In this document: one piece after another, positions 1-64,000 of the stretch | Numbering within the stretch: position 1 is the first letter of the stretch | Layout of the letters: the number at the start of each line of letters is the position of its first letter | Assembly: GCF_001051995.2 (NCBI RefSeq) | Contig: NZ_CP014646.1 | Coordinates: 1,054,001-1,118,000, forward strand | Source: Thauera humireducens | Lineage (GTDB): Bacteria > Pseudomonadota > Gammaproteobacteria > Burkholderiales > Rhodocyclaceae | Length of the DNA: 64,000 bases | Direction of reading: 5' to 3' | Notes under the pieces: model-generated | Told to the model about the DNA's origin: nothing | The model's database searches: none | What the model saw: only the letters and a program-made list of their open reading frames with translations | Translations under genes and position numbers: made by a program

Positions 1-1152
1 CTGGACCTGCGCAAGGGTGGCGAGATCTACGTGCAGGCGCGCGCTCAACGACCGCTCGCGCTCGCCAATCCCCAGCTGGTGGTGGAGCAGGGGGGCTCGC
101 TGCCTCAGGCTGCACGGCACGGCGGCCATGCTGCTGCACGCGAGCCCAATCTCGACTCGCTATGCACCGGCGACGAGCGCATGCAGCGCGCGCTGCAGCG
201 CGCCAAGCGGATCGCGGGCAAGGACATTCCCCTGCTCATTCAGGGCGAATCGGGCGTGGGCAAGGAGATCTTCGCCCAGGCCTTCCACAACAGCGGGCCA
301 CGGGCAGACGGCCCCTTCATTGCACTGAACTGCGCAGCGATCCCCGAGAACCTGATCGAGTCCGAACTGTTCGGCTATGCCGGCGGCGCATTCACCGGTG
401 CGCGCAAGGAAGGCGCCATCGGCAAGGTGCAGCAGGCACACGGCGGCACCCTGTTCCTGGACGAGATCGGCGACATGCCGTTGGCGATGCAGACCCGCCT
501 GCTGCGTGTGCTGCAGGAGCGCTGTGTCACGCCCGTCGGCTCGATGAAGACGATCCCGGTCGATATCTCGCTCGTGTGCGCGACCCACCGCGTGCTGCGC
601 GAAGCCGTCGCCAGCGGCGAGTTCCGCGAGGACCTCTACTACCGCGTGAACGGCCTGACCGTCACCTTGCCCGCCTTGCGCGAACGCACCGACGTTGCCT
701 GCCTCGTGGAGCGCATCCTCAGGGCCGAGACAGCGTCGCTTCGTGGCACCCCGATCAGCATTGGCGCCGACGTCATGCGTTTCTTCGAGCAGTACGGCTG
801 GCCGGGCAACATCCGCCAGTTGCAGAGCGTGATCCGGGTGGCCGTCGCACTGCTCGATGACGACGAAAGCGTCATCGAAGCCTTCCATCTCCCCGAGGAA
901 CTCTTCGGCGCGGATCAGCAACGTGACGACGCAGAACCGAACCGTTCGCCGCTGGTCAATGAACACACTGATGCACCACCGATCATGACTGCGTCACCGA
1001 CAGCAAATGCAGCCCCCCGCAGTCTCGACGAGATCGAGCTCGATGCGATTGCCACGGTGATGCGTGAAGTCGGTGGGAACGTATCCGCCGCTGCACGTCG
1101 GCTCGGCATCAGCCGCAACACCTTGTACCGAAAACTCGGAAAGATCGGCTGA
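1..1152 (+). CDS. Sigma-54-dependent transcriptional activator, AcoR-like (5' end outside window)
   Basis: The reading frame is open from base 1, so the N-terminal part, where AcoR relatives carry a GAF sensor, lies outside the window. The visible 383 residues hold an AAA+ domain with Walker A GESGVGKE (about residues 82-89), the sigma-54 contact loop GAFTGA (129-134) and Walker B LFLDEIGDMP (151-160). A Fis-type helix-turn-helix ends the protein, with AARRLGISRNTLYRKL near residues 363-380. Family knowledge: such proteins hydrolyse ATP to open sigma-54 promoter complexes. The spacing and the wording around FTGARKEGA and VCATHR resemble AcoR, the acetoin catabolism regulator, but the effector and targets cannot be told from this fragment. 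Confidence 0.9.
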   Translation: MDLRKGGEIYVQARAQRPLALANPQLVVEQGGSLPQAARHGGHAAAREPNLDSLCTGDERMQRALQRAKRIAGKDIPLLIQGESGVGKEIFAQAFHNSGPRADGPFIALNCAAIPENLIESELFGYAGGAFTGARKEGAIGKVQQAHGGTLFLDEIGDMPLAMQTRLLRVLQERCVTPVGSMKTIPVDISLVCATHRVLREAVASGEFREDLYYRVNGLTVTLPALRERTDVACLVERILRAETASLRGTPISIGADVMRFFEQYGWPGNIRQLQSVIRVAVALLDDDESVIEAFHLPEELFGADQQRDDAEPNRSPLVNEHTDAPPIMTASPTANAAPRSLDEIELDAIATVMREVGGNVSAAARRLGISRNTLYRKLGKIG

Positions 1153-1230
1153 ATCCGGGCGTTCAAGAAGCACTTGGCGCAGAATTCGGCCCGGATGCTG
1201 CAAACGCATCCATCGACAGGAATTGGTGCC

Positions 1231-1581
1231 ATGAACTGCTTCAGGAAACTGCCCGGCTTCACCCGCACACCGGCCGGCCTCGAAACCCGCATCCTGCGGA
1301 AGCTGCCTGCCATCACGATTTTCGGAACGATCGCGCTCGTCCTGCCATCGCTCGTCGTTCGCCTGCTGGAATGGGGCAATATTTCGCACGAAGCGCTCGC
1401 GCGGATCGGCATGGTCGATATCTACGTCACCGGCGTCGTCGTGCTGCACTGGACGGTGGTGTTCACCGCTGCCATCGGCGCCTTCATCGTTTACGTGATG
1501 AAGGGGCCGGCCTATGTCGCTGATGCCTATGCACTGGTGGACGCAGACAAGCCTGCGGGCGAGGGTCGTCCGACGACATGA
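1231..1581 (+). CDS. Small integral membrane protein of unknown function
   Basis: A 116-residue protein if started at the ATG at 1231, which has AGGAA about 9 bases upstream; an in-frame ATG at 1174 has no such site. Two hydrophobic stretches are visible (roughly residues 27-45 and 63-88), separated by a short polar loop, and the last 15 residues are polar. I do not recognise the family. The stop overlaps the start codon of the deformylase gene in the pattern ATGA, so the two are probably translated together. Whether the link is functional or only positional cannot be seen. Confidence 0.65.
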
Positions 1582-2099
1582 CCGTCCGCACACTTCTGAA
1601 GATGGGCGACCCGCGTCTGCTGCAGCCGGCCGCCCCGGTGACCGCGTTTGGTACGCCCGAGCTAGAAGCGCTGATCGCAGACATGTTCGACACCATGGCC
1701 GTGAGCGGTGGTGTCGGGCTGGCCGCACCGCAGATCGGTGTGGGCCTGCAGGTCGTCATCTTCGGGTTCGAACGCAGCGAGCGTTACCCGGACGCCCCGC
1801 CCGTGCCGCGTACGATCCTGCTGAATCCGGAGATCACACCGCTCGACGACGCCACGGAAGAGGGCTGGGAAGGTTGCCTTTCCGTACCGCGCCTGCGAGG
1901 CATGGTCCCACGCAGCGTGAGGATCCGCTATCGGGGCTTCGATCCGCAGGGGAAGGCCATCGACCGTACCGCCGAGGGCTTTCACGCGCGCGTCGTGCAG
2001 CACGAATGCGACCACCTTCTTGGCGTGCTCTATCCGATGCGGATCAAGGATCTGCGCCGCTTCGGGTACACCGACGTTCTGTTTCCCGAGCTCGCGTAA
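1578..2099 (+). CDS. def: Peptide deformylase
   Basis: Removes the N-formyl group from nascent proteins in the cytoplasm. All three family motifs are present in the 173 residues: GVGLAAPQ (45-52), EGCLS (98-102) and QHECDH (141-146). These supply metal ligands C100, H142 and H146 and the catalytic E143. The length is normal for a type I enzyme. It stands apart from fmt, with which def is often paired, and overlaps the upstream membrane-protein gene by 4 bases. A second deformylase next to fmt elsewhere in the genome is likely, though not visible here. Confidence 0.95.
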
Positions 2100-2201
2100 G
2101 TCCCGGCGCGACTGGAGCGCTGCGCCGTTTTGATACGCATCAAAGCAATTCCCCGTCACCGGTCTAGCCTCACTGGACGACCCACACAGAGGAGACCGGA
2201 A

Positions 2202-2462
2202 ATGAACATCATCAAGAACTGGGCCGAACGAACTCAGCGCCGCATGACCATGATGCAACGCATGATCCAGCGGCTCGACGTCGATAGCTCAAAGATCATC
2301 TGCGACGACAACGGCGTGACATTCCGCGCAATGATCGGACGCTGCCGCGGCTGCGAACAGCCCGAGGTCTGCAGCGCCTGGCTGGACGGCAAGCGCCCGG
2401 AGTCCAGCCCACTGGCTTTTTGCCCGAACGCCGCAGCCTTCGAGCCTTACCGAAGCCACTGA
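2202..2462 (+). CDS. Small Cys-rich protein, DUF6455-like
   Basis: An 86-residue cytoplasmic protein. The ATG at 2202 follows an AGAGGAGA ribosome site; a longer in-frame start at 2130 lacks one. The N-terminal third is basic and Met-rich (RRMTMMQRMIQRL). The C-terminal half carries five Cys: C34, then C48-x2-C51-x5-C57, and C74 in FCPNA. The pattern CRGC...CxxWL...FCPNAxxF is what I recall for DUF6455 proteins. The four clustered Cys could bind a metal or Fe-S centre, but that is inference. No partner gene is apparent; it sits alone between def and tRNA-Leu. Confidence 0.7.
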   Translation: MNIIKNWAERTQRRMTMMQRMIQRLDVDSSKIICDDNGVTFRAMIGRCRGCEQPEVCSAWLDGKRPESSPLAFCPNAAAFEPYRSH

Positions 2463-2564
2463 GCGGGTGATCGGCCTCGCCAGCAACCTGGCATCGGTCA
2501 ATTCCGTCTAGGGGAGTCTGGGACAGTGCAACTCCAGGCTCCTGTGGCGAATCGTAGTTTACAT

Positions 2565-2585
2565 AACACAAATTATGGTGTTTTT
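2565..2585 (+). terminator. Weak hairpin plus T-run
   Basis: AACAC (2565-2569) pairs with GTGTT (2578-2582) and is followed by further T residues to 2585. It lies in an AT-rich patch about 100 bases past the DUF6455-like gene. A competing inverted repeat, CATAA/TTATG (2562-2566 and 2573-2577), overlaps it. The stem is only 5 bp, so termination is uncertain. Confidence 0.3.
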
Positions 2586-2599
2586 ACGCATCATTCCTT

Positions 2600-2616
2600 T
2601 GACGTCAGCGACGTCA
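2600..2616. promoter_or_regulatory. Palindrome TGACGT-N5-ACGTCA
   Basis: A perfect 6-bp inverted repeat with a 5-base spacer (CAGCG), about 85 bases upstream of the tRNA-Leu -10 element. The form suggests a dimeric-regulator operator. No regulator gene lies next to it, so the binding protein is unknown. Confidence 0.3.
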
Positions 2617-2700
2617 TACGAAGGATCAAGCGAAATGCGTCTGCACCGCCAGACTCGGCCGAACGATGACACCAAGCCATCCTGCAGCACCGCGGCTGTG

Positions 2701-2706
2701 TATAAT
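2701..2706 (+). promoter_or_regulatory. -10 element of the tRNA-Leu promoter
   Basis: A consensus TATAAT 26 bases before the tRNA 5' end, followed by a GC-rich discriminator (GCGCCCC) of the kind found at stringently controlled stable-RNA promoters. No good -35 match is visible 16-18 bases upstream. Confidence 0.5.
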
Positions 2707-2732
2707 GCGCCCCGCTTTGGCACACCCAGGAT

Positions 2733-2817
2733 GCGGGGGTGGCGGAATTGGTAGACGCACTGGATTTAGGTTCCAGCGCCGCAAGGCGTGAGAGTTCGAG
2801 TCTCTTCCCCCGCACCA
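2733..2817 (+). tRNA. tRNA-Leu (anticodon TAG)
   Basis: An 85-base class II tRNA. The acceptor stem pairs GCGGGGG at the 5' end with CCCCCGC before an encoded ACCA 3' end. The anticodon stem CTGGA/TCCAG encloses loop TTTAGGT with anticodon TAG. A long variable arm (GCCGCAAGGC region) and a T-loop GTTCGAGTC follow, as expected for tRNA-Leu. It reads CUA and, by wobble, other CUN codons. Confidence 0.96.
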
Positions 2818-2840
2818 CCTGAAAGCGCCAGGCTTTCAGG
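2818..2840 (+). terminator. Hairpin directly after tRNA-Leu
   Basis: CCTGAAAG (2818-2825) and CTTTCAGG (2833-2840) form a perfect 8-bp stem with a 7-base loop, starting immediately after the encoded CCA. There is no T-run, so it may act in 3' processing or as an imperfect terminator. Confidence 0.45.
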
Positions 2841-2941
2841 CTCTCGGTACAGCAGCACAGCGCCTCGAGCAGGATCCTGCGGAGTGAATTTGGCACACCG
2901 GGTCGACGCCGACCCGGTTCCCGCCAGCGCCCACCCAGGAA

Positions 2942-4387
2942 TCAGCTGCTGCGTCCGTAGGTGTCCTCGAAGCGCACGATGTCGTCCTCGCCGAGATAGC
3001 TGCCCGACTGCACCTCGATGATCTCCAGCGGCACCTTGCCCGGATTCGCGAGCCGGTGTGTATGACCTAGCGGGATGTAGGTCGACTCGTTCTCACCCAG
3101 CAGGAAGGTCCGTTCGCCGCAGGTGACTTCGGCCGTGCCCTTGACCACGACCCAGTGCTCGGCCCGGTGGTGATGCATCTGCAGGCTGAGCTTGGCGCCC
3201 GGATTGACAACGATGCGCTTCACCTGGAAGCGCTCGCCCGCATCGATCGAGTCGTACCAGCCCCACGGGCGATACACCTTGCGATGGCTCTTCGTCAGGC
3301 TGCGGCCTTCGGCCTTGAGGCGCGCGACGACCTTCTTCACGTCCTGCGTATGGTCCTTGTGCGCCACCATCACCGCGTCCGGCGTTTCCACCACGACCAT
3401 GTCATCGCAGCCGACCGCCGCCACCAGGCGGCTGCCCGAATGCACCAGCGTGTTACGGCAGTCCTCGAACAGCACCTGACCACGCCCCGCGTTGCCGGCG
3501 GCATCCTTGTCCGACACGGCCCACAGCGCGTCCCAGGCGCCGACGTCCGACCAGCCGGCCGCCATCGGTACCACCACGCCCGTACCAAGCTCAGGCGCGT
3601 CGGCGAGCCGTTCCATGACCGCATAGTCGATCGAGTCGCTCGGGCAGCGCTCGAAAGCGCCCTGCTCCAGGCGGATGAAATCGGCATCCGGCTTGCGACC
3701 CGCATAGGCCGCCTCGCAGGCGTTCGCCATATCCGGGTTGAAGTGGCGGATCGCCCGCAGCCACACCGAGGCCTTCATCATGAAGATGCCGCTGTTCCAG
3801 AAGTACTCGCCGCTATCGACGTAACGCTGCGCGGTGTCGCGGTCGGGTTTCTCGACGAATTCGACCAAGGCTCGACCAAGGCGCCCCTCCGCGAGTGCCT
3901 CGCCGCTGCGGATGTAGCCGTAACCCGTTTCGGGCCGGTCCGGCACGATGCCGAAGGTGACCAGGGCGCCATCCGCAGCGAAGGCGCTGCCGTCCGCGAT
4001 CGACTGCTGGAAGGCGGCGATGTCGGTGATGACATGGTCTGCCGGCATCACCAGCAGGATCGGATCGCCCTCCTCCTGTGCGGCCAGCGCGGCGAGCGTC
4101 AGCGCCGGCGCGGTGTTGCGCCCGAAGGGTTCGAGCACGATCTGCGGAGCGCGTACGCCGATCTGGCGCAATTGTTCGGCGATGATGAAGCGGTATTCCT
4201 CGTTGGTCACGACGAGCGGACGCGGATCCACCTCCCGCGCGCCGAAGTCCTTCAGCCGCAAGCCCGTTTCCTGCAGCAGCGAACGCTCGCCGGTCAGCGG
4301 CAGGAGTTGCTTCGGATAGCTCTCGCGCGACGCCGGCCAGAGCCGCGTGCCCGATCCGCCGGAAAGAATGACGCTCTTGATGATCAT
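2942..4387 (-). CDS. manC: Mannose-1-phosphate guanylyltransferase / mannose-6-phosphate isomerase
   Basis: A bifunctional type II enzyme of 481 residues. The N-terminal nucleotidyltransferase (to about residue 350) has the signature GGSGTRLWP at 10-18 and FVEKP near 178. The C-terminal cupin domain (from about 370) has HHRAEHWVVVKG and a Gln-rich metal site typical of mannose-6-phosphate isomerase. Together they make GDP-mannose from fructose-6-phosphate via mannose phosphates when a phosphomannomutase is present. It is the last gene of the minus-strand rfbB-rfbD-manC group, 68 bases after rfbD. GDP-mannose would feed O-antigen or exopolysaccharide synthesis; the glycosyltransferases are outside the window. 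Confidence 0.94.
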   Translation of the reverse strand: MIIKSVILSGGSGTRLWPASRESYPKQLLPLTGERSLLQETGLRLKDFGAREVDPRPLVVTNEEYRFIIAEQLRQIGVRAPQIVLEPFGRNTAPALTLAALAAQEEGDPILLVMPADHVITDIAAFQQSIADGSAFAADGALVTFGIVPDRPETGYGYIRSGEALAEGRLGRALVEFVEKPDRDTAQRYVDSGEYFWNSGIFMMKASVWLRAIRHFNPDMANACEAAYAGRKPDADFIRLEQGAFERCPSDSIDYAVMERLADAPELGTGVVVPMAAGWSDVGAWDALWAVSDKDAAGNAGRGQVLFEDCRNTLVHSGSRLVAAVGCDDMVVVETPDAVMVAHKDHTQDVKKVVARLKAEGRSLTKSHRKVYRPWGWYDSIDAGERFQVKRIVVNPGAKLSLQMHHHRAEHWVVVKGTAEVTCGERTFLLGENESTYIPLGHTHRLANPGKVPLEIIEVQSGSYLGEDDIVRFEDTYGRSS

Positions 4388-4455
4388 GTCGGGAAGATCC
4401 TGTGCTGTCGTCGAGGTGTTGTACTTGAGGTGTTGAAGGCGGTGACTGCCGGCGG

Positions 4456-5343
4456 TCAGCCGATTTCGACCAGCATGCGGCTCACACCCTCACGCCAGTC
4501 CGGCAGATGGAGGCCGAAGCGGATGCGCAGCCGGGTCGTGTCAAGCCGGGAGTTCAGCGGGCGCACTGCCGGCGTCGGATAGCTCGATGTCGGGATAGGG
4601 GCGATCTCTCGCACGGCCAAGGGCCGTCCCGCGGCGCGGGCTGCCTCGATGACGAAGCTGGCGTAGCCATGCCAGCTCGTCTGGCCGGACGCCGCCAGGT
4701 GATAGGTGCCGCACAGGCTGCTGTCCGCCAGCGTACTGCGGATTGCGTGAGCGCTGACATCGGCGATCAGGTCCGCACCGGTTGGCGCGCCGATCTGGTC
4801 GTCGATGACGGTGAGCCGCTCGCGCTCCGCCGCCAGGCGCAGCATGGTGCGGGCAAAGTTGCCGCCGCGTGCCGCATGCACCCACGAAGTGCGGAAGATC
4901 AGGTGATCGCAGCCGCTGTCCCGGATCGCGTCCTCGCCGGCAAGCTTGGTCGTGCCATAGACGGACAACGGACCGGTGGCGTCATCCTCGCGCCACGGCC
5001 GCTCACCGCTGCCGTCGAACACGTAGTCGGTCGAGTAATGCACCAGCAACGCACCCAAGGCCGCAGCCTCGCGCGCCAGCACGCCCACCGCATCGGCGTT
5101 GATGCGCTGCGCCAGAGCAGGCTCGCTCTCTGCCTTGTCGACCGCCGTATACGCTGCGGCGTTCACGATCACGGCAGGCGCCAGTTCGCGCACGGTAGCG
5201 GCGAGTGCATCGGGCTGACCCAGATCGCCGCACAGCCCGTCGCGGCCGCTGCGGTCCAGCGCCACCACTTCGCCAAGCGGCGCCAATGCGTGCTGCGCTT
5301 CCCAGCCGACCTGCCCGTTCTTGCCCAGCAGCAGGATTCTCAT
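4456..5343 (-). CDS. rfbD: dTDP-4-dehydrorhamnose reductase
   Basis: Last step of dTDP-L-rhamnose synthesis, an NAD(P)H-dependent reduction in the cytoplasm. The 295-residue protein starts at the ATG at 5343 ([13 protein letters not shown]). It has the short-chain reductase fold: nucleotide loop GKNGQVG (7-13), STDYVFDG (104-111) and the catalytic Y129-x3-K133. The start overlaps the rfbB stop by 4 bases. A longer frame to 5439 would run into rfbB and is rejected. rfbA and rfbC, needed for the full pathway, are not in this window. Confidence 0.94.
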
Positions 5344-6434
5344 GCGCCCTGCCCCCGGTCGCCGTAGTTGGCGGCCACCCAGTCGCGATATGCCCCGCTC
5401 TGCACGTCGGCAATCCACTGCGGGTTGTCGAGATACCACTGCACGGTCTTGCGGATGCCGGTCTCGAAAGTCTCGGCCGGACGCCAGCCCAGTTCGCGTT
5501 CGATCTTGCGCGCATCGATGGCGTAGCGGCGGTCATGGCCCGGGCGGTCCGTGACGTGGGAGATCAGGCGTGCGTAGCCGCCCTCGGGCGAAGGCCGCAA
5601 CTCGTCGAGCAGGGTGCAGATCGTGCGCACGATGTCGATGTTGGCCTTCTCGTTCCAGCCGCCGACGTTGTAAGTCTCGCCTGGCGTGCCGCGCGCCAGC
5701 ACCTCGCGGATCGCGCTGCAGTGGTCGGTCACGTACAGCCAGTCGCGCACGTTGAGGCCATCGCCGTACACCGGCAGCGGCTTGCCGGCCAGAGCATTGA
5801 CGATCACCAGCGGAATCAGCTTCTCCGGGAACTGCCAGGGGCCGTAGTTGTTCGAGCAGTTGGTCGTCAGCACCGGCAGGCCGTAGGTGTGATGCCAGGC
5901 GCGCACGAGGTGGTCGCTGGCGGCCTTGCTCGCCGAGTACGGGCTGTTCGGCTCGTAGGTCTTGGTTTCGGCAAAGGGCGGATCCTGCGGGCCGAGCGAG
6001 CCATAGACCTCGTCCGTGCTGATGTGCAGGAAGCGGAACGCGGCCTGCACCCCGGCCTCGAGCGTCTCGCGATAGGTGCGCGCGGCCTCCAGCAGCGTAA
6101 ACGTGCCCTCGACGTTGGTGCGCACGAAGGCGGCCGGGCCGTGGATCGAACGGTCGACATGGCTTTCGGCCGCAAAATGCACGATCGCGCGCGGCCGATA
6201 CTCGGCCAGCAGGCGATCGACCAGGGCACGGTCGCAGATATCCCCCTGCACGAAGACATGGCGCGCATCGCCCCGCAGCGCGGCGAGCGTTTCGAGGTTG
6301 CCGGCGTAGGTCAGCAGGTCGAGGTTGAGGATGGGCTCGTCGCTGCGTGCGAGCCAGTCGAGGACGAAATTTGCGCCGATGAAGCCGGCGCCGCCGGTCA
6401 CGAGAATCAAGTTGGAAGCTCCGCCCGATGACAA
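5340..6434 (-). CDS. rfbB: dTDP-glucose 4,6-dehydratase
   Basis: Converts dTDP-glucose to dTDP-4-keto-6-deoxyglucose, the second step to dTDP-L-rhamnose. The 364 residues are normal for the family. Visible are the NAD loop GGAGFIG (14-20), the dehydratase triad T140-D141-E142 and Y166-x3-K170 (YSASK). It is the first gene of the minus-strand group, with only 45 bases to the end of the upstream lipocalin-like gene on the same strand, so read-through from that cluster is possible. No clear promoter is seen. Confidence 0.95.
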
Positions 6435-6479
6435 TGTGCGGGATTATCGCATTGCCGCGCGAATCGCCCACAGCTTGTG

Positions 6480-7676
6480 CTACATCCTCAGGCGATCGGC
6501 ATAGCCGGTCATCTCCAGGTAGCCCTGTCCGGTCTCGCGTTCCTGGCCATCCGGCGACGCCTCGCGCAGACGTACAGCGCCCTCCCAATACACCGCGCCG
6601 GTGGATGCCCGGCTGTCGAGTTCCTGGTCGTCCATCAGCGGGGCCAGGTGCAGGATGCGGCCATCGGCCAGATGCAGGCGCCACTCCACCGGGTAGCGCG
6701 CACCGGTGCGCGGCGACTGCCAGTACCGCAGCGGCTCGAAGCGGACCTCGTCGGGCCGGAAGCGCCTCGCCCCGCCCTGCGCATCGCCCAGCGTGCCCGC
6801 CGCCCACATTGCCCGCCCTTCCCCGTCACGCATCTGGAACAGCATCAGCGAGCCGCCGTCGTGCAGGTTGATGCCGATCCAGTCCCAGCCGCGCGCACCC
6901 TCGGGCAGGATCTCGCTCGACCACTCGTGGTCGAGCCAGGCGTGCCCGGTCACGGCCAAGGTCCTGCCGTCCAGCTTCAGCGTGCCCGACACCTTCAACT
7001 GCGGGCGACTGTAGTAGTAGCTGGCGTTGATCGGATCCGGCGCCTTCTGGCTGAACCCCGCGCTGCCATTCAGCACGGGCGCGCCCCCCGGCTCGAACTC
7101 GAGTTCGAAGCCGAAATCCTCCGCTTCGATGCGGCTGCGATAGCCGGCAAGCGCTGCCTCGCCGCCCGCCAGGAACCAGTCGCCGACCCGCACGACCGTC
7201 CTGCCCTCCACCGCCTCGGCCAGCCCCGGATAGGCACGCGCGGCGCGTTCCGCATGGCGAAGACGCCCTGTCGCGGGGTCGGCCACGGCCGCATGCGCGA
7301 GCACCAACTGGCTTGGCGCGAAGCGGCTCGGGTTGTCCTCGCCGATCCGCGTCCGCACACGGAAGAAGGTGAGCTGGAAGCCGCGCTCGACGCCGGCCTC
7401 GTCCCTGAGCCAGCCGGTGATGTACCACCATTCGGTACGGTAGTCCGGATGAGCGCCGAAGTCCCGGGGGAACTGCAGCGCCTGCCCGGACAGGACCGGG
7501 GGATAGGGCGGCGTAGTCGGCGCGACCTGCGCGACGACAGGGCCAGGGAAGATCAGCGTTCCAACGACCATCCACGCACCGACAAGCACCGTGCCCAGCG
7601 AGAAGTTGCCCATTCTCGCCACTGCCCTGCACAGGTACGCAATCACTCGCTGCCCCAACCCGGCTGTCTTCATCAC
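6480..7676 (-). CDS. Exported lipocalin-like protein (AttH / carotenoid 1,2-hydratase-like fold)
   Basis: A 398-residue protein with a hydrophobic segment at about residues 28-50, consistent with export or membrane anchoring. The mature part carries features of the AttH/CrtC-like lipocalin family: RTEWWYITGWL near residue 80, a long beta-rich body, and the LDHEWSSE motif near 250 that matches the conserved WxDHEW-type signature. Family knowledge: AttH-like proteins are coded with an ABC exporter (AttE ATPase, AttFG permease), the arrangement seen here, because the permease stop is 7 bases from this start. The ligand is unknown. True carotenoid hydratase activity is not implied, since no carotenoid genes are present. 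Confidence 0.75.
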   Translation of the reverse strand: MMKTAGLGQRVIAYLCRAVARMGNFSLGTVLVGAWMVVGTLIFPGPVVAQVAPTTPPYPPVLSGQALQFPRDFGAHPDYRTEWWYITGWLRDEAGVERGFQLTFFRVRTRIGEDNPSRFAPSQLVLAHAAVADPATGRLRHAERAARAYPGLAEAVEGRTVVRVGDWFLAGGEAALAGYRSRIEAEDFGFELEFEPGGAPVLNGSAGFSQKAPDPINASYYYSRPQLKVSGTLKLDGRTLAVTGHAWLDHEWSSEILPEGARGWDWIGINLHDGGSLMLFQMRDGEGRAMWAAGTLGDAQGGARRFRPDEVRFEPLRYWQSPRTGARYPVEWRLHLADGRILHLAPLMDDQELDSRASTGAVYWEGAVRLREASPDGQERETGQGYLEMTGYADRLRM

Positions 7677-7683
7677 CCTGCCC

Positions 7684-10236
7684 TCACCAGTCCGCCTTCA
7701 CCGCCAGCACCGCCGAGCGCCGCATCGCACGCGCCCCCGCCAGCCGGGCGACCACGGCCGCCAGCAGCACCAGTCCGATCGCAAAGGTCGCCAAGGCCGT
7801 CCATGGCACGGCGAGTTCCATGCTCCAGTGAAAGCTCTGGCGGTTGACGATCTCGATCAGGATCCACGCGATCGCACCGCCGGCGAGCAGGCCGGACACC
7901 ACACCGAGGCCGGCGGTCAGCGCACCCTCCATCGCAATCAGGCGGCCCACGTCGCCCCGCGTGAAGCCCAGATGCCGCAACATGCCGAACTCGCCCTCGC
8001 GGGTCGTTGCCAGTGCGGCAAAGGTGGTCGCGATCCCGAACAGGCCGATCATGATCGTGACGGCTTCCATCAGGTAGGTGATCAGGAAGGTGCGATCGAA
8101 GATCTCCAGGCTGATCGCGCGGATCTCGCCGGGCAGCGCGATCGTCACGTGTTCTGCGCCGAAGGCCGCGCGCAGCGCTGCCGCCACTTCGCCGACCGGC
8201 ATGCCCGGCTCGACTTCGATGGCCGCATCGTTGATGCGACGGTCGCCCGTCAGCGCGACGTAGTCCGCACGCTCGATCAGCGCAGCACCGTGCTGGCGCG
8301 CGTAGTCGCGCCAGATGCCCGCAACGACGAACTCACGCATCTGCCCGCCCAGCGGCAGGCTCAGACGGTCGCCCACGCCGATACGCCGGCGATCCGCTGC
8401 CGCTTCGGAGATCCAGGCTGGCGGCATCTCGCTCGCCACCGGCCGCTCAGTCGAACCCGCGATCAGCGGCAGGCCCCAGTTGCCGCGCACCGGACGGGCC
8501 AGCACGCTGAACAGCGGCTCATCGTCCGAGATGCGCAGGTTGACCAAGCGCGTCGTATCCACGGATGCCACGCCGGGCACTGCCGCGATCCGTGCCAGCG
8601 CCGCATCATCCAGGTAACCGCTGCCCGAGGACGACGACGCGCGCACGTAGAGGTCTGCAGGCAGCACCTGCGTCAGCCAGTCGTCGACCGAGACACGAAA
8701 GCTGCTGACCATGATCGCCATCGCCGAGGCCAGCGCCACGCTGGCGATGACACCCGCGCCCGCGACCACCGCCTGGCCGGGCGTCGCCGACAGGCGCGCG
8801 TGTGCCAGGCGCCAGCCCACGCCCTGCGCCCGCCCCAGCAACGGCAACAGGGCACGAGCCAGCCGGGGCAACAGCAGCACGGCCGCCGCCAGCAGACACG
8901 CCACCGCGGCATAACCACCGACGGGAATGCCCGCCAGCGGAGGCAGCAGACACGCGGTGGCGGCCAGCGCCAGCAGACCCAGACCCACGGCAGGCCGGCC
9001 CCGCGCCTGCGACAGGCCCGCGTACGCTGCCTCCCCCGCCTTCAGTGCGCGCGCTGGTGCCACCCGCGAGGCCTCGCGGGCCGGCAGCCACGTCCCCGCG
9101 ACACCGGCGGCGACACCCAGCAACAGATAGCCCGCGATCAACACGCCATCGAACTGCAACTGCGGCCGGGTCCCGCGGAAGAATCCTGCGCCAAGATCGC
9201 CCCCCACCAGCTGGAATGCCGCCACGGCCAGCCCATGGCCCAAGGCCACGCCCAGCACGCCACCCGCCAGCCCGACCGATGCTCCTTCGGCGAGCAGTCC
9301 GCGCAGCAGTTCCCGGCGTTCCAGCCCGAGCGCGCGCAGCAGGGCGAACTCCCGCCGGCGGCGCGCCACCGACAACAGCTGGGTGGAGAACACCAGGAAG
9401 CCGCCGGTGATCAGCGCAATCGCCGCAAGCATGGTCAGATTGACCCGATAGGCGCGCGACAGGGCACCGACCTCGCTCGCCGCAGCCTCCGGCACCCGCA
9501 GCGCAAGGCCAGGCGGCAGCAGCGGCGCCAGCGCCACCCGCGCTGCATCGGGACTGACACCCGCTGCCAGTTTGAGGTCGATGCGGCTCAACACGCCCAC
9601 GCCGTCGAAGTGCTGCTGCGCCGCGCCGAGATCCATCACCGCCAGCCGGCCGCTCGCGCCGGGCAACTCGCCGGCGACCTGCAGGGCGAAGCTGCGCACC
9701 CCGGATTGCACCCACAGCATGCCCTCGCGCACCGCAGGCGGCGCGGACTGGCCGTCGCTGCGCAGCTGCGGCTCGCCCAGCCGCGCCCGCGCCTCGGCCG
9801 AAAGAAAGACATTGTGCGGCTGCAGCGCCGCGAAGCGCCCGTCCTCACCGCCAGCGCGGGAAGCCAGCGGCATTAGCGCCGGCTGCACCCGCGCAATGCG
9901 GAACAGGTCCACGCCGAGAATCTCCAGACTGTCCTCGCGTCCGGGCAGCCTGGCCTCGACGACGAGCAGCGGACTGGCCTCCGCCACTTCCGGCCGCAAG
10001 GCCAGCACGGGGTAGATCGCCTCGTCGAAGCCCTCTCGCGGCCCGATCAGCTGCAGATCGGCGTCGCCGGCAATCAGCCGCATCCCACGCCCGAACTCAT
10101 CCAGTGCGGCGGCATGGATCAGCTGCACCGCCAGCCCCAGCGCCACCCCGAGCGCGATCGCGAGCAGCGACAGCGCCGTCGCCAGTCGTCGGCGCAGCAG
10201 GCTGGCAAGGAACAGGCGCCCCACCAGCGCGCTCAT
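7684..10236 (-). CDS. ABC transporter permease, two FtsX-type domains
   Basis: An 850-residue inner-membrane protein. The start at 10236 (MSALVGRLF) overlaps the ATPase gene stop by 4 bases. A first transmembrane helix (about 17-38) precedes a large periplasmic loop (about 40-250). A three-helix FtsX domain, a mid-protein set of helices, a second periplasmic domain (about 540-700) and a C-terminal FtsX domain follow. This duplicated form is seen in AttFG/YbbP-like permeases, which are mechanotransmission exporters acting on lipids or lipoproteins rather than channels. It works with the neighbouring ATPase and probably with the lipocalin-like protein. Confidence 0.85.
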   Translation of the reverse strand: MSALVGRLFLASLLRRRLATALSLLAIALGVALGLAVQLIHAAALDEFGRGMRLIAGDADLQLIGPREGFDEAIYPVLALRPEVAEASPLLVVEARLPGREDSLEILGVDLFRIARVQPALMPLASRAGGEDGRFAALQPHNVFLSAEARARLGEPQLRSDGQSAPPAVREGMLWVQSGVRSFALQVAGELPGASGRLAVMDLGAAQQHFDGVGVLSRIDLKLAAGVSPDAARVALAPLLPPGLALRVPEAAASEVGALSRAYRVNLTMLAAIALITGGFLVFSTQLLSVARRRREFALLRALGLERRELLRGLLAEGASVGLAGGVLGVALGHGLAVAAFQLVGGDLGAGFFRGTRPQLQFDGVLIAGYLLLGVAAGVAGTWLPAREASRVAPARALKAGEAAYAGLSQARGRPAVGLGLLALAATACLLPPLAGIPVGGYAAVACLLAAAVLLLPRLARALLPLLGRAQGVGWRLAHARLSATPGQAVVAGAGVIASVALASAMAIMVSSFRVSVDDWLTQVLPADLYVRASSSSGSGYLDDAALARIAAVPGVASVDTTRLVNLRISDDEPLFSVLARPVRGNWGLPLIAGSTERPVASEMPPAWISEAAADRRRIGVGDRLSLPLGGQMREFVVAGIWRDYARQHGAALIERADYVALTGDRRINDAAIEVEPGMPVGEVAAALRAAFGAEHVTIALPGEIRAISLEIFDRTFLITYLMEAVTIMIGLFGIATTFAALATTREGEFGMLRHLGFTRGDVGRLIAMEGALTAGLGVVSGLLAGGAIAWILIEIVNRQSFHWSMELAVPWTALATFAIGLVLLAAVVARLAGARAMRRSAVLAVKADW

Positions 10237-10910
10237 GCGCAGCCCGTGATGTCGACGAGCCTCCCGGCACCGAGTTCGAGCACCCGGTCCGCCCGTCGGG
10301 CAGCGGCGCGCGAGTGCGTCACGAGCACGCCCGCGGCCCCCTGCTCGCGGATCTGCGCCAGCAGCAGGTCGAGCACCTCGGTCGCGCGGCCCGGATCGAG
10401 GTTGCCAGTCGGCTCGTCGGCCAGCACCACGCGCGGTGCATGCACGAGCGCACGCGCGATCGCCACCCGCTGCAGCTCTCCCCCCGACAACGTGTGCGGC
10501 GCATCGTCGGCCCGTTCGCCAAGGCCGACCCGCACCAGCAGCGCGCGCGCCTTGTGCAGGGCTTCTGCGCCGGACACCTTCAGCAGCCACAGCGGCAGCG
10601 CGACGTTCTGCACCAGGCTCAGGTGCGGCAGGATGTGGAAGGCCTGGAATACGAAGCCGAAGGCGCGGCGCCGCAGCCTGGCCAGCGCGTCATCGTCGAG
10701 ATCGTCGACGCGCTGGCCACCGACCCGGATACGACCGCCGTCGACCGGCTCGAGCCCGGCGATGCAATTGAGCAGCGTCGACTTGCCCGTTCCAGACTCG
10801 CCGACGATCGCGACACACTCTCCTGCTGCCACCTCCAGCACCAGGTCATCGAACAACAGGCGTGGCGGGCTGCCGGGGAGATTCTTGCGAAGGGATTGGA
10901 CGCTGAGCAT
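10233..10910 (-). CDS. ABC transporter ATP-binding protein, LolD/MacB/YbbA type
   Basis: A 225-residue ATPase with all expected motifs: Walker A GESGTGKST (37-45), Q-loop FVFQAF (Q89), signature LSGGE (141-145), Walker B VVLADEP (161-167) followed by TGNLD, and a switch His in VTHS near 200. TGNLD and the short length place it with LolD/MacB/YbbA, which drive FtsX-type permeases. It is the first gene of an ATPase-permease-lipocalin operon. The start at 10910 is chosen because the frame upstream is unlike the family. Confidence 0.9.
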   Translation of the reverse strand: MLSVQSLRKNLPGSPPRLLFDDLVLEVAAGECVAIVGESGTGKSTLLNCIAGLEPVDGGRIRVGGQRVDDLDDDALARLRRRAFGFVFQAFHILPHLSLVQNVALPLWLLKVSGAEALHKARALLVRVGLGERADDAPHTLSGGELQRVAIARALVHAPRVVLADEPTGNLDPGRATEVLDLLLAQIREQGAAGVLVTHSRAAARRADRVLELGAGRLVDITGCA

Positions 10911-11100
10911 GAGGCGATCTCGGGGCGGCAAGGCGCCGGAATGAAACGGACGCGGCGAGGCCGCCGCGAGGAACGCGATTTTGTCATCCCGCAAGCGAAT
11001 TGGTTGCATCGGCCGTGCCCGACGAGTGCAACGGAAGGCCACGACAGACGAGCGACAGGCCGCCAGCCACGCGAATCCGGGATCGATGCTGTTTCGCGTA

Positions 11101-11106
11101 TATACT
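11101..11106 (+). promoter_or_regulatory. Possible -10 element for hpnC
   Basis: TATACT, within GTATATACTCC, lies 58 bases upstream of the hpnC start in the divergent spacer between the ABC cluster and the hpn genes. No convincing -35 is visible at the right distance, so this is tentative. Confidence 0.3.
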
Positions 11107-11164
11107 CCGCCCGCCTGCCCGCGCGCGCTCTGGGCCACGGCGCCCTCCCCGTCCCCCGCCCCGC

Positions 11165-11998
11165 ATGCCGGTCGATCACTACGAGAACTTTCCTGTCGCC
11201 TCCCTGCTGCTGCCGGCCCACCTGCGCGAGCCGGTCGAGGCAATCTATGCGTTCGCCCGCAGCGCCGACGACGTTGCCGACGAGGGCGATGCCCCGGCGG
11301 TGGCGAGACTGGCGCGGCTGCACGACTATCGGCTCGCGCTGGAGGCCTGTGCCCATGGCGTCGCGGTCAAGGACGAGACGCTGGCGCCGATGTTCGCCCG
11401 TCTCGGCGGCGCGATCCGCGCGCACAAGTTGCCCCTGCAGCCCTTTCGCAACCTGCTCGACGCCTTTTCGCAGGACGTCGGCAAGACGCGTTACTGCGAC
11501 TTCGCCGAACTGCAGGACTATTGCCGGCGCTCCGCCGACCCAGTCGGCCGCTTGCTGCTGTGCCTGTACGATGCCGCCACGCCGGACAACCTGCGCCGCT
11601 CGGACGCCATCTGCACCAGCCTGCAACTGATCAACTTCTGGCAGGACGTTGCCATCGACTGGCAGAAGGGGCGCATCTACCTGCCACAGGACGACATGGC
11701 GCGCTTCGGCGTTACCGAGGACGACATCGCCGCCGGTCGCAGCAACGATGCCTGGCGCGCGCTGATGGACTTCGAGGTGCAACGCGCGCGCCGCATGATG
11801 CTCGATGGCGCCCCGCTCGCCCGCGCCCTGCCCGGCCGCCTCGGCTGGGAGCTGCGCCTGATCGTACTGGGCGGCCTGCGCATCCTCGAGCGCATCGAAG
11901 CCACTGCTTACGACGTATTCCGCCACCGGCCCGTGCTTGGCAAGGGCGACTGGCTGCGCCTGGCTGGGCGCGCCCTGAACTACCGGAACATCGCATGA
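11165..11998 (+). CDS. hpnC: Hydroxysqualene synthase HpnC
   Basis: A 277-residue prenyl synthase of the squalene/phytoene family. Both aspartate-rich Mg-diphosphate sites are present: D35-D36-x2-D39 in ARSADDVADE and D161-x3-D165 in FWQDVAIDW. The HpnC type is indicated by the N-terminal VDHYENFPVAS and by HpnD and HpnE downstream. Family knowledge: HpnC turns presqualene diphosphate into hydroxysqualene. The ATG at 11165 is used because the longer frame upstream has no homology-like sequence. The stop overlaps the hpnD start (ATGA). Confidence 0.92.
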   Translation: MPVDHYENFPVASLLLPAHLREPVEAIYAFARSADDVADEGDAPAVARLARLHDYRLALEACAHGVAVKDETLAPMFARLGGAIRAHKLPLQPFRNLLDAFSQDVGKTRYCDFAELQDYCRRSADPVGRLLLCLYDAATPDNLRRSDAICTSLQLINFWQDVAIDWQKGRIYLPQDDMARFGVTEDDIAAGRSNDAWRALMDFEVQRARRMMLDGAPLARALPGRLGWELRLIVLGGLRILERIEATAYDVFRHRPVLGKGDWLRLAGRALNYRNIA

Positions 11999-12828
11999 AT
12001 CCGCACGACTACTGCCAGGACAAGGCCGCCAAGAGCGGCTCGAGCTTCTACTACAGCTTCATGTTCCTGCCGCCCGAGCGGCGCCAGGCGATCACCGCGC
12101 TGTACGCCTTCTGCCGCGAGGTGGATGACGTGGTGGACGAATGCCACGACGTGTCCCTGGCCCAGGCCAAGCTCGAATGGTGGCGCCAGGAAGTGGCACG
12201 CACCTATGCCGGCACGCCCACCCACCCGGTCGGCCAGGCACTCAAGGATGTGCTGACGCGCTTCAACCTGCCGCAGGAACAACTGCTCGAGATCATCGAC
12301 GGCATGGCGATGGACCTGTCGCAAACCCGCTACCTCGACTTCAAGGGACTGCAGCTCTACTGCTACCGCGTTGCCAGCGTTGTCGGCCTGCTCGCCGCGG
12401 AGATCTTCGGCTACCAGGACCGCCAGACGCTCAAGTACGCGCACGACCTCGGCCTCGCCTTCCAGCTCACCAACATCATCCGCGACGTCGGCGAGGATGC
12501 CCGCCGCGGCCGCATCTACCTGCCGATCGAGGACCTGCAGCGCTTCAACGTGCCCGCCAAGGACATCCTCGAGGCACGCTATTCCGACGCCTTCCGTGAC
12601 CTGATGAAGTTCCAGGCCGAGCGCGCCGAACACTTCTACGAACAGGCCTTCGCCCAGCTGCCGCAGGTCGACCGCAAGTCACAGCGCCCGGGCCTGGTGA
12701 TGGCAGCCATCTACCGCACGCTGCTGCGCGAGATCGCGGCTGACGGCTTCCAGGTGCTGGACCGCCGTACCTCGCTGACGCCACTGCGCAAGGTATGGCT
12801 GGCGGGCACCACGTGGTTCAAGGGCTGA
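11995..12828 (+). CDS. hpnD: Presqualene diphosphate synthase HpnD
   Basis: Joins two farnesyl diphosphates to presqualene diphosphate, the first step of the bacterial three-enzyme squalene route. The 277 residues show SSFYYSFMFLP near the N-terminus, the first aspartate motif D44-D45-x2-D48 (REVDDVVDE) and the second D164-x3-D168 (IRDVGEDARRGR). It overlaps hpnC by 4 bases and is followed by hpnE after 4 bases, so the three are one translational unit. Squalene-hopene cyclase is not in the window. Confidence 0.93.
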   Translation: MNPHDYCQDKAAKSGSSFYYSFMFLPPERRQAITALYAFCREVDDVVDECHDVSLAQAKLEWWRQEVARTYAGTPTHPVGQALKDVLTRFNLPQEQLLEIIDGMAMDLSQTRYLDFKGLQLYCYRVASVVGLLAAEIFGYQDRQTLKYAHDLGLAFQLTNIIRDVGEDARRGRIYLPIEDLQRFNVPAKDILEARYSDAFRDLMKFQAERAEHFYEQAFAQLPQVDRKSQRPGLVMAAIYRTLLREIAADGFQVLDRRTSLTPLRKVWLAGTTWFKG

Positions 12829-12832
12829 ACTG

Positions 12833-14155
12833 ATGAGCGTGCCCGTCGTCGCGGTCATCGGTGCCGGCTATGCCGGCCTCGCCTGTGCGGTGGAACTCGC
12901 CCGTGCCGGCGTACATGTGACGGTGTTCGAGCGCTCGCACACCCTCGGCGGGCGCGCGCGCGTGGTGCACAAGGATCACCACTGGCGGGTGGACAACGGC
13001 CAGCACATCCTTATCGGCGCCTACACCGAGCTCACCCGCCTGCTGCGCCTGACCGGTGGCTCGCCCAAGCTGCTCGCCCACTTGCCGCTGACCCTGCACG
13101 TGCCGGGCCGCCTGCACCTGAAGGCCGCCGCGCTGCCCGCGCCCTTCCACCTGGCCGTGGGTCTGCTGCGAGCGAAAGGCCTGACGTGGGCCGACCGGAT
13201 GGCGATGGTCCGCCTGATGCGCAGGCTGAAGAAGAGCGACTTCCGCGTGCCGCCCGAGATGACCGTCACCGGCCTCATGCGCGAGACCCGCCAGACCGCC
13301 GCAATGATCGAACTCGTATGGGTGCCGCTATGCGTCGCGGCGCTCAACACCCCGCCCGGAGAAGCATCGGCGCAGATCTTCGCCAATGTGCTGCGTGACA
13401 GCCTGGCCGGCTCCGCCAGTGCCAGCGAGTTGCTGATCCCGCGCGTCGACCTGTCCGAGCTGTTTCCTGTACCGGCCGCACGCTATCTCGCCACCCGCCG
13501 CGGCAAGCTGCGCACCGGCAATGCCATCGACGCGATCCGCCCGGTCGCCGGCGGCTTCCGCCTCGAGGGCGACCCCGGCAGCCAGTCCTGGCCGCATGTC
13601 GTGGTCGCGACCGCGCCCTACCATGCGGGTACGCTGCTCGCCTCCACCGGCCAGTGCGACCGGCTGGCGGCACAGATCGACGCGCTGCCGCACGAACCGA
13701 TCGTGTCGGTCTACCTGGCCTTGGGAAAGGGGCAGCGACTGCCCGAACCGATGATCGGCCTCGTGAGCGGTGCCACCGCAGGCCCTGCCCAATGGGCGTT
13801 CGACCGTGGTCAACTTGGCGGCCCGGAAGGCCTGATCGCTTGTGTGATCAGTGCCAGCGGCCCGCACGAAACCCTGCCGCGCGACGAGCTGATCCTTCAG
13901 ACCCATGCCCAGCTCGAACGCCATCTCGGTCGGCGCCTGCCCTCGCCCGAATGGTCGCAGGTGATTGTGGAGAAGCGCGCGACCATCGCCTGCAGACCCG
14001 GCATCTTCCGCCCGGGCATCCGCACGCCGATGCGCGGTTTGTGGCTCGCGGGGGATTACCTCGAGTCGGACTATCCGGCCACGCTCGAATCCGCCGTGCG
14101 CTCCGGCATCGCCTGCGCGCAGGCCATCCTCGCCGAACTCGGCTACGCCAGCTGA
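12833..14155 (+). CDS. hpnE: Hydroxysqualene dehydroxylase HpnE (squalene-associated FAD-dependent desaturase)
   Basis: A 440-residue FAD amine-oxidase/desaturase-type protein. The N-terminal dinucleotide loop is VIGAGYAGL (8-16), with FERSHTLGGRAR (about 33-45) completing the FAD site. The C-terminal FAD segment GLWLAGDYLESDYPATLESAV is near 400-420. As the third enzyme of the hpnCDE route it reductively removes the hydroxyl group of hydroxysqualene to give squalene. It lies directly downstream of hpnD and ends 25 bases before the convergent carboxypeptidase gene. Confidence 0.92.
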   Translation: MSVPVVAVIGAGYAGLACAVELARAGVHVTVFERSHTLGGRARVVHKDHHWRVDNGQHILIGAYTELTRLLRLTGGSPKLLAHLPLTLHVPGRLHLKAAALPAPFHLAVGLLRAKGLTWADRMAMVRLMRRLKKSDFRVPPEMTVTGLMRETRQTAAMIELVWVPLCVAALNTPPGEASAQIFANVLRDSLAGSASASELLIPRVDLSELFPVPAARYLATRRGKLRTGNAIDAIRPVAGGFRLEGDPGSQSWPHVVVATAPYHAGTLLASTGQCDRLAAQIDALPHEPIVSVYLALGKGQRLPEPMIGLVSGATAGPAQWAFDRGQLGGPEGLIACVISASGPHETLPRDELILQTHAQLERHLGRRLPSPEWSQVIVEKRATIACRPGIFRPGIRTPMRGLWLAGDYLESDYPATLESAVRSGIACAQAILAELGYAS

Positions 14156-14180
14156 CCCGCAGCGGGCACCTTGGTCGCGC

Positions 14181-15314
14181 TCAGGCCGGGGTGTCGGCCA
14201 GGTGGGCGAGGATCGGATCGAGCATGGCAGCCCCGAGGCGCTTGCTGCGCGCGCCGTTCCAGCCCGTCAGCTCGTCGGGCAGGTTCGCATTGTCCTTGAA
14301 CGGCATCTCGAGCGTGAGCGACACGCAGCCGAAGTGGTTGGCGACCCACTTGCTCGCCAGCGTGAGCAGTTCCTCGCCGAAGCGGCCCGGCTTGTAGCCC
14401 TCCGCGGTCTGGAAGTCCGGCGCCACGGCGGCAAAGGCTTCGATGAAGCGCGCCTGCCGACGTGCGGATTCCGCCGTGAAGCCCGGCACCTCCTCCGCCG
14501 TCGAGAAGAACACGTAGGGCAGCGCCTCGTCGCCGTGAATGTCGAGGAAGAGGTCGCAACCGGTGCGCTGCATCTCCTCGCGCACGAGAAACACCTCGGG
14601 GCTGGCCGTCAGGTCGGGTTCGCGCCATTCGCGGTTCAGGTTGCGGCCCGCGGCGTTGGTGCGCAGGTTGCCGCGCACCGCCCCATCCGGGTTCATGTTG
14701 GGCACGATGTACAGCACGGCCTGCTCCCGCACCTTGCGGGCCACGGCGTCCGCCCCGTCGAGCAGGCGCTCGAGCAGGCCCTCGACGAACCATTCGGCCA
14801 TGGTCTCGCCCGGGTGCTGGCGCGCGATGATCCACACCGGCCGGCGCGTCGGGGCCGGACGCCCGACGACGACCACGTCCAGGTCGCGGCCGTCTACGGT
14901 CGCGCCGAGATTGCGCACGCTGGCGAAGGGCGAGGTTTCCGCCCGCGCCAGCAAGTCCAGATGGCGCTCGTGCGAATAGGGCTCGAAGTAGGCGTAGTAG
15001 ACGCTGTCGCGCTCGGGCGTGTGCTCGACGATCAGGCGACCGTCCTCGTAGCGCGTCCCGGCCACGCGGAACCAGGTCCGGCGATCGTAGGAGGCCACGC
15101 AGCGATAGCCCGGCCAGCCATCCGGATACGCCGCTTCGGCTGCATTCTCGATCACCAGTCGCAGCGGCTTGCCCGCGGCGTCCATCAGGCGGAAATGGAA
15201 CCACTGGCGGAAGTCGGCGGCATTGTCGGCACGCAAGCGCAGGCGAATGTCCTGCGGGTCGTCGAGACTGACGATCTCGATCGCGCCCGCGTCGAAATTC
15301 GAGCTGATGCGCAT
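14181..15314 (-). CDS. M14 zinc carboxypeptidase, cytosolic carboxypeptidase (CCP)-like
   Basis: A 377-residue protein with no signal peptide. An N-terminal beta domain (to about 135) precedes the M14 catalytic domain. Zinc ligands are visible as H167-P-G-E170 and H260 in DIHGDE. The substrate Arg/Asn segment is NAAGRNLNREW (220-230), and the probable catalytic base is E336 in SLTLEMPFK. This two-domain form is that of eukaryotic-like cytosolic carboxypeptidases, which trim C-terminal or side-chain glutamates. The bacterial substrate is unknown. The start at 15314 is 4 bases after the yaaA stop, so the two are probably co-transcribed. Confidence 0.88.
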   Translation of the reverse strand: MRISSNFDAGAIEIVSLDDPQDIRLRLRADNAADFRQWFHFRLMDAAGKPLRLVIENAAEAAYPDGWPGYRCVASYDRRTWFRVAGTRYEDGRLIVEHTPERDSVYYAYFEPYSHERHLDLLARAETSPFASVRNLGATVDGRDLDVVVVGRPAPTRRPVWIIARQHPGETMAEWFVEGLLERLLDGADAVARKVREQAVLYIVPNMNPDGAVRGNLRTNAAGRNLNREWREPDLTASPEVFLVREEMQRTGCDLFLDIHGDEALPYVFFSTAEEVPGFTAESARRQARFIEAFAAVAPDFQTAEGYKPGRFGEELLTLASKWVANHFGCVSLTLEMPFKDNANLPDELTGWNGARSKRLGAAMLDPILAHLADTPA

Positions 15315-15318
15315 GGAT

Positions 15319-16104
15319 TCAGTCCTCGCGGCGGCGGAAAACGAGCGTGTCGGCATCCGAAGCTTCCGCCGCAAAGGCATAGCCTTCGCTGTCGAAGCCC
15401 TTCAGCCCCTCGACGTCGTCGATGCGGTTCTGGATGACGTAGCGACTCATGAGGCCGCGCGCACGCTTGGCATAGAAACTGATGATCTTGTAGCGACCGC
15501 CCTTCCAGTCCTCGAACACCGCCGTCACCAGCCGGCCCTTGAGCTTGGCCGGCTTGACCGACTTGAAGTACTCGTCCGAGGCGAGATTGAACAGGACGGG
15601 CTCCCGTCCGGCGTCCCGCTCCGCTGCAAGCAGGCGGTTCAGCTCATCGGTGATGCGCTCGCCCCAGAATGCGTAGAGGTTCTTGCCCCGTGCGTTTTCG
15701 AGACGGGTTCCCATCTCGAGCCGGTAGGGCTGCATCAGGTCGAGCGGGCGCAGCACGCCATACAGGCCCGAGAGGATGCGCAGGTGATCCTGCGCCCACT
15801 GCAGCTGCGCCTCATCCAGCGATGCGGCCTGCAGCCCTTCGTAGACGTCGCCGTTGAAGGCGAGCACGGCCTGCTTGGCGTTGTCGGGCGAGAAGGGACG
15901 CGACCACTGCGCATAGCGGGCGACGTTGAGCGTGGCGAGCGGGTCCGACAGCGACATCAGCTCGGCAATCTCGGCGGGCGAGCGCTGGCGCAGGATGTCG
16001 ATCAGCTCGGCGGCGTGATCGAGGAAATCCGGCTGGGAAAAACGGGCGGTGCTCGGCGGCGTCTCGTAGTCGAGCGCCTTGGCGGGCGAAATGACGATGA
16101 TCAT
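15319..16104 (-). CDS. yaaA: Peroxide stress protein YaaA
   Basis: A 261-residue protein of the YaaA/DUF328 family: N-terminus [23 protein letters not shown] near 75-83 and [19 protein letters not shown] near 115-133. In E. coli YaaA lowers free iron and limits DNA damage during hydrogen peroxide stress. The length matches. It precedes the CCP-like carboxypeptidase on the same strand with a 4-base gap. No OxyR-like site was recognised upstream. Confidence 0.92.
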
Positions 16105-16191
16105 GGAACGGATGTCGAGCGGAAGAAGGTCCCGATGGTAACAAACTCGGGACGCTCGGCGGCCGCACGGCCTGCCCGCCGCCGCGTCATG

Positions 16192-16692
16192 TCACATCAC
16201 CGCCATCAAGCGCTCTGTCAGTTCCTCGGCACGTTTGCGCCCGATGCGCGTCTCGGAGATCGAAGCCAGCCATTCCTCGTGGAGCGCCATCAGTCCGTCG
16301 CGGTCGGGCGCGGCCTGGATGCGTTTCATCAGGCCGAGCTTGGCGTACGGACCATGGAACGTGCGCAGCGTGTTCATCATGAAGTCGCGCGCCAGCTGCA
16401 GGTCACCCGCCTTTGGCGCCTGCCCGCCTGAGATCGCCCTGGAGGCAGGCTCGACCGCCGCCGCAGGCATGACGCGCTCGGGCGCTGCCGCGGCAACGGC
16501 CTCGATGAGCCCAGCCTCCTCGAGCTGGGACAGCGTGGTCGCGATGGCATCGTCGGCGGAGAGGGCAGCCAGCTCGTCGGTGCCGCGCCGGCCATCGATC
16601 AGGATCAGGAGGCGGCGCGCACGCTGCCCGACGTCCCCGCTGCGATGGGCGATCTCGTCCTGCCCTTTCGGGGTCTTGGTGTAAATCGTCAT
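16192..16692 (-). CDS. Hypothetical protein
   Basis: A 166-residue soluble protein that I do not recognise. The ATG at 16692 is chosen because CCGAGGAGA lies just upstream; the frame could extend to 16740. The N-terminal 60-70 residues (RRLLILIDGRRGTDELAAL, then LSQLEEAGLIEAV) look like a small winged-helix or effector-type domain. An Ala/Pro-rich linker (about 70-95) and a helical C-terminal part with ARDFMMNTLRTFHGPYAKLGL and LHEEWLASISETRIGRKRAEEL follow. It is transcribed toward yaaA, 87 bases away. A signalling or regulatory role is possible but unproven. Confidence 0.6.
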   Translation of the reverse strand: MTIYTKTPKGQDEIAHRSGDVGQRARRLLILIDGRRGTDELAALSADDAIATTLSQLEEAGLIEAVAAAAPERVMPAAAVEPASRAISGGQAPKAGDLQLARDFMMNTLRTFHGPYAKLGLMKRIQAAPDRDGLMALHEEWLASISETRIGRKRAEELTERLMAVM

Positions 16693-16811
16693 TCTCTTGT
16701 CTCCTCGGCGCTTGCGGCGTATTGCCGTCTTTATGCGCATCCGTTGGTCGGATCGATGCGTCGGAGATAAGCCTCCGCGACGCTACGAGCCGGATGAGGA
16801 TCACGGTGCAA

Positions 16812-16831
16812 CGCCATCTATGTCAATGGCG
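16812..16831. repeat. Inverted repeat CGCCAT-N8-ATGGCG
   Basis: A perfect 6-bp inverted repeat in the 162-base spacer between the SpoU methyltransferase end and the hypothetical gene start at 16692. It lacks a T-run, so an operator for the downstream gene is more likely than a terminator. Confidence 0.3.
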
Positions 16832-16854
16832 CACGACAAGGGAATGTGACGTAG

Positions 16855-17643
16855 TTATCGCGAGCCGAGTTGCCTGGCCTGCTCGAACAGGCAGACCGCA
16901 ACCGCGGCGCCGACGTTGAGCGACTCGATGGCACCGGGCATCGGGATGAGGACGTGGCGCGTGGCGCAGGCCAGCACCGCGGGCGAGACGCCCTGCCCTT
17001 CGCCGCCGAAAACCCAGGCGACGGGCGCTCGCAGATCGAGATCATAGAGACTGCAGGCATCGCCGCTGAGCGCGGTCGCGAGCACCTGACCGCCGAAGCC
17101 CGGAAGCCAGGCCGCGAGATCGACCCGCTCATGCACCTCGAGGACGAAGTGTGCGCCCATGCCCGCGCGCAGCACCCGCGGCGACCACGCGCCCGCGCAT
17201 CCTTCGGCCAGCAACACGTGCCGTACGCCTGCCGCTGCGGCGGTACGCAGGATCGTGCCCAGGTTCCCCGGGTCCTGGACGCCGTCCAGCACGACGAGGT
17301 TATCGACGATCGTTCCCAGCGGTTTCTCCGCCGGCAGGTCGATGATCGCCAGCACGCCGGAGGGCGTATCCACCGGGCTGACGTGGGCAAACAAGGTGTC
17401 CGGCAACACGTGGCAAGGCAGCCCCTGTCCGACCTCGCCAAGCAGGTCGGCAATCTCGGCCTTGCGGACACCTGACTCGGACACGACCAGTCCCTTCAAG
17501 CGGCACGAACGCTCCAGTGCAGCCTGTACCAGGTGCGCTCCGTCCAGCAATGTCTCACCCAGTATGCGGCGCTCACGCCCCGAGCTTGCGAGCGCGTGCA
17601 GGCGCTTGACGAGCGGGTTGTCGCGCGAGGAGATCGCCTTCAT
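16855..17643 (-). CDS. RNA 2'-O-methyltransferase, SpoU/TrmH (SPOUT) family
   Basis: A 262-residue protein. The N-terminal substrate-binding segment begins [15 protein letters not shown] and continues [12 protein letters not shown]. The C-terminal SPOUT domain has the three family motifs: [17 protein letters not shown] (about 125-141), [13 protein letters not shown] (about 208-220) and [22 protein letters not shown] (about 233-254). It probably methylates a ribose in 23S rRNA or tRNA, but the target cannot be assigned. It overlaps the rnhB stop by 4 bases at the tail of the lpx cluster. Confidence 0.9.
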
Positions 17644-18266
17644 GCGGAGCCGTCGCCCGCGCGCTCGACCAGGCGCCGCACCGGCGCGAAGCTGCGCCGG
17701 TAGAACGGTGCGACGCCATGACGCTCGATGGCCATCAGGTGCGCCGCCGTCGGATAGCCCTTGTGGCCCGCCAGCCCGTACTGCGGCCACTCCCGGTCGA
17801 GGACCCGCATGGCCTCGTCACGTACCGTCTTGGCCAGGATCGACGCAGCCGAAATGGACGGCTCCGTCGCATCGCCCTTGACGATGGCTCGCGTCGGATA
17901 TGGCAGCGTCGGACAGCGGTTGCCATCCACCCTCACCTCACCCGGCGCAACGGACAATGCACACACGGCCCGCTGCATGGCCAGCATGGTCGCGTGCAGG
18001 ATGTTGAGGCGGTCGATCTCCTCGACGCTCGCCTCGGCGACCGCCCACGCCAGCGCATGCTCACGAATCAAGGGTGCGAGCTGTTCGCGCGCGCGCTCGC
18101 TGAGCTTCTTGGAGTCTGCGAGGCCTTCGATCGGGCGCGCGGGATCAAGGATGACCGCGGCAGCGACCACCGGCCCGCACAAGGGTCCGCGCCCCGCTTC
18201 ATCGACACCACACACCAGCACACCACCTCGGGTGACCGCGGACGACAGAAACAGGTCTGCGGTCAT
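17640..18266 (-). CDS. rnhB: Ribonuclease HII
   Basis: Cuts RNA in RNA-DNA hybrids and at single ribonucleotides in DNA. The 208 residues carry the signature [19 protein letters not shown] (about 20-38), with the acidic pair D22-E23, and LHATMLAM near 110. The start overlaps the lpxB stop by 4 bases. rnhB next to lpxB is a common proteobacterial arrangement. Confidence 0.95.
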
Positions 18267-19414
18267 GCTGCGCCCTGACGCAGATAAGGCAGGACGACCT
18301 CCGCCGCCTTCTCGGCGGTGTTCTGCCGCAGCGTGAGGTGCAGCTCGGCAAATCGCGCCTCCAGCGCTGCACGGCGGTCAGGGTCGTTCAGCCAGGCATC
18401 GAGCGCAGCGGCGAGTTTCTCCGGCGTCGCATCGTCCTGCAGCAACTCCGGCACCAGGCCTTCATTGCAGAGGATGTTGGGCAAGCCGACCCACGGCAGG
18501 TAGGCCATCCGCTTCATCAGCCGGTACTGCCACGCCCCGATGCGGTAGGTGATCACCATCGGCCGCTTGAGCAGCGCAGCCTCCAGACTTGCGGTACCGC
18601 TCGCCACGAGCACCACGTCGCTCGCGATCATCGCCTCGACCGCGTGGCCGAACAGCATCCTGATCGGCAGGTCCAGCGCCTGGTTGCGATGCAGGGCCTC
18701 TTCGAAGATCGCGCGCGTCTCGCGTGTCGCCAGCGGGACCAGGAAGCACAGGCCGGGATCGCGCTCGACCATCTGCTTGGCCGTTGCGATGTAGGTGTCG
18801 GCAAGATTGCGGACCTCAGACTGCCGGCTGCCTGGCAGCATCGCCACGATGCGATGCTCCAGCGGCAGTTCGAGCAACTGCCGCGCAGCGTTGCGATCCG
18901 GATGCAGCGGGAACACGTCGGCCAGCGGGTGGCCGACGTAGCTCACGGGCACGCCCGCCTGTTCATAGATCTCGGGCTCGAACGGAAACAGGCACAACAT
19001 CCGGCTCACCGAACGTGCGATACGCTTGATGCGCCCGCCGCGCCAGGCCCAGATCGAGGGACTGACGAAGTGGATGGAGGGAATGCCGGAATCCTTGACC
19101 TTGCCTTCGAGCCAGAGGTTGAAATCCGGTGCATCCACGCCGATGAAGGCCGCCGGCCGTTCCCCGCGGATCTGCCCCAGCAGCGCGCGGCGGATTCCGG
19201 ACAGCTCACGATAACGCTTCAGGGCGTCAACATAGCCATGGACTGCGAGCAGCTCGCTGGGCCAGCGCGCGTCGAACCCTTCGGCCTGCATCTTGGGCCC
19301 ACCAATGCCGAAGAACTCGGCATCCGGTACCTGCTGACGAATCGCGCGGATCAGGTGACTGGCAAGCAGGTCGCCCGAGGTTTCCCCGGCGACCATGGCG
19401 ATACGGACCGTCAT
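18263..19414 (-). CDS. lpxB: Lipid-A-disaccharide synthase
   Basis: Transfers 2,3-diacylglucosamine-1-phosphate from UDP to lipid X, giving the tetra-acylated disaccharide of lipid A. The 383 residues have the GT19 features [14 protein letters not shown] (about 8-21), [14 protein letters not shown] (about 34-47) and [12 protein letters not shown] (about 193-204). A C-terminal nucleotide-sugar site precedes [14 protein letters not shown] near 310-325. It follows lpxA with a 15-base gap. Confidence 0.95.
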
Positions 19415-19429
19415 GGTGTGGGAAGGGCC

Positions 19430-20200
19430 TCAGCGAACGATGCCGCGATCGGACTGGGCAATGAACGCCGAAAACGCCTCCACTTCGGGATGCTCGGCCG
19501 CGATCTCGGCAACACGCAGTCGCGCTTCCTGCAGCGTCAGGCCAGCGCGATACAGCGCACGGTAGGCGCGCTTGATGGCGGCAATACCTTCAGCGCTGAA
19601 GCCCCGACGCTTGAGGCCCTCGCTGTTGATGCCGTGCGGTTTGGCCGGATTGCCGGCGACGGTGACGAAGGGCGGCAGATCCTGCAGCAAGACGGTGCCG
19701 ACCCCACAGAAGCTGTGGGCGCCGACGCGGCAGAACTGATGAACACCGGTAAAACCACCCAGGATTGCCCAGTCGCCGACATGCACGTGGCCGGCCAGCG
19801 TGGCGTTGTTGGCGAAAATGGTGTTGTTGCCCACCTGGCAGTCATGCGCCATGTGCACGTAGGCCATGATCCAGTTGTCGTTGCCGATGCGCGTGACGTG
19901 CGCATCCTGGCTGGTGCCGACGTTGAACGAGCAGAACTCGCGAATCGTGTTGCGGTCACCGATCTCCAGCGCTGTCGGCTCGTCGTCGTACTTCTTGTCC
20001 TGCGGCTTCGCGCCAAGGGAGCAGAACTGGAAGATCTCGTTATCGCGCCCGATCCGGGTATGTCCCTCGATCACCACATGCGGACCGACACGCGTCCCGT
20101 CGCCGATCTCGACATGCTCGCCGATGATCGAATACGGCCCGATCGAGACGTTCTCACCGAGCTTCGCGCCAGCATGGACGATGGCAGTCGGATGAATCAT
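19430..20200 (-). CDS. lpxA: UDP-N-acetylglucosamine O-acyltransferase
   Basis: Adds the first R-3-hydroxyacyl chain to UDP-GlcNAc, the first step of lipid A synthesis. The 256-residue protein starts at the ATG at 20200 (MIHPTAIVH), overlapping the fabZ stop by 4 bases. A left-handed beta-helix of hexapeptide repeats fills residues 1-190, with the catalytic-type His in [10 protein letters not shown] near 122-131. A helical C-terminal domain follows. Confidence 0.95.
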
Positions 20201-20634
20201 AGCGTCTTGAGCGCACACATCAGTTCGGCCTCGGTCGCGATCTCGCCGTCGACGCGTGCGACCCCCTTGTACTTGTAGATGTTGCGCTTGTTCTGCGTGA
20301 TCTCGACTTCGAAGATCAGCTGATCCCCCGGCACTACCGGGCGCTTGAACCGCACGGCATCGATACCGGCGAAGTAAACCACCGAGTTCTCATCGGGCTT
20401 GATGCCCATGCTCTTGAACGACAGCACGGCCGCAGCCTGCGCCATCGCCTCGACGATCAGCACCCCGGGCATGACGGGATGGTGCGGGAAGTGGCCGGGG
20501 AAGAACGGCTCGTTCATCGTCACGTTCTTCAGCGCGACAATGCGCTTGCCCTCTTCCATCTCGAGCACGCGGTCGATCAGCAGGAACGGATAGCGATGCG
20601 GAAGGTACTCGATGATTTCGTTGATGTTCATCAT
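20197..20634 (-). CDS. fabZ: 3-hydroxyacyl-ACP dehydratase FabZ
   Basis: Dehydrates 3-hydroxyacyl-ACP in fatty acid elongation, competing with LpxA and LpxD for the same substrate pool. A hot-dog fold of about 145 residues with [14 protein letters not shown] near the start and the active-site segment [25 protein letters not shown] codons at 20634 and 20631 are both plausible. A TTG at 20643 would overlap the lpxD stop as TTGA, like the other 4-base overlaps here; E. coli fabZ also starts with TTG. The exact start is unresolved. Confidence 0.93.
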
Positions 20635-20639
20635 GTGGT

Positions 20640-21674
20640 TCAACCCGGGTTGCGGTCGTCGGGACCGACTTGTTGATTCTCGAGACTACGGACACGCCCG
20701 ACAAGCGCGTCGAGGTGCCGGAGATGGGCGAAATTGCGTATCCATTCGGCGTGTGGCTGCACCGGCAGGCTCGCGGTGTAGACGCCCGGTCGCGTAATCG
20801 ACTTGCTGACCAGCGTTCCGGCGGAGACCACCACGTCATCGCAGATCGAAAGATGGCCGATGATGCCTGCTTGCCCGCCGATCATGCAGCGCGCGCCGAT
20901 GGTGGTGCTGCCGGCGACGCCGACGCAACCGGCAATGGCGGTGCGCTCGCCGATGCGAACGTTGTGGGCGATCTGTATCAGGTTGTCCAGCTTGCATCCG
21001 TCACCGATCACCGTGTCGTCGAGCGCCCCGCGGTCGATGGTCGTGTTGGCACCGATCTCGACATCGTTGCCGATGACGACGCGTCCGACCTGCGGGATCT
21101 TGACCCAGCCTCCGCCCTTCTCCCGGGCAAAACCGAACCCGTCCGCGCCGATGACGGCGCCAGAGTGGATGATGCAATCCTCACCGACGATGCAGCCGTG
21201 CTGGATCGTTACCCTTGGTGCCAGGCGGGTGCCGCGACCGATCCGGACGCCCCGGCCGATGTGGCAACCCGCGCCGACGATGACGTCCTCGCCGATGACC
21301 ACATCCTCGTCAATCGACGCACCCGGCCCGATCTCCACCGATGCCGGGACTCGGGACACAACGGCCGCCAACGGGTGTATGCCCGGACGCGCCACCGGTG
21401 CAGGATGGAAGAGCTGTGCGACACGGGCGAAGTAAAGGTAGGGGTCACCCGTGACGATGCACGGGCGACCTTCGACCAGCGGACGAACATCCGGCGCCAC
21501 GATGACCGCGCTCGCGGCACTGCCCTGCAGGCGCGACAGATACTTGCGGTTGGCCACGAAGGCCAGGTCTCCGTCTCCCGCCTGGTCGAGCGTGGCGACA
21601 CGGCGCACGGTTATCGCCGCATCGCCACTGAGTTCACCGCCTAGGCGCGCAACCAGCTCGTCGAGACGAAACAT
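20640..21674 (-). CDS. lpxD: UDP-3-O-acylglucosamine N-acyltransferase
   Basis: Adds the second, N-linked hydroxyacyl chain in lipid A synthesis. The 344 residues comprise an N-terminal uridine-binding domain (to about 105) and a long left-handed beta-helix of hexapeptide repeats (about 105-315). The catalytic His lies in [15 protein letters not shown] near 231-245. A C-terminal helix ends the protein. It lies 12 bases after skp on the same strand. Confidence 0.95.
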
Positions 21675-21686
21675 GCGGAGGAATGC

Positions 21687-22187
21687 TTACTTGGCGTCGG
21701 ACAGGGCCTTGATGACCTTGTCGGTGATGTCGATCTTCGGGTTGGCGTAAACCGCTTCCTGGAAGATGATGTCGTAATTCTCGCTCTCGGCGATCTGCTT
21801 CACCGAACGGTTGGCCTTGTCCAGCACCGAGGCCAGCTCCTCGTTGCGACGCTGGTTGAGATCCTCGCGAAACTCACGTTGCTTGCGCTGGAAATCGCGA
21901 TTGAGATCATTGAGCGCGCGCTCCTTGTTGCGGCGATCGCTCTCGGCCATCGTCGGCACTTCACGCTCCAGTTCTTCCTGCATGGCCTTGAGATCCTTCG
22001 CCATACGCTGAAGCTCCTGGTCGCGCTTCTCGAACTCCTTCTCGAGGCGCTGCTGTGCACGGACGGCCGGCGCTGCCTCGCGCATCACGCGGTCGGAGTT
22101 GACGAAGCCGATCTTGGTATCGGCCACTGCGGCCTGGGAAACGCCAATCAGGGCGGCAGCCACCAGGGAGAGGGTACTGACTTTCAC
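21687..22187 (-). CDS. skp: Periplasmic chaperone Skp/OmpH
   Basis: A 166-residue protein with a clear signal peptide (MKVSTLSLVAAALIG, cleavage probably after AVA at about 22). The mature part starts with the KIGFVNSDRVMRE strand and then a long charged helical region (about 45-125) that forms the chaperone tentacles. It holds unfolded outer-membrane proteins on the way to BamA, encoded just upstream with a 34-base gap. Confidence 0.92.
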   Translation of the reverse strand: MKVSTLSLVAAALIGVSQAAVADTKIGFVNSDRVMREAAPAVRAQQRLEKEFEKRDQELQRMAKDLKAMQEELEREVPTMAESDRRNKERALNDLNRDFQRKQREFREDLNQRRNEELASVLDKANRSVKQIAESENYDIIFQEAVYANPKIDITDKVIKALSDAK

Positions 22188-22221
22188 TTATGCCTCCGGA
22201 AAAATCTTGTTTGCGGCGCGA

Positions 22222-24561
22222 TCAGAACACGCTGCCGAGCTGGAACTGGAACCGCTGGATCTCGTCGTCCTTTTCCTTCTTGAGCGGGTGGCCGAAACTG
22301 AATTTCAGCGGCCCGATCGGCGAACTCCAGGAGAACGCCAAGCCCGTACTGTAGCGCAGGTCGTCAAAGCCGATCTTCTGTTCCTTGCCCGTATCCGGGT
22401 CCTCGCCCCATACGTAACCGGCGTCGAAGAAGGCCGATATGCGGAACGAGCGGTCGGTACCGGCGCCAGGCATCGGGAAGAAGAACTCCGCATTGCCGAC
22501 CAGCTTGCGAGTACCGCCGGACGAGGTGACATCCCCATCGCTATCGGTGAACTTCGGTCCCAGCGTGCCCTGATCGAAACCTCGCACCGACCCGATGCCG
22601 CCCACGTAGTAGTTCTTGTAGAAAGGCACGCTCTTCCCACCGAAGCCTTTCGCGTAACCGACGTCGGCATTGAGCATCAGCGCATAGTCGCGCCCGAACG
22701 GGAACCAGTGCTGGTGCTGGTAGCCAAGCTTACCGAAGCGCAGATCGCCCACCGGCACGGTGACTTCACCGTACACTCGCTGATACGTACCCTTGCGCGG
22801 ATAGATGAAACTGTCACGACTGTCCCGCGACCAGCCGACCGTCAGCAGCAGACTGCTGACCGACACATCGCCCACACCGTTGCCGCTGCAACCACCATTG
22901 TCGTTGCAGAAGTCCTTGTAAAGAAACGGACTGCCTTCGTAGGTCGTGATCTTGGTCTGGTCCGCAGTCAGGCCGAAATTCACCTGATCATCCTCGGCAA
23001 TCGGCCACCCGAGCCTCAGGCCCGCCCCGGTAGAGACGGTCTTGTACGGCGACAGGTTTCTGTATTCGGTCGAATCGTAGGTGCGGTGGTAGAGGTCCCA
23101 ACCCAGGCTGACGCCATCGACGGTGTAGTACGGATTGGTGAACGACAGTGCAAGCGTTCGGCTCGACTTGCTCGTGTTGAGCCCCAGCGTCAGGGCATTG
23201 CCGCTGCCGAACAGGTTCTGCTGGGAGACCGAAGCCGACAGCACGACGCTCTCAGAACTCGAAAAACCAGCACCCAGCATGAGGTTACCGGTGGGCCGTT
23301 CCTTCACCGTGAAGTTCACGTCGACCTGATCGGTCGTACCCGGCACGGCAGGCGTCTCGACGTTGACCTCGTCAAAGAAGCCCAGGCGGTCGATTCGGGT
23401 ACGCGAACGGTTGATCGCCGCGGCGTCGTACCAGCCTCCCTCCATCTGGCGCATTTCGCGGCGAACGACCTCATCGCGCGACTTGGTGTTGCCGCCGACA
23501 TTGATCCGGCGCACATAGACGCGCCGACCCGGATCGACGAACACCGTGAAGGCCACCTGGCGCTTCTCCTTGTCCACCTCCGGCGCTGCGTTGACGTTGG
23601 CGAAGGCGTAGCCTTCGTTGCCCAGGCGGTCGGTAATGGCCTTCGTGGTCTCGGTCAGCTTCTCGCGCGAGAAGGTGTCGCCTGGCCGTAGCTGGGTCAT
23701 CGACACGTACTCGGACTCCGGCAACACCAGATCGCCGGTGAAACGCATGCCGCTGACGGTGTACATCTCACCTTCGGTGATGTTCACCGTGATGTAGATG
23801 TCCTCCTTGTCCGGCGTGATCGAGACCTGGGTCGAATCGATGTTGAAGTCGAGGTAGCCCTGGTTCAGATAGAAGGAGCGCAGGGTCTCCAGGTCAGCGG
23901 ACAACTTCTGGCGCGAATACTGGTCGTTCTTGGTATACCAGGTCAGCCAGCCCGGCGTGGTGAGCTGCATCTGTTCAAGCAGGTCATCCTCGTCGAAGGC
24001 CTTCGCTCCGACGATGCTGATCTGCCGGATCTTGGCGACATCGCCTTCCTCGACATTGAAATTGATGCCGACCCGGTTGCGCTCGAGCGGCGTCACCGTG
24101 GTCTTGATCTGGGCCGAATACTTGCCGCGTGACAGATACTGTCGCTTGAGCTCCTGTTCGGCACGCTCGAGCAGCGAACGGTCGAAGATTCGGGACTCGG
24201 CCAAGCCAACTTCCCGCAGCCCCTTCTTGAGCGCGTCCTTGTCGAACTCCTTCACACCGACGAAGTCGATCTGTGCGATAGCAGGCCGCTCATCGACCAC
24301 GACGACGATGACGTCACCCTCGGTCTCGATACGTACGTCGCTGAAGAAACCGGTCGCGAACAGCGCACGGATCGCCTCGGCCGCTTGTCCCTCGTCGAAG
24401 CGCTCACCGACCCGCACCGGCAGGTAGTTGAACACGGTTCCCGCTTCGGTCCGCTGGATGCCTTCGACCCGGATGTCCTTGACCACGAAAGGTTCGAATG
24501 CGAATGCCGGCACAGCGGCAAAAAGGGCCATGATGAGCCCGGGCAGGAGCTTGCGATTCAT
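22222..24561 (-). CDS. bamA: Outer membrane protein assembly factor BamA
   Basis: A 779-residue outer-membrane protein. The signal peptide MNRKLLPGLIMALFAAVPAFA is followed by FEPFVVKDIRVEGIQRTE, the start of the first of five POTRA domains (to about residue 425). The C-terminal 16-strand barrel has VRGFDQGTLGPK, the conserved loop 6 VRGF/Y motif, near 660 and ends in a terminal Phe (QLGSVF), the usual barrel signature. It inserts beta-barrel proteins into the outer membrane. It lies between rseP (8-base gap) and skp. Confidence 0.97.
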   Translation of the reverse strand: MNRKLLPGLIMALFAAVPAFAFEPFVVKDIRVEGIQRTEAGTVFNYLPVRVGERFDEGQAAEAIRALFATGFFSDVRIETEGDVIVVVVDERPAIAQIDFVGVKEFDKDALKKGLREVGLAESRIFDRSLLERAEQELKRQYLSRGKYSAQIKTTVTPLERNRVGINFNVEEGDVAKIRQISIVGAKAFDEDDLLEQMQLTTPGWLTWYTKNDQYSRQKLSADLETLRSFYLNQGYLDFNIDSTQVSITPDKEDIYITVNITEGEMYTVSGMRFTGDLVLPESEYVSMTQLRPGDTFSREKLTETTKAITDRLGNEGYAFANVNAAPEVDKEKRQVAFTVFVDPGRRVYVRRINVGGNTKSRDEVVRREMRQMEGGWYDAAAINRSRTRIDRLGFFDEVNVETPAVPGTTDQVDVNFTVKERPTGNLMLGAGFSSSESVVLSASVSQQNLFGSGNALTLGLNTSKSSRTLALSFTNPYYTVDGVSLGWDLYHRTYDSTEYRNLSPYKTVSTGAGLRLGWPIAEDDQVNFGLTADQTKITTYEGSPFLYKDFCNDNGGCSGNGVGDVSVSSLLLTVGWSRDSRDSFIYPRKGTYQRVYGEVTVPVGDLRFGKLGYQHQHWFPFGRDYALMLNADVGYAKGFGGKSVPFYKNYYVGGIGSVRGFDQGTLGPKFTDSDGDVTSSGGTRKLVGNAEFFFPMPGAGTDRSFRISAFFDAGYVWGEDPDTGKEQKIGFDDLRYSTGLAFSWSSPIGPLKFSFGHPLKKEKDDEIQRFQFQLGSVF

Positions 24562-24569
24562 GCAGGAAT

Positions 24570-25934
24570 TCAGCCGGAAATGAGACGATTGATGTCGTTG
24601 TAGAAAGCAAATGCCATCAGCATTGCAAGCAGGACGAGGCCGATCTGTTGACCGATCTCCATGACGCGTTCCGGAATCGGACCGCCCTTGATGATTTCGA
24701 CCGTATAGTACAACAAGTGCCCCCCATCGAGCACCGGGATGGGGAGCAGGTTCAAGACCCCCAGGCTGATGCTGATCAGGGCGACGAACTTCAGGTAATG
24801 GCTCAGTCCGAGCTGCGCCGTCTGGCCGGCATAATCCGCAATCGTCACGGGCCCAGAGAGGTTCTTCCACGACACTTCGCCAGTGAACATCCGACCGATC
24901 ATCTTCAGGCTCAGGACGCTGGTTTCCCAAGTCTGGCGCACAGCCTTCGTCAGCCCTTCGAGCGGCCCATAGCGCACCTGCGCGAACATCGACAGTCCGC
25001 CTTCGACCGGCTCGGCGACTCCGACGCCGATGCGGCCGACCGGCACGCCGTTATCCGTGCCGGATTCCGGCGTCACGCTCAGGGTCAACCGCTCGCCACC
25101 TCGCAGCACCTCGAAATCCAGCGGCTTTCCCGGGGCGGCACGGACACGTTCGACCAATGCCGCCCACCCCTCGATGGCAGCACCCTCGATTGCGATGACC
25201 TCGTCGCCCTCCCGCAGCCCGGCGCGCTCCGCCGAGCCTCCCTCCGATAGCCGCCCGACGATCGCCGGGATGACGGGACGCCACGGCTTGAGGCCCAAGC
25301 GGACGATCAGGTCCTGACTGCCATCCTCAATCGGCACACCGCCAAGGTTCAGGCGCCGATATGCCTCCACCTCTTCGAGCGTACGCACCTTGAGGACGAC
25401 TTCACCCTGCTCCAGTGCATGCCGCAACAGGACCCAGCGCAAGTCCTGCCAAGAGCGCACCGGCTCGTCGTCGACGGCAAGCACGAGATCGCCATCGCGC
25501 ACGCCCGCCGCCACGGCGATGGCTGGCGTGTCCGACAAAGCGACGCGTGGGCGAAGCTCATCGGTCCCCGCCACGAACAACCCCCAGTACAGCGCAATCG
25601 CGAGCACGAAATTCGCGATCGGTCCCGCGGCAACGATGGCGAAGCGCCGGTACACGCTCTGCCGGTTGAAAGCGCGATGCAATTCGGCAGGCGCCACCGG
25701 CCCCTCGCGCTCGTCCAGCATCTTGACGTACCCACCCAATGGAAACGCGGCGAGCGCCCACTCGGTTGCATCCCGTCCGGCTCGACGCACCAGCAGCGGC
25801 TTGCCGAAGCCGATCGAGAAGCGCAGCACCTTGACGCCGCACCAACGCGCCACGAGATAGTGCCCAAGCTCATGCACGAGGATGAGCAGGCCCAGCGCAA
25901 GGGCGAAAGGAAGCAGATAGTCGAGAAGATTCAT
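24570..25934 (-). CDS. rseP: Site-2 intramembrane zinc metalloprotease RseP
   Basis: A 454-residue inner-membrane protease. The zinc site HELGH is at 21-25 in the first helix, two PDZ domains fill roughly 115-290, and the second active-site segment NLLPIPVLDGGH lies near 385-396. In the sigma-E response it cleaves the anti-sigma factor within the membrane. The start at 25934 is 2 bases past the dxr stop, which indicates tight coupling in the dxr-rseP-bamA run. Confidence 0.95.
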   Translation of the reverse strand: MNLLDYLLPFALALGLLILVHELGHYLVARWCGVKVLRFSIGFGKPLLVRRAGRDATEWALAAFPLGGYVKMLDEREGPVAPAELHRAFNRQSVYRRFAIVAAGPIANFVLAIALYWGLFVAGTDELRPRVALSDTPAIAVAAGVRDGDLVLAVDDEPVRSWQDLRWVLLRHALEQGEVVLKVRTLEEVEAYRRLNLGGVPIEDGSQDLIVRLGLKPWRPVIPAIVGRLSEGGSAERAGLREGDEVIAIEGAAIEGWAALVERVRAAPGKPLDFEVLRGGERLTLSVTPESGTDNGVPVGRIGVGVAEPVEGGLSMFAQVRYGPLEGLTKAVRQTWETSVLSLKMIGRMFTGEVSWKNLSGPVTIADYAGQTAQLGLSHYLKFVALISISLGVLNLLPIPVLDGGHLLYYTVEIIKGGPIPERVMEIGQQIGLVLLAMLMAFAFYNDINRLISG

Positions 25935-25936
25935 TG

Positions 25937-27133
25937 TCAGCGGGAAAGTGTCTGGATCTGGGCGGATGCCCAATCACGTGCCTGCGCATCCACGGCGAGC
26001 ACAGCATCCAGCGAATCGACCGCGACGCCGGCACTGCGTTCCAGGCAAGGTTCGATTACGCGCGCAATATCGAGATAGGCGATGCGCCGGTCGAGGAACG
26101 CGGCAACCGCCTCCTCGTTTGCAGCATTGAGTACGGCCGGGGCAGCCCCACCCGCACGCAGCGCGGCGAACGCAAGGCCAAGGCAGGGGAAACGCTGGAA
26201 ATCGGGCCGTTCGAAATCCAGGCGAGCGATCTCGAACAGGTCGAGCGACCGCACGCCGGCCTCGATCCGTTCCGGCCACGCCATGGCGTGAGCGATCGGC
26301 GTGCGCATGTCGGGATTGCCAAGTTGCGCCAGAACCGAGCCATCGACGTACTCCACCATCGAGTGGATGACGCTCTGGCGATGGACGACCACCTCGATCA
26401 TCTCGGCCGGTACGCCGAACAACCAGTGCGCCTCGATGACCTCGAGCCCCTTGTTCATCATCGTCGCCGAATCGACGGAAATCTTGCGCCCCATGACCCA
26501 GTTCGGATGTGCGCAGGCCTGCTCGGGCGTCACCGCCGCCAGTTCGGCGATGGGCGCAGCACGGAACGGGCCGCCCGATGCCGTCAGCAGGACACGGCGT
26601 ACGCCCGCCCGCCCAGGCGCTCGCGCATAGCCGGCCGGCAGCGCCTGGAAAACCGCGTTGTGCTCGCTGTCGATCGGCAGCAACACCGCACCGCTCGCCG
26701 CCACCGCATCCATGAAGATCTGCCCGGAGAGCACCAAGGCCTCCTTGTTGGCGAGCAACACCTTCTTTCCGGCGCGCGCAGCCGCGAGGCTCGGCCGCAA
26801 TCCGGCAGCTCCGACGATCGCCGCCATCACCATGTCGACGTCGGACGCGGCGGCAACCTGCTCCAGGGCCTCGGGGCCGCACAGCACCTCGGTGCGGCTG
26901 CCTGCCTCCGCAAGCGCGACCCGGAGACGTTGGGCGGCCTCGACGTCTCCGATCACGGCATACTGCGGCGAGAACCGGAGCACCTGCTCAAGCAGCTTGT
27001 CGTCCTGACGGTGCGCCGTCAGGGCAAAGACCTCGAAGCGGTCCGGGTGACGGGCTACGACGTCGAGGGTGCTTTGTCCGATGGAGCCGGTCGCCCCAAG
27101 AACGGTGATGCGCTGCGTGGCGGGTTGTCGCAT
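25937..27133 (-). CDS. dxr: 1-deoxy-D-xylulose-5-phosphate reductoisomerase
   Basis: Second enzyme of the MEP isoprenoid route, which feeds both UppS and the hpn squalene genes in this window. The 398 residues have the NADPH loop [14 protein letters not shown] (about 10-23), [11 protein letters not shown] near 125 and the substrate/metal segment [11 protein letters not shown] near 148-158. ATG at 27133 is used; a TTG at 27157 is also in frame and has a GGCGGAA sequence upstream, so 8 more residues are possible. Confidence 0.95.
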
Positions 27134-27173
27134 TGGATGGGCAGGAACGGAAAACAAAGGGCGTTCCGCCGAC

Positions 27174-27995
27174 TCAGCGTGCCAGCAGAACGACGAAGAG
27201 TGCCACCAGCGGCAGGGTGGAGGTCAGGCTGTCGATGCGGTCGAGGATGCCACCGTGTCCGGGCAGGATCGTGCCGCTGTCCTTCAGACCCGCCTGGCGC
27301 TTCAGCAGCGACTCGTAGAGGTCGCCGATGATGCTGATTGCCGTCCAGAGCACGAGCCCCGCGGCCACCACCATCGCGCCGCCCGGATTGCTCGCGCCCT
27401 GCCAGGTCAGCACGCCGAAGCCGAACAGCAGCACTGCAACCACCGCACCGATCGCGCCTTCCCACGTCTTGCCGGGGCTGATGGATGGCGCCAGCTTGTG
27501 GCGGCCGAAGGCACGTCCCGAGAAGTACGCAGCAATGTCCGCCACCCAGACGACGGCCATGACCGCCAGCATGACCCACGGACCGAGCGCACGCAGATGC
27601 ACGAGCGCGAGCGAAGTGGGCACGAGCACGACGAAGCCGACCAGGGACGCCAGCATCGGATTCGACAAGGTCCACTTGCGTACGAGCCAGACCGGGACGA
27701 CGAAAACCCAGAACAGTGCGCTGATGACGTAAAGCGGCACGAGGATGCCGGCCCCCGTCGTCGCCCCACTCACCAGTCCGCTGAGCACACCGAGGATCAG
27801 GCAGGCGATACCGAACGAGATGGCGGTGGACATCCGCAGCGGGCGCTCGAAGCCGGCAAGGCCGCCCCACTCCCACGCCGCGGCGCCACAGACGAGCGCG
27901 CACAGCACAAGCCAACCCGAAGCAGGCAGCAGGAAGACAGCGGCGAGCAGACCCGCCAGTAACGCAATCGCTGTCAGAACACGCGCTTTAAGCAT
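27174..27995 (-). CDS. cdsA: Phosphatidate cytidylyltransferase (CDP-diacylglycerol synthase)
   Basis: Makes CDP-diacylglycerol for phospholipid synthesis. A 273-residue polytopic membrane protein with about eight hydrophobic segments and the C-terminal family signature [13 protein letters not shown]...[13 protein letters not shown] (about 225-252). The start at 27995 (MLKARVLTA) overlaps the end of uppS by 8 bases; the longer frame upstream lies inside uppS and is rejected. Confidence 0.94.
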
Positions 27996-28767
27996 GATGT
28001 CCTGTTGCACCCTGCTCGACGAGCTGCTCGCTTGTACGACCGAAGCGGCGCTCGCGCCCCCCATAGGAAGCGATCGCCTGGTCGAGCGCATCGGCGCCGA
28101 AATCCGGCCACAGCGTATCGGTGAAGTAGAGCTCGGTGTAAGCGAGTTGCCACAACAGGAAGTTGCTGATGCGCTTCTCCCCGCCAGTCCGAATGAACAG
28201 ATCCGGTTCCGGCGCGAAGTTCATCGACAACGCCGAGGCGATCTCGTCCTCGCTGAATCCGTCGCATCGTTCGGGATGCGCGCGCATCAGCGCAGCGACG
28301 GCATTCGCGATGTCCCATCGGCCACCGTAGTTTGCCGCGATGCTCAGGTGCAAGCGTTCGTTCTTCGCGGTCTTTTCCTCGGACTCGCGAATGGCGCGAA
28401 CGAGTTCGGGGTCGAATCGGGCCAGATCACCGACGACGCGCAGTCGAATCCCGTTCTCGTCCAGCCGGGCGACCTCCTTGCGCAGCGACTTCATGAAGAG
28501 CTGCATCAGGAAGGACACCTCGTCGGCCGGCCTGCGCCAGTTCTCGGAACTGAAGGCAAACAGCGTCAGGTACTCGATACCCCGTTCCATGCACGCCCTG
28601 ACCACCGCGCGCACCGAATCGAGGCCTCGGGAATGCCCGGCAACGCGCGGCATCAGGCGCTTGCGCGCCCAGCGGCCGTTGCCGTCCATGATGATCGCCA
28701 CGTGACGCGGAACCGCGCTCACCGCCGGGATCTCCCGGGTGGAACTTATGAAACGCTTGTGCGTCAT
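27988..28767 (-). CDS. uppS: Undecaprenyl diphosphate synthase
   Basis: A cis-prenyltransferase making the C55 lipid carrier for peptidoglycan and O-antigen. The 259 residues include [13 protein letters not shown] (about 22-34) with the catalytic Asp, [14 protein letters not shown] near 82-90 and the C-terminal [19 protein letters not shown] near 200-218. An AGGAGG ribosome site lies 6 bases before the ATG. It is 46 bases after frr. Confidence 0.95.
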
Positions 28768-28813
28768 GACCCGCCTCCTGTTCTGCCCATAAGGGAACAG
28801 CCGATCCGGCGGA

Positions 28814-29371
28814 TCAGATCTGCATCAGTTCCTGCTCTTTCTGGGCAAGAAGCTTGTCGATCTCGGCGACGTACTTGTCGGTCAGCTTCTGGACATCTTC
28901 CTCGGCACGACGCTCGTCGTCCTCCGAGATCTCCTTGTCCTTGACCGCATCCTTGAGATGCTGGTTGGCATCGCGACGCAGGTTGCGGATGGCGATCTTC
29001 GCCGTCTCGCCTTCCTGACGAACGACCTTGGTCAGGTCGCGGCGACGCTCTTCGGTCAGCGCAGGCATCGGCACGCGCAGCAACTCGCCCATGTTCGACG
29101 GGTTCAGCCCCAGGTCGCTGTCGCGAATGGCCTTCTCGACCTTCGGCAGCATCGGCTTTTCCCAGGTCTGGACACCGATCGTACGGGCATCGATCAGCGT
29201 GATGTTGGCAACCTGGTTCACAGGCACCATCGAGCCGTAGTACTCGACCATCACGTGGTCGAGCAGGCCGGTATGCGCACGGCCGGTACGAATCTTGGTG
29301 AGATCGGTCTTGAGTGCCTCGACCGACTTCTGCATCTTCTGCTCAGTGTTCTTCTTAAGTTCGGAAATCAT
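28814..29371 (-). CDS. frr: Ribosome recycling factor
   Basis: Releases ribosomes from mRNA after termination, with EF-G. The 185 residues match the family length. Seen are [13 protein letters not shown] (about 25-37), the domain II hinge near 105-110 ([16 protein letters not shown]) and a helical C-terminal arm. It follows pyrH with a 19-base gap in the conserved rpsB-tsf-pyrH-frr order. Confidence 0.96.
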
Positions 29372-29390
29372 CAGCGCACTCTCCAGAGCA

Positions 29391-30104
29391 TCAGGAATGG
29401 ACCAGCGTACCCTCGTCCTCGCCCATCACCACGCGCTTGAGCGCGCCGGGCTTGAAGATGGAGAACACGTTGATCGGCAGTTTCTGGTCACGGCACAGCG
29501 CGAACGCGGTCGCATCAAGGACTGCCAGGTTGCGACCGATCGCCTCGTCGAAACTGATGCGATGGTAGCGCTGCGCGTTCGGGTCCTTCTTCGGGTCGGC
29601 AGTATAGACGCCATCGACCTTGGTCGCCTTGAGCACGATCTGCGCACCGATCTCGGAACCACGCAGCGCGGCAGCGGTATCGGTGGTGAAGAAGGGGTTG
29701 CCCGTCCCGGCGGCAAAGATCACGACGCGGCCTTCTTCGAGATGACGGATCGCACGGCCGCGGATGTAGGGCTCCACGACCTGGTCGATGCGCAGCGCCG
29801 ACTGCACGCGCGCTTCCAGATCCATGCGCCGCATCGCATCGGCAAGGGCCATCGCGTTCATCACCGTGGCCAGCATGCCCATGTAGTCGGCAGTGGCGCG
29901 GTCCATGCCGGACGCCGCGCCCTTCATGCCACGGAAGATATTGCCGCCGCCGATCACCACACCCACCTGAACACCGAGACGCACGATCTCGGCAATCTCG
30001 GTGACGATGCGGGTGACGACCTCCTCGTTGATACCGTAGGTATCATCACCCATCAGGGCCTCGCCCGAGAGCTTCAGCAGGATGCGCTTGTAGGCGGCGG
30101 ACAT
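29391..30104 (-). CDS. pyrH: UMP kinase
   Basis: Phosphorylates UMP to UDP. The 237-residue amino-acid-kinase-fold protein starts at ATG 30104 ([19 protein letters not shown]). It has [12 protein letters not shown] (about 51-62), the UMP site with [16 protein letters not shown] near 75-90, and [14 protein letters not shown] near 162-175. It lies 10 bases after tsf. Hexameric PyrH is the bacterial type, unrelated to eukaryotic UMP/CMP kinase. Confidence 0.96.
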
Positions 30105-30114
30105 GTGCAGCTCC

Positions 30115-31011
30115 TTACTTCTTGGCAGCCGCGGCAGCCTGCTCGGCCACTTCGGCAGCGAAGTCGGCGACCTTCTTCTCGATGCCTTCGCCCACGATGT
30201 AGAGCGTGAAGCCGGCAACCGAGGCGCCCTTGGCCTTCAGCAGTTGCTCGATGGTCTGCTTGCCGTCCTCGGCCTTGACGAAGACCTGAGCCAGCAGCGT
30301 GACTTCCTTCAGGAACTTCTGCACGGTGCCATCGGCAATCTTCTCGAGCATGGCTTCGGGCTTGTTGTCGGCGCGAGCCTTCTCGATGGCGATACGGCGC
30401 TCGGATTCGATCAGATCCTGCGACACGCCCGAGGCGTCCAGCGCCTTCGGCTTGGACGCGGCGATGTGCATCGCGATGTCCTTGCCCAGCTGCTCGTCGC
30501 CGCCAACCAGATCCAGCAGCACACCGATCTTGGCGCCGCCGTGGATGTACGAGAAGAGCTGACCCTTGGCTTCGACACGGGTGAAGCGGCGGATCGACAT
30601 GTTCTCGCCGATCTTGCCAACCAGCGCGGTACGGGTCGACTCGACCGTACCCTCGCCCATCGGCAGCGCCGACAGAGCGGCGACGTCGGCCGGGCTGTTG
30701 GCAGAAACCAGATCGGCGCAGCCATTCACCAGGGCGAGGAAGTCGTCGTTCTTGGCAACGAAGTCGGTCTCGCAGTTCACTTCGATGATCGAACCCAGCT
30801 TGCCGTCGGCGGAGATGCTGATGCCGACCACACCTTCGGCCGCCACGCGGGCAGCGGCCTTGGAGGCCTTGTTGCCCAGCTTGACGCGCAGAATCTCTTC
30901 AGCCTTGGCCATGTCGCCAGCCGCTTCGGCCAGCGCCTTCTTGCATTCCATCATCGGCGCGTCGGTTTTCTCGCGCAGTTCTTTGACCATGCTTGCGGTG
31001 ATTTCCGCCAT
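30115..31011 (-). CDS. tsf: Elongation factor Ts
   Basis: Guanine-nucleotide exchange factor for EF-Tu. 298 residues: UBA-like N-terminal domain with [19 protein letters not shown] (about 9-27), the core contact TDFVAKND (about 80-87), and a coiled-coil then C-terminal module. A terminator-like hairpin lies between rpsB and tsf, the classical site for lowering EF-Ts relative to S2. Confidence 0.97.
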
Positions 31012-31080
31012 GCTAACTCCTCGGATTTCGCTATTGCCGGTGTCGAGCAAAACCCGACACCGGCAGGTATTCAAGACTAC

Positions 31081-31103
31081 AAAAAGGGGCCCCTAGAGGC
31101 CCC
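31081..31103 (-). terminator. Intergenic terminator/attenuator between rpsB and tsf
   Basis: On the minus strand GGGGCC, a 6-base loop (TCTAGG) and GGCCCC are followed directly by TTTTT. It falls 14 bases after the rpsB stop and about 70 bases before tsf, so partial termination would set the S2 to EF-Ts ratio. Confidence 0.7.
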
Positions 31104-31116
31104 GGCAAGCTGCAGG

Positions 31117-31872
31117 TCAGGCCTGCTCTTGCGAACCCTCTTCCTCGACTTCGACGAACTCGTCGCCGCCGGCATCGACGATTTCCTGCAGCACCTGGCT
31201 GCGACCCTGCAGCACGGCATCGGCCACGCCACGGGCGTAGAGTCGGATGGCGCGCGAGGAGTCGTCGTTACCCGGGATCACGTAATCCACGCCTTCGGGC
31301 GAGTGGTTGGTATCGACCACGGCAACGACGGGGATACCGAGCTTCTGGGCTTCGGTGATGGCGATCTTGTGGTAGCCGACATCGATCACGAACAGGGCGT
31401 CGGGCAGGCCACCCATCTCCTTGATACCACCGATCGACTTCTGCAGCTTTTCCATCTCGCGACGCACGGTCAGCGCTTCGCGCTTCGACAGACGCTCGAT
31501 CGAACCATCCTCGACCATCGCCTCGACTTCCTTCAGGCGCTTGATCGACTGCTTGACCGTCTTGAAGTTGGTCAGCATGCCACCCAGCCAACGCTCATCA
31601 ACGAAGGGCATGCCGGCACGACCCGCTTCCTCGGCGATGATCTCGCGCGCCTGGCGCTTGGTGCTGACGAACAGGATGTTGCCGCGATTGGCGGCGAGCT
31701 TGCGCACGAAGTCCATCGCTTCGTTGTACTTCACCATCGTCTTTTCGAGGTTGACGATGTGGATCTTGTTGCGCTGGCCGAAGATGTAGGGGGCCATACG
31801 CGGATTCCAGAAGCGGGTCTGGTGGCCGAAATGGACGCCCGCTTCGAGCATCTGACGCATCGTGACTGACAT
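31117..31872 (-). CDS. rpsB: 30S ribosomal protein S2
   Basis: A 251-residue S2 protein starting [18 protein letters not shown]. Conserved blocks include [13 protein letters not shown] (about 27-39), [14 protein letters not shown] (about 100-113) and [25 protein letters not shown] (about 180-205). The acidic Glu-rich tail ends [10 protein letters not shown] longer frame reaches 32073 but is only leader sequence. It is the first gene of the rpsB-tsf-pyrH-frr block. Confidence 0.97.
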
Positions 31873-31917
31873 AGGTGTTACTCCAAACTGATCAAAGGGT
31901 TTAACCTCCGCCCCGCG

Positions 31918-31947
31918 GGACGCCCAACGTTCAAACACCGAACGTCC
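31918..31947 (-). promoter_or_regulatory. Hairpin in the rpsB mRNA leader
   Basis: In the roughly 175-base leader, CGTTC and GAACG (31928-31932, 31940-31944) can pair around a 7-base loop, and GGACG/CGTCC (31918-31922, 31943-31947) offer an alternative overlapping pairing. S2 represses its own mRNA in E. coli through a leader structure, so this is a candidate site. The assignment is inference. Confidence 0.35.
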
Positions 31948-32047
31948 GACACCTCGCCGCATCGAAGACCATTGATGCCGGCCTTCGCCGCGGACCCCAT
32001 TGCCGCAGGACGTGTGGATTTTGCCTGCCTCAGCAGACAAGCCTGCA

Positions 32048-32077
32048 ATGTTAGCACGCGCGTTCGCGCTCACTCAA
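32048..32077 (-). promoter_or_regulatory. Predicted rpsB promoter
   Basis: On the minus strand, a -35-like TTGAGT (32072-32077), an 18-base spacer and a -10-like TAACAT (32048-32053). It lies about 175 bases upstream of the rpsB start in the spacer divergent to map. Confidence 0.55.
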
Positions 32078-32163
32078 GCGTAAGCCCGTACCGCGTTTGC
32101 CCGCAGGTGCCCGCATGCGATACCTTTGAGTCCTTTACAGCCCCAGCAAGACAGACAATCAAG

Positions 32164-32985
32164 ATGAGCATCGTTCTCAAGACCGCGGAAGAAATCGACA
32201 AGATGCGCGTGGCGTGCCGCCTCGCGGCCGAGGTCCTCGACTACATCGAGCCCTTCGTCAAACCCGGCGTGACAACCGGCGAACTCGACCGCCTGTGCCA
32301 CGACTACATGGTGAACGTGCAGGACACGGTTCCAGCCCCGCTGAACTACGCCCCCCCCGGCTACACGCCCTACCCCAAGTCGATCTGTACCTCGATCAAC
32401 CATCAGGTCTGCCACGGCGTACCCGGCGAGAAGGCCTTGAAGAAGGGCGACATCGTCAACATCGACATCACCGTGATCAAGGACGGCTTCCACGGTGACA
32501 CCAGCCGCATGTTCCTGGTCGGCGGCGAGGCCGCGGCGAGCATTGCGGCTCGCCGCCTGTCGCAGATCACCTACGAATGCATGTGGCTTGGCATCGCCGC
32601 GGTCAAGCCGGGCGCCCACCTCGGCGACATCGGCGCCGTCATCCAGAAGCATGCGGAGGGCAATGGCTTCTCCGTCGTGCGCGAGTTCTGCGGCCACGGC
32701 ATCGGCCGCAAGTTCCACGAAGATCCGCAGGTCCTTCACTACGGCAAGGCCGGCACCGGCCCCGAACTGAAGCCGGGCATGATCTTCACGATCGAGCCGA
32801 TGATCAACGCCGGCAAGGCCGCCATTTCCGAACTCCCCGACGGCTGGACGATCGTCACGAAGGACCGCAGCCTCTCGGCGCAGTGGGAGCACACGGTCGT
32901 GGTGACCGAAACCGGCGTCGAGGTACTGACGCTGTCGGAGAAATGCCCCCCACCCCCCGCGCTGGTTGCCGCCCGCTTCGCCTGA
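32164..32985 (+). CDS. map: Methionine aminopeptidase, type I
   Basis: Removes the N-terminal Met after deformylation. The 273 residues contain all metal-ligand blocks: IDITVIKDGFHGDTSRMF (two Asp, about 98-115), EFCGHGIGRKFHE (His, about 176-188), FTIEPMINAG (Glu, about 208-217) and WEHTVVVTETGVE (Glu, about 240-252). The start at 32164 (MSIVLKTAEEIDKM) fits the family. It is divergent from rpsB and 9 bases before glnD. Confidence 0.96.
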   Translation: MSIVLKTAEEIDKMRVACRLAAEVLDYIEPFVKPGVTTGELDRLCHDYMVNVQDTVPAPLNYAPPGYTPYPKSICTSINHQVCHGVPGEKALKKGDIVNIDITVIKDGFHGDTSRMFLVGGEAAASIAARRLSQITYECMWLGIAAVKPGAHLGDIGAVIQKHAEGNGFSVVREFCGHGIGRKFHEDPQVLHYGKAGTGPELKPGMIFTIEPMINAGKAAISELPDGWTIVTKDRSLSAQWEHTVVVTETGVEVLTLSEKCPPPPALVAARFA

Positions 32986-32994
32986 AGCCCACCC

Positions 32995-35571
32995 ATGAAA
33001 GACGCCCTCTGCTCCGCCCTTCAACCCCTGATCGGCGAGGCTCGCCGGCGTCTCCATGAGAACGCCGCGACACTCAGGGCCGCCTACGAGGCCCACCCGC
33101 GCACGTCGGCCTTGCTCGAGGGGCGCGCGCGACTGGTGGATGCCGAGGTCATCGGTCTATGGCAGGCCTGCGGCATGCCGGATGACGCTGCGCTGCTTGC
33201 CGTAGGCGGCTACGGTCGGGGCGAGCTGTTCCCGGCCTCGGACGTCGATATCCTCGTTCTGCTGCCGGCCGCGGCCACCCTCGAGATCTGCGAACGACTT
33301 TCGGCGATGGTCGGCGCGCTGTGGGACATCGGGCTCGAGATCGGCCACGCGGTGCGCACGATCGACGAATGCATCGAAGCGGCCGCAGACGACATCACGA
33401 TCCAGACGAACCTGCTCGAGGCGCGCCTGCTCAGCGGTGACCTGCGTCTCTTCGCCGAGCTCAACGAGCGTTACCGCGAAACCCTGGACGTACGCGCCTT
33501 CTACAAGGCGAAGCAGCTAGAACAGGAGCAGCGCTACGCCCGCTTCAACGACAGCCCCTACGCCCTCGAGCCGAACTGCAAGGAGAGCCCGGGCGGGCTG
33601 CGCGACCTGCAGATGCTGAGCTGGATCGCACGCGCCGCAGGCTTGGGGCACAACTGGCGCGACCTCGCCCGTCGCCGCCTCATCACCGGCGGCGAGGCCA
33701 GCGACCTGCGCAGCGTGGAACGCTTCCTGCAGCACCTGCGCATCCGCCTGCACTACCTGACCGGGCGCGCCGAGGACCGGCTGCTGTTCGATCACCAGGA
33801 AAAGCTCGCGCGCATCATGGGCATCGAGGCGACCGCGACGCGACGCGCGTCCGAAGTGCTGATGCAGCGCTACTACGTCACCGCGAAGATGGTGACGCAG
33901 CTCAACACCGTGCTGCTGCAGAACTATGGCACCGTGATCTTCCCCGACCGGGGCGCGGCCTTCGTCATCAATCCGCGCTTCCAGGTCGTGCGCGAGCTGC
34001 TCGACATGCGCCAGGAAGACATTTTCGAGCGCTATCCCTCGGCCCTGCTCGAATGCTTCCTGCTGCTGCAGCAGCGCTCCGAACTCAAGGGCATGACGGC
34101 GCGCACGCTGCGCGCGCTGTGGATCAACCGCAACCGCATCAACGCCGCCTTCCGCGCCAATCCCGAGCACCGCGCACTGTTCCTGCAGATCCTGCAGCAG
34201 AAGCGCGGCATCGTGCATGCATTCCGGCGCATGAACGAGTACGGCATTCTGTCCCGCTACCTGCCGACCTGGCGCCGCATCATCGGCCAGATGCAGCACG
34301 ACCTGTTCCATGTCTATACGGTCGACCAGCACATCCTGATGGTGCTGCGCAACATGCGCCGCTTCACCATGGGCGAGCACGCGCACGAGTACCCCCTGAT
34401 GACGCGGCTCATCATGGCGTTCGAGCGCCACTGGCTGCTGTATGTCGCAGCCCTGTTCCACGACATCGCCAAGGGGCGCGGGGGCGACCACTCCAAGCTC
34501 GGCATGACCGACGCGCGCGAATTCTGCGTGGTGCACGGGCTCGCGAGCGAGGACACCGAACTGGTGGTATGGCTGGTGGAACACCACCTCACCATGTCGC
34601 ACTACGCTCAGAAGGAAGACACCTCCGACCCGGAGGTCGTGCAACGCTTCGCCCGCATCGTCGGCACCGAGCGGCGGCTGATCGCGCTCTACCTCCTGAC
34701 CCACGCCGACATCCGCGGCACCAGCCCCAAGGTCTGGAACGGCTGGAAGGGCAAGCTGCTCGAGGACCTGTTCTTTGCCGCCCAGCGCCTGCTGCGCGGC
34801 GCAACCCCCCAGCAGGCACTGGGACTGGACGACCGGCTGGAAGACGCCCGCCGCCTGCTGCGCTTCCACGGCCTGCGGCCCGGCATCGAGGACCGGCTAT
34901 GGTCCGAACTCGATGCGGTGTACTTCATGCGGCACTCCGCGGAGGAAATCGCCTGGCACACGCGGGTCCTGTATTTCCGCCCCGATACCGACGAACCCGT
35001 TGTCAAGGCCCGCATGGCCGAGGAAGAAGACGGCGTACAGGTCATGGTGTTCACACCCGACCAGAAGGAGCTCTTCGTCCGCCTGACCGGCTTCTTCGGC
35101 CGACTCGGCTTCACCATCCTCGACGCGAAGGTGCACACCACCCGCCACGGTCACGCGCTCGACAGCTTCATGCTGCAGGATCCGGGCGGCGAAGCCAGCT
35201 ACCGCGATGTCATCACCCTGATCGAGCACGAACTCACCGGCTACCTTGTCCGCCCCGGCGTCATCGACCGCCCCTCGCGCGGACGGCTTTCACGCCAGGT
35301 GAAGCACTTCCCGATCACGCCCCAGGTGAGCATCAGGCCGGACGAGGCCGGCCGCCACTACATTCTTTCGCTCACCGCGGCGGACCGTCCGGGCCTGCTG
35401 TTCGACATCGCCGAGACCCTCTCGAGCCACGGCATCCGGCTGCACACGGCCAAGATCGCGACACTGGGCGAGCGGGTCGAGGACACTTTCCTCCTCACCG
35501 GCGCCGCGCTGGCCCAGGACACCCAGCTGCTGCGCGTGGAACGAGCGCTGCTGGAGCGCCTGCAGGTGTGA
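32995..35571 (+). CDS. glnD: PII uridylyltransferase / uridylyl-removing enzyme
   Basis: The bifunctional nitrogen sensor: it uridylylates PII proteins when glutamine is low and removes UMP when it is high. The 858 residues show the nucleotidyltransferase site GGYGRGELFPASDVD (71-85) with D83 and D85, an HD hydrolase domain with AALFHDIAKGRGGDHS near 484-499, and two C-terminal ACT domains (about 690-760 and 800-858), the last with LTAADRPGLLFDIAETL. It follows map closely and is probably co-transcribed. Confidence 0.96.
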   Translation: MKDALCSALQPLIGEARRRLHENAATLRAAYEAHPRTSALLEGRARLVDAEVIGLWQACGMPDDAALLAVGGYGRGELFPASDVDILVLLPAAATLEICERLSAMVGALWDIGLEIGHAVRTIDECIEAAADDITIQTNLLEARLLSGDLRLFAELNERYRETLDVRAFYKAKQLEQEQRYARFNDSPYALEPNCKESPGGLRDLQMLSWIARAAGLGHNWRDLARRRLITGGEASDLRSVERFLQHLRIRLHYLTGRAEDRLLFDHQEKLARIMGIEATATRRASEVLMQRYYVTAKMVTQLNTVLLQNYGTVIFPDRGAAFVINPRFQVVRELLDMRQEDIFERYPSALLECFLLLQQRSELKGMTARTLRALWINRNRINAAFRANPEHRALFLQILQQKRGIVHAFRRMNEYGILSRYLPTWRRIIGQMQHDLFHVYTVDQHILMVLRNMRRFTMGEHAHEYPLMTRLIMAFERHWLLYVAALFHDIAKGRGGDHSKLGMTDAREFCVVHGLASEDTELVVWLVEHHLTMSHYAQKEDTSDPEVVQRFARIVGTERRLIALYLLTHADIRGTSPKVWNGWKGKLLEDLFFAAQRLLRGATPQQALGLDDRLEDARRLLRFHGLRPGIEDRLWSELDAVYFMRHSAEEIAWHTRVLYFRPDTDEPVVKARMAEEEDGVQVMVFTPDQKELFVRLTGFFGRLGFTILDAKVHTTRHGHALDSFMLQDPGGEASYRDVITLIEHELTGYLVRPGVIDRPSRGRLSRQVKHFPITPQVSIRPDEAGRHYILSLTAADRPGLLFDIAETLSSHGIRLHTAKIATLGERVEDTFLLTGAALAQDTQLLRVERALLERLQV

Positions 35572-35577
35572 ATCGGC

Positions 35578-36081
35578 TCAGTGCTTGCTGCCCAGCTTGT
35601 CCATGAGCGCGTAAAGCACGCCCGAGAACAGGAACGTGACGTGAATGCCGACCATCCATCCAAGATGACGGTCGGACAGGTCGTCCACGTTCATGAAGGC
35701 CTTGAGCAGCTCGATGCCCGAAATCGCCACGATCGAGCCGATGAGCTTGACCTTCAGGTCCGAGAAGCCGATGTGCCCCATCCAGTCCGGCCGGTCCTGA
35801 TGGCTGTGCAGGTCATCCATCTTGGACACGAAGTTCTCGTAGCCGCTGAACATGATGATGATCAGCAGATTCATGATCAGGGCGATGTCGACCAGCGACA
35901 GCACGCCGGTGATCAGCTCACCGCCGGTCGCAGTCATGATCCCGGCGAAAAGGCCCCAGACCTCCTTGGTAAACTTCACGAGCAGGACAAGCATCGCCAG
36001 CACCAGCCCGAAATAGACCGGCGCCATCAGCCAGCGGCTGGAGAACAGCAGGTGTTCGAAGTTCTTCTCGATTTGCTTCAT
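35578..36081 (-). CDS. yqhA: UPF0114 (YqhA/TIGR00645) family inner membrane protein
   Basis: A 167-residue protein with four hydrophobic segments (about 16-40, 50-78, 105-125, 135-155). The N-terminus IEKNFEHLLFSSRWLMAP and the segment LVDIALIMNLLIIIMFSGYENFVSK are typical of this family. The function is not established; members are widespread in proteobacteria. The start at 36081 is chosen because the longer frame is low-complexity Arg/Ser shadow sequence. It ends 6 bases from the convergent glnD stop. Confidence 0.88.
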   Translation of the reverse strand: MKQIEKNFEHLLFSSRWLMAPVYFGLVLAMLVLLVKFTKEVWGLFAGIMTATGGELITGVLSLVDIALIMNLLIIIMFSGYENFVSKMDDLHSHQDRPDWMGHIGFSDLKVKLIGSIVAISGIELLKAFMNVDDLSDRHLGWMVGIHVTFLFSGVLYALMDKLGSKH

Positions 36082-36094
36082 GGTCGCCGACCTT

Positions 36095-36832
36095 TCAAAC
36101 GTGGCAGAGCTTGTCGAGAATGGTGCGCACCCTGACCATCGCGCTTTGCAGCATGGCCTCGATGTCGTCAAAGACAATCCCGCCAGCGCTGGCCGAGCGC
36201 CCCGCCGCATGGTTGACCACAACGTTGAGGGCGGCGTAAGGGATGTCCAGTTCGCGCGCCAGAACAGCCTCGGGCATGCCGGTCATGCCGACGACGTCGG
36301 CACCGTCGCGCTCGAAACGATTGATCTCGGCCGCCGTCTCGAGGCGTGGCCCCTGAGTGGCCGCATACACGCCGCCATCCAGTGCAACCTCGCCCGCCAG
36401 CCGCGACGCCTCGATCAGCCTGCGGCGCAGGCCCTGGTCGTAGGGGTGGGTGAAATCCACATGCTTTACCGGCGTGCCCCCGCCTTCGAAGAAGGTACTC
36501 TCGCGCCCCCACGTGTAGTCGATGATCTGGTCAGGCACGACCAGCGCCCCCGGCCCGAGGTCGGCACGGATGCTGCCGACCGAGGCAACGGAGATGATTC
36601 CGCTCACTTTCGCCTGCTTCAGCGCCCAGATGTTGGCGCGGTAGTTCACGAGGTGCGGCGGAATCGTGTGACCGTAGCCGTGACGGGCGAGGAACACGAC
36701 CGGCTCGTTGCACAGCCGCCCGAAGGTCAGCGCGCCGGACGGCTCGCCGTAGGGCGTACGTGCCACTTCACGGCGCTCTACCGCCAGATTCGAAAGCTGC
36801 GTCAGACCGCTTCCACCGATGATCGCGAGCAT
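36095..36832 (-). CDS. mtnP: Methylthio-nucleoside phosphorylase, probably S-methyl-5'-thioinosine type
   Basis: A 245-residue PNP/MTAP-family enzyme that splits the methylthio-purine nucleoside left from polyamine or quorum-signal synthesis. Seen are AIIGGSGLTQL (3-13), phosphate-site RHGYGH near 50, ASVGSIRADLGPG near 88-100 and GPRLETAAEI near 158-167. Near residue 210 it reads LNVVVNHAAG, with Asn where adenosine-specific MTAPs have an Asp (TDYD). That favours a 6-oxopurine substrate, as in the Pseudomonas MTI phosphorylase; this is inference. It precedes yqhA by 13 bases. Confidence 0.85.
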   Translation of the reverse strand: MLAIIGGSGLTQLSNLAVERREVARTPYGEPSGALTFGRLCNEPVVFLARHGYGHTIPPHLVNYRANIWALKQAKVSGIISVASVGSIRADLGPGALVVPDQIIDYTWGRESTFFEGGGTPVKHVDFTHPYDQGLRRRLIEASRLAGEVALDGGVYAATQGPRLETAAEINRFERDGADVVGMTGMPEAVLARELDIPYAALNVVVNHAAGRSASAGGIVFDDIEAMLQSAMVRVRTILDKLCHV

Positions 36833-37018
36833 GCAGTCGCTCCAGGACTTGAGGGCCGCGGATTTTATCACGCGCCTTCGGGCCGGAATGATGTCGTGGA
36901 GGCCACGAACCGGGCCGGACCGCATCTTTCGGAAAGGCCGAACGGCCGCTCGCGAATTCATGTTGCGCTGCCACAGCACGTGGTAGAATCCTCGCCCTTT
37001 CAAAGACTTCCCGCCTCC

Positions 37019-38836
<1,818 letters not shown>

Positions 38837-38862
38837 TCGCCCCCCTCTGCGCCCGAATGTGA

Positions 38863-38904
38863 AGAGGCCCCGCCGGGAACATCCCGCCGGGGCCTCTCTG
38901 TTTT
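38863..38904 (+). terminator. Rho-independent terminator after typA
   Basis: A long GC-rich stem (AGAGGCCCCG at the base, CGGGA at the top, one C-C mismatch) with a 3-base loop, followed by TGTTTT. It starts 27 bases after the typA stop and separates it from the convergent galU gene. Confidence 0.85.
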
Positions 38905-38982
38905 CAGGTGCAAGGATTGCCCTGAGGTCGCGCCTGTGACGCCCGACCGATCAATCGACCGGGCGCCACAGCGGGCGAACGC

Positions 38983-39885
38983 TTACTTCTTCTTGCTGCC
39001 GCCCGATTCCGCGCCGAAGCGGCCGCTCAGGTACTGCGCAAACTCGCCACCCGTCTCCGGGTGACGCAGGCCGAACTCGATCGTCGCCTTCAGGTAGCCG
39101 AGCTTCGAACCGCAGTCGTAGCGCACGCCGTCGAACTGGTAGGCCAGAACGGCCTCCTCCTTCAGCAGCGAGGCGATCGCGTCGGTGAGCTGGTACTCGC
39201 CGCCGGCGCCCGGCTTCAGTGCGCGGATGTGGTCGAAGATGCGCGGCGTCAGGATGTAGCGGCCGACCACGGCCTGGGTGGTCGGCGCCTCCTCGGGCTT
39301 CGGCTTCTCGACGATGCCGGTCATGCGCTGCACCTGGCCAATATCGGTCTCGGTGCTGACGATACCGTAGCTGCGGGTTTCCTCGCGCGGCACGTTCATC
39401 GTGCCCAGCACCGAGCAGCGGTGATAGTTGTACACATCCACCATCTGCTTGAGCACCGGCTTGCCGTCCTTGTTGTCCAGCAGGTCGTCGGCCAGGATCA
39501 CGGCAAAGGCCTCGTCGCTGACCACGTGGCTCGCACAGCGCACCGCATGGCCCAGGCCGAGGGCCTCCGACTGGCGGATGTAGATGCAGTTGACGCCCTT
39601 CGGCACGGTCTGGCGCACGATCTCGAGCAGTTCCTTCTTGCCGCGTGCTTCCAGCTCGGTCTCGAGTTCGTAGGCCTTGTCGAAGTGGTCCTCGATCGAA
39701 CGCTTGGTCCGACCGGTGATGAAGATCATGTCGGTGATGCCCGCCGCGACCGCTTCCTCGACCGCGTACTGGATCAGCGGCTTGTCGACGATCGGCAGCA
39801 TTTCCTTCGGGCTGGCCTTGGTGGCCGGCAGGAAGCGCGTGCCCATGCCGGCAACGGGGAAGACCGCCTTGGTGACCTTCTTCAT
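38983..39885 (-). CDS. galU: UTP-glucose-1-phosphate uridylyltransferase
   Basis: Makes UDP-glucose for lipopolysaccharide, exopolysaccharide and trehalose. The 300 residues contain the nucleotide site [24 protein letters not shown] (begins about residue 9), the catalytic-type [11 protein letters not shown], and GVIVEKP-like [14 protein letters not shown] near 168-182. It lies 97 bases downstream of ligA, behind two hairpins, so it may have its own promoter. Confidence 0.95.
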
Positions 39886-39922
39886 TCTTGTTTCACTCCG
39901 GTATCAATGTTTCGGCAGATCC

Positions 39923-39973
39923 CGCATACCCGACACGGGTATGCGGCGCCCGGCATGATGCGCGAAGCCGGGC
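39923..39973. promoter_or_regulatory. Two strong hairpins between ligA and galU
   Basis: CGCATACCCG-ACA-CGGGTATGCG (39923-39945) is a perfect 10-bp stem with a 3-base loop, 37 bases upstream of the galU start. A second stem, GCCCGGC/GCCGGGC (39948-39954, 39967-39973), adjoins it. Neither has a T-run. They could end ligA transcription or act as an operator or RNA element for galU. Confidence 0.5.
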
Positions 39974-39982
39974 ATAAAGGCA

Positions 39983-43155
<3,173 letters not shown>

Positions 43156-43183
43156 AGGGGTTCCCGAATTCCTTGCTGTTATT

Positions 43184-46100
43184 TCAGGCTGCCGCCGGCT
43201 CTGCCAGGCGCAGCGCTTCTTCGATGTCGACTTCCACCACGCGCGACACGCCCTGCTCCTGCATCGTCACGCCGACCAGTTGCTGCGCGAACTCCATCGT
43301 GATCTTGCTGTGGCTGATGAAGATGAACTGCGTCTGCGAGGACATGCGCTTGACCATGTTGGCATAGCGTTCAGTGTTCGTATCGTCCAAGGGCGCATCC
43401 ACCTCGTCAAGCATGCAGAACGGCGCCGGATTGAGCTGGAACATCGAAAAGACCAGCGCGATCGCCGTAAGTGCCTTCTCGCCGCCCGACAGCAGGTGGA
43501 TGGAGGTGTTCTTCTTGCCCGGCGGCTGGGCCACGATCTGGATGCCTGCGTCGAGGATCTCGTCGCCGGTCAGCACCAGCTCGGCACGGCCGCCACCGAA
43601 CAGTTGCGGGAACAGCGTCCCGAACTGGCGATTGACGGTATTGTAGGTTTCCTGCAGCTGCTCGCGCGTCTCGCGGTCGATGCGCCGGATCGCATCCTCG
43701 AGCGTCTCGATCGCCTGCAGCAGGTCGTCGGTCTGCGCATCGAGATAGCCCTTGCGTTCGGTCGCGCTGCGCAGTTCGTCGAGTGCAGCGAGGTTGACCG
43801 CGCCGAGTTCCGCAATCTCGCGCGCCAGCCGCGCCACTTCGCGCTGCAGCGCGCTTTCCCGCAGGTCATCGGCAAGTAGCGGCAACAGCGAGGCTTCGTC
43901 GGCCTGAACCTCGACGAGACGCTCGGCGAACTGGGTCACCGCCAGCTCGGTCGCCTGCACGGCCAACCGCAACTCGGCGACGCGATTTCGGATCGGGGCC
44001 GCTTCCTGCTCGACCCGCAGGCGCATTTCCTCGATCTGCTTGAGCCTGGCCGCCGCGTCCTCGAGCGCATCGCGGCGTGCGGCGAGCGCGGCCTCGCGAC
44101 TGACACGCAAGCCCAGCGCACTCTGCAAGGCCTCGAAGCTGCGGCTGTCGTCGGTGGCGTCGAGTTCGGCGCCACGGGTTTCCGTCTCGGCAACGATGCG
44201 CTCGAGCTGCTCCGCGGCCAGCTGCAGGTTGCGTCCGATGTCATCGAGCTTGCCGGCGCACTCGCGCTCGGAAAACTTCGCCTCCTGCAGTTCACGCGCG
44301 GCGGCCTGCTCCAGCGCACGCGCTTCGCGCAAGGCCTGCTCGCGCTCGCGCAGCACTTCCATCGCGGAGTCGAGCCGTTCGCGTTGCAGCTCCGCCAGCT
44401 CGGCCGCGCGCGCCTGCTCCATGCCGGCCCGAGCCAGATGCTCGCGCTCGGTCTGCTCGAGATGGACAAGGTCCTCCAGGTCGCGGGCAAGCTGGCCGCG
44501 GCGCTCCTCGGCGCGGCTGCGCGCCTGCGCAAGCTTGAGCACTTCGACCTGCTCCGCGTGAACCTGCGCCTGCGCGGCCTGGGTGTCACGCCGCAGCGTA
44601 TTGGCCATTTCCTGCAGCGCGGCGGCGGCGGCTTCCGCCGCCAGCAGCGCATCATGCGCGATCCGGGCCTCATCCTCGAGCGCCTGCTGCTGCTCGGCCA
44701 GCGTGTCGATCTCGCGCTGACGTTCGATAACGCCATGGGTGCGGCTGTCCGGTGCCGAATGCGCCAGCGCATCACGCGAGAGGATCTGGCCGTGCGGCCC
44801 GACCAGCACGACGCCCGCGGGCAGCTCACCACGGCGCGCCAGCCAGTCGCCAAGACGCTCGACTGCGAACACCCCGCGCAGGAAACTGGCCAGCAGCGGC
44901 TGCAGACCGGGATCCACGACGGTGATCCGCGCAAGCAGCGGCGTCAGGCCGGCGTAATCGTTCTGCGGGAGCGCGTCCTGCGGGAGCGCGACCGCGTTCC
45001 CGGGCAGCGCGATGGCGAGCGACTCCGGCGGCGCCTCGTCAAGCACCAGCGCGGCGGCCGACACCGCAGCGGCATCGTCGGGTGCCACCAGCGCGGCAAG
45101 ACGCTCGCGCAGCACCGCCTGAACGGCCGCGTCCCAGCCCTCGTCCACACGCAGGCTGCGCCACAGCGGCGGCAGCGCATCCAGCCCGTGTCGCTTGAGC
45201 CAGTCGCCGAGCTTGCCCTGCGACTGCACACGCGCCTGCAACTGCACCAGTGCGTCGCGTCGCGCACGCAACTCGGTGAGCCGGCGCTGCACCGCGCGCT
45301 CGTGTTCAAGCGCAGCCTTCAACGCCGCCTGCGCGTCGGGCTGACGCGCCTGCACCTGCTGCAGTTCCTGCTGCTGAACCTCCAGCGCGTCCTGCAAGGC
45401 CTCGAGCCGCGCCTCGCGCTCGGCCAGCTCGCGCTCGTCGGGTCCGGCAATCGCACCACGCTCGGCCTCGAGGCGTCCCCTGCGCTGCTGCAGGGCCTCG
45501 AGCGCACGCGTCGCGCTGGCACGGTTGGCCTCTTCCACCCGAAGCTGCTGCTCGGTCTGGGCAAGCTCGCGCCGCGCTGCGGCAACGGTCGTGTCGGCCG
45601 CCTGGCGGGCGCTCTCCAGATCGGGCACGCGGTCGGCGATTTCGAAGTGCCGCGCCTCGGCCTGTTCGGCACGCATCGCGGCATTCTCGGCCAGCGCCTG
45701 CCAGCGCTCGCGATCTTCACCCAGCGCCGTTCTCCGTGCCTGCCAGTGGCCGCGGTCGAGCTCGAGTTGCGCGAGGCGGGCTTCGAGTCGCTTGCGCGCC
45801 TCGCCCAGGTGCTGCAGTTCGGTTTCGAGACGGGTCACTTCGGCGCTGACGGCGAAGAGGTCGCTCTGCGCCACATGCACCGCCTCCGAGGCTTCGAAAT
45901 GCGCTTCGCGCGCGCCCTCGACCGCCGCCTCGAGTTCCTGCAGCCGTGCGCTATCGCCCTCGATGCGCTGCGTGGTGGCGTTGAGCTCCTCGCTCAGGCG
46001 CGCGTGCTCGGCCTGCGCCTCGTTGCGCTTGAGCAGCCACAGCAGTTGCTGCTTCTGCACGTGTGCCGCACTGAGCGTGTTGTAGCGTGCCGCCACCTCG

Positions 46101-46735
46101 GCCTGCGCCTCGAGGTGGGCGATGCGCTCGCCCAGTTCCATGCGGATGTCGTCGAGACGGGCGAGATTGTCGCGCGCATCGCGCAAGCGCCCCTCGGTTT
46201 CCTTGCGCCGCTCGCGGTATTTGGTGACGCCGGCCGCCTCCTCGAGGAAGCCGCGGATGTCCTCCGGCTTCGCCTCGATGATGCGCGAGATCATGCCCTG
46301 CTCGATGATCGCGTAGGCCCGCGGCCCGAGCCCGGTGCCGAGGAACAGGTCGATCACGTCCTTGCGCCGGACGTGAACGTTGTTGATGTAGTAGGTCGAC
46401 TCGCCCGAGCGATCCAGCACGCGCTTGACCGAGATCTCGGTGTAGCGCGACCACTGCCCGGCCGCGCGTCCCTCGGCGTTGTCGAACACGAGCTCGACAC
46501 TGGCGCGCGACACCGGCTTGCGCGTGGTCGAGCCGTTGAAGATCACGTCCTGCATCGACTCGCCCCGCAGCGCCGAAGCCCGCGTCTCGCCCAGCACCCA
46601 GCGCACCGCATCGATGATGTTGGACTTGCCGCAGCCATTGGGCCCGACGACGCCGACAAGGTTGCCCGGCGTGATCACCGTGGTGGGATCGACGAAGGTC
46701 TTGAACCCAGCGAGTTTTAGCTTGGACAGGCGCAC
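43184..46735 (-). CDS. smc: Chromosome segregation protein SMC
   Basis: An 1183-residue condensin ATPase. The N-terminal head has Walker A GPNGCGKSN near 32-40. Long Glu/Arg/Ala-rich coiled coils flank a hinge (about 500-660). The C-terminal head has the ABC signature LLSGGEKALTAIALVFS and Walker B CMLDEVDAPLDD. The GTG at 46735 (V-R-L-S-K-L-K-L-A-G-F-K) is used because family members begin exactly there; the frame extends to 46855 but that part is unlike SMC. No strong ribosome site is visible. Confidence 0.94.
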   Translation of the reverse strand: MRLSKLKLAGFKTFVDPTTVITPGNLVGVVGPNGCGKSNIIDAVRWVLGETRASALRGESMQDVIFNGSTTRKPVSRASVELVFDNAEGRAAGQWSRYTEISVKRVLDRSGESTYYINNVHVRRKDVIDLFLGTGLGPRAYAIIEQGMISRIIEAKPEDIRGFLEEAAGVTKYRERRKETEGRLRDARDNLARLDDIRMELGERIAHLEAQAEVAARYNTLSAAHVQKQQLLWLLKRNEAQAEHARLSEELNATTQRIEGDSARLQELEAAVEGAREAHFEASEAVHVAQSDLFAVSAEVTRLETELQHLGEARKRLEARLAQLELDRGHWQARRTALGEDRERWQALAENAAMRAEQAEARHFEIADRVPDLESARQAADTTVAAARRELAQTEQQLRVEEANRASATRALEALQQRRGRLEAERGAIAGPDERELAEREARLEALQDALEVQQQELQQVQARQPDAQAALKAALEHERAVQRRLTELRARRDALVQLQARVQSQGKLGDWLKRHGLDALPPLWRSLRVDEGWDAAVQAVLRERLAALVAPDDAAAVSAAALVLDEAPPESLAIALPGNAVALPQDALPQNDYAGLTPLLARITVVDPGLQPLLASFLRGVFAVERLGDWLARRGELPAGVVLVGPHGQILSRDALAHSAPDSRTHGVIERQREIDTLAEQQQALEDEARIAHDALLAAEAAAAALQEMANTLRRDTQAAQAQVHAEQVEVLKLAQARSRAEERRGQLARDLEDLVHLEQTEREHLARAGMEQARAAELAELQRERLDSAMEVLREREQALREARALEQAAARELQEAKFSERECAGKLDDIGRNLQLAAEQLERIVAETETRGAELDATDDSRSFEALQSALGLRVSREAALAARRDALEDAAARLKQIEEMRLRVEQEAAPIRNRVAELRLAVQATELAVTQFAERLVEVQADEASLLPLLADDLRESALQREVARLAREIAELGAVNLAALDELRSATERKGYLDAQTDDLLQAIETLEDAIRRIDRETREQLQETYNTVNRQFGTLFPQLFGGGRAELVLTGDEILDAGIQIVAQPPGKKNTSIHLLSGGEKALTAIALVFSMFQLNPAPFCMLDEVDAPLDDTNTERYANMVKRMSSQTQFIFISHSKITMEFAQQLVGVTMQEQGVSRVVEVDIEEALRLAEPAAA

Positions 46736-46896
46736 GTCGACGAGGGATTCTGAACCACACCCCAAGGGGCGAAACGGCAGTTGAAGGGAGCCGGCGGTAT
46801 GGCCTGCTGGGGCGCCGGCAAGGCGCAGCATGATAACATCACCGCCCCTCCCCACTCTGCTGCGCCGGCGGTCTGCCGCGCGGATTTTGTGCCAAA

Positions 46897-48090
46897 GTGA
46901 ATCCGAATCTCGCCCGCCTCCAGACCTATCCCTTCGAGAAGCTGCGCGCGCTGTTCGCCGGCATCACCCCGCCTGCCGACCTGAGTCCGATCCGCCTGTC
47001 GATCGGCGAGCCGCAGCACCCGACGCCCGGCTTCATCCGCCAGACACTGGCGGACAACCTCGGCGGGCTGTCGAGCTACCCGCTGACCCTGGGCAGCGAT
47101 GCGCTGCGCAACGCGATCGCGCACTGGCTCGAGCGCCGCTACGGCCTGCCGAAGATCGACGCCGCAAGCCAGGTGGTGCCGGTCAACGGAACGCGCGAAG
47201 CGCTGTTCGCGTTCTGCCAGTGCGTGGTCGACGGGACCCGGCCCGGCGCCAAGGTGCTATGCCCGAACCCCTTCTACCAGATCTACGAAGGCGCGGCCTA
47301 CCTGGCCGGGGCGGAGCCGATCTTCCTCAATCACCTGCCCGAGAACGGCTTTGCCTCCGACTTCGACGCGATCGACGAGGCCACCTGGCGCGGCGTGCAA
47401 CTCGTCTATGTCTGCTCCCCCGGCAACCCGACCGGCCGTGTGCTGTCGCTCGACGAGTGGAAGCACCTGTTCGAGCTTTCCGACCGCCACGGCTTCATCA
47501 TCGCCGCCGACGAGTGCTATTCCGAGATCTACTTCGACGACGACGCCAAGCCGATCGGCGGCCTGGAGGCAGCCTGGCGACTGGGACGGACGGACTTCCG
47601 CAACATCGTCATGTTCTCCAGCCTGTCCAAGCGCTCGAACGTGCCGGGCATGCGTTCGGGCTTCGTCGCGGGCGACGCGAAGCTCCTCAAGGACTTCGTG
47701 CTCTACCGCACCTACCACGGCTGCCAGATGAGCCCGCCGGTGCAGGCGGCGTCGGTGGTGGCGTGGAACGACGAGGTGCACGTCGAGGAAAACCGCCGCC
47801 TGTATCGCGACAAGTTCGCCCGCATCACGCCGATGCTGCAGCCCTGGCTGCCGGTCGAGTTGCCCGACGCCGGTTTCTACTACTGGATGCGCACGCCGCT
47901 GCCGGACACCGAGTTCGCCCGCCGTCTGCAGGCCGAATATAATGTGACCGTCCTGCCTGGCAGCTACCTCGCCCGCGAATCCAACGGCATCAACCCGGGC
48001 GACGGGTTCGTCCGCATCGCGCTGGTGGCCGACACCCACGAATGTGTCGAGGCCGCACAGCGCATCATCGACTTCTGCAAGACCCTCTGA
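46897..48090 (+). CDS. dapC: Succinyldiaminopimelate transaminase
   Basis: A PLP aminotransferase of the lysine/diaminopimelate succinylase branch, 397 residues with a GTG start. Visible are the substrate-side [11 protein letters not shown] (about 35-45), [16 protein letters not shown] (about 172-187), [11 protein letters not shown] (about 204-214), the PLP Lys in [16 protein letters not shown] (about 246-261) and the C-terminal Arg in FVRIALV. It heads the dapC-dapD-pilU-dapE-prmB run and diverges from smc. Confidence 0.92.
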
Positions 48091-48104
48091 GAGAGACTTT
48101 CCCC

Positions 48105-48926
48105 ATGCACGCTCTGCAACAGATCATCGACGACGCCTTCGAGAACCGCGCCAGTCTGTCGCCCACCTCCGCCCCTGCCGAGATTCGCAACGCGGTCGAA
48201 GAGGTGATCGCCGGCCTCGACACCGGCACGCTGCGCGTCGCCGAGAAGAAGGACGGTCAATGGGTGGTGAACCAGTGGATCAAGAAGGCGGTACTGATCT
48301 CCTTCCGTCTGCGCGACAACGAGGTCGTCCAGGCCGGCGGCCTCAACTTCTACGACAAGGTCGCGACCAAGTTCGGCGACTACACGCCGGAGCAGTTCCG
48401 CGAAGGCGGCTTCCGCGTCGTTCCGCCGGCCGTCGCGCGCAAGGGCAGCTTCATCGGCAAGAACGTCGTCCTGATGCCGTCGTATGTGAACATCGGTGCC
48501 TACGTCGATGAAGGCACGATGGTCGACACCTGGGCCACCGTCGGCTCCTGCGCCCAGATCGGCAAGAACGTTCACCTGTCGGGCGGCGTCGGCATCGGTG
48601 GCGTGCTCGAGCCGGTCCAGGCCGGACCAGTGATCATCGAGGACAACGTGTTCGTCGGTGCGCGCTCCGAAGTGGTCGAAGGCGTCATCATCGAGGAGAA
48701 CGCGGTGCTGTCGATGGGTGTGTATATCGGCCAGAGCACCAAGATCTACGACCGCGAGACGGGCGAGGTCACCTATGGCCGCGTGCCGTCGGGTGCCGTC
48801 GTGGTGCCGGGCAGCCTGCCCTCGGCCTGCGGCAAGTACAGCCTGTACTGCGCCGTCATCGTGAAGAAGGTCGATGCGCAGACCCGCGCCAAGACCGGCA
48901 TCAACGAACTGCTGCGCGGCGCCTGA
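48105..48926 (+). CDS. dapD: Tetrahydrodipicolinate N-succinyltransferase
   Basis: Adds succinyl from succinyl-CoA to tetrahydrodipicolinate, the committed step of the succinylase branch. The 273 residues match E. coli DapD (274). A helical N-terminal domain precedes a left-handed beta-helix with [35 protein letters not shown] (about 108-142), and [15 protein letters not shown] follows near 227-241. The ATG at 48105 lies 14 bases after dapC, with a GAGAGA ribosome site. Confidence 0.96.
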
Positions 48927-48998
48927 TCGCGTTTTCGACCACGGGGGCCGTGATCCCGCGATCCCAGCCCCATCGCGAACCATGAGGATGACGAGGCC

Positions 48999-51340
<2,342 letters not shown>

Positions 51341-51366
51341 ACCCGCTCCAACGCGAGAATGAATCC

Positions 51367-52341
51367 ATGACTCAGCTTCACGAACACGCGCACGACGACC
51401 ATCAACATCATGACGATGGTGATCACGACCACGAACACGAGCATGGCCCGCTGGCCGAGCTGGTTACCGTGCGCGACTGGTTGCGCTACGCCGTCACCCG
51501 CTTCAACCGCAGCGGCATCTTCTGCGGCCACGGCGTCACCGACACCTTTGACGAGGCCGCCTGGCTGCTGCTTGGTTCGCTGGCGCTGCCGCTCGATCGC
51601 CTCGAGCCCTTCCTCGACGCCTGCATCCCCGGTGACGAACGCGTGGCGCTGCTCGACGCGATCGAGCAGCGTGCCGACGATCGCCTGCCCACGGCCTACA
51701 TCCTTGGCGAAGCTTGGCTGGGCGACTTCCGTTTCTCGGTTGACCAGCGTGTGATCGTGCCGCGCTCCTTCTTCGCCGAGTTGCTGGAAGACGGTCTGGT
51801 GCCGTGGATCGATGACCCCGAAACGGTCGGCAGCGCGCTGGACATGTGCACCGGCTCCGGCTGCCTCGCGATCCTGATGGCCCATGCCTTCCCGAATGCC
51901 GAGATCACCGGCGCGGACCTGTCCGAAGACGCACTCGATGTCGCACGGCAGAACGTGGCCGACTACGGCCTGGAGGATCGCGTCGAACTGGTCAACACCG
52001 ACGTCTTCTCCGCCCTCGATGGCCGGCGTTACGACCTCATCCTCAGCAACCCGCCCTATGTGACGGGCGCAGACATGGATGCACTGCCACCCGAGTACCT
52101 GCACGAACCCCGCATGGCGCTCGCCGCCGGCGACGATGGTCTCGACATTGTACGCAAGCTCATCGACGAAGGCGCAGCCCACCTCAACGCCGGCGGCATC
52201 CTGGCGGTCGAGGTCGGTCACAACCGGACAATCGTCGAGGAGGCGTTCCCGGAACTGCCCTTCAACTGGCTCTCCACCCGCGGCGGTGACGACATGGTGT
52301 TCGTGCTGCGGCGCGAGGACTTGCCAGGCGGCGGGGATTGA
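51367..52341 (+). CDS. prmB: 50S ribosomal protein L3 glutamine methyltransferase PrmB, with His/Asp-rich N-terminal tail
   Basis: Methylates the side chain of a Gln in ribosomal protein L3. The 324-residue protein has a helical N-terminal domain (about 28-130) and a Rossmann methyltransferase domain with SALDMCTGSGCLAIL (about 157-171) and the Gln-binding SNPPYVTG. Oddity: residues 5-26 hold ten His and nine Asp/Glu with almost nothing else, a tail like those of metal chaperones and not part of the core fold. The ATG at 51367 may be misplaced, but the next in-frame ATG is far inside the domain. Confidence 0.92.
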   Translation: MTQLHEHAHDDHQHHDDGDHDHEHEHGPLAELVTVRDWLRYAVTRFNRSGIFCGHGVTDTFDEAAWLLLGSLALPLDRLEPFLDACIPGDERVALLDAIEQRADDRLPTAYILGEAWLGDFRFSVDQRVIVPRSFFAELLEDGLVPWIDDPETVGSALDMCTGSGCLAILMAHAFPNAEITGADLSEDALDVARQNVADYGLEDRVELVNTDVFSALDGRRYDLILSNPPYVTGADMDALPPEYLHEPRMALAAGDDGLDIVRKLIDEGAAHLNAGGILAVEVGHNRTIVEEAFPELPFNWLSTRGGDDMVFVLRREDLPGGGD

Positions 52342-52380
52342 TCGACGCTGTCGACACGGCAACTGGGGAGCAAGGAACAC

Positions 52381-52839
52381 ATGCCCAACGAACGCCCGAT
52401 CCTGCTGGTCGAGGACAACCCCGACGACGAGGCGCTGACGCTGCATGCATTCTCGCGCAACCGCATCACCAACCCTGTGGTCGTGGTGCATGACGGCGTC
52501 GAAGCCATCGACTACCTGTTCGGGACGGGCACCTACGCCGGACGCGACCTCAGGGTCATGCCGGCGGTGGTGCTGCTCGACCTGAAGCTGCCGCGTATCG
52601 ACGGGCTGGAGGTCCTGCGGCGAATTCGCGCGGACGCACGTACGACCCTGCTGCCGGTCGTGGTGCTGACCACCTCGCGCGAAACCCTCGATCTGCAACA
52701 GGCATACAACCTCGGTGCCAACAGCTACATCCGCAAGCCGGTGGATTTCGACCGTTTCCAGGAGGTCATTGCCCTCCTCGGCCGCTATTGGCTGAGCCTC
52801 AACGAGAGCGTCGAGGCGAGCGCCGGCGCCGCCTACTAG
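52381..52839 (+). CDS. Single-domain response regulator, Rcp1-like
   Basis: A 152-residue stand-alone receiver domain. The acidic pocket is E11-D12, the phosphorylation site is D67 in VVLLDLKLPRIDG, the switch Thr is in VVLTTSR (T97/T98), and K119 is in YIRKPVDF. The insertion DYLFGTGTYAGRD between strands 2 and 3 is typical of the Rcp1 (phytochrome-partner) group of receivers. No histidine kinase lies nearby, so the partner is unknown. It is 39 bases after prmB. Confidence 0.9.
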   Translation: MPNERPILLVEDNPDDEALTLHAFSRNRITNPVVVVHDGVEAIDYLFGTGTYAGRDLRVMPAVVLLDLKLPRIDGLEVLRRIRADARTTLLPVVVLTTSRETLDLQQAYNLGANSYIRKPVDFDRFQEVIALLGRYWLSLNESVEASAGAAY

Positions 52840-52848
52840 GTCGGTCGG

Positions 52849-52867
52849 GCCGGGAGGCTCTGCCGGC
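52849..52867. terminator. Hairpin between convergent genes
   Basis: GCCGG (52849-52853) and CCGGC (52863-52867) can pair around a 9-base loop, with a second small stem GCAGC/GCTGC just after (52866-52880). It lies in the 45-base convergent spacer between the response regulator and iscX. No T-run. Confidence 0.3.
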
Positions 52868-52884
52868 AGCGTTCTGCTGCGCTG

Positions 52885-53079
52885 TCAGGCGACCTCGTCG
52901 ATCCAGGCCTGCTGGATTCCTTCGAGGATGCGCTCACCGCAGCGCTTCGGGTCGTCGTCGAACTCGGGCAGTTCGAGCACCCAGTTCATCAGATCGACGA
53001 AGTTAAGCCGTGTCGGATCGACATCGGGACGGCTGTCGGCCAGCTGGATCGCAATTTCCTGCACATCGGTCCACTTCAT
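52885..53079 (-). CDS. iscX: Fe-S cluster assembly protein IscX
   Basis: A 64-residue acidic protein (MKWTDVQEIAIQLADS, DVDPTRLNFVDLMNWV, WIDEVA) of the IscX/YfhJ family. It binds IscS and iron and tunes cluster synthesis. It is the last gene of the isc operon; its start is one base from the fdx stop. The size matches E. coli IscX (66). Confidence 0.93.
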   Translation of the reverse strand: MKWTDVQEIAIQLADSRPDVDPTRLNFVDLMNWVLELPEFDDDPKRCGERILEGIQQAWIDEVA

Positions 53080-53080
53080 C

Positions 53081-53422
53081 TCAGTGTTTTCCTTCGCGGG
53101 CCATGTTGATCGTGTAACGCGGGATCTCGACCACCAGCGGCGTTTCGCCGACCTGGACCTGGCACGACAGGCGGGACTGCGGCTCCAGCCCCCAGGCCTT
53201 GTCGAGCAGATCCTCCTCATCGTCCGAGGCGGCCTCGAGGGCATTGAAACCTTCGCGCACGATCACGTGGCAGGTGGTGCAGGCACAGGACATCTCGCAC
53301 GCGTGCTCGATGTCTATGCCATTCTCGAGCAGGCTCTCGCAGATGGTCTGGCCCGGGCGGGCCTCGATCACGCTGCCGTCCGGGCAGAGTTCGACGTGGG
53401 GAAGAACGATGATCTGGGTCAT
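53081..53422 (-). CDS. fdx: ISC-system [2Fe-2S] ferredoxin
   Basis: A 113-residue adrenodoxin-type ferredoxin supplying electrons for cluster assembly. The cluster ligands are C42, C48 and C51 (C-x5-C-x2-C in EHACEMSCACTTCH) and C87 (LSCQV). The ATG at 53422 (MTQIIVLPH) lies 7 bases after hscA; an in-frame ATG at 53446 overlaps hscA and is less likely. Confidence 0.95.
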   Translation of the reverse strand: MTQIIVLPHVELCPDGSVIEARPGQTICESLLENGIDIEHACEMSCACTTCHVIVREGFNALEAASDDEEDLLDKAWGLEPQSRLSCQVQVGETPLVVEIPRYTINMAREGKH

Positions 53423-53429
53423 GAGTGGG

Positions 53430-55298
53430 TCAGAGTTCGAGTTCATCTACTTTGTGACCGGCCAGCGCGCTACGGATGCTGTTGTCCATGCGCCGGGCGG
53501 CAAATTCATCGGTGGCGCGGGCGAAAGCATCGATGCCCGTCTTTATCGCACGGTGGTCTTCGCCCTCGCGCAACACGCGCAGGCGGGCGATCGCCGCGTC
53601 GACCGCCACACGTTCGTCGCCGTCGAGCAGATGCCCGTCCTTGGCCAGCGCCTGTTCGGCAGCTTCGATCACGCGTTCAGCCTCCACCTGTTGCTCGCGC
53701 AACGCGCGCAGCGCCATGTCGTCGCCGGCGTGCTCCACGCCCGACTTCAGCATCTCGGCGATTTCGTCGTCCGACAGGCCGTAGGATGGCTTGACCAGCA
53801 CGCTGGCCTCGACACCGGAGGACATCTCGCGCGCCGAAACCGACAGCAGACCGTCGGCGTCCACCTGGAAGGTGACGCGGATGCGGGCCGCACCGGCCAC
53901 CATCGGCGGAATGCCGCGCAGTTCGAAACGGGCGAGCGAGCGGCAGTCGGCCACGAGCTCGCGTTCGCCCTGCACGACGTGGAAGGCCATCGCGGTCTGG
54001 CCGTCCTTGAAGGTGGTGAACTCCTGTGCACGCGCGATCGGGAGCGTCGAATTGCGTGGCACGACCTTCTCGACCAGGCCACCCATGGTCTCGAGGCCCA
54101 GCGACAGCGGGATCACGTCGAGCAGGAGCCAGTCGTCCTGTTCCGCGCGGTTGCCCGCCAGCGCATTGGCCTGCATCGCTGCGCCCAGTGCGACCACCTT
54201 GTCCGGGTCGAGGTTGGTCAGCGGTTCCTGGCCGAAGAAGTTTGCGACCGCGCGCTGGATGTGCGGCATGCGGGTCGCACCGCCGACCATCACCACACCC
54301 TTGATTTCCTCGGGTGTGAGGCCTGCGTCGCGCAGCGCCTTGCGCACCGGCGTCAGCGTCTTCTGCACAAGGTGACGGGTCATTTCCGCGAACTCGTCGC
54401 GCGTGATGACCAGATCGACCTCCTCGCCGGAGCCGAGCACCAGATGCACCGGCGCCTCCTCGCACGAAGTCAGCAGTTCCTTGACCTCGCGCGCCTTCAT
54501 CTGCAGGCGGCGGGCATCCTCGAGCGAAGGCGGGTCGATGTCGGCACGCTCCAGGATCGAGCAGAACAGCCGGTGATCGAAATCGTCGCCGCCCAGCGCG
54601 GCATCGCCATTGGTCGACAGCACTTCGAACACGCCCCGGGACAGCTTCAGGATCGACAGGTCGAAGGTGCCGCCGCCGAGGTCATAGACGGCATAGACGC
54701 CTTCGGCCGCATTGTCCAGGCCGTAGGCAACGGCGGCTGCCGTGGGCTCGTTGAGCAAGCGCAGGACGTCCACACCGGCGAGCTTTGCCGCGTCCTTGGT
54801 CGCCTGACGCTGGGCATCGTCGAAATAGGCCGGGACGGTGATGACCGCGCCGGTCAGCGGGCCACCTAGGCTGGCCTCGGCGCGGTCGCGCAGCACGCGC
54901 AGCACCTCCGCCGACATTTCCACCGGGCTCTTGACCCCCTGCACCGTACGCAGGCGCACCATGCCGACGCCGTCCTCGAAGTCGTAGGGCATCGTCTCGA
55001 CGTGCGCCACGTCCTTCAGGCCACGCCCCATGAAGCGCTTGACCGACACGATCGTGTTGCGCGGGTCGGTGGCCTGGGCCTTGGCGGCCGCCTGTCCGAC
55101 CTCGATGCGCCCATCGGCACAATACCGAACCACCGACGGCAGCATGGTGCGGCCAGACTCGTCAGGCAGGCACACGGCGATGCCGTTGCGGACGGTGGCG
55201 ACGAGCGAGTTGGTCGTCCCGAGATCAATACCCACCGCGAGCCGATGCTTGTGGGGCTCGGTGGACATGCCGGGTTCGGCAATTTGCAGCAGAGCCAT
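53430..55298 (-). CDS. hscA: Hsp70-type chaperone HscA
   Basis: A 622-residue Hsp70 specialised for IscU. The nucleotide-binding domain starts [13 protein letters not shown] (about 23-35), with [15 protein letters not shown] near 211-225 and [13 protein letters not shown] near 338-350. The substrate domain (about 395-540) and a helical lid follow. HscA lets IscU transfer its cluster by binding the LPPVK motif seen in IscU here. It follows hscB with a 22-base gap. Confidence 0.95.
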
Positions 55299-55320
55299 TG
55301 GGGTTTCGTGCCTCTTGTTA

Positions 55321-55854
55321 TCAGCCTTCGAGTGCGAGCAGCGCCTCGTCGATCTCGTGCTGGAGTTTCTCGATGAACATCAGCCGACGCACGGTGTCGG
55401 CTGCTTCGGTGTATGCATGATCTTCGTCGAGCTGGCGGCCAAGCTCGGTGCGAACGTCGCGCGCATGATGCAGCAGGCGCATGTGGAGTTGCTCGAGTTC
55501 CTCGACCTCACCGGCCGCGCGCGCCTCTTCGACCGCTTCGCGCCACTCCATCTGCTCCATCAGGAACTCGGGCGCCATCGCGGTATTGGTCTCGATGGCG
55601 GCATCGACGCCCGCGAGGACCAGCAGGTACTGCGCACGCGCTAGCGGCTTCTTCAGCGTACGAAACCCTTCGTTGACGCGCGTCGCCCACTGCATCGCCC
55701 GACGCTTGTCGGCGTCGGGCAGGTGGGCGTAGCGATCCGGATGAACCTGCGACTGCAGGCGATGCCACGCCGCCTCGAGCGAGGCCTCGTCGAGCGCGTA
55801 GCGGCGCGGCAGCCCGAAGAGGGTGAAGTAGTCCTGGGTGAGGTCGATGCTCAT
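55321..55854 (-). CDS. hscB: J-domain co-chaperone HscB
   Basis: A 177-residue co-chaperone that brings IscU to HscA and stimulates its ATPase. The J domain (about 1-75) has the HPD triplet at 38-40 (VHPDRYAH), and a C-terminal three-helix domain binds IscU. It lies between iscA (31-base gap) and hscA. Length and layout match E. coli HscB (171). Confidence 0.94.
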
Positions 55855-55885
55855 GCAATCTCGGCGGGAAAACGCGGTCGCCGCA

Positions 55886-56209
55886 TCAGACGTTGAAGCT
55901 CTCGCCGCAACCGCACTGATCCTTGACGTTCGGGTTGTTGAACTTGAAGCCTTCGTTCAGCCCTTCCTTCACGAAGTCGAGTTCGGTGCCCTCGAGATAC
56001 ACGAGGCTCTTCGGATCGACCACGACCTTGACGCCGTGGCTCTCGAACACCAGATCCTCGCCGTGCGTCTCGTCGACGAACTCCAGCTTGTACGCCATCC
56101 CGGAACAGCCCGAGGTCTTCACCCCCAGGCGGATGCCGAAGCCCTTGCCACGCTTGGCAATGAAGCTCGACACGTGGCGGGCAGCGCTTTCGGACAGGGT
56201 CACGCCCAT
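55886..56209 (-). CDS. iscA: Iron-sulfur cluster assembly protein IscA
   Basis: A 107-residue A-type carrier. The three conserved Cys are C35 (TSGCSGMAY) and C99/C101 ([11 protein letters not shown]). It passes clusters, mainly [4Fe-4S], to targets after IscU. It sits 27 bases after iscU in the standard order. Confidence 0.96.
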
Positions 56210-56236
56210 GATCTATGCCTCCTCGTTGCCGGCCGC

Positions 56237-56620
56237 TCAGGCCTGATGCTTCTTGCGGTAGTCAGCCACGGCCGCCTTGATCGCATCCTCGGCGAGGATC
56301 GAGCAGTGGATCTTCACCGGCGGCAGTGCGAGTTCCTCGGCGATCTGCGTGTTCTTGATATCGAGCGCCTGATCGATGGTCTTGCCCTTGACCCACTCGG
56401 TGACCAGCGAACTGGACGCGATCGCCGAGCCGCAGCCATAGGTCTTGAACTTCGCGTCCTCGATCACACCGTCCTTGCCGACCTTGATCTGCAGCTTCAT
56501 CACGTCGCCACAGGCGGGCGCGCCGACCATGCCGGTGGCCACGCCCTCTTCGTCCTTGCCGAAGGAGCCCACGTTGCGGGGGTTCTCGTAATGGTCCAGG
56601 ACCTTGTCGCTGTATGCCAT
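56237..56620 (-). CDS. iscU: Fe-S cluster scaffold protein IscU
   Basis: The 127-residue scaffold on which clusters are built. The ligand Cys are C37 (GAPACGD), C63 (YGCGSA) and C106 (KIHCS). The HscA recognition motif LPPVK is at 99-103. The start follows iscS by 31 bases. Confidence 0.97.
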   Translation of the reverse strand: MAYSDKVLDHYENPRNVGSFGKDEEGVATGMVGAPACGDVMKLQIKVGKDGVIEDAKFKTYGCGSAIASSSLVTEWVKGKTIDQALDIKNTQIAEELALPPVKIHCSILAEDAIKAAVADYRKKHQA

Positions 56621-56651
56621 GTCTATTCTCCAGGGGATTTCGTCGTGTCTT

Positions 56652-57863
56652 TTAGTGTGCAGCCCACTGCACGGTGTCGAGGTCGATGCCGTCCTTGTAC
56701 ATCTCCCACAGGGGCGACAGCTCGCGCAGCTTGCCGATCTTCTTGTGCAGCAGGTCGATGGTGAAGTCGATCTCTTCCTCGGTGGTGAAGCGGCCGATCG
56801 AGAAGCGGATCGAACTGTGCGCCAGTTCGTCGTTGCGGCCCAGCGCGCGCAGCACGTAGGACGGCTCGAGGCTGGCCGAGGTGCAGGCCGAACCGGACGA
56901 CACCGCGATGTCCTTGATCGCCATGATCAGCGACTCGCCTTCGACATAGGCGAAGGAAATGTTGAGGTTGTGCGGCACGCGCTGCTCGAGGTCTCCATTG
57001 ACGTAGGTCGCCTCGATGTCGGTCAGGCCGTTCAGCAGCTTGTCGCGCAGCCTGCGGACGCGCGCATTCTCCTCCGCCATGTCCTCACGCGCCAGGCGGA
57101 AGGCTTCGCCCATGCCGACGATCTGGTGCGTCGCCAGCGTGCCCGAACGCAGGCCGCGCTCGTGGCCGCCACCGTGCATCTGCGCCTCGAGACGAACACG
57201 CGGCTTGCGGCGGACGTAGAGGGCACCGACGCCCTTCGGACCGTAGGTCTTGTGGGCAGAGAAGCTCATCAGGTCGACCTTGAGCTTGTCGAGGTCGATC
57301 TCGACCTTGCCGGTCGCCTGCGCGGCATCGACGTGGAAGATGATGCCCTTCTCGCGGCACAGCTCACCGATCTGGGCGATCGGCTGCACGACGCCGACCT
57401 CGTTGTTCACGAACATCACGGACACGAGGATGGTATCCGGCCGGATGGCCGCCTTCAGCACCTCGAGATCGATCAAGCCGTTTTCCTGGACGTCGAGATA
57501 GGTGGCCTCGAAGCCCTCGCGCTCGAGTTCGCGCACGGTATCGAGGACCGCCTTGTGCTCGGTCTTGACGGTGATGACGTGCTTGCCCTTGCCCTGGTAG
57601 AAATGCGCCGCACCCTTGATGGCGAGGTTGTTCGACTCGGTCGCGCCCGAGGTCCAGATGATCTCCTTGGGGTCGGCGTTGACCAGGGCCGCGACCTGCT
57701 CGCGCGCTTCCTCGACCGCCTGTTCGGCTTCCCAGCCATAGGCGTGCGAACGACTGGCCGGGTTACCGAAATGTTCGGTCAACCACGGGATCATCTTCGC
57801 CGCCACGCGCGGATCAACCGGCGTCGTGGCCGAGTAGTCGAGGTAGATCGGGAACTTCAGCAT
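56652..57863 (-). CDS. iscS: Cysteine desulfurase IscS
   Basis: A PLP enzyme that takes sulfur from cysteine for IscU and for tRNA thiolation. The 403 residues match E. coli IscS (404). Seen are [14 protein letters not shown] at the start, the substrate-side EHKAVLDT near 105, the PLP Lys in [11 protein letters not shown] near 205 and the catalytic Cys loop [14 protein letters not shown] near 322-335. The ATG at 57863 ([11 protein letters not shown]) is chosen. A second desulfurase gene lies directly upstream. Confidence 0.96.
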
Positions 57864-57914
57864 TGCATCTCTCCGCAGAGGGGTTGTGTCTTTTTCATCT
57901 CCTGGCACGGCCGC

Positions 57915-59078
57915 TCAGAGCGCGACCGACGCCAGATTCCTCAAATCCCGCACCACGTGCGACAGGGTGGCGACGAATCGCTCGACCTCTTCCGCCGTGG
58001 TATCGCGTCCCAGGCTCACGCGCACCGCACCGCGTGCCACCGTCGGATCGACACCCATCGCCAGCAGGGTGTGCGAGGGCTCCGGCTGCGCACTCGAACA
58101 CGCCGAGCCGCTCGCGCAGGCGAATCCTGCGCGATCCAGCTTGCCGACCAGCGTCTCGCCGTCGATCGCGTCAAACGCGAAAAATACCGTATTCGGCAGC
58201 CTGATGGCTGCCCGCGAAAACACCACTGCACCCAGCGCCGACAACGCCGCCTCGATGCCGTCGCGCATCACCGAGAGCCGACTCGCCTCCGCCGCCCGAT
58301 GCGCCACCGCGCGTTGGCAGGCAAGGCCGAAGCCGACGATCGCTGCAACGTTCTCGGTGCCCGAGCGCAAGCCGCGCTCCTGCCCTCCGCCCGCAATGAG
58401 CGGCGACAGTTCGACGCGCTTGTCCAGCACCAGGGCGCCTGCGCCGAGCGGACCACCAAGCTTGTGCGCCGACAGCGTCATCGCCTGCACGCCGAGCGCA
58501 CGGAAATCGACCTCGATCTTGCCCAGCGCCTGCACCGCGTCGGTATGCAGCCAGGCACCGGCCTTGCGCGCCTCTCTGGCCAGCGTCGCCACGTCCTGCA
58601 GCACGCCGGTCTCGTTGTTGGCGAGCATCACCGACACCAGCGTCGGACGCGCCTCGAGCACGCGCTGCCAGTCGGCGACGTCGATCCTGCCGTCCGCATC
58701 GACCGCGATCTCGTGCAAGGCCCACCCCGCACGGCGCAGCTGCCTCGCCGGTTCGCGCACACAGGGGTGCTCGATGGCGCTGATCGCCAGCGTGCCAGGC
58801 TTGAGACAGGCTGCCGCCCCTTTCAGGAACAGGTTGTTCGCCTCCGAGCCGCCGCTGGTGAAGACGACCTCGGTCGCATGTGCGCCAACGGCTGCTGCCA
58901 CGCGCGCGCGCGCTTCGTCGATGGCGGCACGAGCCTGGCGCCCATACTCGTGACGGCTGGACGCATTGCCGAAGCGCGCAGGCTGTGCAGCACCCAGCCA
59001 GGGCAGCATCGCGTCGCGCACCTCGGGAGCCAGCGGCGTGGTCGCGTTCCAGTCGAGATAGACCGGGGCAAAACTCAT
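57915..59078 (-). CDS. Second cysteine desulfurase (NifS/IscS family)
   Basis: A 387-residue PLP desulfurase, distinct from IscS but of the same class. It has YLDWNATTPLAPEV at the start, FTSGGSEANNLFLKG near 71-85, LANNETGVLQDVATLA near 150-165, the PLP Lys in LSAHKLGGPLGAG near 203 and a catalytic Cys in GSACSSAQPEPSHTLLAMG near 325. It lies between iscR (8-base gap) and iscS (51-base gap), so it is expressed with the isc operon and presumably under IscR. Whether it feeds IscU or another sulfur acceptor is unknown. Confidence 0.9.
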   Translation of the reverse strand: MSFAPVYLDWNATTPLAPEVRDAMLPWLGAAQPARFGNASSRHEYGRQARAAIDEARARVAAAVGAHATEVVFTSGGSEANNLFLKGAAACLKPGTLAISAIEHPCVREPARQLRRAGWALHEIAVDADGRIDVADWQRVLEARPTLVSVMLANNETGVLQDVATLAREARKAGAWLHTDAVQALGKIEVDFRALGVQAMTLSAHKLGGPLGAGALVLDKRVELSPLIAGGGQERGLRSGTENVAAIVGFGLACQRAVAHRAAEASRLSVMRDGIEAALSALGAVVFSRAAIRLPNTVFFAFDAIDGETLVGKLDRAGFACASGSACSSAQPEPSHTLLAMGVDPTVARGAVRVSLGRDTTAEEVERFVATLSHVVRDLRNLASVAL

Positions 59079-59086
59079 TGCGACCC

Positions 59087-59569
59087 TCAGACTGCGGCGA
59101 TCTCGCGCACCTGCAGCGTGGCGCGACGACGAATGTTCTTCAGCACCGCCATGTCCGCATCCGGTTTCACCTGACGGTCGACCAGTGCCTGCAGCGTCAC
59201 CGAATCGAGGTAGGCATACATGCGCTTGTTGAGGTTCGCCCACAGGTCATGGGTCATGCAGCGGTGCTCGTCGTGACAGTTCTGCTTGCCGCCGCACTGG
59301 GTCGCATCCAGCGGCTCGTCCACCGCGATGATGATGTCGGCGACCGTGATCGCGTCCATGCCGCGCGCCAGGCGGTAACCACCGCCGGGGCCGCGCACGC
59401 TGCTCACCAGCTGATGGCGGCGCAGCTTGCCGAACAACTGCTCGAGATAGGACAACGAGATCCTCTGGCGCTCGGCAATCCCGGCAAGCGTCACCGGTCC
59501 GTCGTCCTGGCGTGCAGCCAGATCGATCATCGCCGTGACGGCGAATCGCCCCTTGGTCGTCAGTCTCAT
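59087..59569 (-). CDS. iscR: Fe-S cluster-sensing regulator IscR
   Basis: A 160-residue Rrf2-family repressor. The winged helix-turn-helix (MRLTTKGRFAVTAMIDLA and ISLSYLEQLFGKLRRHQLV) is followed by the [2Fe-2S] ligands spaced C-x5-C-x5-C in QCGGKQNCHDEHRC, near residues 92-104. The cluster-bound form represses the isc operon. The start at 59569 (MRLTTKGR) is the family start. A good promoter lies about 80 bases upstream. Confidence 0.96.
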   Translation of the reverse strand: MRLTTKGRFAVTAMIDLAARQDDGPVTLAGIAERQRISLSYLEQLFGKLRRHQLVSSVRGPGGGYRLARGMDAITVADIIIAVDEPLDATQCGGKQNCHDEHRCMTHDLWANLNKRMYAYLDSVTLQALVDRQVKPDADMAVLKNIRRRATLQVREIAAV

Positions 59570-59647
59570 GGTGTCACCTCGCAGGAACCGTAAGCCGTCC
59601 AGCCGCAGGCAGGATGACCCCACCGCAATACCTGAACGTTTCGCTCA

Positions 59648-59676
59648 ACTATACTTATCCCGACAAAAACGGTCAA
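59648..59676 (-). promoter_or_regulatory. isc operon promoter with possible IscR site
   Basis: On the minus strand: -35 TTGACC (59671-59676), a 17-base spacer and -10 TATAGT (59648-59653), an almost ideal sigma-70 promoter. The sequence over and just upstream of the -35 (GACC-CGATT-AGTTGACC) partly matches the type 1 IscR box core (GACT-N5-AGTC), so autorepression by IscR is likely but the match is imperfect. Confidence 0.7.
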
Positions 59677-59708
59677 CTAATCGGGTCGATAGCCTGGCGA
59701 GCCCGGAC

Positions 59709-60464
59709 TCAGTCCACCATGCGCGACAAGCGGCCGGCGTCGAAGTCATCCACCGACACCGCCGCGTCCTCGAGTTTCAGGCCGCTCGCTTCGAGTCGAG
59801 CCACGATCGCCTGCAGGCGGCGATCGGTATCGACAGCATGATCGAGCAGACCATGAAGGGCCTTGGACACCGGATCGTCCATGTCACGCGTGACGCCATA
59901 GGCGCTGAAGCCCATCTGCTCGGCCTTCTGCTCGCGCGCGGCGTCGCGCTCGGCGTCGATGATGCGCGCCGGGTTGCCGACCGCCGTCGCGCCCGCCGGC
60001 ACCGGCTTCACCACCACCGCGTTCGAGCCGATCTTGGCGCCGTCACCGACCGTGAAACCGCCCAGCACCTTGGCGCCCGCACCGACCACCACGCCCTTGC
60101 CGAGCGTCGGATGGCGCTTGGTGCCGCGGTACAGCGAGGTCCCCCCGAGCGTGACCGCCTGATAGATCGTGCAGTCGTCGCCGATCTCGGCCGTCTCGCC
60201 GATCACGACGCCCATGCCGTGGTCGATGAACACCCGGCGGCCGATCACGGCGCCCGGATGGATCTCGATCCCGGTGAAGAAACGGCTGACGTGGCTGATG
60301 AAGCGCCCCAGCCAGAACCACTGTCGCCGCCACGCGCAATGTGCGAGACGATGGAACATCAGCGCATGCACGCCCGGATAACAGGTCAGCACCTCGAACG
60401 TGGAGCGGGCGGCGGGATCGCGTTCGCGAACGCTGGCCAGGTCTTCACGCAGGCGGCTGAACAT
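59709..60464 (-). CDS. cysE: Serine O-acetyltransferase
   Basis: Makes O-acetylserine for cysteine synthesis. 251 residues: a helical N-terminal part (to about 60) and a left-handed beta-helix of hexapeptide repeats. Key blocks are [21 protein letters not shown] (about 65-85) with catalytic-type His/Asp, [24 protein letters not shown] (about 106-119) and IGSNAVV. The start at 60464 (MFSRLREDL) fits short CysE/EpsC forms. Next to the isc operon it supplies cysteine, the sulfur donor for IscS. Confidence 0.94.
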
Positions 60465-60614
60465 TTCGAGAGGCTCCAGGGTGGGGATATCAAAGAGAAC
60501 TGACCGGCTGCACATTGCGCCGGTCAATTCCCGACTATTTTAATCGACTTAGGATCAACTTTGAAACGGCCGGACCCGCGTACCGCGGCGCTCGCACCGA
60601 CCGCCACGACACGT

Positions 60615-61346
60615 TCAGCGCCGCTTGGGACGCTCGAAGGTCGTCAGCATGCCGCGCAGCAAGGCCACCTCTTCGCGCTCGAGCCGGACGCGGTTGAACA
60701 TCCGCCGCATGCGCGGCAGCAGGCGCTTCGGATTCTTCGGATCGTGGAAGCCACTGGCGGTCACGGCCTGCTCGAGGTGCGTCATGAAGCCCTCGAAGTC
60801 GGCATGGGTGGCCGGCTCGCCCTGCAGATCCTGCGGCGGCGATGGGTTGGTTGCCGCCATGCGCAGTTCGTAGGCGAGCAACTGGACGGCCGCACCGAGG
60901 TTCAGCGACGAAAACTCAGGGTCGGTCGGGATCGTCACCGGCAGACTGCACAGCGCGACCTCCTCGTTGGTCATGCCGCTGGTCTCGTTGCCGAACACCA
61001 GCGCCACGTCGCCATCCACGGTCCGCCCGACGATCTCGACCGCGGCCTCGCGCGCATGCATCCGCGGCAGCGACAACTCGCGCCGGCGTGCGGTCAGCGC
61101 AGCGGAGAACACCGTGTCCGCCAGCGCCTCCTCCAGCGAGCCCACCACGCGCGCCGACTCGAGCAGGTCGGCCGCGCCGGAAGCACGCGCCGTCGCGATC
61201 TCATCCGGAAACGAGGCCGGCGCGACCAGCCACAGCTGGCGCAGCCCCATCGTCTTCATGGCGCGGGCGGCGGCGCCGATATTGCCGGGGTGACTGGTGC
61301 GGGACAGCACGACCCGGATACGGTCGAGCGCAAGTGGGCGATTCAT
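60615..61346 (-). CDS. trmJ: tRNA (cytidine/uridine-32-2'-O)-methyltransferase TrmJ
   Basis: A 243-residue SPOUT methyltransferase acting on position 32 of tRNAs. The catalytic domain is N-terminal: VLSRTSHPGNIGAAARAMKTMG (about 13-34), ALVFGNETSGMTNEE (about 114-128) and FSSLNLGAAVQLLAYELR (about 144-161). The C-terminal extension (about 175-243) is helical. This N-terminal placement separates it from the SpoU gene at 16855. It diverges from suhB. Confidence 0.93.
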   Translation of the reverse strand: MNRPLALDRIRVVLSRTSHPGNIGAAARAMKTMGLRQLWLVAPASFPDEIATARASGAADLLESARVVGSLEEALADTVFSAALTARRRELSLPRMHAREAAVEIVGRTVDGDVALVFGNETSGMTNEEVALCSLPVTIPTDPEFSSLNLGAAVQLLAYELRMAATNPSPPQDLQGEPATHADFEGFMTHLEQAVTASGFHDPKNPKRLLPRMRRMFNRVRLEREEVALLRGMLTTFERPKRR

Positions 61347-61446
61347 ATTAAAATTCCGCGTTTTCCGAATTCTGCCGTGGCGATGCCGGCCGGTCCCGAT
61401 GGGTACCCGCAGCGGTCGCCCGCTTCTTTAACAGAGACCGCTCCGC

Positions 61447-62259
61447 ATGCATCCCACCCTGAACATCGCCGTCAAGGCCGCCCGTCGCGCCGCGACCGTC
61501 ATCAACCGCGCCTCGACCCAGCTCGACCTGCTCACCGTCCAGAGCAAGTCGCCCAACGATTTCGTCACCGAAGTCGATCGCGCCGCCGAGCAGGCGATCA
61601 TCGAAGTCCTGCGTGACGCCTTTCCGGGGCACGGGATTCTAGCAGAGGAGTCGGGCGAATCCGGCCCGCTCAATGGCCAGGAGAGCGAGTTCAACTGGAT
61701 CATCGATCCGCTCGACGGCACGACCAACTTCATCCACGGTTTTCCGCAGTACGCCATCTCGATCGCCCAGACCAAGAACGGCGCCCTCGAGCATGCGGTG
61801 GTCTACGACCCCTGCACCAACGAGCTGTTCACCGCCTCGCGCGGCAGCGGCGCATTCCTCAACGACCGCCGCATCCGCGTGTCGCGCCGCACCCGCCTCA
61901 ACGATTCGCTGATCGGCACCGGCTTTCCCTTCCGCCAGTTCGACAACGTCGATGCCTATCTCGCGATGTTCAAGGAACTCACGCAGAAGACCGCCGGCAT
62001 CCGTCGCCCGGGCGCAGCCTCGCTCGACCTGGCCTATGTCGCCTGCGGCCGCCTCGACGGCTTCTGGGAAATGGGCCTGTCGCCGTGGGATATGGCAGCC
62101 GGCGTGCTGCTGATCCAGGAAGCGGGCGGGCTCGTGTCCGATCTGTCGGGCGAAGCGGACTTCATGGCCACCGGCAACGTGGTCGCCGGCACGCCGAAGA
62201 TCTTCGGCCAGCTGCTGCCGATCATCCAGGCCTACCGTCCGGCCAACATTCAGGCCTGA
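61447..62259 (+). CDS. suhB: Inositol-1-monophosphatase family protein SuhB
   Basis: A 270-residue Mg-dependent phosphatase that also acts in rRNA antitermination in E. coli. Metal-site motifs are [10 protein letters not shown] (about 40-49), EESGE (about 67-71), [16 protein letters not shown] (about 84-99) and [17 protein letters not shown] (about 214-230). Length and motifs match SuhB (267). Confidence 0.94.
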
Positions 62260-62284
62260 CTGGTCCATCGTCATCCAACAAGCC

Positions 62285-62312
62285 GGGTGGGGCGAGCTCT
62301 CGCGCCCCACCC
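62285..62312. terminator. Strong hairpin between convergent suhB and the depolymerase gene
   Basis: GGGTGGGGCG (62285-62294) and CGCCCCACCC (62303-62312) form a perfect 10-bp stem with an 8-base loop, 25 bases after suhB and 8 bases before the convergent gene end. It has no T-run, so it may act for both strands as a pause or 3' stabiliser. Confidence 0.55.
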
Positions 62313-62319
62313 TGCCGGT

Positions 62320-63408
62320 TCATCGCGCAGCGCGCCCCGGTTCCACCGCTGCAGGCGCGGTGAGGCGGTCGATCATGGCCCGGATGGCGCGAACCTGTCC
62401 GCCGTCCCGGGTCGCGTACGTCGGCCCGCTGTAGCCCCACCAGTCCCAGCAGCCTTTCGGGTTGTACACCCAGCGCCACGACCCCCACGCCAGTCCGCTG
62501 CGCGCCGCGACCTGCGGGTAGAGCACCACGATACGATTGGTGTCGGCCCATTCGTTATAGCCCGCACGTTCGACGAAGCGCCTGCCGATCTCGCCCTCCC
62601 CCTGACGGCAGCCATGCAGCGCAACGTGGAGCCTGCAGCCGCCCTCGCGGCAGGCCTGCGGAACGTAGGCGTAGCCTTGCGCCGCCATGCTCAGCTCGAT
62701 CGGCGGGACGACGGCGAATTCGCGCTGCTCGAATGCGATCACCTCGCCGCCGGCCCGAGCAACCCGCGGCGCCAAGGGCCCATACAGATGCGCCAGCAAC
62801 GCGCCCGCCGCATCCAGCTCGCCACAGCGGTTGATGAAGGGCGGTGCGGACGTATCGCATGCATTCGCCGCCGGATCCGCGATCGAGATCATCGCGTGAC
62901 CCGCGCCCTCGTGCCGCACGTAGCGCACGGCCTCATCCGCCAGCCGGCGGCGATAGAAGGTGACCAGGCTATCGACCACCGGCCGCTCGACCGTGCGGTC
63001 CGCACTGCCCGAAAGCACCCACACCCGGTCGTCCGCCAGTCCGACCGGATCGTCGATGCGCCCGGCACGTGCCCACGCTTCGATGCGCGCCACCGTGGCG
63101 TCCGCACTGGGCACCCGGTCGGGCGTCCGCGGCGCCATGCAGTCGCCGAGCGCACGCCACATGCTGCCTTCGGCGCAGTCGTAGGGTCCGCCGGCGATCA
63201 CGCCGGCGCCCCTGACCAGGCTCGAGTGCGCCACCTGGAGCTGCACCGCCATGTAAGCCCCCGACGAGACGCCGGAGACGGTCACCGTTGCCGCGTCCGC
63301 CCCCAGCGCTGGCAAGGCTTGCGCCGACACCGTCGTGCCGGACAAGAGGCAGACCATGCCGAGCGCCACATGCTGCAGCCAGCCGCTCACTCCGATTCGA
63401 CGCTTCAT
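62320..63408 (-). CDS. Secreted PHB depolymerase-like esterase
   Basis: A 362-residue alpha/beta hydrolase with a signal peptide (about 1-30, ending TTVSAQA). The nucleophile motif is G-V-S48-S-G in TVSGVSSGAYMAVQLQVAHSS. VWVLSGSADRTV may carry the catalytic Asp, and CRLHVALHGCRQGE near 262-275 resembles the second conserved His-Gly-Cys segment. This layout resembles the periplasmic poly(3-hydroxybutyrate) depolymerase of Rhodospirillum. Storage PHB is cytoplasmic, so an external or periplasmic polyester or oligomer is the likely substrate. The ATG at 63408 is used because it opens the signal peptide. Confidence 0.82.
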   Translation of the reverse strand: MKRRIGVSGWLQHVALGMVCLLSGTTVSAQALPALGADAATVTVSGVSSGAYMAVQLQVAHSSLVRGAGVIAGGPYDCAEGSMWRALGDCMAPRTPDRVPSADATVARIEAWARAGRIDDPVGLADDRVWVLSGSADRTVERPVVDSLVTFYRRRLADEAVRYVRHEGAGHAMISIADPAANACDTSAPPFINRCGELDAAGALLAHLYGPLAPRVARAGGEVIAFEQREFAVVPPIELSMAAQGYAYVPQACREGGCRLHVALHGCRQGEGEIGRRFVERAGYNEWADTNRIVVLYPQVAARSGLAWGSWRWVYNPKGCWDWWGYSGPTYATRDGGQVRAIRAMIDRLTAPAAVEPGRAAR

Positions 63409-63540
63409 CCTCGACTCCAGAACCCGAATTCGTGCACGACAGATGCACAAGCGCGCCTGCATGCGTAAACTCCGCGGGTTTCGACCACGACCGGGCTGGC
63501 CGCCCGACGCAGCCGCCCGCTCCCCGATCAAGAGGTTGCA

Positions 63541-63627
63541 TTGACGCCCCACCCCAAGCCCCACGAACTGAGCGAAGCCGAGATCAGCGCCCACACGCCC
63601 ATGATGCAGCAGCGCTTTCATCAATAA
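63541..63627 (+). pseudogene. mutS: Truncated 5' end of mutS (28 codons)
   Basis: From a TTG at 63541, with AAGAGG 5 bases upstream, the frame reads 28 residues beginning (M)TPHPKPHELSEAEIS and continuing AHTPMMQQ. It then reads RFHQ and meets TAA at 63625. AHTPMMQQ is identical to the conserved start of MutS (E. coli has DAHTPMMQQYLRLK). The sequence after base 63612 has no resemblance to the rest of MutS in any frame. Thus mismatch-repair MutS appears cut within its first 25 codons by a rearrangement, insertion or deletion. The remainder may lie beyond the window or be lost. Confidence 0.75.
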
Positions 63628-63704
63628 TCCTAATCAATCTGCAGCTGACGCTTTACGAAGTTACGCCAATCACTACGCTGGCAGCCTGCAGCGCGAACGG
63701 AGAT

Positions 63705-64000
63705 CTACGCTTGGACGGGTCGAACTAACTCCGGCCCCTGCGCCCGCGGATTTCCCACCGCTCGCCCCACCGGATAGACCTCCATGTCCGCTGACGGATA
63801 TTCGTTCGCCAACTCCCGCACCAGATTCGCGTCCGTGATCTCGGGATCCAGCCAGGCTGCGTAGTCCTTGGGCCGGATGATGACCGGCATTCGATCATGG
63901 ATCGGCCGCATCAGATCGTTCGCAGCAGTTGTAAGAATCGCGAAGGTGAGGACAAATCCCTCTGGCCCTTCCCAGTGCTCGAGAAGACCTCCGAAGCCGA
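63705..64000 (-). CDS. SRAP (HMCES/YedK-type) DNA-protein crosslink shield protein (5' part outside window)
   Basis: The last 97 residues or so of an SOS-response-associated peptidase-fold protein; the frame stays open to the window edge. The sequence reads FGGLLEHWEGPEG, then FAILTTAANDLMRPIHDRMPVII, the conserved SRAP block with the active-site His in IHDRMP, then KDYAAWLD. Family knowledge: SRAP proteins covalently trap abasic sites in single-stranded DNA through an N-terminal Cys, which is not visible here. It faces the mutS fragment across a spacer that is clearly more AT-rich than the rest of the window. Confidence 0.85.
   Translation of the reverse strand, partial: GFGGLLEHWEGPEGFVLTFAILTTAANDLMRPIHDRMPVIIRPKDYAAWLDPEITDANLVRELANEYPSADMEVYPVGRAVGNPRAQGPELVRPVQA

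Follow-up and report, generated by a model that had tools for sequence, protein, structure and literature searches.

A prophage at the 5′ end of mutS in Thauera humireducens and the gene start that it appears to supply

Results

Does a mutS gene that breaks off within its first codons mean that mismatch repair has been lost? The question is raised by a 64,000-nucleotide stretch of Thauera humireducens DNA (the window; positions 1054001–1118000 of a genome that forms one contig of 4,171,754 bp), near the right end of which a frame of 28 residues, MTPHPKPHELSEAEISAHTPMMQQRFHQ, occupies 63541–63627 (+). Read directly from the sequence, it opens with TTG, 5 bases behind a ribosome-site-like AAGAGG (63530–63535, +), and closes with a stop codon at 63625–63627. 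An earlier note had taken this frame for a mutS start cut at about 63612, had named an inserted element as a possible cause, and had warned that the strain would be a mutator if mutS were lost. In another genome of the same genus (G102), identical first codons, preceded by the same two upstream genes, lead into a full mutS; because G102 joins these codons to a complete gene, the frame at 63541 is evidently a genuine mutS start, and a chance match can be set aside. The first upstream gene (61447–62259, +), which we take to encode an inositol monophosphatase-like protein, is also found at the left end of a related element in G048. The second (62320–63408, −; start at 63408 picked by eye), presumably depolymerase-like, is divergent to mutS and 93% identical to its counterpart in G102. 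Farther to the left, two consecutive cysteine-desulfurase-like frames (56652–57908 and 57915–59243), recognised by eye, form part of an isc-like cluster.

A search of the whole genome for the MutS_V domain (PF00488) gave one match, above the cut-off, in a stop-free frame of 887 aa. The corresponding gene of 882 aa lies at genome positions 1184341–1186989 and holds all five MutS domains (I–V), domain I beginning at residue 28. The prophage accounts for the opening 28 codons, contributing MNAAPDKGVKGISPIHQGLTEEAISA plus the His-Thr codons, so that 26 prophage-encoded residues precede His-Thr-Pro as against 17 native ones. Between the integrase gene of this prophage and mutS we found no consensus promoter, nor does the supplied ATG have an evident ribosome site ahead of it. 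When the host flanks of the prophage are rejoined in silico, the result is an in-frame mutS of 873 codons, the same length as in G102, with which it shares its first 60 residues; rejoined flanks likewise remain in frame in G048 and G072. The rest of mutS thus lies past the far end of an inserted element, where the earlier note had suggested looking for it. As far as its sequence can tell, mutS is not lost in this strain, and the fragment at 63541–63627 (host DNA until about 63611, followed by prophage sequence that carries the stop) is the displaced attL remnant of the native start.

The junctions of the element are sharply placed. A 26-bp attL core at 63586–63611 (+) recurs with one mismatch at genome positions 1184413–1184438 (attR, outside the window), the two copies standing 66,827 bp apart. 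The second copy was also recovered by a pattern search of 19 genomes, which put cores at genome positions 1117592 and 1184419, on either side of the element. Within the core, the 14 bp CCCATGATGCAGCA (63598–63611, +; codons P-M-M-Q-Q) are the same in attL and attR. At the core mismatch attL carries the G102 base, and immediately past the core attR carries it; the exchange must therefore fall within CCCATGATGCAGCA. The empty site of G102, 95.9% identical to the left host flank over 606 bp and 91.7% identical to the right one over 3,089 alignment positions, accordingly places the breakpoint in the PMMQQ codons, in agreement with the cut that the earlier note had read from the window.

The element, of which the window holds the left end (63612–64000), runs for 66,827 bp to about genome position 1184425 and is delimited by its att cores and by matches to phage genes. 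Profile matches (PHROGs, Pfam) include large and small terminase subunits, a portal protein and a major head protein; a RecT-like protein, exonucleases and a primosomal protein; and an endolysin-type protein, an antirepressor and an S24-type repressor. With terminase, portal, head, repressor and integrase genes all present, it has the gene set of a temperate tailed prophage. An SRAP-family gene (PF02586, 223 bits; genome positions 1117705–1118457, −) is cut by the window end at 63705–64000, a protein of 2,935 aa matches DarB-like and methyltransferase families, and a thymidylate kinase gene lies at genome positions 1169076–1169810. In the single gene compared, the terminase large subunit has 78% identity with its counterparts in Pseudomonas phages including H66, a group that we take to be F116-like. 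The integrase gene (genome positions 1182871–1184178, −; domains Arm-DNA-bind_3 and Phage_integrase) is divergent to mutS, from whose ATG its own start is 162 bp away. Among named phages the nearest integrases are those of Burkholderia phage KS9 (58.0% identity, with 96% of the query covered) and Acidovorax phage Aval (56.9%); KS9 integrates at the end of a GTP cyclohydrolase II gene. Of 51 prophage frames called by our script, which missed at least the SRAP and thymidylate kinase genes, 17 match the G048 element and one, the integrase, matches the G072 element; unlike phages thus evidently have an integration module in common. We identified no excisionase gene in the prophage.

Paired cores were seen in other genomes as well. 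A second core lies on the same contig at a distance of 66,827 bp here, 62,150 bp in G048, 63,418 bp in G072 and 22,760 bp in G132, and G302 has two perfect cores on two contigs. Five genomes with no integrase upstream of mutS (G101, G102, G106, G109 and G124) have one perfect core each. The other nine element-bearing genomes, most of them drafts and one (G100) with a remnant element, gave no clear second core. The left-end frames of the G048 and G072 elements are, like ours, mutS starts that soon reach a stop, and that of G048 resembles the uninterrupted start of G124.

In the left arm, an arm-type-like site, AAGTTACGCC (63658–63667, +), starts at base 47, and a similar site starts at base 47 in G048 and G072, hence in 3/3 elements. 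In alignment, GGCGTA-type repeats adjoin the integrase, two direct and one inverted; together with the base-47 site they are presumably integrase arm sites. Counts of 9-mers common to both arms (0 in our element, 3 in G048, 2 in G072) were no better than those of shuffled arms (maxima of 5, 4 and 5). In the consensus of the L091-type alignment, the interval that separates the arm-like repeats from the supplied start contains a conserved stretch of tandem character, AAGTGTaG..a.GTtT.Ga...GtGT.G, which might, at a guess, hold excisionase sites.

Next to mutS is where the near relatives of this integrase are commonly found. Among 101 family-level genomes, full-length integrases of at least 62% identity occur in three (our own, G048 and G072), and G100 has a 51-residue piece; all four adjoin mutS, with supplied starts that differ. 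A search of 399 order-level genomes matched 14 (E of 1e-30 or better), and nine of the 15 new loci (L056–L070) adjoin mutS; of more distant integrases, 0/16 lie beside it, with flanks of up to 1.5 kb inspected. Of 89 relatives in named genomes, 80 loci were compared: a mutS start is near the integrase in 58/80, usually at 200–260 bp, and is not beside it in 22/80, five of these 22 having less than 350 bp of upstream sequence. Viral contigs gave mutS adjacency in 22/80; a good many of the remaining ones start with the integrase. At class level, 8/369 genomes matched, our own included, and in the other seven mutS adjoins the integrase throughout. Within the genus, three of 19 mutS loci have an integrase upstream (our own, G048 and G122), and the tree shows the G122 integrase as identical with one from a Thauera MAG.

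Mapped onto a 99-row tree of the integrases, adjacency to mutS changes 10 times against a shuffled mean of 24.6, a clustered distribution that does not amount to one clade; other relatives lie near ribA-, maf- and deoR-type-like genes and tRNA-Gly, names that were recognised by eye. In three records, named Burkholderia, Pseudothauera and Pigmentiphaga (L099, L100 and L138), the integrases match exactly or almost so, as do the supplied mutS starts, a likeness that suggests recent spread between families.

Two genomes hint at later fates of such insertions. In G100 recognisable sequence amounts to the N-terminal 50 residues of the integrase, the region of attR, and mutS, whose frame is open over 914 codons from stop to stop; no second att core was found there, and the gene that usually precedes mutS lies about 19 kb off. 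The start brought by a decayed element seems to have become the permanent mutS start of this genome. Among the frames in the intervening 19 kb or so (L261, L265), some resemble by eye a permease and a pair of the iron-sulfur/NrfD type. The G132 element has an element-type mutS start and an integrase fragment at its left end as well, which suggests that the mutS start had already been replaced once when another element went in, and that elements are stacked there. Over G132:C3:216001–246000 (L266, L267), element-type mutS starts and integrase sequence are seen at both ends of a 22.8-kb stretch.

We then compared the supplied starts themselves. Of 94 extracted regions, 91 were within size limits and 74 remained without near-copies; setting aside six rows of a distant clade left 68 non-redundant rows of the main integrase clade. 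A stop codon falls in the last 15 codons before the His codon in 2/68 rows in the mutS frame as against 33/68 and 36/68 in the other forward frames. In 29 related pairs, codons with a single difference were synonymous in 53 cases and nonsynonymous in 123, and substitutions by codon position numbered 125, 111 and 146, which lends slight support to selection on the supplied residues. The frame is preserved and the residues far less so, a pattern that fits a variable tail ahead of MutS domain I.

In the main integrase clade, these codons probably also contain an IHF-like site. Measured against the IHF consensus WATCAANNNNTTR (PMC10380432), the sequence lying exactly 33 bp ahead of the His codon shows no mismatch in 12/68 rows, at most one in 30/68 and at most two in 42/68; the remaining 26/68 have more than two. 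No offset did better than 2/68 in any of 300 codon shuffles, and 26 native mutS starts have at least three mismatches at −33. A second position, −64, carries the site in 17/68. Under progressively stricter thinning, 25/59, 18/46 and 12/37 rows retained the site at −33. The motif had been spotted by eye before it was tested. Main-clade members adjoining mutS that were found later have at most one mismatch at −33 in 4/4 cases, two of the four being alike and all of them nearest to Massilia- or Janthinobacterium-type elements and close to a single subclade. None of seven class-level loci outside the order has the site at −33; their best match (at most two mismatches, no control run) lies at −54/−55 in 5/7. 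Our own prophage has a weak version with two mismatches, in which the consensus CA and TT are kept.

Codon choice at this site points to selection on the DNA. At codon −8, CTN or GTN codons end in TT in 31/34 cases as against 24/72 elsewhere in the last 20 codons (p = 1.5e-8); at codon −11, Asn or Asp is written NAT in 29/33 as against 61/136 (p = 4.8e-6); and at codon −10, Gln is CAA in 38/50 as against 45/77, with p reaching only 0.056; all of these values are too small, since the rows are related. A recurring N-Q-x-L/V in the supplied starts was considered as a protein motif and rejected, codon choice indicating a constraint at the DNA level. We found no report of an IHF site within supplied mutS codons in the literature on mutS and IHF binding sites, and the main text of PMC5296598 does not mention IHF. 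Should the site be confirmed, one stretch of DNA would be selected both as coding sequence and as recombination site.

Discussion

We conclude, with a probability of roughly 0.94, that a prophage sits in mutS and resupplies the start of the gene, the fragment in the window being a leftover and the intact mutS lying at the far edge of the element. A temperate prophage was evidently integrated by its own tyrosine integrase into the PMMQQ codons of mutS. Integration stranded the host promoter and the first codons as a dead 28-codon remnant at attL and placed a prophage-borne start, with its upstream DNA, before the remaining host codons at attR. From this prophage DNA the lysogen would then express a MutS close to normal, and the native gene would return in frame upon excision. 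Transcription of mutS presumably starts in prophage DNA, the protein presumably has normal activity, and the prophage is presumably still able to excise. This removes a false alarm, a seemingly broken repair gene being whole. It also shows how an integrase can exploit the most conserved codons of a gene and swap no more than the variable tail that precedes MutS domain I.

Going further, the state of the prophage might alter mutS expression, and with it the mutation rate, through a promoter swap or through a frameshift on excision. The DNA upstream of mutS does differ between the prophage-in and prophage-out states, and there are precedents in Vibrio splendidus 12B01, where excision leaves a 2-bp scar (a deletion) and hypermutation follows (PMC5296598), and in the SpyCI elements, which act in this manner on mutL (PMC3430984). 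The frameshift form is not predicted here, in G048 or in G072, as the rejoined flanks stay in frame, and we regard such a switch as unlikely overall. A slightly bolder and slightly less likely proposal is that lysogen mutS is transcribed inside DNA bound by integrase, IHF and excisionase, its supplied codons doubling, in the main integrase clade, as an IHF-binding site of the phage integration arm, so that the state of recombination would set the level of mismatch repair and the mutation rate.

Inactivation of mutS, with the mutator strain that the earlier note had feared, is very improbable. The native start is indeed severed after 24 mutS codons, and the new one has no visible consensus promoter; against this, attR holds an open gene of 882 codons with all five domains, element-supplied starts in relatives preserve the mutS frame, and V. 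splendidus mutS is reported to be functional from such a start (PMC5296598). An assembly error, or a conserved separate gene of 28 codons, can practically be dismissed, given that the contig is single and bears paired att cores, that other genomes have related elements at these codons, and that the full mutS of G102 opens with them too.

Comparison with known elements

Insertion of phage-like DNA into the start of a mismatch-repair gene has been described from several sides. The SpyCI islands likewise are phage-like elements in the 5′ end of such a gene, mutL (PMC3430984, PMC4689407). SpyCI integration blocks mutL transcription (PMC3430984), whereas our prophage supplies a mutS start and leaves mutS an open gene. 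The dusA islands and SXT in prfC concern other target genes and other elements (PMC8409611).

Closer by are the mutS-specific islands reported in 2008, GI8c of Burkholderia pseudomallei MSHR305, termed a putative prophage, and Bt-GI4 of B. thailandensis E264 (PMC2612704). Their recombination in mutS involves ACGCCGATGATGCAG, a repeat of 15 bp overlapping the core of our prophage; we liken them by description only, and a replaced start is not described in the available part of that report (PMC2612704).

The closest match is the class of elements that Chu et al. (2017) described at the mutS HTPMMQQ codons of hundreds of Beta- and Gammaproteobacteria, some of them prophages, which bring a new mutS start and promoter and for which excision data are given (PMC5296598). 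Our prophage shares with them the same codons, an integrase beside mutS, a supplied start with its upstream region, and the host start at the other end; the insertion lies in the HTPMMQQ codons, a host-derived start is left behind, and the supplied start is in frame (PMC5296598). As to the integrase, ours, which may be related to theirs, is a tyrosine integrase 162 bp from mutS, and its own clade is found beside mutS. Unlike in V. splendidus 12B01, the rejoined frame is here predicted to be intact, as in Escherichia coli 536, Pseudomonas putida F1 and B. multivorans CF2, where excision is scarless (PMC5296598). By these features the element evidently belongs to the already described class of mutS-integrated elements, to which it adds a well-delimited prophage.
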